Positions 1 to 64,000 of a DNA stretch of 64,000 nt are shown here, one piece after another (within the stretch, counting starts at the first letter, position 1; each line of letters starts with the position of its first letter). Both the position numbers and the translations under genes were made by a program. Below the pieces are notes generated by a model. The model ran no database searches, was not told where the DNA came from, and worked only from the letters and a program-made list of their open reading frames with translations. Origin of the DNA: Rhodohalobacter sp. SW132 (GTDB lineage Bacteria; Bacteroidota; Rhodothermia; Balneolales; Balneolaceae); contig NZ_QUOK01000006.1 of the NCBI RefSeq assembly GCF_003390325.1, positions 1 through 64,000 of the forward strand, given 5' to 3'.

Positions 1-59
1 GTTAACCCTGCAGCAACTGTACCTGATATTCCCAGATCGGATGCCGCCGATAGAAAGAA

Positions 60-89
60 TTGCTGACGGGGGCTAGCCCCCGTCAGCAA
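60..89. terminator. Perfect GC-rich hairpin, possible terminator of a gene left of the window
   Basis: Two 14-base arms (60-73 and 76-89, first arm TTGCTGACGGGGGC) are exact reverse complements separated by TA. There is no T-run on the plus side; on the minus strand the hairpin is followed by a pyrimidine-rich TTCTTTCTA. It may end a gene that lies left of the window or belong to the palindromic repeat region that starts nearby. Confidence 0.5.
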
Positions 90-141
90 ACAATGACACA
101 CTTCGCTGAACACTACCATTGACACCTTTGATTAAAGCCAC

Positions 142-1119
142 AATCAAACATGGTATTTCTGTCCACATCAAGCTGCACCAGAAATAAACCCCTTCAGGAC
201 CAAACGCCAATCACTGCTTCCAAGCCCTGAGAAATACCATGTTTTACCCCAACATCAATCCTAACCCTCAAACATGGTATTTCTGTGCACGTCAGGCTGC
301 ACCAGAAACAACCCCCTTCAGAACCAGACACCAATCACAATTTCAAAGCCTTGAGAAATACCATGTTTTACCCCGGCATCACTCCCAACCTCTAAACATG
401 GTATTTCTGTCCACTTCAAGCCGCACCAGAAACAACCCCCTTCAGAACTAAACACCAACCAATGTTTCAGAGCCCTGAGAAATACCATGTTTCATCCCAG
501 CATCACTCCCAATCCCCAAACATGGTATTTCTGTCCACGTCAGGCTGCGCCAGAAATAAACCCCTCTAGGACTATACGCAATCACTGTTTCAAAATCCTG
601 AGAAATACCATGTTTCATCCCAGCATCAGTCCCAATCCTCAAACATGGTATTTCTATTCACTTCAAGCTGCGCCAGAAACAAACCCCCTTCAGAACCAGA
701 CACCAATCACAATTTCAAAGCCCTGAGAAATACCATGTTTCACCTCAACATCAATCCCAACCCCTAAACATGGTATTTCTGTCCACGTCAAGCTGCGCCG
801 GAAACAAACCCCTTCAGGACCAAAAACCAATCACTATTTCAAAACCCTGAGAAATACCATGTTTCATCCCAGCATCACTCCCAACCCTCAAACATGGTAT
901 TTCTGTCCACATCAAGCTGCGCCAGAAATAAACCCCTTCAGGACCAAACGCCAATCACTGTTTCAAAATCCTGAGAAATACCATGTTTCATCCCAGCATC
1001 ACTCCCAATCCTCAAACATGGTATTTCTGTCCAAGTCAAGCTGCACCAGAAATAAACCCCTTCAGGACCAAACGCCAATCCCGATTTCAAAACCCTGAGA
1101 AATACCATGTTTTTGTTTC
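142..1119. repeat. 124-bp tandem array of palindromic units
   Basis: The left arm GAAATACCATGTTT preceded by GA recurs with starts at 229, 353, 478, 600, 725, 849, 973 and 1097, a spacing of 122-125 bases. In the first seven it is followed about 25 bases later by its exact complement AAACATGGTATTTC. The array opens with a lone right arm near 147-160 and closes with a lone left arm. The arms hardly change while the ~25-base loops and the linkers carry substitutions. The right arm also overlaps TATTTCTG, which can pair with CAGAAATA about 17 bases downstream in most units, so alternative hairpins are possible. The period is not a multiple of three, so the short open frames here do not form a repeat protein. 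Function unknown. Confidence 0.93.
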
Positions 1120-1144
1120 ATGTTTTGTTTCATGTTTTGTTTCA
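1109..1144. repeat. Short 12-bp direct repeats (TGTTTTGTTTCA)
   Basis: Directly after the last left arm of the 124-bp array the unit TGTTTTGTTTCA occurs twice in tandem (1121-1132, 1133-1144), preceded by a 13-base variant. The tract ends 14 bases before the stop codon of the carotenoid hydratase gene on the minus strand. It looks like slippage at the array edge. Confidence 0.8.
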
Positions 1145-1158
1145 TTAGGGCTTCTGTT

Positions 1159-2226
1159 TTACCAGGTCCATCGGTACAAACGGGGACTTTTTTGAACCCA
1201 ATGCTCTTGATCAGGATACTGAATCCGCATGTTTACCAGCGGCCGGAAAAGTTTATTATGAATACGAGCCGGTGAAATGTACTCACTGATACCCGAACCC
1301 TGGTAAATCGAATCATCCATCTGCAGCATCAGCCGGCTGAAAAAACGCTGGTAAAATGGACCATCATCAATAATGCTGTTTTTCTGGATTAGAAATCGAA
1401 TATCTCCATGCTTTTTTTCGATTTTCCGTGCAGATTTCAATCCAAACAGGTTCACAGAAAAATCGTCCGTTTCAATACCATCATCGAGAAACAGAATCTC
1501 CCCGCCCGGCCCAATAATCCACCCATTTGAGTGGTATTCGTCATTTTCATTCATCAGGTAATAAATCAGAGTTCGGTCGCCAAAATGAAGCCGGCCCCAG
1601 TACCAATCTTCGAAGCTATCCCGCAGCGGTTCGTTTCCTGTGTTATGATCGTGATATCCGAGTCCGGAAAAGCTGATTGTTTCTTCTTTAAATCCGCGAA
1701 TCTGTAACGTCCCCTGAACTTTTGCCTGTGGCTGCACCAGATTCCACCGGTGGCCCTGGTCCCTTGTATTTTGACTTTTTTGAATCTGAATCGGGTTTAG
1801 AATCGATTCAAACACCAGTTCTCCTTTCAGTTGATCACCATTCGGAACGGTTTGATCCAGCGAAAGTCTATAGCACAATTTTTGACCTGCTATCTCCCGC
1901 TGAAACGTATTCTTTTTCACATGTCCCTCAGGCTTTCTGGCTGAAAAATCAGCCTCACCTGGTTTCACTTCTTCAAAAGAGTAAAATACAGGCTTCCCAT
2001 CCCGGTAAACCGACAGGCTGATCGCGGGATATTGTTCTGCAAGAGGATACTTGTCATTCTGGAGGGCATCTAAATAACGGCGGGAAAACGGGTTTCCATC
2101 ATAAAATATCACTACAATAGAGTACACTTCGTCGCTGGATACTGCATCAAAATACCACCATTCATAACTTCCGGGATTGATTTTTTTACTGCGGACATCG
2201 AGATCTGTGTCTGATAAAATTTGCAT
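1159..2226 (-). CDS. CrtC-type carotenoid 1,2-hydratase (hydroxyneurosporene synthase family)
   Basis: The 355-residue protein has the family hallmark YEWWYFDA at residues 21-28 and a second conserved GLGYHDHNTG block with SFEDWYWGRLHFG near residues 190-220, fitting the two lipocalin-like beta-barrel domains of CrtC. Family members add water across the C1,2 double bond of acyclic carotenoid ends to give a tertiary 1-hydroxyl. No signal peptide or membrane helix is apparent. It diverges, with an 86-bp gap, from a glycosyltransferase resembling carotenoid glycosyltransferases, which supports a pathway ending in a glycosylated hydroxycarotenoid. The ATG at 2226 has no clear Shine-Dalgarno. Family assignment is firm; the substrate is inferred, since some CrtC-fold proteins act elsewhere. 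Confidence 0.8.
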   Translation of the reverse strand: MQILSDTDLDVRSKKINPGSYEWWYFDAVSSDEVYSIVVIFYDGNPFSRRYLDALQNDKYPLAEQYPAISLSVYRDGKPVFYSFEEVKPGEADFSARKPEGHVKKNTFQREIAGQKLCYRLSLDQTVPNGDQLKGELVFESILNPIQIQKSQNTRDQGHRWNLVQPQAKVQGTLQIRGFKEETISFSGLGYHDHNTGNEPLRDSFEDWYWGRLHFGDRTLIYYLMNENDEYHSNGWIIGPGGEILFLDDGIETDDFSVNLFGLKSARKIEKKHGDIRFLIQKNSIIDDGPFYQRFFSRLMLQMDDSIYQGSGISEYISPARIHNKLFRPLVNMRIQYPDQEHWVQKSPRLYRWTW

Positions 2227-2312
2227 ATGGTCACGAATGGTACGTTTTTCATATTCGTTGCGTCAAACAAATTACAACATAACGAACTGTTTCACACCTG
2301 ATACTCACAATT

Positions 2313-3500
2313 TTGACCGATCCTTCCACCCTTTTCTGGTTAAGTGCTTTTTCACTTGCCTACTTGCTGGTTACTTCCTTTATCTTACTTCGGAACCGTC
2401 TGGAATTCACATCGCTGCGGTTTGAACAGTCTGATTCGATCCACTCAGATTTCTGGCCAAAACTATCGGTCTGTATTCCAGCCAGAAATGAGGAGCGAAA
2501 TATCGTCTCATTGCTTACATCCGTCTGTGAGCAGGAATATCCGAATATTGAACTGCTGGTACTGGATGATCATTCCACAGATGCTACTGCTCAAAAAATT
2601 GAAAAGGTTTCGGCAGAATATCCCGGCAGAATACGATCAGTAGAGGCTGCTGAAAAACCAAAAAATTGGCTTGGAAAACCGTGGGCCTGCCACCAGCTGG
2701 GAAAAGAGGCAAGCGGAGACATATATCTGTTCCTGGATGCCGATACCCAATTAAAACCCGGAATGCTCACCTCCGTTGCATCGGCATTTTCCAGGCATAA
2801 ACTTGATATGTTGACCGTTTGGCCCGAACAGATTACTCTCACATTCTGGGAAAAAACTATTGTGCCGCTAATTTATTACGCACTTCTCACTCTTCTCCCC
2901 TCAATTTACGTATACCGCTCTCCCCGATGGATTCCATCTTTTTTGCAAAAGAAAACCGACCCTCTCTTTGCCGCAGCTTGTGGTCAGTGTATCGCTTTCA
3001 CTTCTGCAGGCTATGAAAAAACAGGAGGTCATGAATCGGTAAAAAAACAAATTGTTGAAGACGTTGAACTTGCCAAACGAGCCAAAAGAAATGGGCTAAA
3101 GCTGCGGATGTTCGAAGGTGTAGGATCTATACGCTGCAGAATGTACCGGTCGGAAAACGAGATATTTAACGGGTTACGTAAAAATTTCTTTCCCGGATTT
3201 GGCCGCTCTGTGCCACTATTTATCATAATGGGGCTCATCCACCTAATTGTGTTTGTACTGCCATTTTTTCTCCTGCCTTATTCACTTGTTATTGCATTTC
3301 CGGCACTGCTGTTTATGAGCGTTGCCTCCGTTTCAATCATTCTGCTGCACCGGTTTATACTATCGGTCTGGTTTAACTGGAACCCGCTCTATGGATTTTT
3401 GCACCCGTTAGCCGTGTTGTGGTTCCAGAGACTGGGAATTGTTTCGCTGATGGATCATTTCACAGGCCGAAAGGTAAAGTGGAAAGGGCGTGATGTTTGA
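2313..3500 (+). CDS. Membrane GT2 glycosyltransferase, CrtQ/CruG-like (probable carotenoid glycosyltransferase)
   Basis: The 395-residue protein starts with a membrane helix (residues 8-27), followed by a GT-A domain: LSVCIPARNEERN at 51-63, the nucleotide-binding DDHSTD at 85-90, NWLGKPWAC at 118-126 and the metal-binding LDADTQ at 141-146. About three hydrophobic segments close the protein (near 295-365). The NWLGKPWAC plus LDADT pairing resembles CrtQ of staphyloxanthin synthesis and CruG-type enzymes that glycosylate carotenoid hydroxyls. The reading begins at a TTG (2313); no ATG is better placed. It is divergent from the CrtC-type hydratase, whose product would supply the acceptor hydroxyl. 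GT2 membership is certain, acceptor identity is inferred from context. Confidence 0.77.
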   Translation: MTDPSTLFWLSAFSLAYLLVTSFILLRNRLEFTSLRFEQSDSIHSDFWPKLSVCIPARNEERNIVSLLTSVCEQEYPNIELLVLDDHSTDATAQKIEKVSAEYPGRIRSVEAAEKPKNWLGKPWACHQLGKEASGDIYLFLDADTQLKPGMLTSVASAFSRHKLDMLTVWPEQITLTFWEKTIVPLIYYALLTLLPSIYVYRSPRWIPSFLQKKTDPLFAAACGQCIAFTSAGYEKTGGHESVKKQIVEDVELAKRAKRNGLKLRMFEGVGSIRCRMYRSENEIFNGLRKNFFPGFGRSVPLFIIMGLIHLIVFVLPFFLLPYSLVIAFPALLFMSVASVSIILLHRFILSVWFNWNPLYGFLHPLAVLWFQRLGIVSLMDHFTGRKVKWKGRDV

Positions 3501-3561
3501 ACATCCGGTCTCCATTTGTTATAAAAAAAATAATCTGCTGTATTCTGATAAATATTCATTT

Positions 3562-3569
3562 TAGATTTG
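3562..3569 (+). promoter_or_regulatory. Possible Bacteroidota-type -7 box (TAGATTTG)
   Basis: TAGATTTG matches the TAnnTTTG -7 consensus described for Bacteroidota and lies 43 bases before the recombinase start codon. A matching -33 TTTG at 19-21 bases upstream is not evident, so this is tentative. Confidence 0.3.
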
Positions 3570-3612
3570 TAAACAGATGGTATTTTTCATTGAATTGTAA
3601 CATATTTGATGT

Positions 3613-4530
3613 ATGAGAAAGATCATTGAAAAATTTCTTCGCTATCTTGAAGTTGAGCGTAATTCATCGCATCATACTATTATATCCTATCAAACTGATC
3701 TGGAACAATTCTCCGATTTTCTGGAGAACCAGGATGAAAACAATGGCGAAGAACCTGACCCGGGCTCTGTCACCCGACTTGATATACGACTGTGGCTGGG
3801 CGAGCTTTCCGGTAACGGATTAGCCAGAAGCACTATCGCGCGAAAAGTAGCCTCAGTCCGTTCATTTTTTAAATATTGTTTTAAACGCGGTCATATTGAA
3901 AAAAATCCTGCACATTTATTGATCATTCCCAAACAGGAAAAACGGCTGCCACAGACCATCAAACCGGTGGATATTGAATCCATGATGGAGCTTGCCTCGG
4001 GCGATTCTTCATCTGAAATTCAGAACCGATCGATTCTTGAGTTGCTTTTTGGAACCGGAATCCGCCTCAGTGAACTTACACAGCTGAATCTGGCAGATGT
4101 TGATCTGCATAGAAGTCAAATCAAAGTTCTTGGTAAAGGAAATAAACAGCGAATTGTACCTCTTGGAACGCATGCTTTACACAGTTTAAAGAAACATCTT
4201 GAACACCGCACGGTATTATATGGTAGCCGCACAGACGGCGATGCAAAAATAGCAGTTTATCTGGCCCCGGGCGGCCAGCGAATTTACGCCCGATTTGTTC
4301 AGAGGGTGGTAAAATCGTTTATTGAAAGAGTAAGTGAAGTATCTCAAAAAAGCCCTCATGTTCTAAGGCACAGTTTTGCAACACACCTGCTCGATGCCGG
4401 TGCTGATATACGTGTTATTAAAGAACTTCTGGGCCACACAAATTTATCTGCTACTCAGATTTATACACATACCAGCGTAGAGCATTTAAAGAATATTTAT
4501 AAACAAGCCCATCCAAGGGCAGAACATTAA
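3613..4530 (+). CDS. xerC: Tyrosine recombinase, XerC/XerD type
   Basis: The 305-residue protein has an N-terminal SAM-like core-binding domain (about 1-95) and a C-terminal catalytic domain. All catalytic residues are visible: Arg151 in GTGIRLSE, Lys175 in GKGNKQR, His249 and Arg252 in HVLRHSFATHL, His275 in LLGHTNLS and the nucleophile Tyr284 in TQIYTH. The length is typical of chromosomal XerC/XerD enzymes, which resolve chromosome dimers at dif. It is followed 18 bases later by hpf and then hprK, so it sits with housekeeping genes and not with an integrative element. XerC versus XerD cannot be settled from the sequence alone. Confidence 0.92.
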   Translation: MRKIIEKFLRYLEVERNSSHHTIISYQTDLEQFSDFLENQDENNGEEPDPGSVTRLDIRLWLGELSGNGLARSTIARKVASVRSFFKYCFKRGHIEKNPAHLLIIPKQEKRLPQTIKPVDIESMMELASGDSSSEIQNRSILELLFGTGIRLSELTQLNLADVDLHRSQIKVLGKGNKQRIVPLGTHALHSLKKHLEHRTVLYGSRTDGDAKIAVYLAPGGQRIYARFVQRVVKSFIERVSEVSQKSPHVLRHSFATHLLDAGADIRVIKELLGHTNLSATQIYTHTSVEHLKNIYKQAHPRAEH

Positions 4531-4548
4531 CTTAAACCGTAAAAGTCT

Positions 4549-4848
4549 ATGAAAACGACATTCACAGCACGCCATTTTGATGCGAGCAGAGATCTTCAAC
4601 AGTTTAGCCTTGACGCCGTTGAAAAACTGGAGCAGTTCTTTGACAAAATCATCGTTTGCGATATTGTATTACAGCCAGGCCAGGATGATGATAATCCTTA
4701 CCGCGCCGAGCTGAATGTAAAGGTTCCTAAAACGCTGCTGAATATTTCAGAAGAAGCTCCCTCCTATGAGCAGGCGATGAACAGTGCTGTGGAAACGGCG
4801 ATACGTCGTATCCGAAAATATAAAACCAAACATTTCGAGCGAAACTAA
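4549..4848 (+). CDS. hpf: Ribosome hibernation-promoting factor, short form (HPF/YfiA family)
   Basis: This 99-residue protein carries the S30AE fold signature: a beta strand with TFTARHFDASRDLQQF, an alpha helix EKLEQFFDKI, beta strands ending in AELNVKVPKTLLNISEE, and the long closing helix YEQAMNSAVETAIRRIRKYK. The family binds the 30S decoding region in stationary phase and blocks translation, here in the short form without the dimerising C-terminal domain. It lies between the recombinase (18-base gap) and hprK (8-base gap), so the three are probably cotranscribed. Confidence 0.9.
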   Translation: MKTTFTARHFDASRDLQQFSLDAVEKLEQFFDKIIVCDIVLQPGQDDDNPYRAELNVKVPKTLLNISEEAPSYEQAMNSAVETAIRRIRKYKTKHFERN

Positions 4849-4856
4849 GCTCCTCT

Positions 4857-5885
4857 ATGTCATTTCAGAACCAGAAACCCATTCCGGGCAAAGAAAAAAT
4901 CGCTGTAGCATCACTCATCGATAAATTTCGAAAGAAATTAAGGGTTGAGCTAAAACTGCAAAGCGGTGAAAACAGAGCAGACCAGATCTTTATTCGAGAT
5001 GTAGATCTGCACCGTCCCGGATTGGCCCTGGCCGGGTATATCGACCTGTTTACCTATCAAAAAGTTCAGATTATCGGGAATACTGAATCCAGGTATCTCG
5101 AAAACCTTTCGGAAAGTGAACAGGTCGATTCTTTTAAAAAAGTTACCTCATTTGACGTTCCTATCTTTATTTGTACTGCCGGCAATAAACTGCCCGATTC
5201 CCTTCTACAGATCGCGCGCGACAGGGACATTCCAATCGCATATACGCCGGTTAAAACCTCAAAATTCATGTTTCTTCTGCGTGATTTCCTGGAGGACTAC
5301 TTTGCCGTTCAAACCATGATTCACGGAACAATGGTTGATGTGTACGGCATCGGGATTCTCATCAGTGGTAAATCAGGTATCGGAAAAAGCGAAGTGGCGC
5401 TTGATCTGGTGGAACGCGGCCATCGTCTTGTATCCGATGACGTGGTCATGCTTACAAAAAAGAGCAACATACTGATCGCTTCCGCAACCGAAATGAATAA
5501 ACATTTTATGGAGATTCGGGGACTGGGCATCATCAATGTCATGTCGATGTTCGGAATTCGTTCCATACGCTACCAAAAGCGTCTTGAAGTTATTCTTGAG
5601 CTCAATCTTTGGGAAGATTCTCAAAATGTTGAGCGTACCGGCCTGGATAATGATCAGGATGAAATATTAGACACCTTAATACCTCTCATCAAATTGCCGA
5701 TAACACCTGGTAAGAACATCACTGTAATTGCAGAAGTAATAGCTATGAACTATCTGCTTAAGCATTACGGCTATGATGCAGCTGAAGAATTTCAAAATAA
5801 AGTTCATTCACATATTGCCAGGAAAAAAGATGGCCCCGAGATGCCTAACAGGGCCGTTGAATACTTTGAAGGTGATTTCGAATAA
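4857..5885 (+). CDS. hprK: HPr kinase/phosphorylase
   Basis: The 342-residue protein has the HprK N-terminal domain (about 15-140) and a C-terminal kinase domain with P-loop GKSGIGKS at 171-178, His156 in the IHGTMVDVYG segment, Asp194-Asp195 in LVSDDVV and the signature MEIRGLGIINV at 219-229. These enzymes phosphorylate and dephosphorylate Ser46 of HPr. The C-terminus extends past the usual ~310 residues with a charged tail. No PTS component or HPr gene is in the window, so its partner is not seen here. It is closely packed after hpf, suggesting one operon. Confidence 0.94.
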   Translation: MSFQNQKPIPGKEKIAVASLIDKFRKKLRVELKLQSGENRADQIFIRDVDLHRPGLALAGYIDLFTYQKVQIIGNTESRYLENLSESEQVDSFKKVTSFDVPIFICTAGNKLPDSLLQIARDRDIPIAYTPVKTSKFMFLLRDFLEDYFAVQTMIHGTMVDVYGIGILISGKSGIGKSEVALDLVERGHRLVSDDVVMLTKKSNILIASATEMNKHFMEIRGLGIINVMSMFGIRSIRYQKRLEVILELNLWEDSQNVERTGLDNDQDEILDTLIPLIKLPITPGKNITVIAEVIAMNYLLKHYGYDAAEEFQNKVHSHIARKKDGPEMPNRAVEYFEGDFE

Positions 5886-5981
5886 ATTTAGTAACAAATG
5901 ACGTTCGAATTACTCCTGTATACAGGGAGATACTAATCTCACTTTTAAAGTTGGCTTACGATTTTTTAAAAACATAAACTT

Positions 5982-6956
5982 ATGTCTACCCAAGATCACT
6001 ATGTCTATGATGAAGACCAGTGCCGTTTCGTACCGGTGACATACGGTAAGAAAGAGCGCTACCTTCATACTTTTTCTATCTGGCTTATCAGCAGTGTCGT
6101 TTTTGCCTGTGTGGGACTTGCCGCACTTTCAAAAAATATTGGAACTCCGGCTGAACTTGCCCTTCTGGCTGAAAACCGTATTCTTGTGAGTCAGCTTGAA
6201 ACCACTAAAACTTCCATTCTCACCCTTGAAGATAAAGTTCAGGGAATTGCCGAAATGGATAACGAAATGTACCGATCCGTACTCGGTATGGATCCGATAC
6301 CGGATGAAAAACGTCATCCCGGTACCGGTGGTGCAGACATCTATTCGGAATTTGATCTCTACAGTGAAGACACCTCTGAAATTTTAAAGTGGACCGCGTC
6401 GCGACTCGACAATCTTGAGCGCCGTATAAATGTTCAGCAGATGTCTTTTGATGAAATCCGTGAATTTTACAATAATAACCAGGAACGGCTCCGCCACGTA
6501 CCCGCTATTCGTCCGCTTGATGGAATTCTGCTTAGTGGATTTGGCATGCGGATCCACCCCGTTTTCAAATATAAAAGAATGCACGCAGGCGTTGATTTTC
6601 GCGCCGAGATAGGAACAGATCTTTTTGCCACAGGCGATGGAGTTGTAAAATATGCTTCACGACGCGGCAACTTTGGGAACCTCCTGGTTATCGATCACGG
6701 ATTTGGAATTGAAACTAAATATGCTCACCTCTCAGGTTTTGCCGATGGTATACGTGTGGGATCTGAGGTAAAAAGGGGAGATATTGTTGCATATTCCGGC
6801 AATACAGGCCTCACAAATGGCCCTCACCTTCACTACGAAGTTCATGTGAATGGTCAGCCTGTGGATCCGCTTAACTACCTCTTCGCGGACGTAACACCGG
6901 AAGAGTACCTGATGTACCAGGAAATTGCACGTACAAATCCAACCTCGATGGATTAA
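5982..6956 (+). CDS. Membrane-anchored M23 family peptidase
   Basis: The 324-residue protein has a short cytoplasmic N-terminus, one membrane helix (about 30-50), a predicted coiled-coil (about 55-90) and a C-terminal LytM/M23 domain (about 180-305). Zinc ligands are present: His201 and Asp205 in MHAGVDF, and His284 in GPHLHYEV, with His282 as the catalytic partner. With intact ligands it should be an active peptidoglycan endopeptidase and not a degenerate EnvC-type activator. The arrangement resembles the cell-shape peptidases of the Csd/MepM kind. A terminator follows at 6995-7036. Confidence 0.88.
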   Translation: MSTQDHYVYDEDQCRFVPVTYGKKERYLHTFSIWLISSVVFACVGLAALSKNIGTPAELALLAENRILVSQLETTKTSILTLEDKVQGIAEMDNEMYRSVLGMDPIPDEKRHPGTGGADIYSEFDLYSEDTSEILKWTASRLDNLERRINVQQMSFDEIREFYNNNQERLRHVPAIRPLDGILLSGFGMRIHPVFKYKRMHAGVDFRAEIGTDLFATGDGVVKYASRRGNFGNLLVIDHGFGIETKYAHLSGFADGIRVGSEVKRGDIVAYSGNTGLTNGPHLHYEVHVNGQPVDPLNYLFADVTPEEYLMYQEIARTNPTSMD

Positions 6957-6994
6957 TAATCTTTTCGTTGTACTGAGACAATAATCTTAAAATA

Positions 6995-7036
6995 AAAAAA
7001 GGTGAAACCGGCCATAGTGCTGATTTCACCTTTTTT
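6995..7036 (+). terminator. Rho-independent terminator after the M23 peptidase gene
   Basis: Arms AAAAAAGGTGAAA (6995-7007) and TTTCACCTTTTTT (7024-7036) are exact complements around a 16-base loop and continue into a T-rich tail. It closes the xerC-hpf-hprK-M23 run. Confidence 0.85.
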
Positions 7037-7895
7037 ATTTTTGATTGTACAGCACTCTGTTATCGCCTCTCCAGGCACGAAAACTAACCCGGCTATTCCG
7101 CAATATTTTTGAGATTCATGTTACCCGTCGAACTACAGTAATGTGTATACATTATTCTGAGTTGATAAGGATTACACAGGATTCCGCAGATTCGGGTGCA
7201 GCGATTACTGTCAAGAAATTTATACCTTAATTTCGTTTACCCAAGGTTTAAATGCAGCGGAAAAGAATTGCTAAACACCTGTAATCTGTTCTCGGTTCTT
7301 ACATTTGACGGATATCACAAAACAGTCCATCGAAACGTTTCATCTCGCACTTCCCCGATGGGATCCTGTTGGAAGATACGCGATCTACTGTCCTTAGCAA
7401 AGGCAGGAGATGCCACGCCGGGGCGTGGCATGACAGTAATTGTTGACGAATTAACTTAACTAAGGCCTTTGTTGGACTGTTTTTGCCATTTTTTAAATCG
7501 TATCAGGCCTGCAGGACGACGAACGTTTCCACTGCCACATTTAACTTCACCATTTCTGAGAGACACCGTCACGAGACTTACTGAGATGTTCGGCCTAATT
7601 GTAAGTGATCCAGACTCGCAGGCTGATGAACATTGTTCGTAACTAACGGGCTTATCATGATAAAGAAGAGATTGCCACAGAATGTATGATTAACCCATTG
7701 CCGTATCACGGCTGCACTATTATACAGGTCATCGGATGACAATCGAAAATCGAGGGGTTAAGGAACCGGATCAATTTTAATATTCACTCATCCGATGGCT
7801 GGCAACTGAGTATATACCTTTGACTCCGCGTCATTCCAGAAAATAGATTCATGATTCAACACTGTTTGATGGGACTTGTTGAATCAGGGTTCAAA
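7037..7895. other. Gene-poor region, no credible gene
   Basis: No frame longer than about 90 codons occurs and none shows a recognisable domain. The stretch contains one half-unit of the dispersed palindromic repeat (7404-7440) and a 10-base inverted pair CATCGGATGA/TCATCCGATG at 7730-7739 and 7788-7797. No tRNA or known RNA family could be recognised by eye. Confidence 0.6.
7404..7440. repeat. Isolated copy of the AGGAGAT...ATGACAGTAA palindromic repeat
   Basis: TGCCACGCC (7411-7419) and GGCGTGGCA (7422-7430) form a perfect hairpin flanked by AGGAGA and TGACAGTAA. The same flanks, with a different but again complementary stem, occur inside the element at 16499-16656, and similar ones at 56736 and 56878. 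Confidence 0.75.
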
Positions 7896-7936
7896 TAAAA
7901 AAGTCCGTTCGGAAAGTAATCCGGACGGACTTTTTA
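7896..7936 (-). terminator. Terminator of the response regulator gene
   Basis: GTCCGTTCGG (7903-7912) pairs with CCGGACGGAC (7921-7930) with one mismatch, flanked by A5 and T5 tracts. Read on the minus strand it ends in TTTTTTATTT directly after the response regulator gene; it could also work on the plus strand. Confidence 0.75.
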
Positions 7937-7990
7937 AAATATTTTCTGGCAAGGAATCGTATCGATAGCTCTCTGGAATTCAGCGCGCTA

Positions 7991-8725
7991 TCAGGCGGTC
8001 TGTTCTTTTTTATTCTTGGTGCTGGAATGAGAATTGAACATAAAACCGCGCTTTCGAATCGTTTCTATATATTCATATTCAGAATGTTCGCGGATTTTCT
8101 TGCGCAGATAGCTGATGTACACATTAATGTAGTTGGTCTGTGTATCAAAATGGATATCCCACACGTTTTGCGCGAGTTCTTCCTGGGAAATAACTTTATC
8201 GCGATTCTTCATAAAGTAAACCAGAAGATTGAACTCGTTGTTGGTCAGCGGCACATTTGTTCCCTGGATCCTCATCTCCCGGTTGATAAGGTCAACCTTC
8301 ACGTCTCCGCATGAAAGCTCCTTTTCAAGCTCTTTGGAGCTTCTGCGGGCGATCGCATCAATCCTTGCCATCAACTCTTCGCTGTTGAACGGCTTTGTGA
8401 GATAATCATCTGCGCCCACATTCAGCACCTTGATCTTCACATCCGTTTCGTGTTCAGCGGAGAGTACAAGTACCGGTGTAACAATGCCCTGCTCACGTAT
8501 TTTAGCGCAGACATCGTACCCGTTGCCATCAGGAAGCCGAAGATCCAGCACGATCATGTCAAACTCATCTGAAAACGCGAGTCTTTCACCTTCTTCTGCT
8601 GTTTCAGCAATGGATACAGTATTTCCTTTGTGCTCGAGAATTGCCTTGACCAGAGTACGAACCGTTGGATCGTCTTCTACGACAAGGATACTCATTGCTT
8701 TTTTATCGTCTGTTGATGCAGTCAT
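7991..8725 (-). CDS. OmpR/PhoB-family response regulator, orphan
   Basis: The 244-residue protein has a receiver domain (about 11-125) with acidic residues Glu17/Asp18/Asp19, phospho-acceptor Asp61 in VLDLRLPDG and Lys111 in YLTKPF. A winged-helix DNA-binding domain follows (about 135-232) with LTNNEFNLLVYFMKN and TNYINVYISYLRKKI. No sensor histidine kinase is adjacent: the left neighbour is a gene-poor stretch and the right is an esterase. It therefore depends on a kinase encoded elsewhere or on another input. Its regulon cannot be told from the sequence. Confidence 0.93.
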   Translation of the reverse strand: MTASTDDKKAMSILVVEDDPTVRTLVKAILEHKGNTVSIAETAEEGERLAFSDEFDMIVLDLRLPDGNGYDVCAKIREQGIVTPVLVLSAEHETDVKIKVLNVGADDYLTKPFNSEELMARIDAIARRSSKELEKELSCGDVKVDLINREMRIQGTNVPLTNNEFNLLVYFMKNRDKVISQEELAQNVWDIHFDTQTNYINVYISYLRKKIREHSEYEYIETIRKRGFMFNSHSSTKNKKEQTA

Positions 8726-8798
8726 AAGAGTATATCAGATGATGGACTTATTAAACTTTGCTAATGTAAAAAAAAAATGACTAAAATTATATTGGCTT

Positions 8799-9506
8799 CT
8801 AATTGTAGCCCCTATGGCTCAGCCAATCGATTATTCTTTCGATGCCGGTATTCGAAAATGTGTGAGTTTCCTCAATTTCAACGAAAGTGGCATCTACCCC
8901 GTTACTCCTCAATACTTCCATTTCTTTTCTTTGAGGAGCGGGTTCTACCATGTTATCGTCAATTCCGTGCAAAGCTAAAATGTTTTGGTGAGAAATTTTC
9001 CGGTAATCTCCAATTAGAAGTTCAGATTTAAACCTTGCACCATACATAATCAACTCATTTACCTGCTCAGGATTATGTATTGCATGATAACCTGCCAAAT
9101 AGCCACCCATAGAAAATCCGATAATACAAGTTCTGTTACTGGAAATAGCACCCGTCGTTCGCTGGATAATTTGCCTTATAAACCTGGAGGCATGATCAAG
9201 CGAAACCCGAAATTGTTCCTGTTCCCCATCATACATATACCATGCTCTGCCCCAATCTTCAACTTTTTTTTGTCCTTTTCGGTCGTACAGTGGATAAGGC
9301 CCCTGAATAAACAGATGATAGGCAGAGAGGCCCAACATCGGTATACATTCTGTTTTAAATGATTTAATATTCTTTCCAAATCCATGCAGATATACAATCA
9401 GTGGTTTTTCAGCTTCTTTTTTACCGGTCTCGAGAAGCTGGTAGGGTACCTGTATTTTAAACCCTGCTTTTCCTGATTGCAATAATTCAGCCTCAGATTC
9501 TTTCAT
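8799..9506 (-). CDS. Alpha/beta hydrolase, phospholipase/carboxylesterase type
   Basis: The 235-residue protein has the serine hydrolase layout: oxyanion-hole segment LIVYLHGFGKN near 37-46, nucleophile Ser132 in GFSMGG, an acid in HGIDDNMV (Asp183 or Asp184) and His215 in ETHTF. No signal peptide is visible, so it is probably cytoplasmic. The fold resembles the carboxylesterase/YpfH-like group, and the substrate is unknown. It lies 6 bases after truA on the same strand and may be cotranscribed with it. Confidence 0.83.
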   Translation of the reverse strand: MKESEAELLQSGKAGFKIQVPYQLLETGKKEAEKPLIVYLHGFGKNIKSFKTECIPMLGLSAYHLFIQGPYPLYDRKGQKKVEDWGRAWYMYDGEQEQFRVSLDHASRFIRQIIQRTTGAISSNRTCIIGFSMGGYLAGYHAIHNPEQVNELIMYGARFKSELLIGDYRKISHQNILALHGIDDNMVEPAPQRKEMEVLRSNGVDATFVEIEETHTFSNTGIERIIDWLSHRGYN

Positions 9507-9512
9507 ATATAA

Positions 9513-10262
9513 CTACAACTTTATTTTTTCTGGATATTCAACGTATTCAAGGCATAATCCATGTGACGGTGCAGAGTAGGCTTTTTGTCTGACTTCTTCA
9601 CCCCTTAATAAATCTTCAAATTTCCCTGTCTCCGCTTTGCCGGTTGCTTCTCGCACCATTGCACCTGTCAGCCGTCGGACCATATGCCTTAAAAACCGGT
9701 TCGCTTGTACGCGGTAGCAAAGCATTCCGTCATTTTCAAACCAATAGCTCTGCGATACCGTACAAATAGTTGTCATATTCTCAACTTCAGGAGGGATACA
9801 GAAATTCCTGAAATCATGTGCCCCCAATACTTTACCAGCAAGTTTTTTGAGAACATTCCTTTCGATTTCGTATCCGCAATTCCATGAATAATGCCTTCGC
9901 AGCGGTGATTTTCTCTCCATGATCCGATAAAGATATGATCTGGACAGTGCATGAAATCGGGCATGGAAACCGGGATCAGCCAGAACGGCATCCGTCATGG
10001 CTACATCAGGAGGAAGAAGTCCGCGCATGGCATGGATGAAGCGGTTTCTCTCAGTTTCATCGGGAAGATCGGCGTGGGCGGTCTGAGCCATGGCATGTAC
10101 TCCGGCATCTGTTCGGCCCTGGCCGGCAATATCCACATCAAACTGAAAAAGAGTTGAAAGTGCCTCCTCGATAACCTGCTCAACGGTTCGACCCCTGGGC
10201 TGTTTTTGCCAGCCGCTAAATTTAGTTCCGTCGTATTCAAAGGTTAGCTTCCAGCGTTGCAT
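9513..10262 (-). CDS. truA: tRNA pseudouridine(38-40) synthase TruA
   Basis: With the start at 10262 the protein has 249 residues and begins MQRWKLTFEYDGTKFSGWQ, the standard TruA N-terminus. The catalytic aspartate is Asp52 in GQGRTDAGVHA. A longer in-frame start at 10388 would overlap the upstream gene by more than 100 bases and add a non-conserved leader, so it is not chosen. The enzyme makes pseudouridine at positions 38-40 of tRNA anticodon arms. The start sits one base after the upstream DUF5683 stop codon, which points to translational coupling. Confidence 0.94.
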   Translation of the reverse strand: MQRWKLTFEYDGTKFSGWQKQPRGRTVEQVIEEALSTLFQFDVDIAGQGRTDAGVHAMAQTAHADLPDETERNRFIHAMRGLLPPDVAMTDAVLADPGFHARFHALSRSYLYRIMERKSPLRRHYSWNCGYEIERNVLKKLAGKVLGAHDFRNFCIPPEVENMTTICTVSQSYWFENDGMLCYRVQANRFLRHMVRRLTGAMVREATGKAETGKFEDLLRGEEVRQKAYSAPSHGLCLEYVEYPEKIKL

Positions 10263-10263
10263 C

Positions 10264-10932
10264 TTAAAAGCGAAAAGAAAGATTTGCAACGATCCCGGTA
10301 TCTCCGCTGCCAATTGGATGCACCGGTGTGAACACAAGTTCGGGACTACTCGCCATGTTCCGGGCCCTTCGGTAGGCGCTGACTGCACTTACGGCACGGT
10401 TAACCACCATGAGTGCTGCAATAGCGGGAAGCTGGTTTCTGGCATTGTCGCTCTTTTCACGCAGTTCCTGGTATCGCTGACGATCTTCGGGAGTCTTCCA
10501 CTCCCACCGGTTTTCGGGTGAATCTGCAAAGAGTTGGTCCCAATTCCGGCTCCGCAGCTGAAAATCGTTGTATTCGGCGAGATTATCGTGTTGTCCCAGT
10601 GCCAGTCGGAATGCACGGGAGCGATCATGAATGGCAACACCTGCCTTGTGATTGGCAAATGTTAAATACTGATCCTCAAGATTTCCTGCGCGGGCTGTAA
10701 ATCCAAAATAACTTCCGATCAGAACCAATTCTGCTCCGAGATGTACCTGGCCTCTCAGCCAGTTGTCACTGTCGTTGTAATAATGCCCCCAGCCCGGAAC
10801 AGCAAGAGATCGAAGAAAAGAACCGCGCGGATCAGGCTGCGCCTCCGCCTGGATGGGTATCCAAACCAACAGTCCCGCAAGCAAAATAATCGCTGTAGAA
10901 AAGGATCTGCGGGATTGTTGAATCGTCTTCAA
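10264..10932 (-). CDS. DUF5683 domain protein, exported or inner-membrane
   Basis: The 222-residue protein has a signal-like N-terminus (hydrophobic 13-28, AEAQ at the end) followed by SLAVPGWGHYYNDSDNWLRGQ, the conserved opening of DUF5683, and two further hydrophobic stretches (about 68-82 and 165-180). DUF5683 proteins are common in Bacteroidota-like genomes, often near envelope or chromosome-partition genes; their function is unknown. It is tightly followed by truA and lies 53 bases after ccmF, so it may belong to the same minus-strand transcript. Confidence 0.75.
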   Translation of the reverse strand: MKTIQQSRRSFSTAIILLAGLLVWIPIQAEAQPDPRGSFLRSLAVPGWGHYYNDSDNWLRGQVHLGAELVLIGSYFGFTARAGNLEDQYLTFANHKAGVAIHDRSRAFRLALGQHDNLAEYNDFQLRSRNWDQLFADSPENRWEWKTPEDRQRYQELREKSDNARNQLPAIAALMVVNRAVSAVSAYRRARNMASSPELVFTPVHPIGSGDTGIVANLSFRF

Positions 10933-10985
10933 AATTTAGCCAAGGTATATATTAATTATAGTTTATCAGATGAATTGTACGAATA

Positions 10986-13496
10986 TTATTCTTCAGATTC
11001 ATCATCCGAATAGTTCTCCTGTGTTTTCTTCTCCCGAGACCAGTGTCGGAAAATCGAAATGGTAAACCCGCCCATCAGCAGAAATGTCCCGAGCCATACG
11101 ACCGATACAAACGGTTTGATTTCTGCGACTACGAGAATCCAGTCTTCTTCGAAATCTTCAAGGGTTCCGTTGATCGTCAGTTCGATCGATTCATCCTCGG
11201 GAATCAACCGTGAAAACTGTACTTCCATCTCCCACGCATCAATCGCCAGACCGGGTGAATAGGTAAAACTCCTGCCCTCTTCTGTATATACAGCAAAAAG
11301 CGGTTCAACTTCGTAGGCGCGCCCGCTCGAAATGTTTTCTACACGTATGAGCGCACGAATTCCAACCTGTGTATTATCGGGCAGATGCTCTTCTGATGCC
11401 GGCCTGAAATCAACAAAAGATAAAGAAAAATCACCCGCTTCGACGGTTTCCCCTCGCGTAAGTTCTACTTTCTGTGTATCGTCTTGCGGCTCCTCATTTC
11501 CTGAGACAGGCAGCAATTGATTCTGGCGTTCAACCCGCTCATTTTCATTTGCTACATACCGGCTGCCGGCTACATAAAAGTAAATATCGCTAAGCAAGCC
11601 GCTTCGTACATGCGGATCTACCGACCACTCGATGTTATCCCTGGACGAGGTTGTAAGCATCGGGTAAACCACCGGGTCCATATAAAAAGGACTTCCACCG
11701 TCTACAGGCTCGAACCTGACCCGGTATGATTGCTGCCCGGGGCGGGGAGAATCGGATACTTCATACCCTTCATAGGTAACCATCCAGCGTTCGTTTATCA
11801 GTTTTGGACGATCAATCTCCAGCTCAAACATCTCCACCGGCTGAGTGACCGGGAATCCTTCTTCATCATACACATCACCCTGGGCTATTCTTGCATTGTA
11901 GTCTGCAGCGCGCTGATCGAGCAGCGGTTCGGTATATACAGATGATGCGATTATCCCGAGCAGCAGCACACCAAAACCGATATGGTTTAATGAGCCCCCG
12001 ATCAGTTTCGGCTTTCGTTTTAACAGATCAAACAGTATTGCACCGTTACCAAACACGGCAAACCAGGCCGCAAAAATAAATACCATATAATAGATGTTTC
12101 TTACATCACCCAGAATTATCGAAAGTATTGAGGCGATGGACGTAAGAAGCAGCGGGACGACTAAAATTCCGGCAAGGGATTCCCATGTATATCTTTTCCA
12201 GAAAAGATGCTGGCCAATCACAGTGAAGAACGCCATGATAATGGCAATAGGCATGCTCCAGTTATTGTAGAACGAAATTTCCGGAGGTGTGGGATTATCA
12301 ACGAAAAATCGCCCGATGATTGGTGAACTGGTTCCAAATATAATTACAAGCCCCATAATCAATAGCAGCATTGACCCGGTAAACGTCATGAACTCGCGGC
12401 TCAAAACCGTAGACTCTTTTTCAGGGCTTGGCAGCTCTCTGTACCGGTAGAGATAAAAACCGATTCCGAGGAATGTCATCACTAAGATGAATAGCAAAAG
12501 TTGACCGTACAACCCAAGATCCACAAAACTGTGCACAGATTGTTCACCCAGTACGCCTGAACGCGTTAAAAAGGTTTGATATACAATCGCAATGTAGGCC
12601 AGAATGGATAAAAATATTGAGGCTTTGTGCGCCCTTGAGCTTTTCCTCTGGATAATCATGGCGTGAATTCCCGCAGTTCCGATCAGCCACGGCACCAGGG
12701 ATGCATTTTCTACGGGATCCCAGGCCCAGTATCCGCCAAACGAGAGAGTTTCATATGCCCAGTATCCGCCAAGAAAAATTGCAGTAAGCAGTGAAAGGTT
12801 TGCTGCGAGAGTCCACGGTAACGCAGGTTTAATCCATTCGTGATAGGTTTTTGTCCAGAGTGATGCGATTGCAAACGCAAAAGGAACCGTCATCATAGCA
12901 AAGCCGACAAAAATAATCGGCGGGTGAATCATCATCCAGGGACTTTTCAGCAGATCATTCAGACCGGAACCGTCAGCTGGAACAAAATCCGGATTAGCCT
13001 GGATAAATGGTGCGTTGGGCATTTCCATTGCGATCGTTCTGAAGGGAGATGCACCGATGTTGATTCCAAAAAAGTTCCATCCAACCACCATGGAGAGGAG
13101 AAAAACCTGTGTGAGAGCCATCACCGCCATCACCGGAGCTTTATATGGGGTTCGTGTCCACTTTATCAGCCCGATTCCAACGACAAAGGAGCATATAATC
13201 CAGAGCATAAAACTCCCCTCCTGTCCGCCATAAAAAGCAGAAAAGAGATATTGAGTCTCCAAATCGAGGCTGGTATAGTTCCATACATAATAGTATTGAA
13301 ACTGATGGGTCATAATCAGGTAGATAAGAATACCTGAGGAGATCAGCAGGGTGACTCCCTTAGTTCCCCAAAGCCAGTTTGAAACACGCTCAATTTTTTT
13401 GTTGTTGCTGTATGCCGCGTAGGAATAGGCGATCATTGCGGCAATTGAAGCAATAAACGACGCCGCAAGAAAAATGTGCCCGATTGTACCTGTCAT
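10986..13496 (-). CDS. ccmF: Cytochrome c maturation heme lyase subunit CcmF
   Basis: The 836-residue polytopic protein carries the WWD-type heme-handling motif as GGYWAWDPVENASLVPW (residues 254-270) and HPP at 191-193, with many membrane helices. CcmF takes heme from holo-CcmE and attaches it to apocytochrome c outside the inner membrane. It is longer than the ~650 residues of E. coli CcmF because of a large hydrophilic region between the main membrane block (to about 535) and the last helix (about 800-820). It lies 5 bases after ccmE in the ccmC-D-E-F operon. No CcmH- or CcmI-like gene is nearby. Confidence 0.93.
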   Translation of the reverse strand: MTGTIGHIFLAASFIASIAAMIAYSYAAYSNNKKIERVSNWLWGTKGVTLLISSGILIYLIMTHQFQYYYVWNYTSLDLETQYLFSAFYGGQEGSFMLWIICSFVVGIGLIKWTRTPYKAPVMAVMALTQVFLLSMVVGWNFFGINIGASPFRTIAMEMPNAPFIQANPDFVPADGSGLNDLLKSPWMMIHPPIIFVGFAMMTVPFAFAIASLWTKTYHEWIKPALPWTLAANLSLLTAIFLGGYWAYETLSFGGYWAWDPVENASLVPWLIGTAGIHAMIIQRKSSRAHKASIFLSILAYIAIVYQTFLTRSGVLGEQSVHSFVDLGLYGQLLLFILVMTFLGIGFYLYRYRELPSPEKESTVLSREFMTFTGSMLLLIMGLVIIFGTSSPIIGRFFVDNPTPPEISFYNNWSMPIAIIMAFFTVIGQHLFWKRYTWESLAGILVVPLLLTSIASILSIILGDVRNIYYMVFIFAAWFAVFGNGAILFDLLKRKPKLIGGSLNHIGFGVLLLGIIASSVYTEPLLDQRAADYNARIAQGDVYDEEGFPVTQPVEMFELEIDRPKLINERWMVTYEGYEVSDSPRPGQQSYRVRFEPVDGGSPFYMDPVVYPMLTTSSRDNIEWSVDPHVRSGLLSDIYFYVAGSRYVANENERVERQNQLLPVSGNEEPQDDTQKVELTRGETVEAGDFSLSFVDFRPASEEHLPDNTQVGIRALIRVENISSGRAYEVEPLFAVYTEEGRSFTYSPGLAIDAWEMEVQFSRLIPEDESIELTINGTLEDFEEDWILVVAEIKPFVSVVWLGTFLLMGGFTISIFRHWSREKKTQENYSDDESEE

Positions 13497-13501
13497 AAAT
13501 C

Positions 13502-13897
13502 TTAACCTTCTTCAGCGCTTGTAAATTCTATCTCACTGGCATCGTTGTACTTAGACGGGCACTTCATCAGCATGTCATTTGCATAGAACGTGTTGTTCCG
13601 CATCTCGCCAATTACCACCAATTGAGTGGCCTGCTCGAAATTATTCGGTTTTGGCCGCGGATATACAACACGGCGCACATTTCCATCTTCATCTTTCATA
13701 TGAAATGAAAATTGCATCCTCTCACGGGAGAAGCCCCATTCCTCGGAATCATCCCAAACGCCAACCACATGAGATGACGGACGATGTTCCGCTTCAATAA
13801 AATTAACGTATGTATCGATACTATTACCAAAGTTATACATCAAAAGAGATGTAAACAGTACAATAGCCCCTATTCCCAAATATAGCTTAATGTTCAT
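13502..13897 (-). CDS. ccmE: Heme chaperone CcmE, cysteine (CxxxY) variant
   Basis: The 131-residue protein has one N-terminal membrane anchor (about 5-21) and an OB-fold domain. In place of the His of the classical HxxxY heme site it shows MKCPSKYND, with Cys113 and Tyr117, the CxxxY form known from some deltaproteobacteria and archaea. In that variant heme is held covalently by the cysteine. The gene overlaps ccmD by four bases (13894-13897) and is followed by ccmF. The family call rests on fold-length similarity, the motif and operon position together. Confidence 0.9.
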   Translation of the reverse strand: MNIKLYLGIGAIVLFTSLLMYNFGNSIDTYVNFIEAEHRPSSHVVGVWDDSEEWGFSRERMQFSFHMKDEDGNVRRVVYPRPKPNNFEQATQLVVIGEMRNNTFYANDMLMKCPSKYNDASEIEFTSAEEG

Positions 13898-14157
13898 TTT
13901 TCAGAATCTTGTTCTAACGTTTTTTCGAGTTTAGCTACTTTTTTATCTACTCTTATCATGAAAAAGAGCAGTACGAACCAAATGATCAGGCTGACTCCCA
14001 GCACAACAAAAATGAGATCATTTGAACTCATGAATTGCACAAATGCAGATGCCTGCTCTGTGTTTTCCATGGCAGTCCATTGATCTGAGTAACTCGACGT
14101 GAGTGTATCAACGGACGATTCCTGTAAATCTTTTACTGCTGATGCTGCTGTTTTCAT
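13894..14157 (-). CDS. ccmD: CcmD-like small membrane protein
   Basis: The 87-residue protein has one membrane helix (about 50-70) followed by a charged stretch with RVDKKVAKLEKTLEQ, as in CcmD, which helps release holo-CcmE from CcmC. The first ~45 residues are an extra hydrophilic segment not found in E. coli CcmD. It overlaps ccmC by four bases (14154-14157) and ccmE by four bases. The call relies mainly on position and topology. Confidence 0.75.
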   Translation of the reverse strand: MKTAASAVKDLQESSVDTLTSSYSDQWTAMENTEQASAFVQFMSSNDLIFVVLGVSLIIWFVLLFFMIRVDKKVAKLEKTLEQDSEK

Positions 14158-14813
14158 ACCTGAGCGGTCGTGCGGTCTTTAATTTTTTTATATCTGTTCA
14201 TAATGTCCATCATCCAGATTGCCAGCCCGATAAAACCGATAACTGCCGGGTAAAATATAAGCCGAAGCTCGGGTGCGGTCATGTCGCTGAATGCCGGATT
14301 ACCTTCTGCCCCGGGGTGCAGACTTGGAAGCTGCCTTGGGATGATGTATAAGAGGAAAGGTACGGTTGTAACTCCAAAAATATTGTACACAGCCGAGATT
14401 TTCGCCTTTTTTACATTGTTGTTAAATGCGGAACGCAAAATAAAATAGGCCACAAAAATAAGCATTGAGAGTGCAGAAAGATTCATACGGGGCTCTGCAA
14501 ACGTCCACCAGGTTCCCCAGGTAAAACGTGCCCAGAGTGCTCCGGTCAGGAGTCCGCAGATACCAAATGTAAGCCCGACTGCAGTTGCTGTTTCTGCTTT
14601 TCGATCCCACTTCAGATCCTCACTATTCAAATATCGAATACTGAAAACGAAAGCCATTCCAAAAGCAATCATCATCGTAAACCACATCGGTACATGCAGA
14701 AATAAATTCCGGGCCGTTTCTTCCAGAATTGGAATGTGTGGTATGGATATTAAGAATCCGACTGTGATGACCAATGTCATCCAAACGGCTACGATATACT
14801 TCCAGACTTGCAA
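14154..14813 (-). CDS. ccmC: Heme handling protein CcmC
   Basis: The 219-residue protein has six membrane helices. His40 (LHVPMW) and His166 (PSLHPG) are in the positions of the axial heme ligands of CcmC. The tryptophan-rich loop reads WGTWWTFAEPRM (99-110), a departure from the classical WGTWWVWD in which the WWD aspartate is absent. CcmC loads heme onto CcmE. It is the first gene of ccmC-D-E-F; the ABC components CcmA and CcmB are not in the window. Transcription likely starts in the 273-bp gap shared with the divergent glmM. Confidence 0.92.
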   Translation of the reverse strand: MQVWKYIVAVWMTLVITVGFLISIPHIPILEETARNLFLHVPMWFTMMIAFGMAFVFSIRYLNSEDLKWDRKAETATAVGLTFGICGLLTGALWARFTWGTWWTFAEPRMNLSALSMLIFVAYFILRSAFNNNVKKAKISAVYNIFGVTTVPFLLYIIPRQLPSLHPGAEGNPAFSDMTAPELRLIFYPAVIGFIGLAIWMMDIMNRYKKIKDRTTAQV

Positions 14814-15086
14814 AGCAGAGAGATTTATGTGATCGTTGTTAGCTGATTAATATACCCAAAATGAACTTAAAATGTGTGAATTCGATATGAATTAAACAGT
14901 TCCTTTTAGAATTGGGAATTCATCAAAAGTTTAGTAAAACGCGGTTATCCGACGGCCATCCGCAGATGAATTATGAAATCAAAATTTTGTTTTCTTTGGA
15001 TAGGTTCTTAATCTCTGCGCATGTATTAAACTGACTTCTGTTCTGTAACTGAATTTTTCATCAATAATTGCAAGACCTGAATATTT

Positions 15087-16433
15087 ATGGCATTAATGAT
15101 TTCAGTATCCGGAATTCGCGGAATTTTCGGCTCACACCTTACTCCGGAAAACATCATCCGATTTACGGCCGCTTACGGCACCTGGCTTGACGGCGGTACG
15201 GTTGTCGTGGGAAGAGATTCAAGAGTAACCGGCCAAATCTGCGAAGATCTCGTCTGTGCAACACTCCAGAGTGTTGGATGTGATGTTATAAAAACCGGTA
15301 TCGTACCCACTCCAACTGTTGCCATGGGAGTGCTGAAACATGCGGCGCAGGGTGGTTTGATTATAACAGCGAGCCATAATCCGGCCCAATGGAATGCCCT
15401 GAAAATGCTGAACGAGAAAAGTGAATTTCTCGACCCGGAACAGGGAAAAAAGGTGATCGAAATTGCAGAAAACGGGGAGTTCAATTACAAACCGTATGAC
15501 CAGATCGGGAGGATTATCACCGATACGGAGTTGATTGACTCCCATATTCAGAAAATTCTCGCACTCCCCTATATTGATTCAGAGACTATTAAAAAGAGTA
15601 AATTCACTGTTGCTGTTGATGCTGTAAACGGTGCCGGATCAGAAGCCCTTCCTCAATTGCTTGAGGCGCTTGGTGTTTCTGTGCACAAACTCCACTGCGA
15701 ACCAACCGGTATTTTCCCTCACAACCCGGAGCCGCTGCCCGAACATCTTGAAGAGATCTGCAATTTTGTGCGCGATAATGATTGCGATCTCGGAGTGGTT
15801 ACAGATCCCGATGGCGACCGGCTTGCGCTCGTTGATGAAAACGGAAAACTTTTTGGAGAAGAGTACACACAGGTTGCTGCGTTTGATTTTATGCTTGAAA
15901 AAAATCCGGGCGATACCGCAACCAACCTCTCCTCATCACGAGCTGCAGATGATATTTCCGAAAAACATGGACAGACCTGTCACCGCGCTTCTGTGGGCGA
16001 AATCAATGTTGTGAAAGTGATGCAGGAAAAAGAGGCCGTAATCAGCGGCGAAGGCAATGGCGGTGTGATCAATCCTGATCTCCATGCCGGCCGCGATGCG
16101 CTTGTCGGCACAGCAATGATTCTTCAGCTGCTGGCAGAGCGAAAAATTAAAGCCTCTGCCTATCGCGATTCGCTGCCCGACTACAAGATGGTGAAACAAA
16201 AAATCCAGCTTTCCGATCTGGGAATGGATGCCGATGAACTGCTTGAAAAAGTTGCCGAAACATTTAAAAATGAAGAGGTAAATACACTTGACGGTGTGAA
16301 GATAGACTTCAGCGAAGGTTGGGTTCACTTCCGAAAATCGAATACGGAGCCGATTGTGCGAGTTTACAGTGAAGGAAAAAGCGAAGAGGATGCCCGTTCA
16401 CTGGCAGACAAAGTTCTGGATGTGATTCGGTAA
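15087..16433 (+). CDS. glmM: Phosphoglucosamine mutase (alpha-D-phosphohexomutase family)
   Basis: The 448-residue protein shows the four phosphohexomutase signatures: active serine Ser96 in TASHNPAQWNALK, metal-binding DPDGDR at 240-245, the sugar-specificity loop GEGNGGVI near 325-332 and the phosphate-binding RKSNTEPIVRVYSE near 416-429. GlmM converts glucosamine-6-phosphate to glucosamine-1-phosphate for UDP-GlcNAc synthesis. The GEGNGG loop differs from the GEQSGH of E. coli GlmM, and phosphomannomutase activity cannot be excluded. A 158-bp inverted-repeat element lies just downstream and may act as a terminator. Confidence 0.85.
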   Translation: MALMISVSGIRGIFGSHLTPENIIRFTAAYGTWLDGGTVVVGRDSRVTGQICEDLVCATLQSVGCDVIKTGIVPTPTVAMGVLKHAAQGGLIITASHNPAQWNALKMLNEKSEFLDPEQGKKVIEIAENGEFNYKPYDQIGRIITDTELIDSHIQKILALPYIDSETIKKSKFTVAVDAVNGAGSEALPQLLEALGVSVHKLHCEPTGIFPHNPEPLPEHLEEICNFVRDNDCDLGVVTDPDGDRLALVDENGKLFGEEYTQVAAFDFMLEKNPGDTATNLSSSRAADDISEKHGQTCHRASVGEINVVKVMQEKEAVISGEGNGGVINPDLHAGRDALVGTAMILQLLAERKIKASAYRDSLPDYKMVKQKIQLSDLGMDADELLEKVAETFKNEEVNTLDGVKIDFSEGWVHFRKSNTEPIVRVYSEGKSEEDARSLADKVLDVIR

Positions 16434-16498
16434 ATCATTGCTGTTCAAAATATTTTTGAAGCTGGCAAAAGCCTGAGTTCGATTCTAAAATTAATTTA

Positions 16499-16656
16499 AA
16501 AAAGCGGGTGATCCTGTCCAAAAGAGCGTCATCCCGTACTTGATACGGGATCTCCTATCCCTAATACAGGAGATACCGGATCAAAGTCCGGTATGACAGT
16601 AACTGAAGATAATATGCCTTGTTGTACGCTCTTTTGGACAGGATCACCCGCTTTTT
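16499..16656. repeat. 158-bp MITE-like element with perfect 31-bp terminal inverted repeats
   Basis: The arms 16499-16529 and 16626-16656 are exact reverse complements over 31 bases (outer end AAAAAGCGGGTG, inner end AGAGCGT). Inside lie two further hairpins: CCCGTA/TACGGG near 16532-16548 and ATACCGGA/TCCGGTAT near 16573-16595, themselves enclosed by GTCAT/ATGAC and GATCTCC/GGAGAT pairs. No transposase is encoded. The inner part belongs to the family also seen at 7404 and 56651-56910. The A- and T-runs at the ends would let it serve as a terminator for glmM. Confidence 0.88.
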
Positions 16657-17109
16657 AACATTAGGTATGACATTATTAATCGAACTCAGGTTAAAAGCAT
16701 TTTTTTAAAGTAGATGGATCTACAGGAAAGTTTGTTGATGAAAAATTCTTGTGCTGTTTATGAAGTTATAAAGGCTCCCGGTCATGTTGCAACCCGATCC
16801 AGCATCTCCCATTCTGGTTCGAAACGTTAAACTCCGCAAGTGAGATACGGTTGTTTTATGCGAAGACGGGAGATTAGGGAACAGGGTTCGCGATAACATC
16901 TCAAAAGAGTGTGTAGCTGTTACGACTTCTGGACTTCTCGGTTCAGCGAACCGAGTTACGTAGGAATTCCAGACGCTTAAAAATCGCTGAGTTCCGCTGA
17001 AAGACTTCTGTCCAAATTTCACAACTCAGCGAAACTCTGTGTGATACTTTGTGTAAATCTGCGATTTTAAAAATCAACGCGGATTATTCACCAGGTAATT
17101 TTTGATAGA
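16657..17109. other. Intergenic region without a credible gene
   Basis: About 450 bases between the inverted-repeat element and the mtnA stop. It holds a hairpin CTCGGTTC/GAACCGAG at 16937-16955, enclosed by a further TCTGGA/TCCAGA pair. A 100-codon frame on the minus strand has no recognisable features and is not called. Confidence 0.5.
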
Positions 17110-18180
17110 TCAAGCGGGTGCACGATTCATCATCCTAACCACATTTTTTTCAAAATCGGGATATATAATTCCTCTCTCGGTGATTATGCCGGATATATAT
17201 CGGTGCGGGGTGATATCAAATGCAGGGTTGTAGGCGCTGGTCTGACCCGGAGAAATCGGATGCCCGTTTAGTGCAGTGACTTCCTCCTCATCACGTAATT
17301 CTATTTCGATATCATCTCCCGACGCAAGAGAAAGGTCAAACGTAGAATAGGGTGCCGCCACATAAAACGGGATGCCGTTCTCTTTCGCCAGAACAGCCAG
17401 CGTGTACGTTCCGATTTTGTTTGCCGTATCGCCATTTCGCGAAATTCGGTCAGCGCCCAGAATAACCAGGTCTACCTCTCCCCTTTGCATTAAAAATCCA
17501 GCCGCAGAATCCACAATCAGGGAGTGCGGTACTCCGGCTTTTCTCAACTCCCAGGTTGTCAGCCGTGCGCCCTGCAGAAGCGGACGAGTCTCATCAACCC
17601 ACACCTGATTTATATTTCCTGCATTGTGAGCGTGCGTAATGCAGGAGAGCGCCGTGCCAAACTGACCGGTGGCAAGACCGCCTGTATTGCAATGTGTGAG
17701 TACCCGTTTCGGCTGATCAAAAAGCTGCAGTCCTTTTTCTCCGATCGATCTGCAAAGTTCGCGGTCCTCATCATGGATCTGAACGGCATCAGCCAGAACA
17801 CTTTTCTTAATTTCATCAGTATTTTGCCCGTCACGCACGCCTCGTTCAACCTGATCCATCAGCTTATTTAGCGCCCACGACAAATTTACCGCTGTTGGCC
17901 TGGCAGAGTTTAGTGAGTCAGCTACCCTTCGGCACGCTTTTAAGAATTGATTGTCTATCTCAGTTTCCAAATCTTTAATACCGAGATAAAAACCGTATGC
18001 CCCCGAAATTCCAATTGCCGGGGCACCCCGTACACTTAATCTCCGGATGGCGTTTCGCACATCCTCAGCCGTTTTCAACTCGAGATAATTCTCCTCTCCG
18101 GGCAATTTGGTTTGATCGATAATTACCAGGGATTCGCCATCCCACCGTATCGATTCAAATACGTTTTCTGAACTGCTCAT
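17110..18180 (-). CDS. mtnA: S-methyl-5-thioribose-1-phosphate isomerase
   Basis: The 356-residue protein matches MtnA: substrate-binding RGAPAIG at 51-57, catalytic Cys164 in LTHCNTGGLAT and catalytic Asp244 in GADRISRNGD, followed by NKIGTYTLAVLAK. It converts methylthioribose-1-phosphate to methylthioribulose-1-phosphate in methionine salvage. No other salvage genes (mtnB, mtnC, mtnD, mtnP) are adjacent. Conserved catalytic residues favour MtnA over the related eIF2B-type proteins. Confidence 0.92.
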   Translation of the reverse strand: MSSSENVFESIRWDGESLVIIDQTKLPGEENYLELKTAEDVRNAIRRLSVRGAPAIGISGAYGFYLGIKDLETEIDNQFLKACRRVADSLNSARPTAVNLSWALNKLMDQVERGVRDGQNTDEIKKSVLADAVQIHDEDRELCRSIGEKGLQLFDQPKRVLTHCNTGGLATGQFGTALSCITHAHNAGNINQVWVDETRPLLQGARLTTWELRKAGVPHSLIVDSAAGFLMQRGEVDLVILGADRISRNGDTANKIGTYTLAVLAKENGIPFYVAAPYSTFDLSLASGDDIEIELRDEEEVTALNGHPISPGQTSAYNPAFDITPHRYISGIITERGIIYPDFEKNVVRMMNRAPA

Positions 18181-18199
18181 TTATACTACGTTTTATAGA

Positions 18200-18748
18200 T
18201 TATAAACGCTGATTCGATTCAATTCGCTTTAGAGTCTCGGAAATCTCTGACAATAAGGGTTCGAGAGAATGACCAGTCTTCGAATCCTCAACCGGGGCTG
18301 AAGCGTGGTGAAAAGTGACTTCATCCCGCTGATCCATCACCTTTTTTCTGAAACCTTCGGAATCGATAATACCAGTCAGCTTCATATCCACAGCATTTGC
18401 AGCACTTTGGCCAGCTGTTTCAATTTGAAGTGAACTTAACCCAAAGTAACGTAAAACCGGGCCTTCCTTGAATGCCAGATCCTGAATTTTATCCAGCGGT
18501 ATGGTTCGCTCTGTGGTAAACAAAACTCCTTTTTTGAAATGGAGAGCGCGGGTTGTTAATTCACAGTGAAGACCTTCAAAATATTTATTCAGGTAGGCGC
18601 GGCCGGCTATCAGCCAGACCGGTATCAAAATAATTCCAAATACTGTGGCTGCTAACCCCGCGATCACACAGATATTGATATACGTTTTGATCCTCGGCTC
18701 GAATTGAGCTTCATAAATTCGTGTTGCTTTTCCCTGGCGTGACGTCAT
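18200..18748 (-). CDS. Bacterial PH domain (bPH2/YdbS-like) membrane protein
   Basis: The 182-residue protein begins with a cytosolic stretch, then two close membrane segments (about 24-50), followed by a bPH2 domain (about 55-140) with YFEGLHCELTTRALHFKKGV, a TERTIPLDKIQDLAF segment and LSSLQIETAGQS, the typical series of YdbS/YdbT proteins. The C-terminus (about 145-182) is hydrophilic and helical. The function of the family is unclear. It lies 19 bases upstream of mtnA on the same strand. Confidence 0.8.
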   Translation of the reverse strand: MTSRQGKATRIYEAQFEPRIKTYINICVIAGLAATVFGIILIPVWLIAGRAYLNKYFEGLHCELTTRALHFKKGVLFTTERTIPLDKIQDLAFKEGPVLRYFGLSSLQIETAGQSAANAVDMKLTGIIDSEGFRKKVMDQRDEVTFHHASAPVEDSKTGHSLEPLLSEISETLKRIESNQRL

Positions 18749-18860
18749 AATCTGATTCTAAAAGTTTCGAAAAAAGTGAAACGATTATACCGCATTTTCT
18801 CATCACTTGTTACACAGATTAATATTTGCAGCGCTTTATCTTCCGCCCGATTCCGGAGCC

Positions 18861-19250
18861 TTACAACAGCTCATCAAGTGCATCCTGCAGATTTTTCAGC
18901 TTAACATTTCCGTGTGATGCACTCCAAAACGGCGCACCGTTGTGGAGCAATATCACCTGAGGGGATTCATGCCGGATCCCGGTTTTTTCAGTAATGTAAG
19001 CTGATACCGGACGCAACGATACCACATCCACTAAATGAAGATCGGCAATCCCGGCCAGATCATCCAAACCCGTTTCCAGGCTTCGTTTGGAAAATATCGA
19101 CACTGCACACCTGTAACTATGCTTGTAAATAATCTGCGGTTTCTCACGGTTTCCGATGAGTTCATCCACAGATTCATTCGTCTTAAGGGCAGACCAGTGA
19201 CTGTTTTCAGGCGTATCCGTGCCACTAAACCACGAACGGATTGATTTCAT
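18861..19250 (-). CDS. ytxJ: Monothiol bacilliredoxin, YtxJ/BrxC family
   Basis: The 129-residue thioredoxin-fold protein has the single active cysteine Cys48 in YKHSYRCAVS, followed by a cis-proline ESPQVILLHNG, the two signatures of the bacillithiol-system protein YtxJ. Family members reduce mixed disulfides between proteins and bacillithiol. Many relatives read KHSxRCPIS; here the residue after Cys is Ala. The presence suggests that the organism uses bacillithiol or a related thiol. It stands alone between the PH-domain gene and the YciO-type gene. Confidence 0.85.
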   Translation of the reverse strand: MKSIRSWFSGTDTPENSHWSALKTNESVDELIGNREKPQIIYKHSYRCAVSIFSKRSLETGLDDLAGIADLHLVDVVSLRPVSAYITEKTGIRHESPQVILLHNGAPFWSASHGNVKLKNLQDALDELL

Positions 19251-19309
19251 ATAGCCATATTGAAGATATTGATAAAATTAGATTTACAGAATTAATGAAA
19301 GGCGATTAT

Positions 19310-19987
19310 TTACGCAGGAACCTCTTCATCAAGTGTAAAACCCTGCAGAGCTACCGCTTCACGCAGGAGTTTCATTCCAAGTCCGATACGTTTCAGTTCC
19401 GGTACATCTCCGGTAAGATCAAGAATCGTAGTGTCCTGCCCTGAAAGTTCCTGCTGATGATCAACAACAAGATCAACAAGATTATCAAAACGGCTGAGAT
19501 AGAGTTCACGGTCGTTACCGTCCGGCTGTCCATTTTCAACATTGGGCAGTTTCGCTGTGATGGCCATCACGGGGCGGCCGAGTTCCTGGATCGTTTGCAA
19601 ACAGATGGGGTAATTGGGCACACGAATCCCAACAGTTCGCTTTTTAGGGTGGGTTAAAAGCCGGGGAACTTCGCGCGTTGCGGGCAGGATAAATGTATAT
19701 GGACCGGGAATCAGACGTTTGATTAATTTAAAATTGTCATCAGAAAGGTTTGCAAACGTTGATACGTGTTCAAGACTGTGACACATCACCGACAGGTGAT
19801 CCTTCTTTCCCATCTGGCGAATCTGACGAATCCTGTCCATCCCGCTTTTATTTTGATAATCGCAGACAAGAGCATACTGGCTGTCGGTGGGTATCATTAC
19901 TACTCCTTCATCAAGCAATATATCCACAAGATCAAATATTTGTTTTCTTTTTGGACTTTCGGGATTGATCTTAACTCGTTCAGACAT
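19310..19987 (-). CDS. Sua5/YciO/YrdC family protein, YciO-like
   Basis: The 225-residue protein has the YrdC-domain elements PTDSQYALVCD (near 33-43), LIPGPYTFIL (near 92-101), KKRTVGIRVPN (near 115-125) and the KLLREA segment near the C-terminus (about 207-212). YrdC/Sua5 proteins make threonylcarbamoyl-AMP for tRNA t6A37; YciO relatives share the fold with much weaker activity. The PTDSQYALVCD form, with SQYA where YrdC/Sua5 usually have TxYG, is closer to YciO, so I do not call tsaC. Confidence 0.8.
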   Translation of the reverse strand: MSERVKINPESPKRKQIFDLVDILLDEGVVMIPTDSQYALVCDYQNKSGMDRIRQIRQMGKKDHLSVMCHSLEHVSTFANLSDDNFKLIKRLIPGPYTFILPATREVPRLLTHPKKRTVGIRVPNYPICLQTIQELGRPVMAITAKLPNVENGQPDGNDRELYLSRFDNLVDLVVDHQQELSGQDTTILDLTGDVPELKRIGLGMKLLREAVALQGFTLDEEVPA

Positions 19988-20166
19988 AGAATCTTAGGTT
20001 TAGTTTTTGTTATGTTGGAAGTGTACCAAAAAACTTATCTAATAGCTGTACAGATTTTTTTTGTACTACACTATTTATACCATTCATTTTAGTGTTTGTC
20101 AACGATAAGTTTTTAAAATCTGTTACATAAATCTGATAATTAATTATAAATAAACATAGGAGATTC

Positions 20167-20874
20167 ATGGATACGAATATAAAGGCCTGGTGGCTTGGGC
20201 ATTCTGCCTTCAGATTAGAATCACAAAATGGAACAGTAATCTATATCGACCCATTTTTATCACAGAATCCCACTACACCCGATGAGTTCAAAAATCCGGA
20301 CGATGTGGATATCATCCTGCTCACACACGGTCACGAAGATCATGTGGGGGATACACTGGATATCGCCAAAAAAACGGGCTGCAAAGTAGTCGCCCAGGTT
20401 GAACTGTCGCACCTGCTAAAAAAACATGGCCTGGACGAAGAGCAGAGAATTGAGTTCAATAAAGGGGGCAGTGTAGATTTTGAAGATTTCTCTGTAACCC
20501 TGGTGAATGCCAATCACAGCTCATCCTACCAGGGCGATTATGCGGGTGAAGCCGGCGGGCTGCTCCTCTCTTTTGATGATGATATCGCCTTCTACCATAT
20601 GGGTGATACAAATATCTTCAGCGATCTTGAGCTGTATCGGGAAATTTATCGTCCGCATGTTGTGGCTGTACCGATGGGAGATTATTATACGATGGGACCG
20701 CAGGAAGCCGCGATATGCTGTGAAATGCTGAATCCCGATATTGCCGTACCGATTCACTACGGAACATTCCCTGTACTTACCGGTGATCCGGAAGAGTTTA
20801 AGTCGTTTACCGAAGAGTACTCCGATGCTGACGTGAAAATTCCGAAAGCCGGAGAACAGTTTTTAGGGAATTAA
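20167..20874 (+). CDS. UPF0173 metal-dependent hydrolase
   Basis: The 235-residue protein opens with WWLGHSAFRLE, has the metallo-beta-lactamase motif HGHEDH at 54-59, a further metal ligand in MGDTNIFSD and the C-terminal PIHYGTFP, all typical of UPF0173. The biochemical role of the family is not established. The start has a good Shine-Dalgarno (TAGGAG at 20157-20162), which is rare in this window. A terminator follows at 20911-20939. Confidence 0.9.
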   Translation: MDTNIKAWWLGHSAFRLESQNGTVIYIDPFLSQNPTTPDEFKNPDDVDIILLTHGHEDHVGDTLDIAKKTGCKVVAQVELSHLLKKHGLDEEQRIEFNKGGSVDFEDFSVTLVNANHSSSYQGDYAGEAGGLLLSFDDDIAFYHMGDTNIFSDLELYREIYRPHVVAVPMGDYYTMGPQEAAICCEMLNPDIAVPIHYGTFPVLTGDPEEFKSFTEEYSDADVKIPKAGEQFLGN

Positions 20875-20910
20875 AGAAAGAAGTATCAATTCAGTAAATT
20901 AACTTCAGAA

Positions 20911-20939
20911 AGCCCCGCATACGTTACGGCGGGGTTTTT
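20911..20939 (+). terminator. Rho-independent terminator between UPF0173 and glpR
   Basis: CCCCGC and GCGGGG form a stem around a 10-base loop and are followed by T5 (20935-20939). It lies between convergent genes and abuts the end of glpR. Confidence 0.85.
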
Positions 20940-21707
20940 CTATAGTTCACTCACCGTTACACGAACCCCATTCTCTTCCAGTTTTTTTATGGTTATAGGA
21001 TCTGTCCCCTCATCGGTGACAACATGTTGTACACAATCAAGTGTGCAAATTCTGCTAAATCCTCTTTTACCAAATTTTGTACTGTCTGCAAGAACTACGG
21101 TGTATTGTGCGACCTCTATAAAACGCCGGTTCAGGCTCGCCTCACCGAGGTTTGTTGTGGTAAGACCAAAATCCAGATCGATACCATCCACACCGAGAAA
21201 GAGAATACCGCAGGTTATATTTTCGAGAAATTGCTCTGCATACTTTCCAACAACAGAACTCGAGCTTGACCGAAGCTGACCTCCAAGCTGCGTTATATCC
21301 ACATTCTCTTTCGCTGAAAGCTCAAGCGATACATTCAGAGCTGATGTGATTATATTTAAATTACTTATGGGTTGTATTTCCCTGGCAAGTGCCAGAATTG
21401 TTGTTCCGGATGCAAGAATAATCGAATCGTTCTCCCCGATGAGTTTCACCGCTTCATTTGCAATGGCCTGCTTTTCTTTTGCCTGTATTTTTTCTTTTTC
21501 ATGCACATGCCGATCTCCTCTGTATGGATTTGAACGGGTTGCCCCGCCATGTGTACGAAACAGTAAGTTTTTATCCTCCAGCATCCGAAGATCTTTTCGA
21601 ATCGTCACTTCAGATACAGACAACTCCGTACTCAGTTGCTGAACGGATACTTTTCCAAACTGCTCAATTTTATTTAAAATTTTTTCGTGCCTTTCTGATA
21701 GTGTCAT
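20940..21707 (-). CDS. glpR: DeoR-family repressor, probable glycerol regulon repressor GlpR
   Basis: The 255-residue protein has an N-terminal DeoR winged helix (about 5-57: LSERHEKILNKIEQFGKVS, then SVSEVTIRKDLRMLE) followed by RTHGGA, and a sugar-phosphate sensing domain with SIILASGTTILALA, FLGVDGID and VVLADSTKFGK. DeoR repressors release DNA on binding a sugar phosphate, and GlpR responds to glycerol-3-phosphate. It diverges from glpD-glpK-glpF across a 197-bp region with repeated T-rich motifs, which supports local control of that operon. Confidence 0.88.
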   Translation of the reverse strand: MTLSERHEKILNKIEQFGKVSVQQLSTELSVSEVTIRKDLRMLEDKNLLFRTHGGATRSNPYRGDRHVHEKEKIQAKEKQAIANEAVKLIGENDSIILASGTTILALAREIQPISNLNIITSALNVSLELSAKENVDITQLGGQLRSSSSSVVGKYAEQFLENITCGILFLGVDGIDLDFGLTTTNLGEASLNRRFIEVAQYTVVLADSTKFGKRGFSRICTLDCVQHVVTDEGTDPITIKKLEENGVRVTVSEL

Positions 21708-21772
21708 AGAAAATGCTTTTGTTTCCAGTTAAAATAACTTCATACAAAAAATAAACCAAAACTTTGAATAAT

Positions 21773-21783
21773 GAAACAAAACG
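21773..21783. promoter_or_regulatory. Candidate GlpR half-site on the glpR side
   Basis: GAAACAAAACG is the reverse complement of CGTTTTGTTTC and resembles the TTTCGTTTT direct repeats at 21867-21899 read on the other strand. It lies 66 bases upstream of the glpR start, so it could allow autoregulation. Inferred from similarity only. Confidence 0.35.
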
Positions 21784-21866
21784 TAACTTCATAAACTGTT
21801 CTGCATCAATGATGTATAACGACACCGTCTCAGTTGACGTTAATGGGAATCCTTACTTTTTTGTTG

Positions 21867-21899
21867 TTTCGTTTTGATTTCGTTTTATTTTGTTTATTT
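21867..21899. promoter_or_regulatory. Candidate GlpR operator: three 11-bp direct repeats
   Basis: TTTCGTTTTGA (21867-21877), TTTCGTTTTAT (21878-21888) and TTTGTTTATTT (21889-21899) are spaced exactly 11 bases, about one helical turn, just before glpD. T-rich TGTTT-like direct repeats are known operators of several DeoR-family regulators, so binding by the divergent GlpR is likely but inferred. Confidence 0.5.
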
Positions 21900-21934
21900 T
21901 ATAAGTGAAACAATTGCATAATACGCCTAACAAA

Positions 21935-23524
21935 ATGGTGAAAAAAATGAAAAGAGAATCTGTAGTCAATCAAATTGAAAGCGGTTCAGCTGAAGAGTGG
22001 GACTTAATTGTCATCGGCGGAGGTGCCACTGGTCTCGGTGTTGCACTCGACGGGGTAAGCCGGGGATTCAAAACGCTTGTGGTTGAGCAAGCAGATTTTT
22101 CAAAAGGCACTTCCAGCCGCAGCACAAAACTAGTGCATGGCGGTGTGCGTTATCTTGCCCAGGGAAATATTGACCTTGTGCGGGAAGCACTCCGGGAACG
22201 CGGACTGCTGCAAAAAAATGCGCCTCATCTTGTGCAAAACGAGATTTTTGTGATACCCAATTATTCCTGGTGGGATAAATTTTTCTACACCGTTGGCTTG
22301 AAAGTATACGACCTCCTCTCCGGAAAACTCAGTCTTGGAAAATCGCGGGGGATATCAAAAAAAGAGACAATTTCCAGGATTTCCACAATTAACAGTGAAG
22401 GCCTGAAAGGCGGTGTGATCTATCACGACGGCCAGTTTGATGACTCAAGACTAACCATTAATGTCGCTCAAACCATCACTGAAAAGGGCGGCGCTGTACT
22501 CAATTACTGTGAAGTGAAGGGGCTGGTAAAACAGAATGGAACAGTAAAAGGTGTTGAGGTACTGGATCATGAGACGGGTAACAGTCATACCATTCATGGC
22601 AAATCGGTTATCAACGCTACCGGTGTTTTTGTAGATGAGATCCTGTCGATGGATAAAAAAGATCATAAAAATATTGTGCGTCCCAGCCAGGGTGTTCACC
22701 TTGTATTTGAAAAAGATTTCCTCCCCGGTAACGACGCGATCATGATCCCAAAAACAGATGACGGACGTGTATTGTTTGCTGTACCCTGGCATAACAAAGT
22801 TGTTGTTGGTACCACGGATACCCCTCTTGAAAAACACAGCCTTGAACCAACTGCTCTTGAGGAAGAGATTGAATTCATCCTTCGAACTGCCAAAAAATAT
22901 CTCACCAAATCCCCCACCCGTGAAGATGTATTGAGTGTTTTTGCAGGATTACGGCCTCTCGCGGCGCCCCAGGGCGGGTCAACCAAAACAAAAGAGATTT
23001 CGCGAAGTCACAAAATTATGGTTTCAGACTCCGGCTTGATCACCGTCACTGGAGGAAAGTGGACCACATTCAGAAAAATGGGCCAGGACACTGTGAATGA
23101 GGTGATCAAAATTGGGTCCCTGCCAAAAACGAAAAGTACTTCTGAAGATTTAAAAATTCATGGCGCTTCTGATAATGTTGATTTTCAGAATCCACACTAC
23201 TTTTACGGTACAGATCAGGAAAAAATTGAAGCCCTCATTCGCGAGAAACCGGAACTTGGCGAGAAACTTCATCCTGAGTACCCTTTTAGAAAAGCAGAAG
23301 CCGTGTGGGCAGCCAGAAATGAAATGGCCCGTACGATTGAAGATTTTCTGGCAAGGCGAATTCGAATCCTCTTTTTAGATGCCCGTTCAGCCATCGACAT
23401 GGCACCTCAAGTAGCCGAACTGATGCAAAATGAGCTAAAAAGAGACGAACAGTGGAAAATAAATCAGATTAAAGAATTTATGAAGCTCGCCAATCGCTAT
23501 CTGCTGGTCCGATACGAGCCGTAA
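21935..23524 (+). CDS. glpD: Glycerol-3-phosphate dehydrogenase, FAD-dependent (aerobic type)
   Basis: From the ATG at 21935 the protein has 529 residues. It has the FAD-binding motif VIGGGATGLGVALDGVSRG, then SRSTKLVHGGVRYL, AVPWHNKVVVGTTDTP and GLRPLAAP, as in GlpD. The enzyme oxidises glycerol-3-phosphate to dihydroxyacetone phosphate and passes electrons to quinone at the membrane. An in-frame GTG (21905) and a later ATG (21947) are alternative starts. I prefer 21935 because the GTG lies only five bases after the T-rich repeats. It is followed by glpK after 45 bases. Confidence 0.92.
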   Translation: MVKKMKRESVVNQIESGSAEEWDLIVIGGGATGLGVALDGVSRGFKTLVVEQADFSKGTSSRSTKLVHGGVRYLAQGNIDLVREALRERGLLQKNAPHLVQNEIFVIPNYSWWDKFFYTVGLKVYDLLSGKLSLGKSRGISKKETISRISTINSEGLKGGVIYHDGQFDDSRLTINVAQTITEKGGAVLNYCEVKGLVKQNGTVKGVEVLDHETGNSHTIHGKSVINATGVFVDEILSMDKKDHKNIVRPSQGVHLVFEKDFLPGNDAIMIPKTDDGRVLFAVPWHNKVVVGTTDTPLEKHSLEPTALEEEIEFILRTAKKYLTKSPTREDVLSVFAGLRPLAAPQGGSTKTKEISRSHKIMVSDSGLITVTGGKWTTFRKMGQDTVNEVIKIGSLPKTKSTSEDLKIHGASDNVDFQNPHYFYGTDQEKIEALIREKPELGEKLHPEYPFRKAEAVWAARNEMARTIEDFLARRIRILFLDARSAIDMAPQVAELMQNELKRDEQWKINQIKEFMKLANRYLLVRYEP

Positions 23525-23569
23525 GTCAATACTTTTAACCAATCAATAATTCACAAACCAATCAAACTC

Positions 23570-25066
23570 ATGAATAAATACATTTTAGCACTCGATCAAG
23601 GCACAACCAGTTCCAGGGCAATGCTGTTTGACAAAAATGGTTCGATTAAATCGATCGCTCAAAAAGAGTTCCGGCAAATTTACCCAAAGCCCGGCTGGGT
23701 TGAGCACGATGCACAAGAGATCTGGTCAACCCAGGCCGGTGTTGCAGCCGAGGCGGTGGCTTCTGCAGGAATTAACGGAAAAGCGCTTTCGGGTATCGGT
23801 ATTACCAATCAAAGGGAAACGACCGTGATCTGGGATCGGGAAACCGGGAAACCGGTCTATAATGCAATAGTCTGGCAGGATCGACGGACATCCGACTACT
23901 GTGATGAATTGAAAGAACAGGGTCATGCCGATCTGATCCAGGAAAAAACCGGTCTTGTGCTCGATGCCTATTTTTCCGGTACAAAGGTAAAATGGATTCT
24001 TGATAACGTAGACGGAGCTCGTGAGCGCGCCGAGAAAGGAGAGCTCGCCTTTGGAACGATCGACTCGTGGCTGATTTGGAACTTTACCCAGGGAGAAATT
24101 CACGTTACAGATGTTACCAACGCCTCTCGGACTCTGCTCTATAATATAAACACCATGGAGTGGGATGATGAACTCCTGGAGCTGCTGGATATCCCGAAAA
24201 GCCTATTGCCGGAAGTGAAGCAGTCAAGCGAAGTGTATGGCAAAACCAAGACCACACTTTTTGCCAGCAAGGTGCCGATTGCCGGAATTGCAGGTGATCA
24301 GCAAGCCGCACTTTTCGGTCAGATGTGTACCGAAAAAGGGATGGTTAAAAATACGTATGGCACCGGTTGCTTTATGCTGATGAATATCGGTGATAAACCG
24401 ATCAAATCTGAAAATAACCTCCTCACAACAGTCGCCTGGAAAGTGAATGGCAAGACAACCTACGCACTCGAGGGATCCGTCTTTATTGCAGGAGCTGTTG
24501 TTCAATGGCTGCGGGATGAGATGAGCATTATTCAGGAAGCAAAGGACATCGAATACTTTGCCAATAAAGTAGATGATTCCGACGGCGTCTATCTTGTACC
24601 TGCGTTTGCAGGACTGGGTGCCCCTCACTGGAAACAGCACGCAAGGGGAATTATGGTAGGAATTACACGGGGAACCAACCGGGCCCATCTGGCGCGGGCT
24701 GCCCAGGAATCAATTGCCTACCAGGTAACCGATCTTCTTACCGCAATGAATGCAGATTCTGGCATCGACATCAAGGAACTTCGGGTTGATGGCGGAGCCA
24801 CCGTGAACAACACGCTGATGCAATTTCAGAGTGATCTGCTTCGCGTGCCAACCGTACGTCCCGAAATTACGGAAACCACGGCACTTGGCGCTGCCTACCT
24901 GGCCGGTCTCGCAACCGGATTCTGGAGTGATATCGAAGAGATACGCAAACAATGGAAAGTAGAAAAGGAATTCGAACCCAAAATGGAAACATCTAAAGTA
25001 AATGAGCTGACCAAAGGCTGGAAACGAGCCGTAAAAGCCGCTATCGCCTGGGCAGACGACAGGTAA
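23570..25066 (+). CDS. glpK: Glycerol kinase
   Basis: The 498-residue protein has the standard GlpK length and motifs: [15 protein letters not shown] at the N-terminus, [39 protein letters not shown] and the C-terminal GLATGFW. It phosphorylates glycerol to glycerol-3-phosphate in the cytoplasm. It sits between glpD and glpF in the same orientation, giving the complete path from glycerol to dihydroxyacetone phosphate. Confidence 0.96.
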
Positions 25067-25157
25067 TATCACGAATCAAAATCATGGCAGCAGAATGTTT
25101 CTTTTCTGCTGCTTTCTTCAAAAACAAACAAAAACTTAATGAAAGGAGTATGATATT

Positions 25158-25925
25158 ATGAGCCCATATATTGCAGAAATCGTTGGAACCGCTATACTAA
25201 TGTTATTGGGTAATGGCGTTGTAGCCAACGTGCTACTCAGTGACAGTAAAGGTCAGGGCGGCGGATGGATTGTCATCACATGGGGTTGGGGTATTGCCGT
25301 GTTTACGGCGGTCTACGTGGTAGGTCAGTTTAGCGGCGCCCACATCAACCCGGCAGTAACCATTGGTTTAGCTGGCGCCGGACTTTTCGAATGGGGCGAA
25401 GTTCCGTTTTATATAGCTGCACAGATGATTGGTGCCGCAATTGGAGCATTATTGGTATGGCTTGCCTATAAAGATCACTTTGCAAAAGAGGAGAATGCCG
25501 ACCTGATTCTGGCTGTTCACTGTACCGCACCCGCAATTCGAAAATATCCAAGCAACGTTATGACGGAAGCTATCGGCACGATTATGCTCGTTTTTGGAGT
25601 CCTTTATCTTGTCTCACCCGGATTTTTAGATGCTGATGGAAAAATGCTTGAAACCATTGTGTTGAACGGAGAGGAGATTGGATTTGGTCTCGGTTCACTT
25701 TCGGCACTACCTGTAGGACTATTGGTTCTCGGAATTGGACTTTCACTGGGCGGACCCACCGGTTATGCGATTAATCCGGCACGGGATTTAGGCCCCCGAA
25801 TCATGCATGCAATTTTGCCGATTCCCGGAAAAAGGGATAACGACTGGGCTTACTCATGGGTTCCTGTCGTAGGACCAATTATTGGTGCACTCATTGCAGC
25901 AGGACTCTTTCTTATGCTATCCTGA
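25158..25925 (+). CDS. glpF: Glycerol uptake facilitator (aquaglyceroporin)
   Basis: The 255-residue protein is a six-helix MIP channel with both NPA boxes: HINPAVTIG (NPA at 64-66) and AINPARDLGPR, where the Asp and Arg after the second box are typical of glycerol channels. It admits glycerol across the inner membrane. The start has a strong Shine-Dalgarno (AAAGGAG at 25142-25148), which singles it out among its neighbours. A hairpin at 25954-25981 follows. Confidence 0.95.
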   Translation: MSPYIAEIVGTAILMLLGNGVVANVLLSDSKGQGGGWIVITWGWGIAVFTAVYVVGQFSGAHINPAVTIGLAGAGLFEWGEVPFYIAAQMIGAAIGALLVWLAYKDHFAKEENADLILAVHCTAPAIRKYPSNVMTEAIGTIMLVFGVLYLVSPGFLDADGKMLETIVLNGEEIGFGLGSLSALPVGLLVLGIGLSLGGPTGYAINPARDLGPRIMHAILPIPGKRDNDWAYSWVPVVGPIIGALIAAGLFLMLS

Positions 25926-25953
25926 ATATTATAGAAGGGTGGTATAGGAATAA

Positions 25954-25981
25954 GATGATGGGTGTTGAGACCCATCATCTA
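25954..25981 (+). terminator. Hairpin after glpF
   Basis: AGATGATGGGT and ACCCATCATCT (11-base perfect stem, 6-base loop) follow the glpF stop by 28 bases. The tail is only moderately T-rich, so it may end part of the glp transcript before the porin gene. Confidence 0.65.
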
Positions 25982-26105
25982 TCCTGTTTCACCTATTCAT
26001 AAATATTCCCATACCGGCATTTTCTCTGCGCTACCAACACATTAGAAAATGCCTGCCTTTAATCAAGCTAAATACAGAAATACCATAAACTTGGTGAAAT
26101 ACATT

Positions 26106-27275
26106 ATGAAATGTACAAAAATTCTTCTCACATATCTATTCGCGCTGATACTTGTAACCATTCTGTTTAACCCGCATCCCGTAACGGCCCAAAATGGAAC
26201 CTCATTTACTACGGATACAGGGTGGGATTTAAACGTTAACGGGGCATTACCAGTATTTACGGTTCTGTCAAGTCACGAAAATTTCAGTTCTGACGGCCAG
26301 GATCAGTTTGCAACCCGAGTAATGTCTGGCTTCAATCCTGCAAATGTAACCTTTACCGTGGATGCCCCTACACAAAACGGATTGGATGTCTCTGCAATTT
26401 TTCAAATTAATCATCACCTCCACGGACCGGGCGTTCAAAATTCAGGCCTGTTCGAAGGGCGAATTGCTGAAATTCAGATATCCGGATCTTTTGGCACCAT
26501 CAATGCCGGTAAAGGATTCGGGGTATTCAACAGTAGTTCTATTGGCGATGAAGGCAGCGGAATGGGCGTTGGAAGGTTTGCAGGTCCGGATGCTGCAGAT
26601 GCAACTCTTGGCCGGATTGGGAGCGGGTATACGTATGCAAACTTTAATCCGCGAATTATTTACACCACACCAAATCTGAATGGATTTACTTTAAAAGGTG
26701 GCCTTTTTAATCCCGAAAAACCCGGCGGGGCCAATTCAGGTATCGAAACTCCATCTCCCAGATTAGAAGCACAAGTCGATTACAGGCGTGATTTAGGTAT
26801 CGGCTCACTTCAGGTATGGGCCGGAGGATTGCATCAGCAGGTTGATGTTTTGGAAGATGATTTTACTTACAATTTTTCCGGATGGGATACTGGAGCGCAA
26901 TTTACTATTGCAGGTTTAACGCTTACGGGATCATACTCAGAGACCAACAGTATTGGAGCTGACGGGCTGATAGGAATCAACATATCAGGAGGTGATCCGC
27001 TGGACCAGGCCGATGTCGACGGAACCCAGTGGTATACCGAAGCAACATACAAAACAGGACGTTTCCTGCTCGGTGCAAGCTATGGGGAAGGAAGCCAGGA
27101 TTCCATCACCACCGATGTAGGATCATCCAACGAAGTCACCAACAAATTACTGATGGGATTTGCAAGATATTCCGTGACTGATATTTTAACGCTTATGGCT
27201 GAGGTACAGACTTTTGAGTCGGAGTCACAAGCCAACTATTCTGCTCTCATACTCGGAACTCAGATTACGTTTTAA
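26106..27275 (+). CDS. Outer-membrane porin, possibly for glycerol uptake
   Basis: With the start at 26106 (389 residues) the protein begins MKCTKILLTYLFALILVT and has a signal peptide ending near VTAQ. The rest has alternating beta strands, a GSFGTINAGKGFGVF segment as in Gram-negative porins, a DYRRDLGIGSLQVWAGG strand and a final strand ending in aromatic Phe (ALILGTQITF). An in-frame ATG at 26049 would put 19 polar residues before the signal peptide and is less likely. Its place right after glpF suggests an outer-membrane entry route for glycerol; this is inferred. Confidence 0.77.
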   Translation: MKCTKILLTYLFALILVTILFNPHPVTAQNGTSFTTDTGWDLNVNGALPVFTVLSSHENFSSDGQDQFATRVMSGFNPANVTFTVDAPTQNGLDVSAIFQINHHLHGPGVQNSGLFEGRIAEIQISGSFGTINAGKGFGVFNSSSIGDEGSGMGVGRFAGPDAADATLGRIGSGYTYANFNPRIIYTTPNLNGFTLKGGLFNPEKPGGANSGIETPSPRLEAQVDYRRDLGIGSLQVWAGGLHQQVDVLEDDFTYNFSGWDTGAQFTIAGLTLTGSYSETNSIGADGLIGINISGGDPLDQADVDGTQWYTEATYKTGRFLLGASYGEGSQDSITTDVGSSNEVTNKLLMGFARYSVTDILTLMAEVQTFESESQANYSALILGTQITF

Positions 27276-27298
27276 CTGTACGTTCTTTCGACTTTCCC

Positions 27299-27345
27299 AA
27301 ACCACGTCCCTATCTCCTTTCGAAGGTATTTGGGCGTGGTTTTCC
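27299..27345 (+). terminator. Terminator after the porin gene
   Basis: AAACCACGTCCC (27299-27310) pairs with GGGCGTGGTTT (27332-27342), allowing one G-T wobble, and is followed by T-rich sequence. It closes the glp region. Confidence 0.7.
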
Positions 27346-27446
27346 TATTCCGGAGCTAATTTGAATGTGAATCAGAAAACTCCTCTTCTTTTCTTAATTT
27401 CAGGACCAATGAATAAAGGCTAAATATCAAAAATAAACAGACGTTC

Positions 27447-28553
27447 ATGTACACCGAAAACGACAGCCGGCTTGCCAATCAACTGTTAACCCACAGTGTA
27501 GAACTTAAAAAAGGGCAAAAAATCCTGATTCAATGTATCGGGCTGAATGCTGTGGGTCTCGTTCGGGCACTCGCTCAGCAGGTCCGGGAGATCGGCGCTC
27601 ACCCGTTTTTAAAAATCGAAGATCCCGAAATAAACCGGATGATGCTGGAAAGCGGTGACGAAGAGTATTGGAAAAGTCAGGCTGAAACCGATCAGCTGCC
27701 TTTGATGAAACAGATGGACGCGTTTATCGGGATTCGAGCATCAGAAAATATTTATGAGAATTCATCGGTCTCTAAAACTGCAAACAAAGCCTATTCCGAC
27801 CATTTTCTGAATCCTGTACATTTTGAAGAGCGGGTTAATCATACCAACTGGGCCGTTCTGCGCTATCCTTCCGCTGCCTTTGCGATGAACGCAAAAATGT
27901 CCACCGAACGCTTCCGTGATTTTTATTACGATTCATGCCTGTTCGACTACAACAAGCTGAAAGAGGCAATGAAGCCGCTCGAAAAGATGCTAAGGGCTAC
28001 AGATAAAATTCACCTGAAAGGAGAAGGCACCGACATTGAATTTTCCGTGAAAGGCCAGAACTGGATACCGTGCTACGGGAAACGAAACATCCCGGATGGC
28101 GAACTCTTCAGCTCACCGATTCTGGATTCTGTGAACGGCCACATCACCTACGCCCCTTCCGTTTACCAGGGAAAACCGTTCGAATTTGTTAAGCTTGTGG
28201 TGGAAAATGGGGTTGTTACTGATTTCGATTCATCCAATAACAGCGCGCTTGAAGAAATTCTTGCCACCGATGAGGGCGCGCGCCGGTTTGGTGAATTCAG
28301 TTTTGGCCTGAACCCGATCATCAAAAACCCGATGTACGATATTCTGTTTGATGAAAAGATTACCGGGTCAAACCACCTCACTCTTGGTAAAGATTATGAA
28401 ATTGCTCCTAACGGCAATGAGAGCGCCATTCACTGGGATCTTGTGTGCATTGGAGCAGATGTCTACTTTGATGGTGAGTTAATAAGAAAAGGACGGGAAT
28501 TTGTGAAAGACGAGCTGAAAGTGCTGAATCCCGGGGAACTGTTGCATGAATAA
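27447..28553 (+). CDS. M29 family aminopeptidase
   Basis: The 368-residue protein fits the M29 (AmpS/PepS/aminopeptidase T) family: MYTENDSRLANQLLTHSVELKKGQ at the N-terminus, then NIPDGELFSSP with a metal-binding Glu, GEFSFGLNP, HLTLGKDYE and SAIHWDLVC, which supply the dinuclear metal ligands. These are cytoplasmic broad-specificity aminopeptidases. No signal peptide is visible. It stands alone between the glp terminator and the DUF1761 gene. Confidence 0.9.
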   Translation: MYTENDSRLANQLLTHSVELKKGQKILIQCIGLNAVGLVRALAQQVREIGAHPFLKIEDPEINRMMLESGDEEYWKSQAETDQLPLMKQMDAFIGIRASENIYENSSVSKTANKAYSDHFLNPVHFEERVNHTNWAVLRYPSAAFAMNAKMSTERFRDFYYDSCLFDYNKLKEAMKPLEKMLRATDKIHLKGEGTDIEFSVKGQNWIPCYGKRNIPDGELFSSPILDSVNGHITYAPSVYQGKPFEFVKLVVENGVVTDFDSSNNSALEEILATDEGARRFGEFSFGLNPIIKNPMYDILFDEKITGSNHLTLGKDYEIAPNGNESAIHWDLVCIGADVYFDGELIRKGREFVKDELKVLNPGELLHE

Positions 28554-28635
28554 TAACTTCTGATTCCAGATGCTGTTGCATTTCTACTGCCGGTTCTGTA
28601 AATAGGGTGAATAACATTCACGAACCCAATCAGTT

Positions 28636-29049
28636 ATGGAAGACCTGCTCTTTTCCGTTAACTGGCTTGCAGTACTTACCGCCACGTTACTCTACTTTAT
28701 TCTCGGTGCTCTCTGGTACAGCCCGGTTTTGTTTGCCAGCATCTGGATGAAATTGCGAAACCTGAACGAAGAAGATATCGGTGATCCCAATCCGGTGATT
28801 TTTCTCTACTCTTTTTTGCTTCAGTTTATAGCCGTTGCATCTCTGGCTATCTTTTTTACTGGAATGAATATTCACACTCCAGTGCACGGAATCATAGCCG
28901 GATTTGGCGCTGGTGCCGGTATTCTTTTTACACTTGCAGGTACGACCGGAATTTTTTCTGATACACCAATAAAGCTCCATTTTATCGATAACGGTTATCA
29001 TGTAATAGGCCTCACTCTTTCGGGATTGATTCTTGGCTGGTGGGTGTGA
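28636..29049 (+). CDS. DUF1761 membrane protein
   Basis: The 137-residue protein has four hydrophobic segments and the DUF1761 opening NWLAVLTATLLYFILGALWYSP followed by FASIWMK, then FLLQFIAVASLAIF and a final GYHVIGLTLSGLILGWW. The family is widespread and of unknown function. It lies 82 bases after the aminopeptidase and 33 bases before the next small gene. Confidence 0.87.
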   Translation: MEDLLFSVNWLAVLTATLLYFILGALWYSPVLFASIWMKLRNLNEEDIGDPNPVIFLYSFLLQFIAVASLAIFFTGMNIHTPVHGIIAGFGAGAGILFTLAGTTGIFSDTPIKLHFIDNGYHVIGLTLSGLILGWWV

Positions 29050-29082
29050 TATCGCAATAATTCAGAATAGAACCTCACTGAT

Positions 29083-29601
29083 TTGATTTTACCTTTTAAA
29101 AAAACATCCGTCTATGCCGGGTTAGGCAGTACCTCCGGGATTATAAAGTTCGAAAACAGAACTCTTCAGATTGAATACCAGACGATTGATGAGCTATTCA
29201 AATATTTTAAATCCGAAGCCCGGCAGGTTACCTTTCAACTCTCTGATATTGAATCAGTTGAAATGAAGAGCGGCTGGTTCAGTTATAAGTTATTTATAGA
29301 TGTAAGAAGCCTGAAAGCGCTTGACAAATTTCCTGCTGTAAAGGGAAACCGAATAAAATTAAAAGTTTCACGGACCCACAGGGAAAAGCTCAAATCCCTA
29401 AAAAGTTCACTCTCGCTTGCAATTTCCGAACACAAGCTGGATCAGCTCGACAGTCATTCGGATGAGTATGAGTATGAGAATGAATCATTAAAAAATACCG
29501 CCCGGACAGATGGAAATCAGGGTCAACGCTCTGGCAGATCTGATCAGAAAACCCGGGGCGGCCTGCAAAATGCACTGGAGAAAAGAGATCAGCTAAAATA
29601 G
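29083..29601 (+). CDS. Uncharacterised protein with a possible PH/GRAM-like N-terminal domain
   Basis: The 172-residue protein is not recognised. Residues 10-105 look like a small beta-rich domain (IIKFENRTLQIEYQT, FQLSDIESVEMKSGWFSYKLF, NRIKLKVSRTHRE) similar in pattern to PH/GRAM domains. The last ~60 residues are polar and low-complexity (Asp/Glu/Ser/Arg/Gln rich) and probably disordered. The start is a TTG (29083); no ATG precedes the conserved-looking part. It follows the DUF1761 gene by 33 bases, perhaps in one transcript. Confidence 0.55.
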   Translation: MILPFKKTSVYAGLGSTSGIIKFENRTLQIEYQTIDELFKYFKSEARQVTFQLSDIESVEMKSGWFSYKLFIDVRSLKALDKFPAVKGNRIKLKVSRTHREKLKSLKSSLSLAISEHKLDQLDSHSDEYEYENESLKNTARTDGNQGQRSGRSDQKTRGGLQNALEKRDQLK

Positions 29602-30036
29602 GTAAATCGATTTCTAATCTCACTTGCACCCTTTTCACCTGCAAAGCATCAGTTCGTAAGAATGGCAACATTTTCGGCCCATATTATTGATTTACTCTCA
29701 ATTCCCGCCTCTTTCTTGTCGTAATCTTGGTTCATCTACCAAATAATTATCAGCAGAACGCTAAATTATCAGCTGATCGGCACATGAATAAATGCATGTA
29801 ATCATGTGCAAAAACATTGCCCCTATATCAAAAAACCGCTTACAGGTCAACTAAATAGAATTCATGACTCTATACTTTAACACAAAAATGCATACTGTAT
29901 CATAAAAGTATTTTTTATTGGAATTGTACACCAGCTTTATTTTGTTAACTCGTAACGTCATTATAATTAAGCTTTTGATAAATATTTTAAGATGGAATAC
30001 TCCATCACGTTTCGACATTAACCGTAACGAACACAA
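29602..30036. promoter_or_regulatory. AT-rich upstream region of the TonB-dependent receptor gene
   Basis: No gene is visible in these ~430 bases. They hold an inverted pair GCACATGA/TCATGTGC (29780-29787, 29802-29809) and two direct copies of AATTATCAGC 19 bases apart (29745, 29764). Either could be a regulator site for the receptor gene; the regulator is unknown. Confidence 0.4.
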
Positions 30037-32835
30037 ATGTATATGGAAACACGAATACCAATTTTAAAATCAGCTCTTCTTAAACTTCTGGAAACTACAA
30101 TTTCGGTAGTGATACTTTTGCTGCTTGCCATACCACAGCTTCATGCTCAAAATACAGGTACTGTTCAGGGGGTTGTGTATGATACCGAAAATAACCCTCT
30201 TCCCGGAGCAAATGTTTTGCTTCAGGGAACGCAGATAGGAACCTCTACGAACCCTGATGGAGAATATGAGCTTACTGCCTCGCCGGGTGATTACACACTA
30301 CAGGTTAGCTTTTTAGGATTTCAAACCACACGTGAGGCCATTACGATTGCCGCTGGCCAGGTTGTAACGGTTGATATTACCATGCAAAGCAGTGTGGTTG
30401 GCACAGATGAAGTAGTGGTGCTTGGAACCCGGCGTGAAGGACGAACCATCACGCAATCTCCTGTTCCTGTTGATGTGATTTCTGCTCAGGAAGTACAGGC
30501 TTCGGGTTTTACACAAACTACTCAGATTATACGGTCGCTGATACCGTCATTTAATTCACCTGAATCATCGATTACAGATGGTACAGACCACGTTCGACCC
30601 GCCACACTCCGGGGACTTGGACCTGATCAAACCCTCGTATTGGTTAATGGTAAAAGAAGACATACATCAGCCATTTTACATGTAAACGGTTCCGTTGGCC
30701 GTGGTTCAACAGGAGTTGACCTGAATGCCATCCCCGCGAATATGATCGAAAGAATTGAAGTCCTGCGGGATGGAGCGGCTGCACAATATGGATCGGACGC
30801 TATAGCCGGAGTAATCAACATTATTTTGAAAGACAGGCAGGGTCTTGATGCATCACTGAGTTATGGTCAGCATGTCAGCTATGAAGAGCGCGGATATGCC
30901 CCAAACCAGGCGCTGGCTCCCGGTGAATCAACGGCTGGTTTTCAGGATTCGCCTTACTATCCCGGAGTTGAAGATGTGTGGAGACTTGATGGTAAAACCA
31001 CAAATCTGCATGTCGGATATGGATTTGAACTGCCCAACAACGGGTCACTTTACGTTGCAGGTCAGTATCGCGACCGCGGGCGTACAAACCGTTCAGGATT
31101 GGATCCAAGACCGAACTATTTTGAACTCGCTGATGGAAGCCCTGATCCGCGAGAGGAAACTTTCGACCGTAACAACCACAGATACGGCCAGGGCGAATTG
31201 CTCGATATTAGCGGATTCTTTAATGGCGAAATGGACATCACTGACAATTCCCGCTTTTATGCTTTTGGCGGTGCCAGTTTCCGTGAAGGTGAAACCGGCG
31301 GATTCTACAGACGAGGCCTGGATGACCGGACACTTCGAGCCTACTACCCGGACGGATTTTTACCTCTCATCAGTTCCGATATATATGACGGATCTGTTGG
31401 AGCCGGTTTTAAAGGACGCACAGGCTCATGGAATTACGATTTGAGCCAAACCTACGGCCACAACGCAATTCGATACGGTGTAAAAAATACGGTGAATACA
31501 TCCATGGGGGTTGGAAGCCCGACTCGTTTCCATGCCGGAACACTTTCTTTTGATCAGGCTACTACCAATTTCGATTTGGTACGAACCGTAGATATCGGGT
31601 TTGCCGAGGAATTGAGTATCGCCATGGGTGCCGAGTATCGGTATGAACTCTATCGGTTGATCCGGGGCGATGCCGAATCCTATACCGATGGCGGTGTACC
31701 GATCCAGGATGGTCCGAATGAAGGAAGTCCGGCAGCAACCGGTTCCCAGGTATTTCCGGGGTTCTCACCTGCAAATGAACAAAACGAAGCCCGATACTCC
31801 GGTGCTCTGTATATCGACCTGGAGACCAATATTACCACACCCTGGACACTCGGAATTGCCGGCCGCCTCGAAAGCTACAGTGATTTTGGAAATGTGGCCA
31901 CCGGGAAGATAGCTACCCGCTATGAACTGTTTGACGGTTTTGCTCTCCGGGGTGCAGCCAGCACAGGATTCAGGGCTCCATCTCTTGCCCAATCGTATTT
32001 CTCATCTATTGCCACGGTATTTATTGATGGCACACCGTTCGAGGTTGGAACTTTCCCGGTAACCTCTCCGGCTGCACGTGCGCTGGGTGCGGAAGACCTG
32101 GAAGCAGAGACATCTGTGAACCTCAGTGGTGGATTTACATTCGAGCGCGGCAACTTTTCGCTGTCAGCCGATGCCTACAGAATTACGATTGAAGACCGTG
32201 TGGTATTCACGGAGAACTTTACTGGTGAGGGAATTGCCAATTTCCTGCAGGGACAGGGCATCAACGCAACCGGTGGACGTTTCTTCACGAATGCTGTAGA
32301 TACCGAAACCAATGGTATTGATGTTACGGCACGTTATGGATTTAACATCAATCCTGATTCTCAGCTTAGATTTACGGTAGGATTAAACTACAACGAGACT
32401 GAAATCACCAACCCGGATGAAATTGAAACGCCTGCAAATCTTGAAGGCCTCACTGATGAGCCCCTGTTTGGCAGAGTTGAGATTGGACGGTTTGAAGTTG
32501 GACAGCCGAGTTCAAACATCAATTTTATGGCTAATTACACAACCGGTCCCTGGGGATTGATGGTCCGGGCAGTCCGGTATGGTGAGATTGAAGTTCGAAG
32601 AACAGATCCGAATGAAGATCAAGTGTACAGCAGCCTTTTTTCAACGGATGTTGAATTTGGATATAGCTTTTCCGAAAACGTCCGACTCACACTTGGCGCC
32701 AATAATATACTTGACCAATATCCCGATAAAACGTTCCAGGGAAGTAGCTTTAACGGAATCTTTCAGTACTCAGGTTTCTCCCCTTCAGGATTTGGCGGAC
32801 GCTATCTCTATTCGAGAGTAACGCTGAATTTCTGA
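30037..32835 (+). CDS. TonB-dependent outer-membrane receptor with carboxypeptidase-like N-terminal domain
   Basis: The 932-residue protein has a signal peptide (ends near LHAQ, residue 38), a CarboxypepD_reg-like domain (about 42-120, VQGVVYDTENNPLPGANVLLQGT), a plug domain (about 140-260, with RGLGPDQTLVLVNGKRRH and ERIEVLRDGAAAQYGSDAIAG) and a long beta barrel ending in aromatic Phe (YSRVTLNF). It is a typical TonB-dependent receptor, not SusC-type, and no SusD partner follows. RGLGPDQTLVLVNGKRR receptors are often of the vitamin B12/siderophore-like class; the ligand is unknown. An in-frame ATG at 30043 is an equal start. Confidence 0.9.
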   Translation: MYMETRIPILKSALLKLLETTISVVILLLLAIPQLHAQNTGTVQGVVYDTENNPLPGANVLLQGTQIGTSTNPDGEYELTASPGDYTLQVSFLGFQTTREAITIAAGQVVTVDITMQSSVVGTDEVVVLGTRREGRTITQSPVPVDVISAQEVQASGFTQTTQIIRSLIPSFNSPESSITDGTDHVRPATLRGLGPDQTLVLVNGKRRHTSAILHVNGSVGRGSTGVDLNAIPANMIERIEVLRDGAAAQYGSDAIAGVINIILKDRQGLDASLSYGQHVSYEERGYAPNQALAPGESTAGFQDSPYYPGVEDVWRLDGKTTNLHVGYGFELPNNGSLYVAGQYRDRGRTNRSGLDPRPNYFELADGSPDPREETFDRNNHRYGQGELLDISGFFNGEMDITDNSRFYAFGGASFREGETGGFYRRGLDDRTLRAYYPDGFLPLISSDIYDGSVGAGFKGRTGSWNYDLSQTYGHNAIRYGVKNTVNTSMGVGSPTRFHAGTLSFDQATTNFDLVRTVDIGFAEELSIAMGAEYRYELYRLIRGDAESYTDGGVPIQDGPNEGSPAATGSQVFPGFSPANEQNEARYSGALYIDLETNITTPWTLGIAGRLESYSDFGNVATGKIATRYELFDGFALRGAASTGFRAPSLAQSYFSSIATVFIDGTPFEVGTFPVTSPAARALGAEDLEAETSVNLSGGFTFERGNFSLSADAYRITIEDRVVFTENFTGEGIANFLQGQGINATGGRFFTNAVDTETNGIDVTARYGFNINPDSQLRFTVGLNYNETEITNPDEIETPANLEGLTDEPLFGRVEIGRFEVGQPSSNINFMANYTTGPWGLMVRAVRYGEIEVRRTDPNEDQVYSSLFSTDVEFGYSFSENVRLTLGANNILDQYPDKTFQGSSFNGIFQYSGFSPSGFGGRYLYSRVTLNF

Positions 32836-32860
32836 TCATAAAATCCATTACAAATTACAT

Positions 32861-33127
32861 TGAACTACCTCGGGGCAGAGCCCGCGAGGTATCAAATAAG
32901 AACCCTTAACTTTTTGGTCAATACAAAGCTTACTTTTGGAGTGTCCCCCTTTGAAGGGGGCAATGGGGGATGATTTGTAGAGTTTTGAGACCATAAAAAT
33001 TGTTAATTTACTTGAATCAACGCCTACTGGATCATCCCCCAGCTCACTCCGTTCGCTTCCCCCCTTCAAAGGGGGACTTTTATCTTTTTCCGACCCAGAG
33101 GGTCGGGGAATTAAACAACTTATGAAT
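32861..33127. repeat. Hairpin-rich ~265-bp repeat, copy A
   Basis: This block shares its order of motifs with 42859-43111: GAACTACC then a GGGC...GAGGT hairpin, CCTTAACTTTTTGGTCAAT, CCCCCTTTGAAGGGGG, CAATGGGGGATGA, then CATCCCCCAGCTC, TCCGTTCGCTTCCCC, GAAGGGGGACTTT-type segment and a CCGACCC/GGGTCGG hairpin before AATTAAAC. The CCCCCTTTGAAGGGGG block at 32945-32960 is repeated in inverse near 33060-33075. No coding potential. The copy lies just downstream of the galactan operon. Confidence 0.85.
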
Positions 33128-33128
33128 T

Positions 33129-33163
33129 AAAAAGCCCCGCGGATCACTCCCGGGGCTTTTTTT
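33129..33163. terminator. Terminator after the TonB-dependent receptor gene
   Basis: AAAAAGCCCCG (33129-33139) and CGGGGCTTTTT (33151-33161) form a perfect stem with T7. With A- and T-runs on both sides it may serve both the receptor gene and the converging galactan operon. Confidence 0.8.
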
Positions 33164-33407
33164 ATGGATGAAATTTGTTGCTGAACAAACAAGCCAGAGT
33201 TGCACATCTTGATACGCGAGGCAGCGACGACGCGCTACACGTACCTGCCAGTTGGTGAAACGGTACCGGCAAATGCCGGAACCCTCAATAATTCTACAGT
33301 TCATCATCACGCAGTTCGTGATACTCAACCGCTCCATATACCAGCAAGGGAACTTCATACTAATCAAATTGATGCGCGGGTCAGCAACTCCGCGTTACAT
33401 ACAGATT
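33164..33407. other. Short intergenic stretch, no gene called
   Basis: About 240 bases between the terminator and the DUF1080 stop. A 95-codon minus-strand frame spans this stretch and runs into the repeat and terminator; it has a cysteine- and arginine-rich composition and no domain, so it is not called. Confidence 0.5.
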
Positions 33408-34271
33408 TCAATCCTCGCAACTATACGGATCATGCTTCACGTAGTAATCTTTGTAGTTGGATGCGTTCTCATCCATACACCCTTCCAGGTTCAGTACACG
33501 GACTGACCGGATATCGGTGGGATGGCTCTCACCCTGCAGTGCAAAATAACCGCCGCTGATTCGCTGACCGTTATCAAGCTGTGGTCTCGAGTATTCAAAA
33601 ATCACTTCATCATTTACAATATGCTGGATTTTCTCACTTCCGTGTGCCACAAGTTCGGCTGTAACCCACTGATCTCCATGTTGTGTTGGGCCGTCTGCTC
33701 CAATGCAGTGATCCGTTACCAGTTCACCATCCACCACAACATGAGTTCCCGGAGTGCAGATACTTCCGTTTGGTCGATCTTCTTCCCCGTCACCACCCAG
33801 TAACTGAAACTCAATAGAGTCGGGAAAGTCCTGGTCTAATTCCATACTCTCCGCAGACTGTGAATGAAACATAATTCCATTATTCATAAACGCCCAACCG
33901 GGCCCATTTGGCGCCTGTTCTCCCACAAACCGGTATTCCACGATAAGCCTGTAGTATGAAAACGGTTCTTCATAAAAGATGTGGCCAAACTGCCCCTCAA
34001 ACTGATCATATTCGTCATAACGAACCTTCATCAGACCGTCTTCAACCCGGAAGGTATTCGCGTAATTTTCATTTAGCTCATATCCGGTAATTTTAAAATC
34101 CCATCCGTCGAGATTTTCACCGTTAAAGAGCTCTACCCATTCCTCTGAATCGGCATTGCTGTTATCTGATAAATTGTTGGATGACGTATCAGTACAGGAG
34201 ACCATCAATGACAAAATCAGGCCCGCAAAAAGCAGAAATTTCAGTTGTAATTTGCTGGTAGATATAAACAT
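33408..34271 (-). CDS. DUF1080 (3-keto-disaccharide hydrolase domain) lipoprotein
   Basis: The 287-residue protein is a lipoprotein with lipobox LMVSC (Cys26). Residues 43-265 form a DUF1080 jelly-roll domain beginning EWVELFNGENLDGWDFKI, with NNGIMFHSQ and DSIEFQLLGGDGEE as in the family. Some DUF1080 proteins hydrolyse 3-keto-glycosides. The last ~24 residues (GCMDENASNYKDYY and a final PYSC) resemble the Cys-Asp-Asn repeat found at the ends of secreted Bacteroidota proteins. It is the last gene of the galactan/galactose operon, 11 bases after galT. The link to galactan is by position only. Confidence 0.83.
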   Translation of the reverse strand: MFISTSKLQLKFLLFAGLILSLMVSCTDTSSNNLSDNSNADSEEWVELFNGENLDGWDFKITGYELNENYANTFRVEDGLMKVRYDEYDQFEGQFGHIFYEEPFSYYRLIVEYRFVGEQAPNGPGWAFMNNGIMFHSQSAESMELDQDFPDSIEFQLLGGDGEEDRPNGSICTPGTHVVVDGELVTDHCIGADGPTQHGDQWVTAELVAHGSEKIQHIVNDEVIFEYSRPQLDNGQRISGGYFALQGESHPTDIRSVRVLNLEGCMDENASNYKDYYVKHDPYSCED

Positions 34272-34282
34272 AACATTCTTAT

Positions 34283-35338
34283 TTAGTGGTTGTGATTGGT
34301 TTCTATGTAGTGAGTATACGATTTTTGACGAAGAAGCTCTGCTGCCGTTTCCGCAGTAATATCACGCTGTGAATTGCCGAGCATTTCGTAGCCGACCCTG
34401 AATTTTTTCACCGTGGCAGATCGAAGCAGCGGCGGATAAAAGTGCATGTGAAAATGCCACTCCGGATGCTCCTCTCCATCCGTTGGCGCAGGGTGAAAAC
34501 CGGCCGAATAAGGGAATGAAATATTAAAAATATTATCGTATTTGGTGGTAATTTTTTTGATGATATCTGCCAGGGATGACTTTTCATCATCGGTCATATC
34601 TGTAAACCTGCCGAACGGCCGGCGGCTCACCAGCAGCGTTTCAAATGGCCAGAACGCCCAAAATGGCACGACGACCACGAAATGATCATTTTGTGTGACG
34701 ATCCGATCTTTCTCCTCCAGTTCAAGCTCCAGGTAATCACCCAGCAGTGTAGTGCCATGTTTTTGATAGTAGTATGACTGCTGGCGCAACTCTTTGGCAG
34801 GCTCTTCAGGAATCGTTTCCTGCGCCCAAATCTGACCGTGGGGATGCGGATTACTGCATCCCATCATTTCCCCTTTATTCTCAAAAATCTGAACGTAGTT
34901 GATAAATGGTTTTGAGCCCAGCTCGTGGTATTCATCCACCCAAAGATCCACAACTTTTCGGATGTGATCGACCTCCATTTCCGGCAAGGTTTTATCATGC
35001 CGGGGGGAGAAACAGATCACCCTGCAGATTCCTTTTTCAGTGCTTGCTACCAGCAGGTCCTTCTCGTTCATCTCCACGGAATCTGTTTCAGGGAGAAGAG
35101 CGCTGAAATCGTTGGTAAATGCAAACGTGGTGCTGTACTCAGGATTTTTTACTCCCCCCGCCCTTTCGTTGCCGGGACAGAGATAACACGTCTCATCATA
35201 TTTCGGTTTATCGGGAAAGGCGATATCTTCCTGCTGCCCCTGCCACGGACGTTGATTTCGCTTTGCAGAAACCTGGACCCACTCCCCGGTCAGGATGTTT
35301 CGCCGCCGGTGCGGTTGTTCGTTAAAATTAATCGACAT
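34283..35338 (-). CDS. galT: Galactose-1-phosphate uridylyltransferase
   Basis: The 351-residue protein carries [29 protein letters not shown] at its N-terminus in pieces typical of GalT, zinc-ligand CYLCPGN near 51-57, and the active-site [11 protein letters not shown] near 160-170, where the second His is the uridylylated nucleophile. The C-terminal [20 protein letters not shown] also matches. It exchanges UMP between UDP-glucose and galactose-1-phosphate in the Leloir pathway. It follows galK by 8 bases. No galE or galM is in the window. Confidence 0.96.
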
Positions 35339-35346
35339 TATTTAGC

Positions 35347-36525
35347 TCACCCCATTTGTTTTTTACCGATCAGGGCTGCTCCCTCACCGATTTTTGCCAC
35401 ATAAAACTCTACAGTGGTTTCAACCTTCTTTTTATACTCTTTTCTGATATGCTCTTTCACCCGATCGAGAGCGTGCTCATCTACAAGGTTGATGGTACAT
35501 CCGCCAAAGCCGCCGCCCATCATCCGGCTGCCGTACACTTCGTCCAGTTCAATTGTCGATTCTACAAGCAAATCGAGTTCCCTGCAGCTCACTTCATATA
35601 GATCTCTCAGACCTTCATGGGAACGGTACATCAGTTCGCCGAACGGTTCAATTTCATCCGCAAGAAGATGGTTGCAGGCGTCCAGAACTCTTTGGTTTTC
35701 ATCCAGAACATATCGGCACCGGTTGTAAACCACGCCGGATAATTTGTCGCGATAGTTTTCGAGAAGTGAGTGGCTCACATCTCTTAGATTTCTGATGGAA
35801 GGGTCAAATTCACGCAGTATACTTGCGCCCTCCTCGCATTGCTGCCGCCGCACATTATATTCTGATGAGGCCAGTTCGCGCCGGATTTTGGTATCGCACA
35901 ACAGAATACAGATATCCTCCCGCTTGAATGGATAATGGGAATATTCAAGCGATCTGCAATCGAGGCGGATAACACTGTTTTCCATCCCGTGAAGATTTGC
36001 AAACTGATCCATAATCCCGCATTGAACTCCAACAAATTGATTTTCAGCCTGCTGACCCACTTTTGCCATCTCCAGGGTCGACAAATCAAGACTGAAGAGT
36101 TCATTCAAACCGGTTAAAATACCGCCTTCCAATGCAGCGGAGGATGAGAGTCCCGCCCCGATGGGAATATCACCTCCAAAAAGGCAGTCGAATCCGCCTA
36201 TAGAAAAAGATCTTTTTTCAAGCTGATCAACAACGCCAAGAATATAATCAGGCCATCCCCTGCCCGATTTCTGGAACGGTCCCGGGAATTTGGCTTCAAA
36301 ATAAGGGTGATCCATATCCACAGCGAACATCCGGATAGAGTTGAGCCCGTTTGGTGCCATTGCAAGGATAATTTTCTTGTCGATTGCAGCGGGGAGTACA
36401 AAACCGTCGTTGTAATCGGTATGCTCACCTATCAGGTTTACACGGGCCGGTGATTCTACTACAACCGGCTCACTGTCGAACCGGTTTCTGAACTCTTCTT
36501 CTATGTTTTTTGAGTTTAAATGCAT
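35347..36525 (-). CDS. galK: Galactokinase
   Basis: The 392-residue protein has the GHMP-kinase galactokinase signature ESPARVNLIGEHTDYNDGFVLP near 23-45 in pieces, the ATP-binding GAGLSSSAALEGG near 122-134 and the C-terminal MMGGGFGGCTI. GalK phosphorylates galactose at C1. It lies 70 bases after the SSS symporter gene and 8 before galT, giving transport, kinase and transferase in transcription order. Confidence 0.96.
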   Translation of the reverse strand: MHLNSKNIEEEFRNRFDSEPVVVESPARVNLIGEHTDYNDGFVLPAAIDKKIILAMAPNGLNSIRMFAVDMDHPYFEAKFPGPFQKSGRGWPDYILGVVDQLEKRSFSIGGFDCLFGGDIPIGAGLSSSAALEGGILTGLNELFSLDLSTLEMAKVGQQAENQFVGVQCGIMDQFANLHGMENSVIRLDCRSLEYSHYPFKREDICILLCDTKIRRELASSEYNVRRQQCEEGASILREFDPSIRNLRDVSHSLLENYRDKLSGVVYNRCRYVLDENQRVLDACNHLLADEIEPFGELMYRSHEGLRDLYEVSCRELDLLVESTIELDEVYGSRMMGGGFGGCTINLVDEHALDRVKEHIRKEYKKKVETTVEFYVAKIGEGAALIGKKQMG

Positions 36526-36595
36526 CTGAAAATCTCAGGGCTGGATTGTCCCCGGCTGCTTGGGGTGATTTGGGTTAAGCCATTTTTCAGCTGGG

Positions 36596-38215
36596 TTATG
36601 AATCATATAAAATTGAAAAATCTGCGAAATAAGCGTAGATCAGCAGAACGACGATCACCAGAAACACGCTGGCGTGTACGGAATATTTCCAGGGCGTCAT
36701 ATCCACATCCTCTGTGTATTCTTGCTCCCACTTTTCATCCAGCGGTTTGAAGTAACCGATGCCAACCATCAGTCCAACCAGCAGCACAAATGCAAGACCG
36801 AGGAAATGAAATTCGGTAATCTGGGCCACCCAGCCGCTGAACGGCGGAACGAAATATCCTATTGCTATTGTGCTGCAGCCAAGAACCAGTGCCCATTTTG
36901 CCGCAACCGGCGGGATTCTTTTTCCGACCATCCCGACAAAAATCACTGCCAGTATGGGAATAAAGTAAATCCCGTTCATCTGCTGCAGATATTGGAAAAT
37001 GCTTTCCTGTCCGATCAGCATCGGCGCGATGATCATTGCAGAAAATGCGACGATCCATCCAAATCCTTTTCCGGCTTTCACAATCTGCGCATCCGAAGCG
37101 TCTTTTTTCCACACAGCTTTATAGAAACCATATCCAAAAAGGGTTGAGCTGGCATTAAGTGCAGAGTTAAATGAACTGAGTATTGCACCCACCATCACTC
37201 CCGCAAATAATCCGGTCATCGGTGACGGCAGCACATCCCGTACAAGCACGCCGTAGGCGCTATCCGCATCAATTCCTGTGTCAGCGTAAAGATAAAAAGC
37301 GATGATTCCGGGAATAACAAGGTAGAGCGGGCCTAACAGCTTTAGCAAACCGGTGAGAAGTACACCTTTTTGCCCTTCTTCCAGGCTGCTGGCACCAAAT
37401 GTTCGCTGAATAATCTGCTGATTGGTACACCAATAGAAAACATTCAAGAGGAGCACACCGGTAAACAGTGTTGAAAACGGAACCTGTTGCTCCGGTCCGC
37501 CGATCGAGTTGAAACGTTCCGGGTTTGCTTCATTCAGTGTTTGCCATCCCTGAAACACGCCTTCACCGCCACTGACCGCCTGGAGCCCAAAATAGGTAAT
37601 GGCCAAACCGCCAATCAACAACCCGATACCGTTCAGTAGGTCGGATACCGCAATGGAGCTGAGCCCGCCAAAAAGAGCGTAAGCCGTACCGATCAGCCCT
37701 ACAACCCACACCGTTACCCAGATTACGCCTGTATATGAGTCAATTCCGGTTAACGCTTGTATATCAAGCATTCCAACGAGAGCAGTTGCGCCGGTATATA
37801 AAATAATCGGGAGCAGTATGGCAACATATGCACCCAGGAATATTAGGTTTGAGATCACCTGTGTACCGTGATCAAAACGAATCCCCAGAAACTGAGGAAC
37901 GGTGGCGATACCGCTTTTTAAGAACCGGGGCAGAAAATAGAGCGCCATCAATACGAGAGCCAAAACAGCAAGAACCTCCCATGCCATCACGCTCAAGCCA
38001 TCAATAAACGCAGAGCCGTTCAGGCCAACCATCTGCTCGGTAGACAAGTTGGTTAAAAGCAGTGAACCGGCAATAAATGGAAAACTGAGTCTTCGGCCCG
38101 CAAGATAATAACCATCGAGGCTTGAGATATCCTGATCACGCACCCACCACCAGGTAAATACAGCAACAAACAGAATAAAGAACAGAAAACTGCTGATAAT
38201 GATAAAATTTTCCAT
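36596..38215 (-). CDS. Sodium/solute symporter (SSS family), probable galactose transporter
   Basis: The 539-residue protein has about 14 membrane helices with SSS family features: SLDGYYLAGRRLSFPFIAGS, LLTNLSTEQMVGLNGSAF, GGLSSIAVSDLLNG and the NALNASSTLFGYGFY segment. It resembles SGLT/vSGLT-type sugar carriers. Its place directly before galK and galT argues that it carries galactose with sodium; the substrate is inferred. A 208-bp gap separates it from the beta-helix gene, leaving room for its own promoter. Confidence 0.88.
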   Translation of the reverse strand: MENFIIISSFLFFILFVAVFTWWWVRDQDISSLDGYYLAGRRLSFPFIAGSLLLTNLSTEQMVGLNGSAFIDGLSVMAWEVLAVLALVLMALYFLPRFLKSGIATVPQFLGIRFDHGTQVISNLIFLGAYVAILLPIILYTGATALVGMLDIQALTGIDSYTGVIWVTVWVVGLIGTAYALFGGLSSIAVSDLLNGIGLLIGGLAITYFGLQAVSGGEGVFQGWQTLNEANPERFNSIGGPEQQVPFSTLFTGVLLLNVFYWCTNQQIIQRTFGASSLEEGQKGVLLTGLLKLLGPLYLVIPGIIAFYLYADTGIDADSAYGVLVRDVLPSPMTGLFAGVMVGAILSSFNSALNASSTLFGYGFYKAVWKKDASDAQIVKAGKGFGWIVAFSAMIIAPMLIGQESIFQYLQQMNGIYFIPILAVIFVGMVGKRIPPVAAKWALVLGCSTIAIGYFVPPFSGWVAQITEFHFLGLAFVLLVGLMVGIGYFKPLDEKWEQEYTEDVDMTPWKYSVHASVFLVIVVLLIYAYFADFSILYDS

Positions 38216-38423
38216 GCTTTTTATGAATGTAGTAAGAAGTTAGTTTTCATAGGGTCTGGATATTTATTTAACCGGAAATTTCCATTGAACCACACTTTTT
38301 ATTGATAGATCTGTTAGCTGATCTTACCTGGAAAATATATAGCAAAGCGACCTGTTTTCACGGAGCAGAATACTACATACGGTTCATGTTTCCAATTCAA
38401 AAAAGTTGAAATAGTGATGATTT

Positions 38424-40526
38424 CTACTTTATCAGGGTCAGTTTTTTAGTTTGTGAGAAAGCACCCGCCTGCAACCGGTAAAAATATATCCCGCTAGACA
38501 GGCTGCTTGCGTTGAATTCAACCTGGTATAATCCTGCCGCCTGTCGCTGATTCACCAGCTCCTTTACCTCTCTGCCTGCCATATCAAATACTGTGAGCGT
38601 TATAAATTCTGATTCAGGGATCTGGTAGGAGATCTGTGTCGTCGGATTAAATGGGTTGGGGAAATTTTGATGAAGTGTAAATTGCCGCGGTGATTCCGCC
38701 GGTTGATTCAAAGACGTTTCAAGCCCGATCTCCTGGCAGGTTCCCCAAATGTAGGCAAACACTACATCTTCGTCGGGAATTACATATCCGCGGTCTGAAT
38801 CGTACCAGTCAGCACACTCTTCCGGTACGGTTTCCCGGTAATCCATGTAGTTGTCCCATGTATCTGTCGTCAGATAATAATAGGCTCCTTCATCGCCGGG
38901 AAATAAGGTTATTTCGTAAGTGTATATCTCATCACGAAGGTGCTCCATTTCCGCAATTTCCCAGTCGTTCAGGTGCCCGGTAATATAAACTCCACCTTCA
39001 TAATCTACTCCGGAATCGGCCATATCCACTTTGAAGGTAGCCTGTACTCCTTCTTCAGGTTCCGCCGTAGTTATCGTAGTTACAAAATTATCATAGACAT
39101 CATTACGTCCTTCAATTTGGGCGCCGTTTGTGAGCCAGACCAGTCCTTCCTCAAGTGAACTGTTACCTGGATATTCTGATTCAACATGCGCACGATAAGT
39201 CTGTTCATAGGTTTCAGATATGGCAACTTCATTGCCTGATATCACATTATCGATGATTGTCTCTTCAAAATCCTCATGGATACGAATCAAATCCGTGGTA
39301 TGACTGATCTGTGGATTTTCCTGACGGACAATATTATCAGCCAGGATGTTCCCACTGGTGGGGATCTGGCTTTCATGACTGCTGTTGATAAACATCCCGA
39401 CGATCCAGGAATCAACAACAGTATTACCCTTCACCTCATTATTCTGTGATCCGCTCAAAAGCCAGATGCCCCGCGGGAAATTTTTCACATAATTATTTTC
39501 TACCAGGTTATTCTGGCTGTCATTAGGCAGACGGATGCCCCCATACGTATCTCCCGGTGGATTTTCATTAATCAACTCATTTCCACTGAACACGTTATCC
39601 ACAGCCCTGGAAAGATTGATACCGGGTCCGGTAGGTGAATCGGCCGACCGTATAAATTTATTATCTATGATTACATTATCGCGGAATCTCAGATCCGGCA
39701 TATTTTCCCAGCCTGTGGAAAGTCCCCGGCCATCCATGTTATCAAAAATGGAGTTGGAAATGCGGGAGCTTTTGGCAAGACGAATGATGTTGCCCCCGGA
39801 ATTGGTCACATGAACGTGATCAATGGTAAGATCTCTGAAAGGCTCTTCTATCCATATCGCTCCGATCCATTCACCGAGTTCATACATATTAACATCAATT
39901 TTTAGATCTGACAGCTCCATACCTAAGGTCCGGTCATCGGAATAATGGTGAGAATGGGCAAACAGCGAACTGCGGGTATATCCCTCATGACCGGTATTTA
40001 TGATCACCGATCTGTCCATCCCCTCGCCTTTGATGCTGACCCCTTCCCAGAAACCCAGTTGCTGAGAGATATAGAACGTCCCTTCCGGGATGAATACTGT
40101 ACCCATTTGTTCAAGATCAAAAAAGTATCCAATGGCATCTAATATATAATCTGCCTGATCCTCTTCAATTTCACTCCGGGCGCCGTACCACCGTATATCT
40201 ATGGTATCATCTTCCATATCCCGGATCCATCTTCCCTCGTTGGTAACATCGGAGGCGATGATCATCCCGCCATCACCATCTTGTGTATTTTCAGCCTCAA
40301 ACGTAAAAAAACCGCCGCCGCCATCATCGGATTCCCAGTATCCTTTTACTTCTACCCTCAACTGGTCTTCAGGGTTTTCATATGCTTTCAGCTCAGCAAT
40401 TGTCTCAACTTCAACCTGGTCTTCCACGATCGCGTCATCTGCCCCTGCAACATCGAGTGCAAGCAGAGCGCTGTTAAATCCTAAGAACCATAATGCAACG
40501 ATCATTATTTGTATCATTTTAGACAT
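38424..40526 (-). CDS. Secreted right-handed beta-helix protein with T9SS sorting domain
   Basis: The 700-residue protein has a signal peptide (about 1-23), a pectate-lyase-3/parallel beta-helix domain (about 90-480; GTVFIPEGTFYIS, then many N-x-V/I turns such as NNLVENNYVKN), a beta-sandwich module (about 495-605) and a C-terminal type IX sorting domain beginning FPNPFNPTTQISYQIPE and ending KKLTLIK. It would be exported through the type IX system and attached to the cell surface or released. The helix could bind or cleave polysaccharide; no lyase catalytic set was identified. The beta-sandwich module is nearly the same at DNA level as one in the neighbouring GH53 gene. Confidence 0.83.
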   Translation of the reverse strand: MSKMIQIMIVALWFLGFNSALLALDVAGADDAIVEDQVEVETIAELKAYENPEDQLRVEVKGYWESDDGGGGFFTFEAENTQDGDGGMIIASDVTNEGRWIRDMEDDTIDIRWYGARSEIEEDQADYILDAIGYFFDLEQMGTVFIPEGTFYISQQLGFWEGVSIKGEGMDRSVIINTGHEGYTRSSLFAHSHHYSDDRTLGMELSDLKIDVNMYELGEWIGAIWIEEPFRDLTIDHVHVTNSGGNIIRLAKSSRISNSIFDNMDGRGLSTGWENMPDLRFRDNVIIDNKFIRSADSPTGPGINLSRAVDNVFSGNELINENPPGDTYGGIRLPNDSQNNLVENNYVKNFPRGIWLLSGSQNNEVKGNTVVDSWIVGMFINSSHESQIPTSGNILADNIVRQENPQISHTTDLIRIHEDFEETIIDNVISGNEVAISETYEQTYRAHVESEYPGNSSLEEGLVWLTNGAQIEGRNDVYDNFVTTITTAEPEEGVQATFKVDMADSGVDYEGGVYITGHLNDWEIAEMEHLRDEIYTYEITLFPGDEGAYYYLTTDTWDNYMDYRETVPEECADWYDSDRGYVIPDEDVVFAYIWGTCQEIGLETSLNQPAESPRQFTLHQNFPNPFNPTTQISYQIPESEFITLTVFDMAGREVKELVNQRQAAGLYQVEFNASSLSSGIYFYRLQAGAFSQTKKLTLIK

Positions 40527-40553
40527 GTTATGCTCCTGTTATTTTTATTATTG

Positions 40554-42692
40554 TTATTTGATCAGCGTTAATTTCCTGGTTTGAGTCTGTTCACCTGCCT
40601 GAAGTTGGTAGAGGTAGATACCGCTCGATAAATTCCCCGCATCCAGCTCTATGTGGTGATAGCCGCCGGACTTTAAACCAGTCGTAATTTCTTTTACTTC
40701 GCGTCCGGTCATATCAAAAAGTCTGAGTGAAACAACCGCCGATTCTGGAATCCGGAAGGAGATCTGAGTTGTGGGATTAAACGGATTAGGATAGTTTTGG
40801 AAGAGTTCAAAGTCTCCGGGTTTCTCCGTTCTTTCAGCCAAATTCGTCTCCAGCTGAATCTCCTGGCAGGTTCCCCATTTGTAGGCAAACTCCACATCTT
40901 CATCCGGAATTACATATCCCCTGTCGGATCCATACCAGTCAGCACACTCCTCGGGTACGGTTTCCCGGTAATCCATATAATTATCCCATGTATCTGTCGT
41001 CAGGTAATAATAGGCTCCTTCATCGCCGGAGCTCATCTCCAGGTCGTACGAATAAATATCTTCACCATCACTGTTCATCTGCATGATATCCCAATCGGTC
41101 AGATCGCCGGTTATGTACACACCGCCAGAAAAATCGACACCTGAGTCGGCCATATCTACCCGAAACGTGACGTTCACTTCTGTGGTGGCATACGCCGGAT
41201 CGCAGCTTGCCCATTTATAATCGAAAACCATATCTGAATCACCGACGATATACTCCCGATCGGTATCCCACCGGTCAGCGCACGCATCAGGTACGGTTTC
41301 GCGGGAATCCCAATCCTCACCATTCAGAAAATAGAAAGCGCCTTCACTCCCTTCGGGCAGATAAGTGAAGTAGCTGTAGATGCCTTCACCTTCATCCGCC
41401 ATTTGGACAAGTTCCCAATCGTCACCCCCCGTAAAATCACCGGTTACAAACACTCCTTCATCCGAAACGTCCACGCCTGACATATTAACTATAAACGTAA
41501 CTTTGGGGTCATGCGGGTTTTCATAAAATCGGCTGTTGGGCCATTTACCGGCCCCATTCTCCATGAAATTTGTGGTTTCAGGATCAAAAAACGCAACGTG
41601 CGTATGTGAGGAACCTATACCCCAGGGTGTGCGGCAGGGAGTATCCACCCAGGCCGGCTCCCAGAAAACCACCCCGGTTCCGCCGGCACGCATCACGGCG
41701 CGCGAGTAGTCAACCATATATTCCAGCTGTTTTTCCGGAATCACAGGCAGGTATTCCGGATCGGCCTCGTTGATAATTCCTCCGTATTGGTCAGACCACA
41801 AATAACCTGTTTCAACAGCCATCACATCGTAACCGGGGAACTCTTCAACCATCGTTTCAACGGCAGACTCGAGCTCCGCGATGCTACCTTCATGCCATGC
41901 ATAGTAATAGGAGAAACCCATCACATCAAAATCAGTAACACCGTGAGAGATTAGGTTTTTGTACCACCATTCAAGTCCATCTAAATTCGACCAATGCAGA
42001 GTAATTTTCGGGTTGATAGATGCCGTTTCACCCACTTCACGAACGGCCGAAATTCCTGCGTTGAAAATATCGGCATGACGCTGCCAGTCGTCGGCTGAAG
42101 AAACTGTACCGGCGGTTTCGAAGCTATCCTCTTCCGGGATATGAATCATGATCCCGGGATTGTTCTCATTTCCAACTTTGACGAATTCCGGCATCAGGCC
42201 GTTGCTGTCGAGCTCTTCCAGAACACGCTTTGTGTAGTGATACACTGAATCCGTAAGCGCTTCCGGATTTTCAGCAACGTCAAGCCATCTGCGCGGAATG
42301 AGCTGACGGCCGGGATCGGCCCAGAAATCGGAATAGTGAAAACCAAGCATCACCTCCATCCCTTCAGCCTGAGCCCTTTCAATTGTTTTTTTCACATCTT
42401 CGAGATCGCTGTAGTACGGTTTTACTCCTTCCGGCTGATCTAGCGGCTCCTGCCACCGGGATGGATCAACCCACAACCGAACACGAACAAGATTTGTGCC
42501 TTCATCGGCAAATATTTTAAAAGGGTCGGTTGGCTCACCCTGGAATTGATATTCTGCCCCACAATCTTCCATCTGGTTTACATAGGAGAGATCGGCTCCG
42601 AAATAGAAAGGCTGATCCTGTGCAGAAATCGAATTCAGCATCAGCAGTTTGAACAGCAGTAAAAGTCCGGCGTAGCGTAACAGTGTATTCAT
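40554..42692 (-). CDS. Secreted GH53 arabinogalactan endo-beta-1,4-galactanase with two beta-sandwich modules and T9SS sorting domain
   Basis: With the start at 42692 the protein has 712 residues: a signal peptide (1-24), a GH53 catalytic domain (about 27-405) with acid/base Glu176 in VGNENNPG and nucleophile Glu294 in AVETGY, two tandem ~105-residue beta-sandwich modules (about 407-515 and 525-630) and a type IX sorting domain (FPNPF-type block YPNPFNPTTQISFRIPE, ending KLTLIK). It should cut beta-1,4-galactan outside the cell. The ATG at 42776 would add 28 polar residues before the signal peptide; the chosen start is preceded by AGGA. It begins the galactan operon. Confidence 0.92.
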   Translation of the reverse strand: MNTLLRYAGLLLLFKLLMLNSISAQDQPFYFGADLSYVNQMEDCGAEYQFQGEPTDPFKIFADEGTNLVRVRLWVDPSRWQEPLDQPEGVKPYYSDLEDVKKTIERAQAEGMEVMLGFHYSDFWADPGRQLIPRRWLDVAENPEALTDSVYHYTKRVLEELDSNGLMPEFVKVGNENNPGIMIHIPEEDSFETAGTVSSADDWQRHADIFNAGISAVREVGETASINPKITLHWSNLDGLEWWYKNLISHGVTDFDVMGFSYYYAWHEGSIAELESAVETMVEEFPGYDVMAVETGYLWSDQYGGIINEADPEYLPVIPEKQLEYMVDYSRAVMRAGGTGVVFWEPAWVDTPCRTPWGIGSSHTHVAFFDPETTNFMENGAGKWPNSRFYENPHDPKVTFIVNMSGVDVSDEGVFVTGDFTGGDDWELVQMADEGEGIYSYFTYLPEGSEGAFYFLNGEDWDSRETVPDACADRWDTDREYIVGDSDMVFDYKWASCDPAYATTEVNVTFRVDMADSGVDFSGGVYITGDLTDWDIMQMNSDGEDIYSYDLEMSSGDEGAYYYLTTDTWDNYMDYRETVPEECADWYGSDRGYVIPDEDVEFAYKWGTCQEIQLETNLAERTEKPGDFELFQNYPNPFNPTTQISFRIPESAVVSLRLFDMTGREVKEITTGLKSGGYHHIELDAGNLSSGIYLYQLQAGEQTQTRKLTLIK

Positions 42693-42782
42693 AGAATTTA
42701 TCCTCAGCTCTGTTCTGTGTGATTTTTCACACTTCAGATGTAGTTTTTCTGATGGATTTTCATGCGAATGCGACAATCAGTG

Positions 42783-42796
42783 TGTTATCGTTAACA
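42783..42796. promoter_or_regulatory. LacI-type operator candidate upstream of the GH53 operon
   Basis: TGTTATCGTTAACA is a near-perfect 14-base palindrome with the central CG typical of LacI-family operators, about 90 bases upstream of the GH53 start. The LacI-family gene lies immediately on the other side of the repeat, 43116-44138. Confidence 0.6.
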
Positions 42797-42858
42797 TCAA
42801 AAATGTAGGTACTGATTGAATAACTTCCAAATGTATCCCTTCAACTTCCTGTTTTAAT

Positions 42859-43111
42859 TGAACTACCCTGGGACAGAGCCTACGAGGTATCAACTTGGAT
42901 CCTTTAACTTTTTGATCAATATGGAGTTTATTTTGAAGTGCCCCCCTCGATAAGGGGCCAATGGGGGATGACCTTTTATGCTTAACAACTACAAATGGAC
43001 ACTTCCGAACTCAGAGAGTTATCCCCCAGCTCTCTCCGTTCGCTTCCCCCTTCGAAGGGGGACTTTCACCCTTTCCGACTTAGCGGGCCGGGAATTAAAC
43101 CATTTATGATT
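42859..43111. repeat. Hairpin-rich ~250-bp repeat, copy B
   Basis: Same motif order as 32861-33127 and in the same orientation: GAACTACCCTGGGACAGAGC, CCTTTAACTTTTTGATCAAT, CAATGGGGGATGA, TTATCCCCCAGCTC, TCCGTTCGCTTCCCC, TTCGAAGGGGGAC and GGGCCGGGAATTAAAC. The left CCCCCTC...AGGGG stem carries changes relative to copy A. It lies between the GH53 operon and the end of the LacI gene. Confidence 0.85.
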
Positions 43112-43115
43112 GAAT

Positions 43116-44138
43116 CTAATTTGAATTACAGCCACACGATTTCCGGATCATCAATTCCGTTTTGAGCTCAATTTTTTCCGGCCGTTCATCGCTGTTTTGA
43201 ATCGTTTTGATAAGTTTTTTTGCCGCTTCTCGCCCAATCTCTTCCGCCGGCTGTTTAACGGAAGTAAGAGGACACTCCAGCAGGCGGGACCGGATATCGT
43301 CAGAAAAACCTGTAATTGCAATCTCATCCGGAACGGAGATCGAATGTTCTTTCATGCACTCCAGCGCTCCAATGGCTACAGGGTCGTTTACGGCAACAAT
43401 GGCATCCGGCCATTGATCTTTTGGTAGCTGCAGCAGTTTTTCCATTGCCCGGTAACCGCCTTTTTCAAGATAACCACTTTCGGCCATCAGGCTTTCATAT
43501 ACAGGAAAATCATTATCAGCCAGTGCTTCGAGATACCCTTCAAGCCTTTCTTTCCCGATGGATACATCCGGGCCATGTAAACATGCAATTCGCTTGTATC
43601 CGTGATCAATCAAATGTTGCGTCATTCGTTTAGATGCAGCTCTGTCATTCACACTTACGGTACTCGCCCCGATTCCGTCAATACACCGGTCAAAAAAAAC
43701 AAGGGGCAAACCGCTGTCAATCACTTCCTGGAAGTGGGAAAAATCCCCGGTGGTTTCAGAACAGGAGACTAAGATGCCATCAACCCGTTTTGATCGAAGA
43801 GTGTGCAGTGCTTTCTTTTCCCTCTCAAACGTTTCGGCTGAATTGGTTAAAATCAGCTGATAATCCTGCTGAAAAGTAATGTCATCAATTCCGCTGATAA
43901 CCTGAGCAAAAAATACATGCGATATTTCGGGGATAATCACACCGATGGTGAATGTCTTCTGCGAAACCAGGCTCTTAGCTACATGGTTTGGCGTGTAGCC
44001 CATACTGCGAGCCGTTTCAACTACCCGCTTTCGTGTGCGCTCATCCACATTATTGTGATTATTGAGTGCACGAGACACCGTCATTGCGGAAATGCCAAGT
44101 ACTTCAGCGATCTGTTTTAACGTAACATTTGACCCCAA
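43116..44138 (-). CDS. LacI-family transcriptional regulator
   Basis: The 340-residue protein has the LacI helix-turn-helix (VTLKQIAEVLGISAMTVSRAL, about 5-25) with hinge helix TPNHVAKSLVSQ, then a periplasmic-binding-protein-like sensor domain with TIGVIIPEISHVFFAQVISG and DAIVAVNDPVAIGALE. The C-terminus ends in a Cys pair (SCGC). It lies beside the galactan operon and the SusC cluster, and LacI-type palindromes occur upstream of both, so it may respond to a galactose-derived sugar. The effector is inferred. Confidence 0.9.
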   Translation of the reverse strand: MGSNVTLKQIAEVLGISAMTVSRALNNHNNVDERTRKRVVETARSMGYTPNHVAKSLVSQKTFTIGVIIPEISHVFFAQVISGIDDITFQQDYQLILTNSAETFEREKKALHTLRSKRVDGILVSCSETTGDFSHFQEVIDSGLPLVFFDRCIDGIGASTVSVNDRAASKRMTQHLIDHGYKRIACLHGPDVSIGKERLEGYLEALADNDFPVYESLMAESGYLEKGGYRAMEKLLQLPKDQWPDAIVAVNDPVAIGALECMKEHSISVPDEIAITGFSDDIRSRLLECPLTSVKQPAEEIGREAAKKLIKTIQNSDERPEKIELKTELMIRKSCGCNSN

Positions 44139-44310
44139 TTCGTCCTCCGATTCATTTCAGTGCGTTCATTAACTACAATCCTGTGGGCAGAATAAAGTGT
44201 TGCAGCTCCCCTCCAGATTGAAACCACAACGTATGGGTCCAATTAAAAAATAGTCTTATAAAATATGATGTCTCAAACCCGGCGACGCGCACCCGCGTTC
44301 GCTATATCAA

Positions 44311-44352
44311 AATAAAATGCTGCAGCACGGATGAACGCCACCCGTACTGCAG
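44311..44352 (-). terminator. Terminator of the Gfo/Idh/MocA gene
   Basis: CTGCAGCACGG (44320-44330) and CCGTACTGCAG (44342-44352) pair with one mismatch. Read on the minus strand the stem is followed by CATTTTATTTT, directly after the oxidoreductase gene. Confidence 0.7.
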
Positions 44353-44371
44353 TCTGCTTTATATTTTGAAA

Positions 44372-45712
44372 TCAAATTACTCTTGTTTCTCCCGGAACCG
44401 GCACGGGATAATACCCGTCATCATTCGGAAGTACCGGGGGTGTCATGTCCCAGCCCTGTTCGTCCGGTACAATTTTGAGGTCTGATTGAAAGGCTTCATC
44501 CCACCCAATCTCCTGACCTGAGTAGGTTGCCATTCGGCCCATAATTGCAGCCAGTGTACTTTTTGCACCAAAATCAGTGTCATCGATAACATTTCCATTG
44601 CGAATTGCTGCGAAAAGGTCATCGTGTTCCTGCTGATATGGATTGGGATCGTTGCTGCCATCGTGATCGTAATGAATATTTCCATTCCAATCCCGGATCA
44701 CCGTTTTATGGCTGCCATCGGTGTGAATGGTTCCGGTTGTCCCCTGGAAAACTTCATCCACACGGTTCATGCAGTTGGGCTTATGCCGGCACTGGCTGGA
44801 TATAACCGCACCACTGGGATACGTATACTCAACAAAATGGTGATCAAAGATTTCACCATGATCTTTGCCGGTTCGCACTTCCCGGCCGCCCATTCCCTGT
44901 GCTTTTACGGGGTATTCACCAATAAACCAGTTTGCCACATCAATATTGTGAATATGCTGTTCGAGGATATGATCTCCGCAGAGCCAGTTAAAATAGTACC
45001 AGTTTCGCATTTGGTACTCTATCTCAGATTGATCGGCTTCTCTTTCATTTACCCATACACCGCCACTGTTCCAGTAAACCTGACCTGATATAATCCGGCC
45101 GATCTCCTGGTTTTGAATCCGCTTCAGCGCTTCGTGGTAGTTGGTTTGATACCTTCGCTGAAGACCCACAACCACGTTCAGGTTTTTCCGCTTTGCTTCG
45201 CGGCCGGCATCCAGAACTTGGTGGACTCCCGGCACATCAGTAGCAACCGGTTTCTCCATAAATACATGTTTTCCTGCCTTTACAGCAGCTTCAAAATGTT
45301 TAGGCCGAAAACCGGGAGGTGCTGCCAGAATCACCACGTCAGCCAGATCTATTGCATTCTGATAGGCATCAAACCCAGTGAACTTATGCTCTTCGGGTAC
45401 ATCAAGCCGGCCCGTATCACCGTATCGCTGAGAAAGTGTGTTGTAGCAATCGTCCACACGGTTTCTGAATGCATCCGCGAGTGCAACGATTTTCACGCCT
45501 TCATCAGCCTGAAGTGCCTGGTTAGCCGCTCCGGTTCCGCGTCCACCGCAACCTATAACAGCTACTTTTAATTCACTGCTTGCAGCCGCAAATGCACTCG
45601 CTCCAACCGGTAGCGAGCCCAATATCAGCCCTCCTCCTACCGCCATTGACGCATTTTTGCAGAATTCTCTGCGAGATATAGCTGTTTTTATTGGTTTGTC
45701 TGGTTTATTCAT
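44372..45712 (-). CDS. Tat-exported Gfo/Idh/MocA family oxidoreductase
   Basis: The 446-residue protein has a twin-arginine signal (SRREFCK at 13-19, hydrophobic stretch to about 43), a Rossmann NAD(P) domain with VAVIGCGGRGTGAAN (about 51-65), the conserved EKPVATD and a C-terminal substrate domain. Exported members carry their cofactor folded through the Tat route and act on sugars or sugar derivatives, for example in 3-keto-glycoside chemistry; the substrate here is unknown. A 3-keto-sugar link with the DUF1080 protein of the neighbouring operon is possible but unproven. Confidence 0.88.
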   Translation of the reverse strand: MNKPDKPIKTAISRREFCKNASMAVGGGLILGSLPVGASAFAAASSELKVAVIGCGGRGTGAANQALQADEGVKIVALADAFRNRVDDCYNTLSQRYGDTGRLDVPEEHKFTGFDAYQNAIDLADVVILAAPPGFRPKHFEAAVKAGKHVFMEKPVATDVPGVHQVLDAGREAKRKNLNVVVGLQRRYQTNYHEALKRIQNQEIGRIISGQVYWNSGGVWVNEREADQSEIEYQMRNWYYFNWLCGDHILEQHIHNIDVANWFIGEYPVKAQGMGGREVRTGKDHGEIFDHHFVEYTYPSGAVISSQCRHKPNCMNRVDEVFQGTTGTIHTDGSHKTVIRDWNGNIHYDHDGSNDPNPYQQEHDDLFAAIRNGNVIDDTDFGAKSTLAAIMGRMATYSGQEIGWDEAFQSDLKIVPDEQGWDMTPPVLPNDDGYYPVPVPGETRVI

Positions 45713-45739
45713 AATCGTGTTCCGATTCAGTGTTGTGAG

Positions 45740-45747
45740 TAACGTTA
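45740..45747. promoter_or_regulatory. TAACGTTA palindrome upstream of the Gfo/Idh/MocA gene
   Basis: TAACGTTA is a perfect 8-base palindrome with central CG 28 bases upstream of the oxidoreductase start, matching the core of LacI-type operators. The outer positions do not extend the symmetry, so this is a weak candidate. Confidence 0.3.
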
Positions 45748-45835
45748 TTTAAAAAATCTATTAGATGGATTTGGCGATCTGTGCCAATTATATACCATTT
45801 ATATTATAGCAGATTTTATTTTTCCTTACGCAGTT

Positions 45836-46870
45836 TTAAAAATCCTGCATTTCTTCAATCCAGTACTGTTCAATAACTTCAGCCGGAGGAGTTTCCACCG
45901 GTCGTACCAGCCGAAACCCTACAAATTGTGCACTTGTGTGCCACCATAAACTTTTAGGCATCTGTGGATCAAGCATTTTCCACCGCTCCTGCGATCCCCT
46001 CCGTTTGGCGCATCGCTGATCTTCCACATCATCCTGCCAGGAACCGCCCCGTACAGATCGCGGATAAAGTTCAGTTGGTCTGAACCAGGGATTATCTGCG
46101 GGGTCTTCTTCCAGTCGTTCAAAATAATCTTCATAATATTGATCCATGGTCCACTCGGCCAGGTTGCCTGACATATCATACAAACCAAAAGCATTCGATT
46201 CCTTTGTAGCCACCCGGTTATAACTGCGGTCGCTGTTACCCGAGTGCCACACATAGCGGTCTATTTCATCCGTTGAATTCCCAAAGTGATATGCCGTCTC
46301 GGTGCCGGCCCTGCAGGCATATTCCCATTCGGCCTCTGTTGGCAGCCGGTAAAAGTCTCCGGTTTTTGCTGTCAGCCATTTAGCGTACATAATCGCCGCA
46401 TAGTGTGTCATACTGATTGCGGGATACCCATCCCGGCCCATACCGAATGTCATATCCACATAAGGCGGTGTTGGTGTGGAGATTGCATCTGCCTCGATTT
46501 CGATGCCTCTGCCCGATCCATCTGCAAGTTCCTCTTCAAGCCGGCTGATCACCTCATTGGCAAACAGATCGTACTGACTCCAGCTAATTTCATGTTTTCC
46601 CATCCAGAAAGAATCAACCGTTATCTCACGACGAGGTCCTTCGTTTTCGGATCGCCCGGGTTCGTCTTGAGGGCTCCCCATCGAAAATGTTCCACCCGGA
46701 ACCGCTACCATGTTGAGTTCAACTTCAGAACCCGGTATTTCGATAGTGTAGTCAGTAAATGAGTTTAAATCATCGGTTTGAAAAGGATAAAACCCGACAA
46801 TAAAGAGCGTAAAAACAACAATAACTGACGATACGGGAACATATATTTTTTTGATAACCGGATACTCCAA
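45836..46870 (-). CDS. SUMF1/formylglycine-generating-enzyme-like protein, membrane anchored
   Basis: The 344-residue protein has one N-terminal membrane helix (about 11-30) and a sulfatase-modifying-factor domain (about 48-330): VAVPGGTFSMGS, VDSFWMGKHEISWSQY, RLPTEAEWEYACRAG, FGLYDMSGNLAEWTMD and SVRGGSW. True formylglycine-generating enzymes have a catalytic cysteine pair in the region after GGS; here only one Cys is seen (DQRCAKRRG), so it is probably one of the many SUMF1-fold proteins with another role. No sulfatase gene is in the window. Confidence 0.85.
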   Translation of the reverse strand: MEYPVIKKIYVPVSSVIVVFTLFIVGFYPFQTDDLNSFTDYTIEIPGSEVELNMVAVPGGTFSMGSPQDEPGRSENEGPRREITVDSFWMGKHEISWSQYDLFANEVISRLEEELADGSGRGIEIEADAISTPTPPYVDMTFGMGRDGYPAISMTHYAAIMYAKWLTAKTGDFYRLPTEAEWEYACRAGTETAYHFGNSTDEIDRYVWHSGNSDRSYNRVATKESNAFGLYDMSGNLAEWTMDQYYEDYFERLEEDPADNPWFRPTELYPRSVRGGSWQDDVEDQRCAKRRGSQERWKMLDPQMPKSLWWHTSAQFVGFRLVRPVETPPAEVIEQYWIEEMQDF

Positions 46871-47525
46871 AGTGCTTGTTACTTCTGTATTTCTAATTCT
46901 TGCAGTTCTGCCGAAGGGATAATTTTGCCCTAATCAATAAAAATAATAATAAAACCTATTGCAACTGATCAGTCTGATTTTACTGAAAAAAACAATCAAT
47001 ACGCAGCGGCATACCATTCATTACATTACAATATGAAGCTATTTCACGGACGGCACTCAATGTAATCGGTGCCATAAAATGAAAAACATGGTTTCTTCAA
47101 TCATCCGCGGCCAGAACAAACATATAAAACATGTTACAGTAAATATAATTTATTAATTAAGGAAACTCTTTAAAATCCGTTAACAGTAAATATGTTTTTA
47201 CAAAAGGACAAGATTCATCAGTAGGATCTAAATCTGTGTGGCTCTTAAAGAATTGAAAATAGGAGAAATACTGTATTTTTAAGCATGAATCGCCTGTTTA
47301 ATCCAACCTCATACTCATTAATTTAGTGGTATAATTAACAGGAATGATTGATGCCCAATGCCCAGGTTTCAGATTTAATACTTGAAATTAACTCTGTTCT
47401 TTTTAGCTTTCTGTCGAATCATGATTTTAGATATTGATTATCAGCTTATTGAATTTTTATTTATAAACTGCAATTTTATATCATCAGATTCCCATTAATC
47501 CGCTTATGGAATGCATGCCCGCAAA

Positions 47526-47539
47526 TGTTATCGATATCA
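47526..47539. promoter_or_regulatory. LacI-type operator candidate upstream of SusC, distal
   Basis: TGTTATCGATATCA shares eight leading bases with the site upstream of GH53 (TGTTATCG) and is a palindrome around central CG with one mismatched pair. It lies 147 bases before the SusC start. Confidence 0.5.
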
Positions 47540-47594
47540 AGCTAATATTTTCGCGTATGCAATTCTGAACTAAACACAGTGTACTTGTTCGGGA

Positions 47595-47608
47595 TGGAAG
47601 CGCTTGTT
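47595..47608. promoter_or_regulatory. LacI-type operator candidate upstream of SusC, proximal
   Basis: TGGAAGCGCTTGTT contains the palindrome AAGCGCTT with central CG and fits the general TGnnAnCGnTnnCA form except for its end. It lies 78 bases before the SusC start. Confidence 0.45.
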
Positions 47609-47685
47609 GAATCCATCATTAATTAGCTCTCGAACCACTGCACTCTTTTATGTTTTCATCATAACAAAAACCCGAAGATAGATTT

Positions 47686-50600
47686 ATGCAACATTTAGAC
47701 TATCAAACCAAACACATACGATGTAAGCGCTTTGCCTTCCGGGCTTTTCGCTTATCAGTAATAGCGCTTGGTCTTCTGATGTTCACCGGCATGGTATATG
47801 CCCAGGAACAACAATACGAAATTACCGGAACTGTCACAGATGCAGCCACCGGCGAGACACTACCAAGTGTGAATATCCTTCTTGTAGGAAGCGATGTTGG
47901 AACCACAACTAATCTGGAAGGGGACTACACCATCACGGTTCCAAATCTGGATGAATCTCTGCGTTTTTCCTATATCGGCTATCAGACACAGACCGTGGAT
48001 ATCGATGGCAGAACGGAAATCGATGTTGAACTGCTTACCGAAGAGGTGGTTGGACAGGAAGTTGTCGTTACCGGTTATGGAACCGTGCGCCAACGCGAAA
48101 CCATCAGTGGATCTGTTAGTGCTGTATCCGGCGATCAGATTGAAGCTGTCCCAACGTCAAACTTGTCTAATACGCTCGCAGGACGAGTATCTGGCCTGGC
48201 CGGACTTAACACAGCTGGTGAACCGGGTTTTGATGGATCTCAAATCCGTATTCGGGGTAACGCCACACTCGGTAATAATGATCCGCTGATTGTGATCGAC
48301 GGAGTTCCCGCGCGACAGGGTGGTCTTGACAGAATCAACCCTAATGATGTGGAAAATATCAGTATTCTGAAGGATGCTTCGGCAGCAATTTACGGATCCA
48401 GGGCTGCTAACGGGGTTATTCTGATTACCACAAAAAGAGGCCGATCCGGTGCCCCGCAGGTTACGGTTAATGCAACCCAGGGATTTAACCAGCCAACGGT
48501 TATCCCAAACATGGCAAATGCACCAACCTACCTTACCATGCTGAACGAGATCGACATGTACCGCGGTGATTCACCTCGGCGTTCAGAGGCAGAGATTGAC
48601 CGATACAGAAACATTGGAGATCAGGATCCATGGGAATATCACGATACAGACTGGTTTGATGAAGGCCTGAAACGTTTTTCAAATGAAACAGAGGCAACCA
48701 TTGCCGTTAGCGGCGGTACCGAATCGGTTCGATACCGTGTATCGGCCAGGGGCCTTACCGAAGATGCTTACTATCGAAACAGCGCCACCCGCTATAACCA
48801 GGGTGAATTCCGCAGTAATCTCGATATTGACGTAACGGATCATATTCGAATTGGTGCCGATCTTGCAGGGCGATATGAGGACAGAAACTTCCCAACCCAG
48901 TCAGCCGGTGCCCAGTTCCGCTTCCTGATGCGCGGAAAACCTCACGAACCGGCACGATGGCCTGACGGCAGTCCCGGTCCGGATGTTGAAAACGGAACAA
49001 ATCCCGTAGTATCGGCAACCAATGCAACCGGTTATCACGATATTGATGATTATTACCTGCAGAGCAGCGTTTACGTTAACGCCGAGATCCCCGCAATTGA
49101 AGGCTTATCTTTCAGAAGTAATTTCACTTTTGACAGACACTTCAATGAGAATGAACAATGGGCAACTCCCTGGATTTTGAATACATGGGATGGTACTCGT
49201 GACGAAAACGGAGATCCTGTTTTGAGTCCTGGTCAGCGTGGGCCCGGAACTCCTGAGCTTACACGGCAAAGACAAAATCAGCAGGATATTACCTTCAACC
49301 TTGTTGGGAATTATCAGCAAAATATTGCAGCACATAATTTTGCATTTATGCTGGGTACAGAGCGCGAGACCTTTAACGGGCAGAATGTGGGAGCTTACAG
49401 AGAAGGGTATCTCTCCCCAGAATTCCCGCAACTTGATCTTGGCGCATCTGAAAACCGCAACAACTGGGGGAACTCCTGGCACGGTGCGCGACAAAACTTC
49501 TTTAGTCGTTTGAACTACGATTATGATGAAACCTACCTGCTGGAAGTTGTTGGCCGCTTAGACGGATCCTATATCTTTCCCGAGGGCGATCGTTATGGTT
49601 TCTTCCCATCGGTATCACTGGGTTGGAGATTATCGAACGAAGACTTCTTCCAGGATCTGACGTCCAACTTCTTCGATAACCTCACCATTCGTGCGTCTTA
49701 TGGACAAACTGGTAACGACCAGGTAGATCCGTACCAATTCCTCGGAACGTATTCATTTGGAAACGGATACATCTTTGACGGATCGATTGAGTCTTCACTC
49801 AGCGAAGCGCGAATCCCAAATCCGAATATCACGTGGGAGGTTGCAAACCAGTTCAATACCGGTATTAATATGACCATTTTTGATAACCGGTTAGAGTTTG
49901 AACTTGACTACTTCGATTATCGAAGAGAAGGAATCTTGTGGCAGCGAGATGCCGCCCTTCCACTCATGGCCGGTTTTGACCTGCCCGATGAAAACATCGG
50001 TGAAGTGAAAAGCTACGGCTTCGACGGTACGATGACGTACCTGCAGGATATCACAGATAACACATTCCTGACCGCATCATTTACACTCAGTTATGCAGAA
50101 AATGAAATCCTGTTTTTTGATGAACCGGATGGAGTTCCAGACTGGCAGCGAAACGAAGGAATGCCGATGAATACCGGGCTCTATTACCAGGTGATCGGTG
50201 TATTCCAGGATGAACAGGAAATCGAAGACTACCCAAGCTGGGATGGCGCTCAGCCAGGAGATCTGATCTTTGAAGATGTGAACGGAGACGGCGTAATCAA
50301 TTCCGACGACATGATTCGCTCAGACCGCACACCCTTTCCAAAATGGACCGGGGGCCTGAATCTCGCTCTGAACTATCGCAACTGGGATATTTCAACTTTC
50401 TGGCAGGGAGCTGCAGGGGCTGCGGTGTATACCCAGACCGAATCGGGTGAAATCGGAAACTTCCGGCAAAGTTTTGCTGAAAACCGGTGGACACCGGATA
50501 ATCCCACCAACGATCATCCAAGAACATGGAACCGAAGTGATGAGTATTGGTCATCAAACAGCAATACGTACTTCCTGCGAAATACAGACTACATTCGTCT

Positions 50601-50802
50601 GAAATCGCTTGAAGTTGCCTATACTCTGCCTGCTTCACTCTCGTCGAGACTGGGACTGCAGCGAACCAAGTTCAGCATTACCGGCTTAAATCTGCTTACG
50701 TTCACCGGGCTTGAAGATCTTGATCCCGAGGCCGCCTCCGGTGCCGGACAGTATTACCCGCAACGACGGTCACTTCGTGCCGGTTTATCGGTAACATTTT
50801 AA
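47686..50802 (+). CDS. SusC/RagA-type TonB-dependent outer-membrane transporter
   Basis: The 1038-residue protein has a signal peptide (ends near VYAQ), a CarboxypepD_reg-like domain (about 46-125, EITGTVTDAATGETLPSVNI), the SusC plug with VVVTGYGTVRQRETISGSVS and PLIVIDGVPARQGGLDRINPNDVENISIL, followed by SAAIYGSRAANGVILITTKRG and a long barrel ending in LSVTF. It imports oligosaccharides or other large nutrients with the SusD lipoprotein encoded 12 bases downstream. The substrate is unknown; possible LacI sites upstream suggest a sugar. Confidence 0.95.
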   Translation: MQHLDYQTKHIRCKRFAFRAFRLSVIALGLLMFTGMVYAQEQQYEITGTVTDAATGETLPSVNILLVGSDVGTTTNLEGDYTITVPNLDESLRFSYIGYQTQTVDIDGRTEIDVELLTEEVVGQEVVVTGYGTVRQRETISGSVSAVSGDQIEAVPTSNLSNTLAGRVSGLAGLNTAGEPGFDGSQIRIRGNATLGNNDPLIVIDGVPARQGGLDRINPNDVENISILKDASAAIYGSRAANGVILITTKRGRSGAPQVTVNATQGFNQPTVIPNMANAPTYLTMLNEIDMYRGDSPRRSEAEIDRYRNIGDQDPWEYHDTDWFDEGLKRFSNETEATIAVSGGTESVRYRVSARGLTEDAYYRNSATRYNQGEFRSNLDIDVTDHIRIGADLAGRYEDRNFPTQSAGAQFRFLMRGKPHEPARWPDGSPGPDVENGTNPVVSATNATGYHDIDDYYLQSSVYVNAEIPAIEGLSFRSNFTFDRHFNENEQWATPWILNTWDGTRDENGDPVLSPGQRGPGTPELTRQRQNQQDITFNLVGNYQQNIAAHNFAFMLGTERETFNGQNVGAYREGYLSPEFPQLDLGASENRNNWGNSWHGARQNFFSRLNYDYDETYLLEVVGRLDGSYIFPEGDRYGFFPSVSLGWRLSNEDFFQDLTSNFFDNLTIRASYGQTGNDQVDPYQFLGTYSFGNGYIFDGSIESSLSEARIPNPNITWEVANQFNTGINMTIFDNRLEFELDYFDYRREGILWQRDAALPLMAGFDLPDENIGEVKSYGFDGTMTYLQDITDNTFLTASFTLSYAENEILFFDEPDGVPDWQRNEGMPMNTGLYYQVIGVFQDEQEIEDYPSWDGAQPGDLIFEDVNGDGVINSDDMIRSDRTPFPKWTGGLNLALNYRNWDISTFWQGAAGAAVYTQTESGEIGNFRQSFAENRWTPDNPTNDHPRTWNRSDEYWSSNSNTYFLRNTDYIRLKSLEVAYTLPASLSSRLGLQRTKFSITGLNLLTFTGLEDLDPEAASGAGQYYPQRRSLRAGLSVTF

Positions 50803-50814
50803 ACAATAGAAATT

Positions 50815-52722
50815 ATGAAGATGAATAGACATACGTTATATCCACTTGTCATAATTGTCATGTTGTTTATGTACACAGCATGCGATTCTGTCTTAAACCT
50901 CGATCCTTTGGATCAACCTTCTGATGCCGCTGTATGGGAAGATCCCGGAATGACCCAGGCATTTATCAACGACATGTACAGTACCCTTCCACACGGGTAT
51001 AGTGAAGTGATGATGGCCGTAAATACGGATGAAGCCGTGTATACTCATATTGGGTCTTCTGATGCAGCCCAGGGAATCATAAATCCATCTAACGTTTATA
51101 ATACTACCTGGGGTACTGCATGGGGTACTGGACCTCCGGGATCCGGTAACTACATGTGGGAACATGCATACGGGGCTGTTAGAAAAGCCAACCTGTTTTT
51201 CCAGAATTTCGATCCAGACCTGTTTGAAGATCAGCAGCTTGCAGAGCAATTGATCGGGGAAGTGCATTTTCTCCGGGCATACAAGTACGTTGATCTTCTA
51301 AGGCTCTTCGGCGGAGTCCCTATTGTGGATGAAGTCTTTGGACTTGATTCCGACATGGAACTCCCAAGAGATTCTTACGATGATGTTCTCAATTTTATCC
51401 TTTCAGATTTAGATGAAGCCGCCAGCCGGCTGGATTGGCAACCCCGCCAGCAAGGCCGCGCCAGCAGAGGTGCTGCAGAAGCACTTAGATTAAGGGTTCT
51501 TACCCACGCCGCCAGTGACCAGTTTCACAACACAGGCGAATGGGCCGGCGGTTACAGTAATCCCGAACTGATTGGATTTACAGATGCAGGACGTCAGCAA
51601 CAGCTTTGGGAACAAGCCAGAGATGTTGCGCAAGAGATCATTAACGAAGGCCCATACAGCCTCTATGATCAGAATCCCGATCCAACCCAGAACTTCCAGG
51701 ATATCTGGCTGCAGGGCGGTGGCTCTGAAGCGATACTCACGTTTTATCACTTGGAAGAATATGATCCTATAGCACCTGACGGTAACTGGGCATGGATTAA
51801 TGTAGGGCAGTGGGCTGGTCCCAACGGTTATTTCCTCTGGGGCGGCAGTACTCCGCAGCAGGCACTTGTTGATGATTTTGAAACTATCGATGGGGAGCAG
51901 TTCGACTGGTCAAACCCTGACCATGCAGAAGATCCATATGTAAATCGTGATCCGCGATTTGAAGCAACCGTAATGTACAACGGATACCAGTGGAGAGAAC
52001 GCCCTGAAGGACCGCGTTCTACGGATCCGCAGGGAAGAATTGAAACCTTCCTGACGATTCGCTGCACCGGTTCTGACCAATGTCCCGATCAGCGTGCAGG
52101 CCTCGACTCACGTCGCAGTTCGATTGAAGACTGGAACGGATCACGTACAGGTTACCTGCTGAACAAGTTCATCGATCCAAATGTGGAACACTGGAACAAT
52201 GAACAGGAAGTTCCATGGCATTTCATCCGGTACGCAGAAGTTCTGCTGAATTATGCGGAAGCTCAGATGAACCTGAATGATGAAGCAGAGGCACGCTGGG
52301 CAATAAACCAGATTCGTCAGCGGGCAGGAATGCCGGACATCACCGATTCCGGTGAAGACCTGGTACAGCGGTACAGAAACGAACGGCGCGTGGAACTCGC
52401 TTTTGAGGATCACCGCTTCTTCGACGTACGGCGCTGGATGATTGCACCAGAAGTGGAAGACCGGGATGCGTACGGAATCTACCTGCACGCCGAGTATCAA
52501 TATGATCCTGACGCACCGCGAAATGGTATGTACAACTATGAATATGTTCAACCACCATCCGGTGAAGATGTACCATCAGAAGTTGAATTTGCAGCGGGGA
52601 ACCCAAACATTGGCGTTCGCCCGGTTTGGACTCGCAGCTGGAATCCGGCAACCTACCTGCTGCCCATTCAGCGGGATGAAATGAACCGAAACCCGGCACT
52701 GATACAAAATCCAAACTATTAA
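50815..52722 (+). CDS. SusD/RagB-type surface lipoprotein
   Basis: The 635-residue protein has a lipoprotein signal (MYTAC, Cys23) and the SusD fold: N-terminal NLDPLDQPSDAAVWEDP, tetratricopeptide helices with LRAYKYVDLLRLFGGVPIVDEV, and the C-terminal RYAEVLLNYAEAQMNLND, NQIRQRAGMPD, RNERRVELAFEDHRFFDVRRW and final PIQRDEMNRNP. It forms the lid of the preceding SusC. A terminator at 52789-52832 separates the pair from the next gene. Confidence 0.95.
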   Translation: MKMNRHTLYPLVIIVMLFMYTACDSVLNLDPLDQPSDAAVWEDPGMTQAFINDMYSTLPHGYSEVMMAVNTDEAVYTHIGSSDAAQGIINPSNVYNTTWGTAWGTGPPGSGNYMWEHAYGAVRKANLFFQNFDPDLFEDQQLAEQLIGEVHFLRAYKYVDLLRLFGGVPIVDEVFGLDSDMELPRDSYDDVLNFILSDLDEAASRLDWQPRQQGRASRGAAEALRLRVLTHAASDQFHNTGEWAGGYSNPELIGFTDAGRQQQLWEQARDVAQEIINEGPYSLYDQNPDPTQNFQDIWLQGGGSEAILTFYHLEEYDPIAPDGNWAWINVGQWAGPNGYFLWGGSTPQQALVDDFETIDGEQFDWSNPDHAEDPYVNRDPRFEATVMYNGYQWRERPEGPRSTDPQGRIETFLTIRCTGSDQCPDQRAGLDSRRSSIEDWNGSRTGYLLNKFIDPNVEHWNNEQEVPWHFIRYAEVLLNYAEAQMNLNDEAEARWAINQIRQRAGMPDITDSGEDLVQRYRNERRVELAFEDHRFFDVRRWMIAPEVEDRDAYGIYLHAEYQYDPDAPRNGMYNYEYVQPPSGEDVPSEVEFAAGNPNIGVRPVWTRSWNPATYLLPIQRDEMNRNPALIQNPNY

Positions 52723-52788
52723 TAGCAACCGATTGAAATTCGTTGAATAGAGCAGATCTGTTCAGCGATTCAAATCAATGAAAATATG

Positions 52789-52832
52789 GGTGATTTTGGG
52801 TATGTTCTGCATACTCAGAATCACCTTTTTTT
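52789..52832 (+). terminator. Terminator after SusC-SusD
   Basis: An interrupted stem of GGTGATT...GGTATG and CATACTC...AATCACC around a TTCTG loop is followed by T7 (52826-52832). Confidence 0.7.
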
Positions 52833-52858
52833 ATGAGATGGATTTACAAATTTTTTCC

Positions 52859-52866
52859 TATCCTTG
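52859..52866 (+). promoter_or_regulatory. Possible -7 box before the 1224-residue FG-GAP protein
   Basis: TATCCTTG differs by one base from TAnnTTTG and lies about 100 bases before the gene, just after the SusD terminator. It would give the ASPIC gene its own promoter. Tentative. Confidence 0.3.
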
Positions 52867-52963
52867 CGTACGATTTCATATTCTCAATACCGGAATCTTA
52901 TCTCCTTACCATATTGGTGCTGGTGATATCTGTTTTACCTGACATACGAACCGAAACTGATCT

Positions 52964-55900
52964 ATGCCTCTAAGACACATTGCAATATCCATTTTATCAC
53001 TTCTGATGCTTTTGATCTTATCCGCCTGTTCATCAGACGGAGAATTGAACTGGGTTGAAGAAGAGGGATACAGGTGGGCTGAACTTCAAACCTCATTTTT
53101 CGGGGATACAGGCTTCAGAGAACTCTCGTCCGGCAAAACAGGCATTAATTTCCGGCTGGATGTACCCGACGATCTTATACAGCAAAACCGCCACTACTCC
53201 AACGGTTCCGGAGTCGCTGTAGGTGATGTGACAGGGAACGGTTATCCCGATATTTATTTTGCAAGCCTGACCGGTTCGAACAGGCTGTTTGAAAACCGGG
53301 GTGGATATTCATTTGAAGACATCACAGAACAAGCTGGCGTTGCACATGAAGGATTTAATTCCACCGGAGTCGCCATGGCTGATGTAAACGGTAACGGCTT
53401 CCTCGATATTCTGATCACTTCGCTGTCTGACGGTAACGTTCTCTATCTGAATAATGGTGAAGGACGATTTGAAATAAATGAAAACAGCGGATTGGGCGAA
53501 AGTAATGGTGCCCACTCCATGGCCCTGGCGGACATCAACGGTAACGGCCTGCTGGATCTATATATCGCAAATTACAGGCTTGAATCAGTCCGCGATCTCT
53601 ATGGACCGGATGATCTTTCCATGGAAAACACCGCCATTGAGCAAGATGGCCGGATGACCGTCCTGCCGGAATTTGAAGAATTCTACCAGTTTATTGAAAT
53701 CGATGGCCAGGAATTTCGCCAGGAATCAGGCGCTTATGATGAACTCTATATCAATCGCGGAGATGGCTCATTTGAAAAAGCAAACCCTGATGAGTACTTC
53801 ATCCTGAATGATGAAGGTGAAGCCGGCTTGCTCCAGGATTGGGGATTCACCCCCGCTTTTCGCGACATCACCGGAAACGGCGCCCCGGATCTCTATATCA
53901 CCAACGATTTCTGGACTCCTGACCGCTTCTGGCTGAATAACGGCGATGGCACCTTTCAGACAGTGCCGCCTGATGCGATTAAAAACCAAAGTTATTCATC
54001 CATGGGTATGGATTTTACCGATCTGAATAAAAACGGACTCCCCGATTTTGTTGTAACTGAAATGCTCAGCGGCGATCACTCCAGGAGAATTCGTCAATAT
54101 TCCGATTACATGGGCGAATACCACGGCAGCACACATCACAACCACAACTCTGTCTACCTGAATCGCGGAGACACAACATTCGCCCAGATCCCCTACTACA
54201 GCGGGCTGGAAGCGACGGAATGGTCGTGGGCTACCCTTTTTATGGATGTAAACCTGAACGGGTATGAAGACCTCATCGTGGCAACCGGCTTCTACCGCGA
54301 TTATCTTGATATGGATGCCCAACAGGAGATTCATCAGCGATACCAGCAGATGGGCGACAGATTGTTCGAAGAGGGTGAATTTATGCAGTTCCCGGTGCTG
54401 AACCTGGGCAATCAGCTCTTTCAGAATAATGGTGATATGACCTTTTCGGACGTCAGCCGGGATTGGGGATTCACTATAGATGATATCTCCATGGGAATGG
54501 CTGCGGCGGATCTGAACAACAACGGAACACTCGACCTGATTTTTAACCGGTTTAATAATGAAGCCGTGATCTACGAAAACCGGACAAACAATCCCAGAAT
54601 TGCCGTTCGTCTGGCGGGAAAAAGTCCAAATACGGCTGGAATCGGCGCCAAGATAGAGCTATCGGGCGGTCCCGTCATCCAGCAAAAAGAGATGGTATCA
54701 GGCAGCATTTACCTCTCTGATTCTCAAAAACAGGTGGTCTTTGCCGCAGATGAATCAAACCCCGATCACACGATTACGGTTACCTGGCGGGATGGGACTC
54801 AGAGTATCATCAACAATGTTCAGCCAAACCGTTTGTATGAAATTGATCAGGAGGCAACCGCCGTGGAGACTACGGAGCCGGAAAACACTTATCAACCTGC
54901 TACGCCGCTTTTTGCCGATATATCCGACCGGATTAATCACATTCATCATGAAAGCTCCTATAACGATTTTCAGAGAGTTCAGCCATTGCTGCCAAAACAG
55001 CTCAGCCGCCAGGGTCCCGGTGCCGCGTGGTTTGATGTCACCGGAAATGGGTTTGATGATCTGCTGATCACAAGCGGTCGCGGCGGTTCACTCTCTGTGT
55101 TTGAAAACAGCGGGGATGGAGATTTTTCACCCATTCAAACAGATCCAACCTCCCGGGAAGCTCCCGGTGATCAAACCGCTGTGATTGCGTGGAGTGAAAA
55201 TGATCAGCGGAATGTGATGGTTGGGAGTGCAAATTATGAACAGGGAAATCCCGGTGTGCCATCTGCTTACCGTTTTCAATTCCGGGATGGTGGGGAAGCC
55301 GTCACAGATTCCATTCCCGGAGTCCTCTCCACTACCGGCCCTCTTGCCGCCGCAGATTATTCCGGAAACGGATATGTAGATCTTTTTGTGGGCGGAAGTT
55401 TTCTGCCTGGCGGATACCCCAGAAACGCATCCTCCAGGTTGTTTACAAACCGAAACGGTGAACTGACGCTGGATGAAGCCAATTCGGAACGTTTAGCGGA
55501 TGCCGGCCTGGTTAGCAGCGCACTGTTCGCTGATTTCACCCAAAATGGATACCAGGACCTGTTAGTAAGCACGGAATGGGGCTCCATCAAACTATATGAA
55601 AACCGAAACGGACAATTCAGAGAGATCACAAACGCAATGGGGCTCAATCGTTACACAGGCTGGTGGAATGGAATCGCATCGGGAGATTTCACAAATAACG
55701 GTCTGACCGATTTTGTAGCTGTGAATATCGGACGGAATACTCCTTACAGAACAAATACCGATCACCCGATCCGGCTCTACTATGAAGATTTAAACCTCAA
55801 CAACCAACTTGATATCGTGGATGCTTACTATCACGAAGAGATGAACGGATACGTGCCGCGGCGGAAACTACTCGATTTTCGTTCGGTACGAACCATTCTG

Positions 55901-56638
55901 CAAAATGTACAAAGCCACACCGAGTTCTCAGAATCCACGGTTGATAAAATTTTTGATATGGATTTTGCCAATGTACCCTATAAGGAAATCAACACGGTTG
56001 AACATATGGTATTTATCAATACCGGTGATGGATTTGAAGCTCATCCCCTTCCGTCAAAAGCTCAATTCTCCAACGGTTATTCCGTTATTGTTGCCGATTT
56101 TGATAACGATGGAAATGAAGATCTGTTTATCAGTCAGAACTCGTTCGAATACCCCCCTGAGATCGCGCGACAGGATGCAGGCCGCGGGCTTATTCTGATG
56201 GGTAATGGAGAGGGACAATTTATTCCCAAGCCGGGCCGGGAAAGCGGAATAAAAGTATATGGTGAACAGCGTGGTGCCGCCATTTCCGACTTTAACAGAA
56301 ACGGTAAGACCGATCTTGTGGTAACCCAAAACAGCGGTGAAACCCGGCTATTCGAAAACCGGACTCCTTCATCAGGGATTCGGGTAACCCTCATCGGTCC
56401 GGACACAAACAGGGATGCGGTTGGTTCCTCAATCCGCATCACCTACGAAAACGGGTCAAAAGGACCGCTTAGAACTTTACAGGCCGGGTCCGGGTACAGA
56501 TCCCAAAACAGCTTTACTCAGGTGATGGGAATCGGCGGAATGCCCGAATCTCTTGAGGTGAACTGGTTTGATGGAAGAAGTGAGACGATTATCATCGAGC
56601 GCGGTGTGCTTGAGTATGAAATTCGGTATGATGAGTAG
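52964..56638 (+). CDS. FG-GAP/VCBS repeat surface lipoprotein with ASPIC/UnbV domains (CRTAC1-like)
   Basis: The 1224-residue protein has a lipobox ILSAC (Cys22), then two series of FG-GAP repeats forming beta-propellers (about 85-535 and 670-1110), recognised by repeated D-x-N-x-N-G-x-x-D calcium loops such as DVTGNGYPDIYFA and DINGNGLLDLYIAN. An ASPIC/UnbV domain follows each propeller (VRLAGKSPNTAGIGAKIEL near 545-563, VTLIGPDTNRDAVGSSIRI near 1145-1163). The doubled architecture is about twice the size of its 585-residue relative at 56919. It is coupled to SusC-SusD and probably acts at the cell surface. Function unproven. Confidence 0.88.
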   Translation: MPLRHIAISILSLLMLLILSACSSDGELNWVEEEGYRWAELQTSFFGDTGFRELSSGKTGINFRLDVPDDLIQQNRHYSNGSGVAVGDVTGNGYPDIYFASLTGSNRLFENRGGYSFEDITEQAGVAHEGFNSTGVAMADVNGNGFLDILITSLSDGNVLYLNNGEGRFEINENSGLGESNGAHSMALADINGNGLLDLYIANYRLESVRDLYGPDDLSMENTAIEQDGRMTVLPEFEEFYQFIEIDGQEFRQESGAYDELYINRGDGSFEKANPDEYFILNDEGEAGLLQDWGFTPAFRDITGNGAPDLYITNDFWTPDRFWLNNGDGTFQTVPPDAIKNQSYSSMGMDFTDLNKNGLPDFVVTEMLSGDHSRRIRQYSDYMGEYHGSTHHNHNSVYLNRGDTTFAQIPYYSGLEATEWSWATLFMDVNLNGYEDLIVATGFYRDYLDMDAQQEIHQRYQQMGDRLFEEGEFMQFPVLNLGNQLFQNNGDMTFSDVSRDWGFTIDDISMGMAAADLNNNGTLDLIFNRFNNEAVIYENRTNNPRIAVRLAGKSPNTAGIGAKIELSGGPVIQQKEMVSGSIYLSDSQKQVVFAADESNPDHTITVTWRDGTQSIINNVQPNRLYEIDQEATAVETTEPENTYQPATPLFADISDRINHIHHESSYNDFQRVQPLLPKQLSRQGPGAAWFDVTGNGFDDLLITSGRGGSLSVFENSGDGDFSPIQTDPTSREAPGDQTAVIAWSENDQRNVMVGSANYEQGNPGVPSAYRFQFRDGGEAVTDSIPGVLSTTGPLAAADYSGNGYVDLFVGGSFLPGGYPRNASSRLFTNRNGELTLDEANSERLADAGLVSSALFADFTQNGYQDLLVSTEWGSIKLYENRNGQFREITNAMGLNRYTGWWNGIASGDFTNNGLTDFVAVNIGRNTPYRTNTDHPIRLYYEDLNLNNQLDIVDAYYHEEMNGYVPRRKLLDFRSVRTILQNVQSHTEFSESTVDKIFDMDFANVPYKEINTVEHMVFINTGDGFEAHPLPSKAQFSNGYSVIVADFDNDGNEDLFISQNSFEYPPEIARQDAGRGLILMGNGEGQFIPKPGRESGIKVYGEQRGAAISDFNRNGKTDLVVTQNSGETRLFENRTPSSGIRVTLIGPDTNRDAVGSSIRITYENGSKGPLRTLQAGSGYRSQNSFTQVMGIGGMPESLEVNWFDGRSETIIIERGVLEYEIRYDE

Positions 56639-56650
56639 GTTTTGATGACC

Positions 56651-56910
56651 GTCATCACGGACCCCGATCCGCGATTTTCCATCTCAGCACGCAGAACGTT
56701 CAACCGATAGGAGAATCCACAGGCCGGACTCAAATGGGAGATACCGTGTCGGGGCTCGGTATGACTTCAAATAGCACCCAGCCATCCACGGTCATCACGG
56801 ACACCGATCCGCGATCTTCCATCTCAGCACACAGAATCCATTCAGCCAGTGGCAAAATCCACCGGCCGAACTCAAATGGGAGATGCCGTGTCGGGGCACG
56901 GCATGACTTC
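56651..56910. repeat. Two-copy ~140-bp tandem duplication between the convergent ASPIC genes
   Basis: GTCATCACGGAC begins copies at 56651 and 56791. Each has a GGGAGAT-CC-GTGTCGGGG-type hairpin ending in GGTATGAC or GGCATGAC (starts 56736 and 56878), so the offset drifts from 140 to 142. The inner hairpins belong to the repeat family of 7404 and 16499. Substitutions in the stems are partly compensating, for example CCGTG with CACGG in copy 2. Confidence 0.82.
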
Positions 56911-56918
56911 AGATGAGT

Positions 56919-58676
56919 TCACATCACATTAAAATCCCGAATATCTAAAGTTGATTGTTCATCGTCTTCAGCTGCCTCTGTAATGTGAATAATCCGGTTC
57001 ACTGGCACATCTGAAAATACATCCGTTCGGCCGGATGGCCACTGAATTCGTAATTCGCTGATGCCTGTTTCTCCCAACCCGAAAAAAAGTGATTTGCTGC
57101 TTGTACTCTGATACGAGTTCCCGGCTTTCACAATCTGATTCATAATCAATCCATCCTCTCTTTCCACATAAACCCTGGTTCCAATCGCATCTCTGTTAGA
57201 TTTCCCGCCCTCCAGATTTAGCCTGATTCTGTTATTGCTGTTTTCTGTTCTATTGATGAGCAGCTGAGGTTTTGAACCATTGATATTAGAAATAACAAGG
57301 TCAGGTAGCCCATTATTTTTTACATCAATCAGTGCCATTCCACGGGAATATTCATTGTTGGAAAATTGTACAACTTCATCGCTTACATTTCTGAACCTTC
57401 CGTTTCCATCATTTCGGAAAAAAATATTTTCATTCTCTTTCTCTTTATGAATGGCTTCAAGTAAAGCTCCATTTGCGATTACCAGGTCCTGATGGCCGTC
57501 AAAGTCGAGATCCGCAAAAAGCACCCCCCATCCGGATCCCCAGCCACTTGGTATTAGTCCGGTTGATGTGGTTACATGGTCGAAACGGTAGTAACCATAA
57601 TTTCGAAACAGCGAAACCATATCGCCTTCCAGATTTGTTGTTACAAGGTCTAAAAGACCGTTATTATTGAAATCGGCAGTGTCAATTCCCATGCTGCTTT
57701 TGAATTCAGCGAGATTTGCAGCAATAGATATATCCCTGAATGTGCCGTCCTGATTATTTACGTATAACCGGCTTGGAGTAGTATCGTTGGCAATATATAC
57801 ATCCGCCCAGCCATTATTATTTACATCTGTCCACACCGCCGACAATCCCTTGCCATCATTTCCTTGGCCAAAGGTATCAAAATTAGTTACACCACTTTCT
57901 TCAGATACATTTGAAAAAGTTCCATCACCGTTATTTCTGAACAAAAGCACAGACTGTGCCTTATAGTTAAATGGCAGAATGGCCCGAAGGCCATAACCAA
58001 GTTCATCATTAATATCCCAGCTTACATTGTTTACGATCAGTAAATCCAGGTATCCGTTTTTGTTATAATCAGTTGCAGAAGGTGCTGCCGCCATACAGGG
58101 CAATTCACCGCACAGGCCTTCGAGACTGAGGCCTGCTTCTTCAGTAACATCCACAAAATAGCCCCCCCTGTTTTCAAATAGTTGCCCGCCATCAAATGCT
58201 GCAACATATAGATCCTGGAGGCCATTATTATTAAAATCGAAAAAGAGGGCGCCCATCGGATATCCATGGATGTTATCAAGCCCCACCTCCTCTGTTATAT
58301 TTTCGAAGGTTCCATTTCCCATGTTACGGTAGAGCGCCGAACTGTATTCACGAGATTCATGTGGAATAAAGGAGGACATGGTAGCAAAAAAGATGTCTTC
58401 ATAACCATCACCGTTGATATCTCCTACAGCTACACCACCCCCCATAATCTCAAGGTATGATGGATTATTATTATTAACAGGAGGATTTAAATGAGCATCA
58501 AGGCCGCTTGATGACGTGGCATCTTCAAATGAAAAAACCGGGTCAGCCTCTGTGGATGTAATACCCATTCCTCCACGTAAGAGGAAGTATCCGGCTATCA
58601 ATAAAATCGCAATGACTAATAAAAAAATACTTTTTACAACGGTTTTTTTCTTATTCACTACCTTATTCTTATTCAA
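56919..58676 (-). CDS. FG-GAP/VCBS repeat protein with ASPIC/UnbV domain (CRTAC1-like)
   Basis: The 585-residue protein has one N-terminal membrane helix (about 13-33) without a lipobox, a single series of FG-GAP repeats (about 50-470; GDINGDGYEDIFFATMS, FNNNGLQDLYVA, DFNNNGLLDLVTTN) and a C-terminal ASPIC/UnbV domain (RLNLEGGKSNRDAIGTRVYVE to about 565). It looks like a half-length relative of the 1224-residue protein and lies in mirror position after SusD. The calcium-loop propeller suggests surface carbohydrate or protein contact. Confidence 0.88.
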   Translation of the reverse strand: MNKNKVVNKKKTVVKSIFLLVIAILLIAGYFLLRGGMGITSTEADPVFSFEDATSSSGLDAHLNPPVNNNNPSYLEIMGGGVAVGDINGDGYEDIFFATMSSFIPHESREYSSALYRNMGNGTFENITEEVGLDNIHGYPMGALFFDFNNNGLQDLYVAAFDGGQLFENRGGYFVDVTEEAGLSLEGLCGELPCMAAAPSATDYNKNGYLDLLIVNNVSWDINDELGYGLRAILPFNYKAQSVLLFRNNGDGTFSNVSEESGVTNFDTFGQGNDGKGLSAVWTDVNNNGWADVYIANDTTPSRLYVNNQDGTFRDISIAANLAEFKSSMGIDTADFNNNGLLDLVTTNLEGDMVSLFRNYGYYRFDHVTTSTGLIPSGWGSGWGVLFADLDFDGHQDLVIANGALLEAIHKEKENENIFFRNDGNGRFRNVSDEVVQFSNNEYSRGMALIDVKNNGLPDLVISNINGSKPQLLINRTENSNNRIRLNLEGGKSNRDAIGTRVYVEREDGLIMNQIVKAGNSYQSTSSKSLFFGLGETGISELRIQWPSGRTDVFSDVPVNRIIHITEAAEDDEQSTLDIRDFNVM

Positions 58677-58850
58677 TTCAATTCACCATCTGACTGGCAT
58701 CCTGCAATTAGAAAGAAACACAATAAGAGAGTTAATAGAATTCGTACGTCTGTTATTAACACCGTTTACAATGGGTTTTTCAGTGAATATTATACCAATT
58801 CAACTATTCTGTCTTCCATTCTACTTTTTCGTATTTCTGACTGAAACAAA

Positions 58851-58884
58851 TAATCTGCTACCTTTTTGCAAAGATAGCAGATTA
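58851..58884 (-). terminator. Hairpin between SusD and ASPIC genes, second cluster
   Basis: TAATCTGCTA (58851-58860) and TAGCAGATTA (58875-58884) form a perfect 10-base stem. On the minus strand the tail reads TTTGTTTCAG, moderately T-rich, soon after the SusD stop. Its loop contains TATCTTTG on the minus strand (58869-58876), an exact match to TAnnTTTG, so it could instead mark a promoter of the ASPIC gene. Confidence 0.5.
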
Positions 58885-58935
58885 ATTGGTTTGCTTTTCC
58901 TGGTTTTAAAGTATTTCTGGCTCAGCCGGGATCAA

Positions 58936-60690
58936 TTAATACCCGGGATTTTGAACCAAAAGGCTGTTCCTGTTCATCTCATCAAAGGGTATGGGTGAAA
59001 AGTAATGGCTGTTATTCCATGACCGGGCAGATGGAATATCCATTAACTCATACGTAAAATTACTGTATGTGCTTCTGTCTCTTCGATCTGTTGCTTCTGC
59101 AGTAATCCTGATTCCCTGAGCATCCTGATTCATCACGTCAGGAGCAATCATCCAGCGCCTGACATCAAAATATCGGTGCTCCTCACCAAATAGTTCAACC
59201 CGGCGTTCGTTTTGATAGCGCCGAACCAACTCATTGCCGCTATCAGCTACATCCGGCATACCTGCTCTTTCGCGAATCATATTCAGATAGGTTCGTGCTT
59301 CTTCTTCATTATCTAATCCAATATTTGCTTCCACATAGTTCAGTATAACTTCAGCATACCTGAAAAAAGGATAAGGGGTTTCCTGCCTTTGCTGTGGTGG
59401 CATCGTTGGGTCGATAAACTTCCTCAGGTAGTATCTCGAGTAGCCTCCATTCCAATCCTCAATTGGGCCGTTTCGGGTATCAACACCGGGAAAAGTCCCA
59501 TTTGGTGTTACTACTTCCTGGAATGTTTGAATATGTCCGGTGGCATCATAAGGTTCCCTGAAAGAGGGAGGATCTACCCATGGAGCACCATCATACAGAA
59601 CGGATGCATAAAACCGCGGGTCGCGATTCTCATAAGGCGCACTTGCATGTGCCGGATTGTTCCAATCGAATTCGGTTCCATCCGCCACCTCGAAGGCGTC
59701 AACAAAAGCCTGAACCGGGGTATTCCCTGCCCACCCCCGGTAACCGTTTGGCCCGTTAAACTGATGAGGGAGCCATCGGTCGTTCCAGTCTCGTGATCCT
59801 ACAAAGTAACGCGCAAAGATGTTTTCCTCGTGATCTTCATTCACGATGAAAATTTGCTCATAATTTAAAGCAGGATCGGCATGCCGGTTGAATAGTTCAT
59901 ATTCACCCATATCGATCACATCTTTTGCAGCATCGGCAGCAGCCTGATGCCTTGCCTGCTGGCTTCCGGATGTGTACCCTGTTAAATTACTTTCAGGACT
60001 TACGAATAGATCACTTGCTGCAAAGGTAAGAATCCTTGATTTCAGCGCCAATGCGGCACCTTGGGAAGTTCTTCCTAAATCTCTTGGTACTACCGGGAGA
60101 AGTTCAGCAGCTCTTTCAGCTTCCTGCACCACAAAGTTTACGCTTTCTTCAAACGTATTTCGGGCTATTTCGTAATCATCGCCGAGTCCGTAAACCTGCG
60201 TAATAATAGGTACGCCTCCGTAAGCCCGTACCAGGTTATGATAGAAGTACGCACGTAAAAAATGTGCTTCACCTTTAATGTTGTTTCGCACTTCTTCCGA
60301 AACCTGTGCCTCTTCTATATTATCCAGCATAATGTTGGTCTGCCGGATTGCAGAATAGAGATGCCCCCATCGGAAATGCTGAAGGTCACCACGGTTAAAA
60401 GCACCAATATTGCTTGCGCTGGCATTTCCCTGCAGAATATCGGGGACGCCGTAACCGTGAATAAAATGTGAATTATCGGTCAATGACTCAAGCATCACTT
60501 CATCAAGTCCATGATGCATTCTTCGGTAAATGTCAGCCAGATAGAGATCTATCAGTGCAACATCATTCCATACGGTATCATCTGTAAGCTGACTTGTAGG
60601 GCTTACGTTTAACAGTTCCGTATCGCAGGCTGAGAAAGCAAATATCCCAGCCAGGATGATCAGTACTAATTTGTTGATTATAGCTTTCAT
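58936..60690 (-). CDS. SusD/RagB-type surface lipoprotein, second cluster
   Basis: The 584-residue protein has a lipoprotein signal (FAFSAC, Cys22), NVSPTSQLTDDTVWNDV, LRAYFYHNLVRAYGGVPIITQV, RYAEVILNYVEANIGLDN, NMIRERAGMPD, RRVELFGEEHRYFDVRRWM and the end SPIPFDEMNRNSLLVQNPGY. It pairs with the SusC gene 46 bases upstream. It differs from the first SusD in length and middle part but has the same closing blocks. Confidence 0.94.
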   Translation of the reverse strand: MKAIINKLVLIILAGIFAFSACDTELLNVSPTSQLTDDTVWNDVALIDLYLADIYRRMHHGLDEVMLESLTDNSHFIHGYGVPDILQGNASASNIGAFNRGDLQHFRWGHLYSAIRQTNIMLDNIEEAQVSEEVRNNIKGEAHFLRAYFYHNLVRAYGGVPIITQVYGLGDDYEIARNTFEESVNFVVQEAERAAELLPVVPRDLGRTSQGAALALKSRILTFAASDLFVSPESNLTGYTSGSQQARHQAAADAAKDVIDMGEYELFNRHADPALNYEQIFIVNEDHEENIFARYFVGSRDWNDRWLPHQFNGPNGYRGWAGNTPVQAFVDAFEVADGTEFDWNNPAHASAPYENRDPRFYASVLYDGAPWVDPPSFREPYDATGHIQTFQEVVTPNGTFPGVDTRNGPIEDWNGGYSRYYLRKFIDPTMPPQQRQETPYPFFRYAEVILNYVEANIGLDNEEEARTYLNMIRERAGMPDVADSGNELVRRYQNERRVELFGEEHRYFDVRRWMIAPDVMNQDAQGIRITAEATDRRDRSTYSNFTYELMDIPSARSWNNSHYFSPIPFDEMNRNSLLVQNPGY

Positions 60691-60736
60691 ATATACATAT
60701 GATTAAAATTTTTGGAATTTTGCATGAACTTTTTCA

Positions 60737-63700
60737 TTAGAATGCCATGGATAATCCGAAATTGAAGATTCGTTTTTGCGGATAGAAAGACCCGGCCGCA
60801 TTCCTGGCTTCGGGATCCATCCAGAAGTCGCTGAACGTAAGGAGATTAAACCCATTCGCATATATCCTCATTCTGCTTATTCCAATAGGGTCCATTAAAC
60901 TGGCGGGTAGATTATAACCTACCTCCATATTTTTTAGCCTGATGTAATCCGTGTTAAAGTAGAAGTGAGTGTTTGCATTCGACATCCAATACTCTTCAGT
61001 TCTCTGGTAAGCTCTTGGCTGAGAAGCATTCGTATTATCTGGAGTCCATCGGTCTCTGGCAAAATCATTAAAGTAGTTTCCAAAATCTCCCGATTCTGTG
61101 GAAATATACTGAGATGCACCTGCGGCTCCCTGGAAGAAGACCAGGAAATCAAAGTTTCTGTATTGTCCGGAGATATTTAAGCCACCATTCCATTTAGGAA
61201 GCCCGGTTCTGTCAACTCTTACCCTGTCATCCGCATCAATAACGCCGTCTCCGTTAACATCCTCAAAGATCAAATCTCCAGGACGTGCTCCTGACCAGCT
61301 TGGCATACTGTCTACATGTTCCTGATCACGGAACACACCGATTGCCCGGTAATAGAGACCGGTATTCATGGGTCTGCCTGTAGAGCGCTGCCATTCCGGT
61401 GCTCCGGGCGGTTCATCCCAGTTTACAATTTTGTTGGTTGCATAACCACCATTCAATGTAATGCCCAACATGAAATTGTTACTGATTTGTGAGCGCCATG
61501 ATACACTACCGTCAAAACCCCACGCATCCACTTCACCAATGTTTTCCCGCGGCAGGCTGATACCGGCTGATTGCGGCACAGAAGCATTTCTCCACCAAAG
61601 AATATCACTACGGTTTTCAGTGAAATAATCAATTTCAAATGCAAGCTGATCATTAAACATGGAAGCTTCAATACCAACATCAAATTGTGTAGCTACTTCC
61701 CAACTTACATTCCTATTGGGTGTTTCCCCCGGAAAGATGCTCTGGCCGGGAGTATTATTAAAAATATACCCACCACCATTACGGAAGGTGTTCATAAACT
61801 GGAAAGGTTCAATACGGTCATTTCCTGTTTGGCCATAAGAAGCTCGCAGTTTCAGTTCATTAAAAAACCCGGTTGCATTTCTGAACCAATCTTCCTGTGT
61901 TAACCGCCATGCTGCAGAAACAGAGGGGAAGAATGCAAATCGGTTATCTTCGGGAAAGATATAGGACCCATCATATCGAGCAATCAACTCCACCATATAT
62001 TTGCTTTGGAAGTTGTAATTCACACGGCTAAAAAAGTTCAGTCTGGTTGCATGATCAGGTCTGTCACCCAATGATGAACTTCCCCCGCCAATACTCTGTT
62101 GATCTTCACCACCGAAAGAAAGCTCGTCTATTTCTGTGGAAACAAAGTATCTTCTATACGCATTAAATCCTGAATTTGTAATTCGCTGACTTTCAGTCCC
62201 AAGTAACAGGCCTAAGGTATGATTTTCAAAATCCACACGGTAATTACCCACCAGGTTAAGAAGTATATTTCTTCCCTGGTCTGACCACTGCTGCAGGTTT
62301 GCATCATTGTTCGGTACAAGACTTTCATTAAACGTAGGTTCTCCGCTATCATCGAAACCTGTAAAGTCATACAAAGTCCAGGGCGATTGCCATCGTTTCC
62401 TTTCTCTGAAATCCTGGTCAAACACGGCAGTACCTGTAAATGAGAGCCCTTCTACTTGCGGTACATCTATACTGAGCCTCGCGTTACTTTGGAAATAGTA
62501 CCTTTCATCTTTATCGTATCCGGTAGCATCTGTACCGGTTACCACCGGGTTCACACCGTTTTCAATATCCGGTGCAGGTAGGCCATTAGGCCAAAAACCA
62601 TGCTCATTCGGTTTACCCCGCATCAACATCCTGAATGTTTGCCCCGCACTTGCTGTGGGGAAATTCCGGTCCTCATAACGTCCTAAAACATCAAGAGATA
62701 ATGTTATGTTATCAGAAAGCCGCCCATCAAGATTACTTCTAAAACCGTATTCATTATAACGTGTTGAACTGTTTCGGTAGAATCCATCTTCAGTTAAACC
62801 GCTGAACGATATGAAATATCTCATGGATTCACTTCCGCCTGCAACAGACATATCCAGTCGGGATTGCTGTGAAACAGGTTTAAGTGCTTCATTAAACCAA
62901 TCCGTATCAGGGCACTCCCAGGCATCTTGTTGCAACCGGTGGCAATCAATTTCAGCCTGCGTGAAACGGTCCCCCTGGCCTCTGTAGTTGTCAACTTCGT
63001 TAAGCATTTGCATGTAAGTAGCCGCATCTGCCATATCGGGAATCCGGGTAGGCTGATTAAAGCCCTGATTTACATCAATCGTAAACTGTGGTGCTCCTTC
63101 ACGTCCGCGCTTTGTGGTAATCAGGATTACTCCATTTGCAGCTCTGGAGCCGTAAATAGCTGCAGAAGCATCTTTCAGAATTGTAACGCTTTCAATATCC
63201 CGGGGATTGATTCGGTCCAATCCGCCTGCGCGATCGGGAACCCCGTCTATTACAATCAAGGGCTGGTTGTTATTGAGCGTACTTTCTCCACGAATCCGAA
63301 TGAGGGCCCCATCATAACCGGGTTCCCCACTTTGGTTAACCGTTACAATCCCTGGCAGATTACCGCTAAGAGTATTTGCAAGATTAGTTACAGGAATCTG
63401 CTCAAGCCGCGGCCCTTGAATGCTACTCACTGAACCTGACAGAGTTTCCCGTGCCTGAACACCGTAGCCTACAACAATCAGCTCATCACCAGAAAAAACA
63501 GACATTTGGAGTTGAACATCTATTTCAGTTCTTCCATCTATGGGTTCTACGAGTCTTTGAAAACCCACGAAAGTAAATACAAGATTCACATCCAAAGAAG
63601 GTACAGTAAGTTCATATGAGCCATCAGGACCGGTGTTTGTGCCTATGCTTGTACCTTCAACTACCACGTTTACACCCGGCATGCTTTCGCCTGTTGCGGC

Positions 63701-64000
63701 ATCTCTTACCACGCCACTGATAGTTTCCTGTTCCTCAATTACAGGTGCAGCATCTTTTTCTGTTATGACAATAGTCTGTTCATCGAGTTGAGTATAATCA
63801 AGGTTAAGTGCCGTAAAAAAACCGCTCAGCTCATCCCCTGTAATCTCATTAATGGATAATCCACTGAGATCTACATACTTATCCTCTATCACCCGATCGT
63901 GATATAGAAATGTGACTTTAAACTTCTTTTCAAGATCATTCAAAAGATGTTTGATGGGAATCTGACTCACTTCAGAATCGGTTTGATTATCCATAAATGA
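60737..64000 (-). CDS. SusC/RagA-type TonB-dependent transporter with STN domain, N-terminus outside window
   Basis: At least 1085 residues. The first visible ~80 residues form an STN domain (IPIKHLLNDLEKKFKVTFLYH, LDYTQLDEQTIVITEKD in pieces), followed by CarboxypepD_reg-like (GVVRDAATGESMPGVNVVVEG), the SusC plug and a barrel ending in GLSMAF. An ATG occurs at 63994, but no signal peptide follows it, and the frame stays open to the window edge, so the true start lies beyond 64000. STN-bearing SusC proteins often signal to an anti-sigma factor encoded nearby; none is seen because the window ends. Confidence 0.93.
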   Translation of the reverse strand, partial: SFMDNQTDSEVSQIPIKHLLNDLEKKFKVTFLYHDRVIEDKYVDLSGLSINEITGDELSGFFTALNLDYTQLDEQTIVITEKDAAPVIEEQETISGVVRDAATGESMPGVNVVVEGTSIGTNTGPDGSYELTVPSLDVNLVFTFVGFQRLVEPIDGRTEIDVQLQMSVFSGDELIVVGYGVQARETLSGSVSSIQGPRLEQIPVTNLANTLSGNLPGIVTVNQSGEPGYDGALIRIRGESTLNNNQPLIVIDGVPDRAGGLDRINPRDIESVTILKDASAAIYGSRAANGVILITTKRGREGAPQFTIDVNQGFNQPTRIPDMADAATYMQMLNEVDNYRGQGDRFTQAEIDCHRLQQDAWECPDTDWFNEALKPVSQQSRLDMSVAGGSESMRYFISFSGLTEDGFYRNSSTRYNEYGFRSNLDGRLSDNITLSLDVLGRYEDRNFPTASAGQTFRMLMRGKPNEHGFWPNGLPAPDIENGVNPVVTGTDATGYDKDERYYFQSNARLSIDVPQVEGLSFTGTAVFDQDFRERKRWQSPWTLYDFTGFDDSGEPTFNESLVPNNDANLQQWSDQGRNILLNLVGNYRVDFENHTLGLLLGTESQRITNSGFNAYRRYFVSTEIDELSFGGEDQQSIGGGSSSLGDRPDHATRLNFFSRVNYNFQSKYMVELIARYDGSYIFPEDNRFAFFPSVSAAWRLTQEDWFRNATGFFNELKLRASYGQTGNDRIEPFQFMNTFRNGGGYIFNNTPGQSIFPGETPNRNVSWEVATQFDVGIEASMFNDQLAFEIDYFTENRSDILWWRNASVPQSAGISLPRENIGEVDAWGFDGSVSWRSQISNNFMLGITLNGGYATNKIVNWDEPPGAPEWQRSTGRPMNTGLYYRAIGVFRDQEHVDSMPSWSGARPGDLIFEDVNGDGVIDADDRVRVDRTGLPKWNGGLNISGQYRNFDFLVFFQGAAGASQYISTESGDFGNYFNDFARDRWTPDNTNASQPRAYQRTEEYWMSNANTHFYFNTDYIRLKNMEVGYNLPASLMDPIGISRMRIYANGFNLLTFSDFWMDPEARNAAGSFYPQKRIFNFGLSMAF

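Follow-up and report, generated by a model that had tools for sequence, protein, structure and literature searches.

What is the array of inverted repeats that opens contig C6 of Rhodohalobacter sp. SW132, and how have its arms remained so uniform? The window analysed here, the first 64 kb (64,000 nucleotides) of this contig in an assembly of 5.08 Mb and 45 contigs, begins 143 bases to the left of the array, and the closest long ORF, on the minus strand, ends at 1159. Tandem Repeats Finder, run on the window, placed the array at 144-1112 with a period of 124 and 7.8 copies, in line with the tandem arrangement originally predicted. That prediction had counted seven copies with half-units at the ends; instead, eight complete arm-loop-arm units of ~99 bases are present within 146-1112 (Table 1) and neither end carries a half-unit, the impression of half-units having come from the phase chosen for the unit. 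The arms, described as nearly unchanged over 14 bases, are indeed invariant but extend over 15: all 16 represent one perfect 15-mer, AAACATGGTATTTCT or its complement AGAAATACCATGTTT. The loops (68-70 nt) do vary, with a mean identity of 0.84 inside the array, and all seven spacers separating a right arm from the next left arm measure 25 nt. The period of unit plus spacer (123-125) is not divisible by three and, as had been noted, breaks any reading frame. An integron attC array was set aside on anatomy, since the 25-nt spacers leave no room for gene cassettes.

Table 1. Units and spacers of the tandem array (positions in the window)
Feature	Span	Arms	Loop	Strand	Basis
REPIN-like unit 1	146-244	146-160, 230-244	69 nt	.	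perfect 15-bp inverted repeat
REPIN-like unit 2	270-368	270-284, 354-368	69 nt	.	inverted repeat
REPIN-like unit 3	394-492	394-408, 478-492	69 nt	.	inverted repeat
REPIN-like unit 4	518-615	518-532, 601-615	68 nt	.	inverted repeat
REPIN-like unit 5	641-740	641-655, 726-740	70 nt	.	inverted repeat
REPIN-like unit 6	766-864	766-780, 850-864	69 nt	.	inverted repeat
REPIN-like unit 7	890-988	890-904, 974-988	69 nt	.	inverted repeat
REPIN-like unit 8	1014-1112	1014-1028, 1098-1112	69 nt	.	inverted repeat
Seven 25-nt spacers	245-269, 369-393, 493-517, 616-640, 741-765, 865-889, 989-1013			.	arm-to-arm distance

The units fold better than shuffled sequence (z -2.0 to -4.5): the fold of unit 1 beats 200 of 200 shuffles on both strands (z -3.5 on the plus and -4.5 on the minus strand); for unit 2 the corresponding values are z -3.0 and -2.0. 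Over 79 elements the mean z is about -4.6, as compared to about -0.3 for the loops alone, and the strength of the fold relative to shuffled sequence is about equal on both strands. It had further been proposed that two structures compete, the right arm pairing through TATTTCTG with CAGAAATA. Competition is real, but this particular pairing is not conserved: the arm that it ties to the loop is the left one, 4 of the 8 units of the array contain both 8-mers, and arm-loop complementarity outside the window array stays at the shuffled level (4.98 vs 5.23 in the same genome, 5.14 vs 5.26 in the other genus that carries the element). The genuine competing pairing is the one between adjacent units across the 25-nt spacer. 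Each right arm that is followed by another unit has two partners, its own left arm (69-nt loop) or the left arm of the next unit (25-nt loop), and a four-unit fold shows both kinds of pairing, within the unit and across the spacer.

The array belongs to a dispersed family. Arm-like 15-mers with at most two mismatches occur 142 times in the genome versus 18 for the reversed control, and the paired core GGTATTTYT-N60..90-ARAAATACC occurs 55 times versus none. Across the order, a slightly stricter pattern retrieved the arm pair from 18 of 128 genomes, which belong to two genera of a single family. Copies of the element were collected through pattern matching, with core lengths of 85-102 allowed, and positioned manually. 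The resulting 153 comprise 56 isolated copies and 97 that lie within 200 bp of another one, where the period is mostly 118-131. Unit length falls, within these search bounds, between 96 and 101 bp in nearly all of 151 copies. Isolated copies contain no conserved base outside the 15-mers, and the ends of 54 of them show no excess of direct repeats that would betray a target-site duplication; the unit is therefore taken to run exactly from 15-mer to 15-mer and, given the lack of a conserved flank, the spacer of the array is counted outside it. For only 17 of 58 copies in the Rhodohalobacter genome does most of the element fall within an ORF of 120 aa or more, compared with a fraction of 0.79 of the positions in the same loci. 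The sequence of the arm was not found in the bacterial literature that we searched.

In relatives the arms do not vary as freely as the loops; had they done so, this would have spoken against the original prediction. Arm identity averages 0.91-0.92 inside each group, whereas that of the loops (64-72 nt across copies) is ~0.6, a shuffled level (0.585 between the two genera vs 0.58-0.60 after shuffling). The two arms of a copy are identical to each other in 121 of 151 cases (shuffled mean 29, maximum 43). Arm variation resides mostly at positions 2, 4, 12 and 14, where it affects both arms in 137 cases and one arm in 9, figures that count copies and not independent events; symmetric arm types seen more than once number six. 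Since positions 2/14 and 4/12 mirror each other inside the arm, every arm is in addition a weak quasi-palindrome by itself (AGACAT-GGT-ATtTCT); the common types contain one or two mismatches and AAACATGGTATGTTT none, and an isolated single arm is probably a weak hairpin at best. No GT[AG]G foot is conserved beside the arms of isolated copies, and the inner ends of the arms do not read GT[AG]G either. At several loci of the other genus (L131, L135, L136, L139, L145 and L165), units with AAACATGGTATGTTT arms stand beside units with standard arms in tandem arrays.

A candidate enzyme is encoded on contig C3 (C3:171128-171703; 192 aa), where its gene occupies one of the spacers in an array of 11 units of the element. 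The protein matches the REP-associated tyrosine transposase (RAYT) model NF047646 with an E-value of 1.2e-13; its scores lie below the curated cut-offs of both NF047646 (51 vs 80 bits) and PF01797 (20.1 vs 23 bits), and it is a divergent member of the group. Across nine homologs, neither the HUH histidines nor the Y---NP motif shows any variation. A sequence search of the PDB with this protein gave no match, whereas its AlphaFold model (pLDDT 89.9) has as its top fold match in the PDB the E. coli RAYT with REP hairpin (4ER8; E 3.9e-8, TM 0.75). When a collection of named genomes was scanned, only distant homologs were retrieved, with 28-34% identity, from Saprospiraceae. In a tree of 49 RAYT homologs, the five genes flanked by the element (from the Rhodohalobacter genome and from genomes G088, G089, G100 and G108) form one clade with 100/99 support, a grouping that none of 500 label shuffles equalled. 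In genome G101, a contig ends within a sixth such gene, which adjoins an element and, as far as its partial sequence goes, is nearest to this clade. Many of the order's other RAYT genes have palindromes of different sequence at their borders, an arrangement known for REPtrons (PMC6006769).

Two further RAYT genes of the Rhodohalobacter genome have palindromes of their own. The second, on contig C9 (locus L033, 3300-3420), carries the palindrome ACCTGACAGGTTTTCAAAACCTGTCAGGT in its reading frame, between the HUH and the tyrosine motifs, an arrangement described for subclass 2.4 (PMC6006769). The third (C3:314 kb; locus L034, 2540-3630) is bordered by palindromes with CTGCAAGA/CTGCCAGG, and a 19-base piece of its border is confined, within this genome, to the two sides of the gene.

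The units are best read as REPINs, i.e. two inverted REPs around a loop, forming a new family that lacks the GTAG foot of classical REPs. Conserved inverted ends at a fixed distance around a variable loop, with the capacity to form a hairpin, dispersal mostly between genes both as singles and as arrays, and cognate RAYT genes flanked by the same repeats were all found for this family. We consider it very probable that the units are REPIN-like non-autonomous elements recognised and moved by a RAYT-type HUH/tyrosine transposase, and that the arrays arise through local duplication. Two inverted 15-base recognition arms would enclose a 64-72-nt loop of almost free sequence and, once the DNA becomes single-stranded, for example on the lagging-strand template, could fold into a 15-bp stem. 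Recognition and cleavage of the arms by the C3 RAYT would then allow the unit to be moved or copied to new sites, which would be mostly intergenic and devoid of target duplication, such movement being presumably rare. As no RAYT gene lies beside the window array, the C3 enzyme would act on it in trans. Loops and spacers of one array are similar to one another, and the tandem array of unit plus 25-nt spacer therefore probably arose through local duplication. Of the three roles suggested originally (structured transcript, nucleoid-binding site, recombination target), the last comes nearest, in so far as the units resemble REPINs tied to a RAYT transposase.

REPINs of Pseudomonas fluorescens SBW25 likewise consist of two inverted conserved short ends around a variable spacer, are of fixed length from end to end (71 or 110 bp in SBW25), are mostly extragenic, come in several flavours per genome, and form ordered tandem arrays that include flanking sequence, with arrays beside the cognate RAYT gene (PMC3116915). 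The present elements, by contrast, occur in another bacterial group and have 15-mer ends without a GTAG foot that are probably not stable hairpins singly; their unit measures 96-101 bp, their arrays reach up to 11 units, and their arms are nearly invariant across two genera. The transposase fold is shared with the E. coli TnpA_REP/BIME system (4ER8), in which, as here, one RAYT goes with one repeat family and is flanked by its repeats; the E. coli REPs, however, are single GTAG-footed hairpins, whereas in the window family the strong stem joins the two arms. Further parallels are offered by the TnpA-Y1 subclasses 2.6 (Bertels group 5) and 2.4 of Bacteroidetes (PMC6006769), which share the HuH, Y---NP and SS motifs and have genes flanked by repeats, those of subclass 2.6 being 'atypical' and, as here, without GT[AG]G. 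None of the subclasses is an exact fit to the motifs of the C3 RAYT (NHFH and YIHRNP), and the text consulted describes neither the window elements nor tandem arrays of them. The family is a new one in a group for which atypical RAYT-linked structures are already known in outline (subclass 2.6; PMC6006769).

The history of individual copies can be followed at orthologous sites, which we located in other species through the joined flanks of elements from genome G107. All seven G107 sites tested are also occupied in G108, with flank identities of 74-88%, and site turnover therefore seems slow. Across eight matched G107/G108 units, only 3 of 240 arm positions differ, where a divergence of roughly 20% would lead one to expect about 40 by simple arithmetic; the selection-like conservation of the arms claimed at the outset is thus recovered between species. 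Alignable loops of the same pairs differ by 19-40% and two are unrelated, those of sites 1 and 7, which gave no match in either orientation. At site 6, the loop of the second unit is inverted in place between the two genomes (z 9.3 for the inverted and 0.1 for the forward comparison). The first unit of that site has a single orientation in both genomes (z 12.0 for the forward comparison), as does the spacer. At site 1, genome G022 has AGACATTGTATTTCT on both arms in place of the AAACATGGTATTTTT of G107, and each of the three differences is mirrored on the other arm.

Other comparisons revealed differences in presence and number. The element is absent at site 3 in G104, although the region is locally too diverged to fix the exact junction, so that it does not provide a clean empty site. 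At site 5, the element is degenerate in G022 and one of two units is missing in G108; at site 6, G022 has one unit instead of two, and one element of G031 corresponds to two in G092. In G101, an element is nested in a copy of another repeat family which occurs without the element in G104, and an element of G084 is absent from G083, where other repeats occupy the place. Such presence/absence, copy-number change and nesting are indirect signs of a putative mobilisation by the RAYT. As a separate observation, the loop at site 4 (loci L141, L216 and L218) keeps, by eye, two inner hairpin-like stretches in three species, with matched changes, also by eye, in TGCTGATG/CATCAGCA and TGCTGATT/AATCAGCA.

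The REPIN-like reading does not easily accommodate everything observed. Intact elements are numerous in G107, but the RAYT homologs examined from this genome, the strong ones, fall in, or nearest to, other clades. A cognate RAYT thus seems to be missing from one or more of the genomes that keep intact elements, and conservation of the arms may not need one. The absence of a GTAG-type foot and the near-invariance of arms at fixed sites despite slow turnover fit no more readily. For G107, either the RAYT was lost recently or was missed, or the arms are kept by a host function or by strand-switch correction. Under the first of the latter two, elements that arrived as REPINs would now be maintained by a RAYT-independent role of the hairpin, such as transcription end, mRNA 3'-end protection or protein binding. 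This is possible but, in our judgement, unlikely: near-invariant arms (3 of 240 positions) at seven sites with diverging loops and flanks, intact elements in G107 and the location of copies mostly outside long ORFs would all suit it, but the element can vanish from a site (site 3 in G104) or decay there (site 5 in G022), the arm type can change at one site, and a host function would not predict that the arm family follows one RAYT clade. Strand switching of replication at quasipalindromes is an established process, and it might by itself, without a dedicated enzyme, account for arm symmetry and loop inversion through correction at inverted repeats. The predominance of two-arm over one-arm changes at positions 2, 4, 12 and 14 (137 against 9 copies), the three matched changes of site 1 in G022 and the in-place inversion at site 6 would be in keeping with such a process; the presence of the same 15-mer at dozens of sites in two genera and its link to a single RAYT clade would nonetheless stay unexplained, and we consider this account, too, to be an unlikely one. 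More doubtful still is the notion that the elements are long-lived resident sites of flipping and exchange at fixed positions, and not relics of earlier transposition; their 15-base ends would be actively kept even without the cognate RAYT, and their middle would be exchanged or flipped in place.

Readings that dispense with REPINs altogether fare worse. A repeated structured RNA could draw on the strong outer stem and on the inner hairpin-like stretches that the site 4 element keeps, by eye, in three species; however, no Rfam match was obtained, the folding of the loops does not exceed that of shuffled sequence on either strand, the units fold about equally well on both strands, and loops are unrelated between genera, which makes this explanation very improbable and leaves the structured transcript of the original prediction unsupported. 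Inverted ends, a length of about 100 bp and intergenic dispersal would also befit a MITE, i.e. a short element with terminal inverted repeats mobilised by a DDE transposase, but the lack of target-site duplication in 54 isolated copies and the identity of the arm-associated gene, an HUH transposase, render this origin extremely improbable.

If the elements are REPIN-like, they bear on the open question of why bacteria retain REPINs and RAYTs for so long. A REPIN family without GTAG tracks one RAYT clade and occurs both in genomes that have this RAYT and in others that apparently lack it, and its alignable orthologous copies permit the evolution of arms, loops and flanks to be compared with and without the enzyme, a comparison that would separate RAYT-driven maintenance from host function. 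The few sites examined already reveal arms that hardly change, loops that drift or are replaced, one loop flipped in place, and changes mirrored between the two arms.

Several other repeats were noted in the window. To the left of the array, positions 60-89 form a perfect 15-bp loopless palindrome (TTGCTGACGGGGGCT/AGCCCCCGTCAGCAA), the sole such match in the window, and a short tandem repeat of CATGTTTTGTTT (1106-1145; 3.2 copies) abuts the last arm of the array. An inverted repeat with 38-nt arms, 95% complementary and separated by 96 nt, is located at 16492-16663, and a 142-bp unit is repeated 1.9 times between two genes at 56651-56911. Finally, an inverted pair at 32943-33077, GTCCCCCTTTGAAGGGGGCAA and TTCCCCCCTTCAAAGGGGGAC, lies 93 nt apart with each arm palindromic, and looks like a second REPIN-type element.
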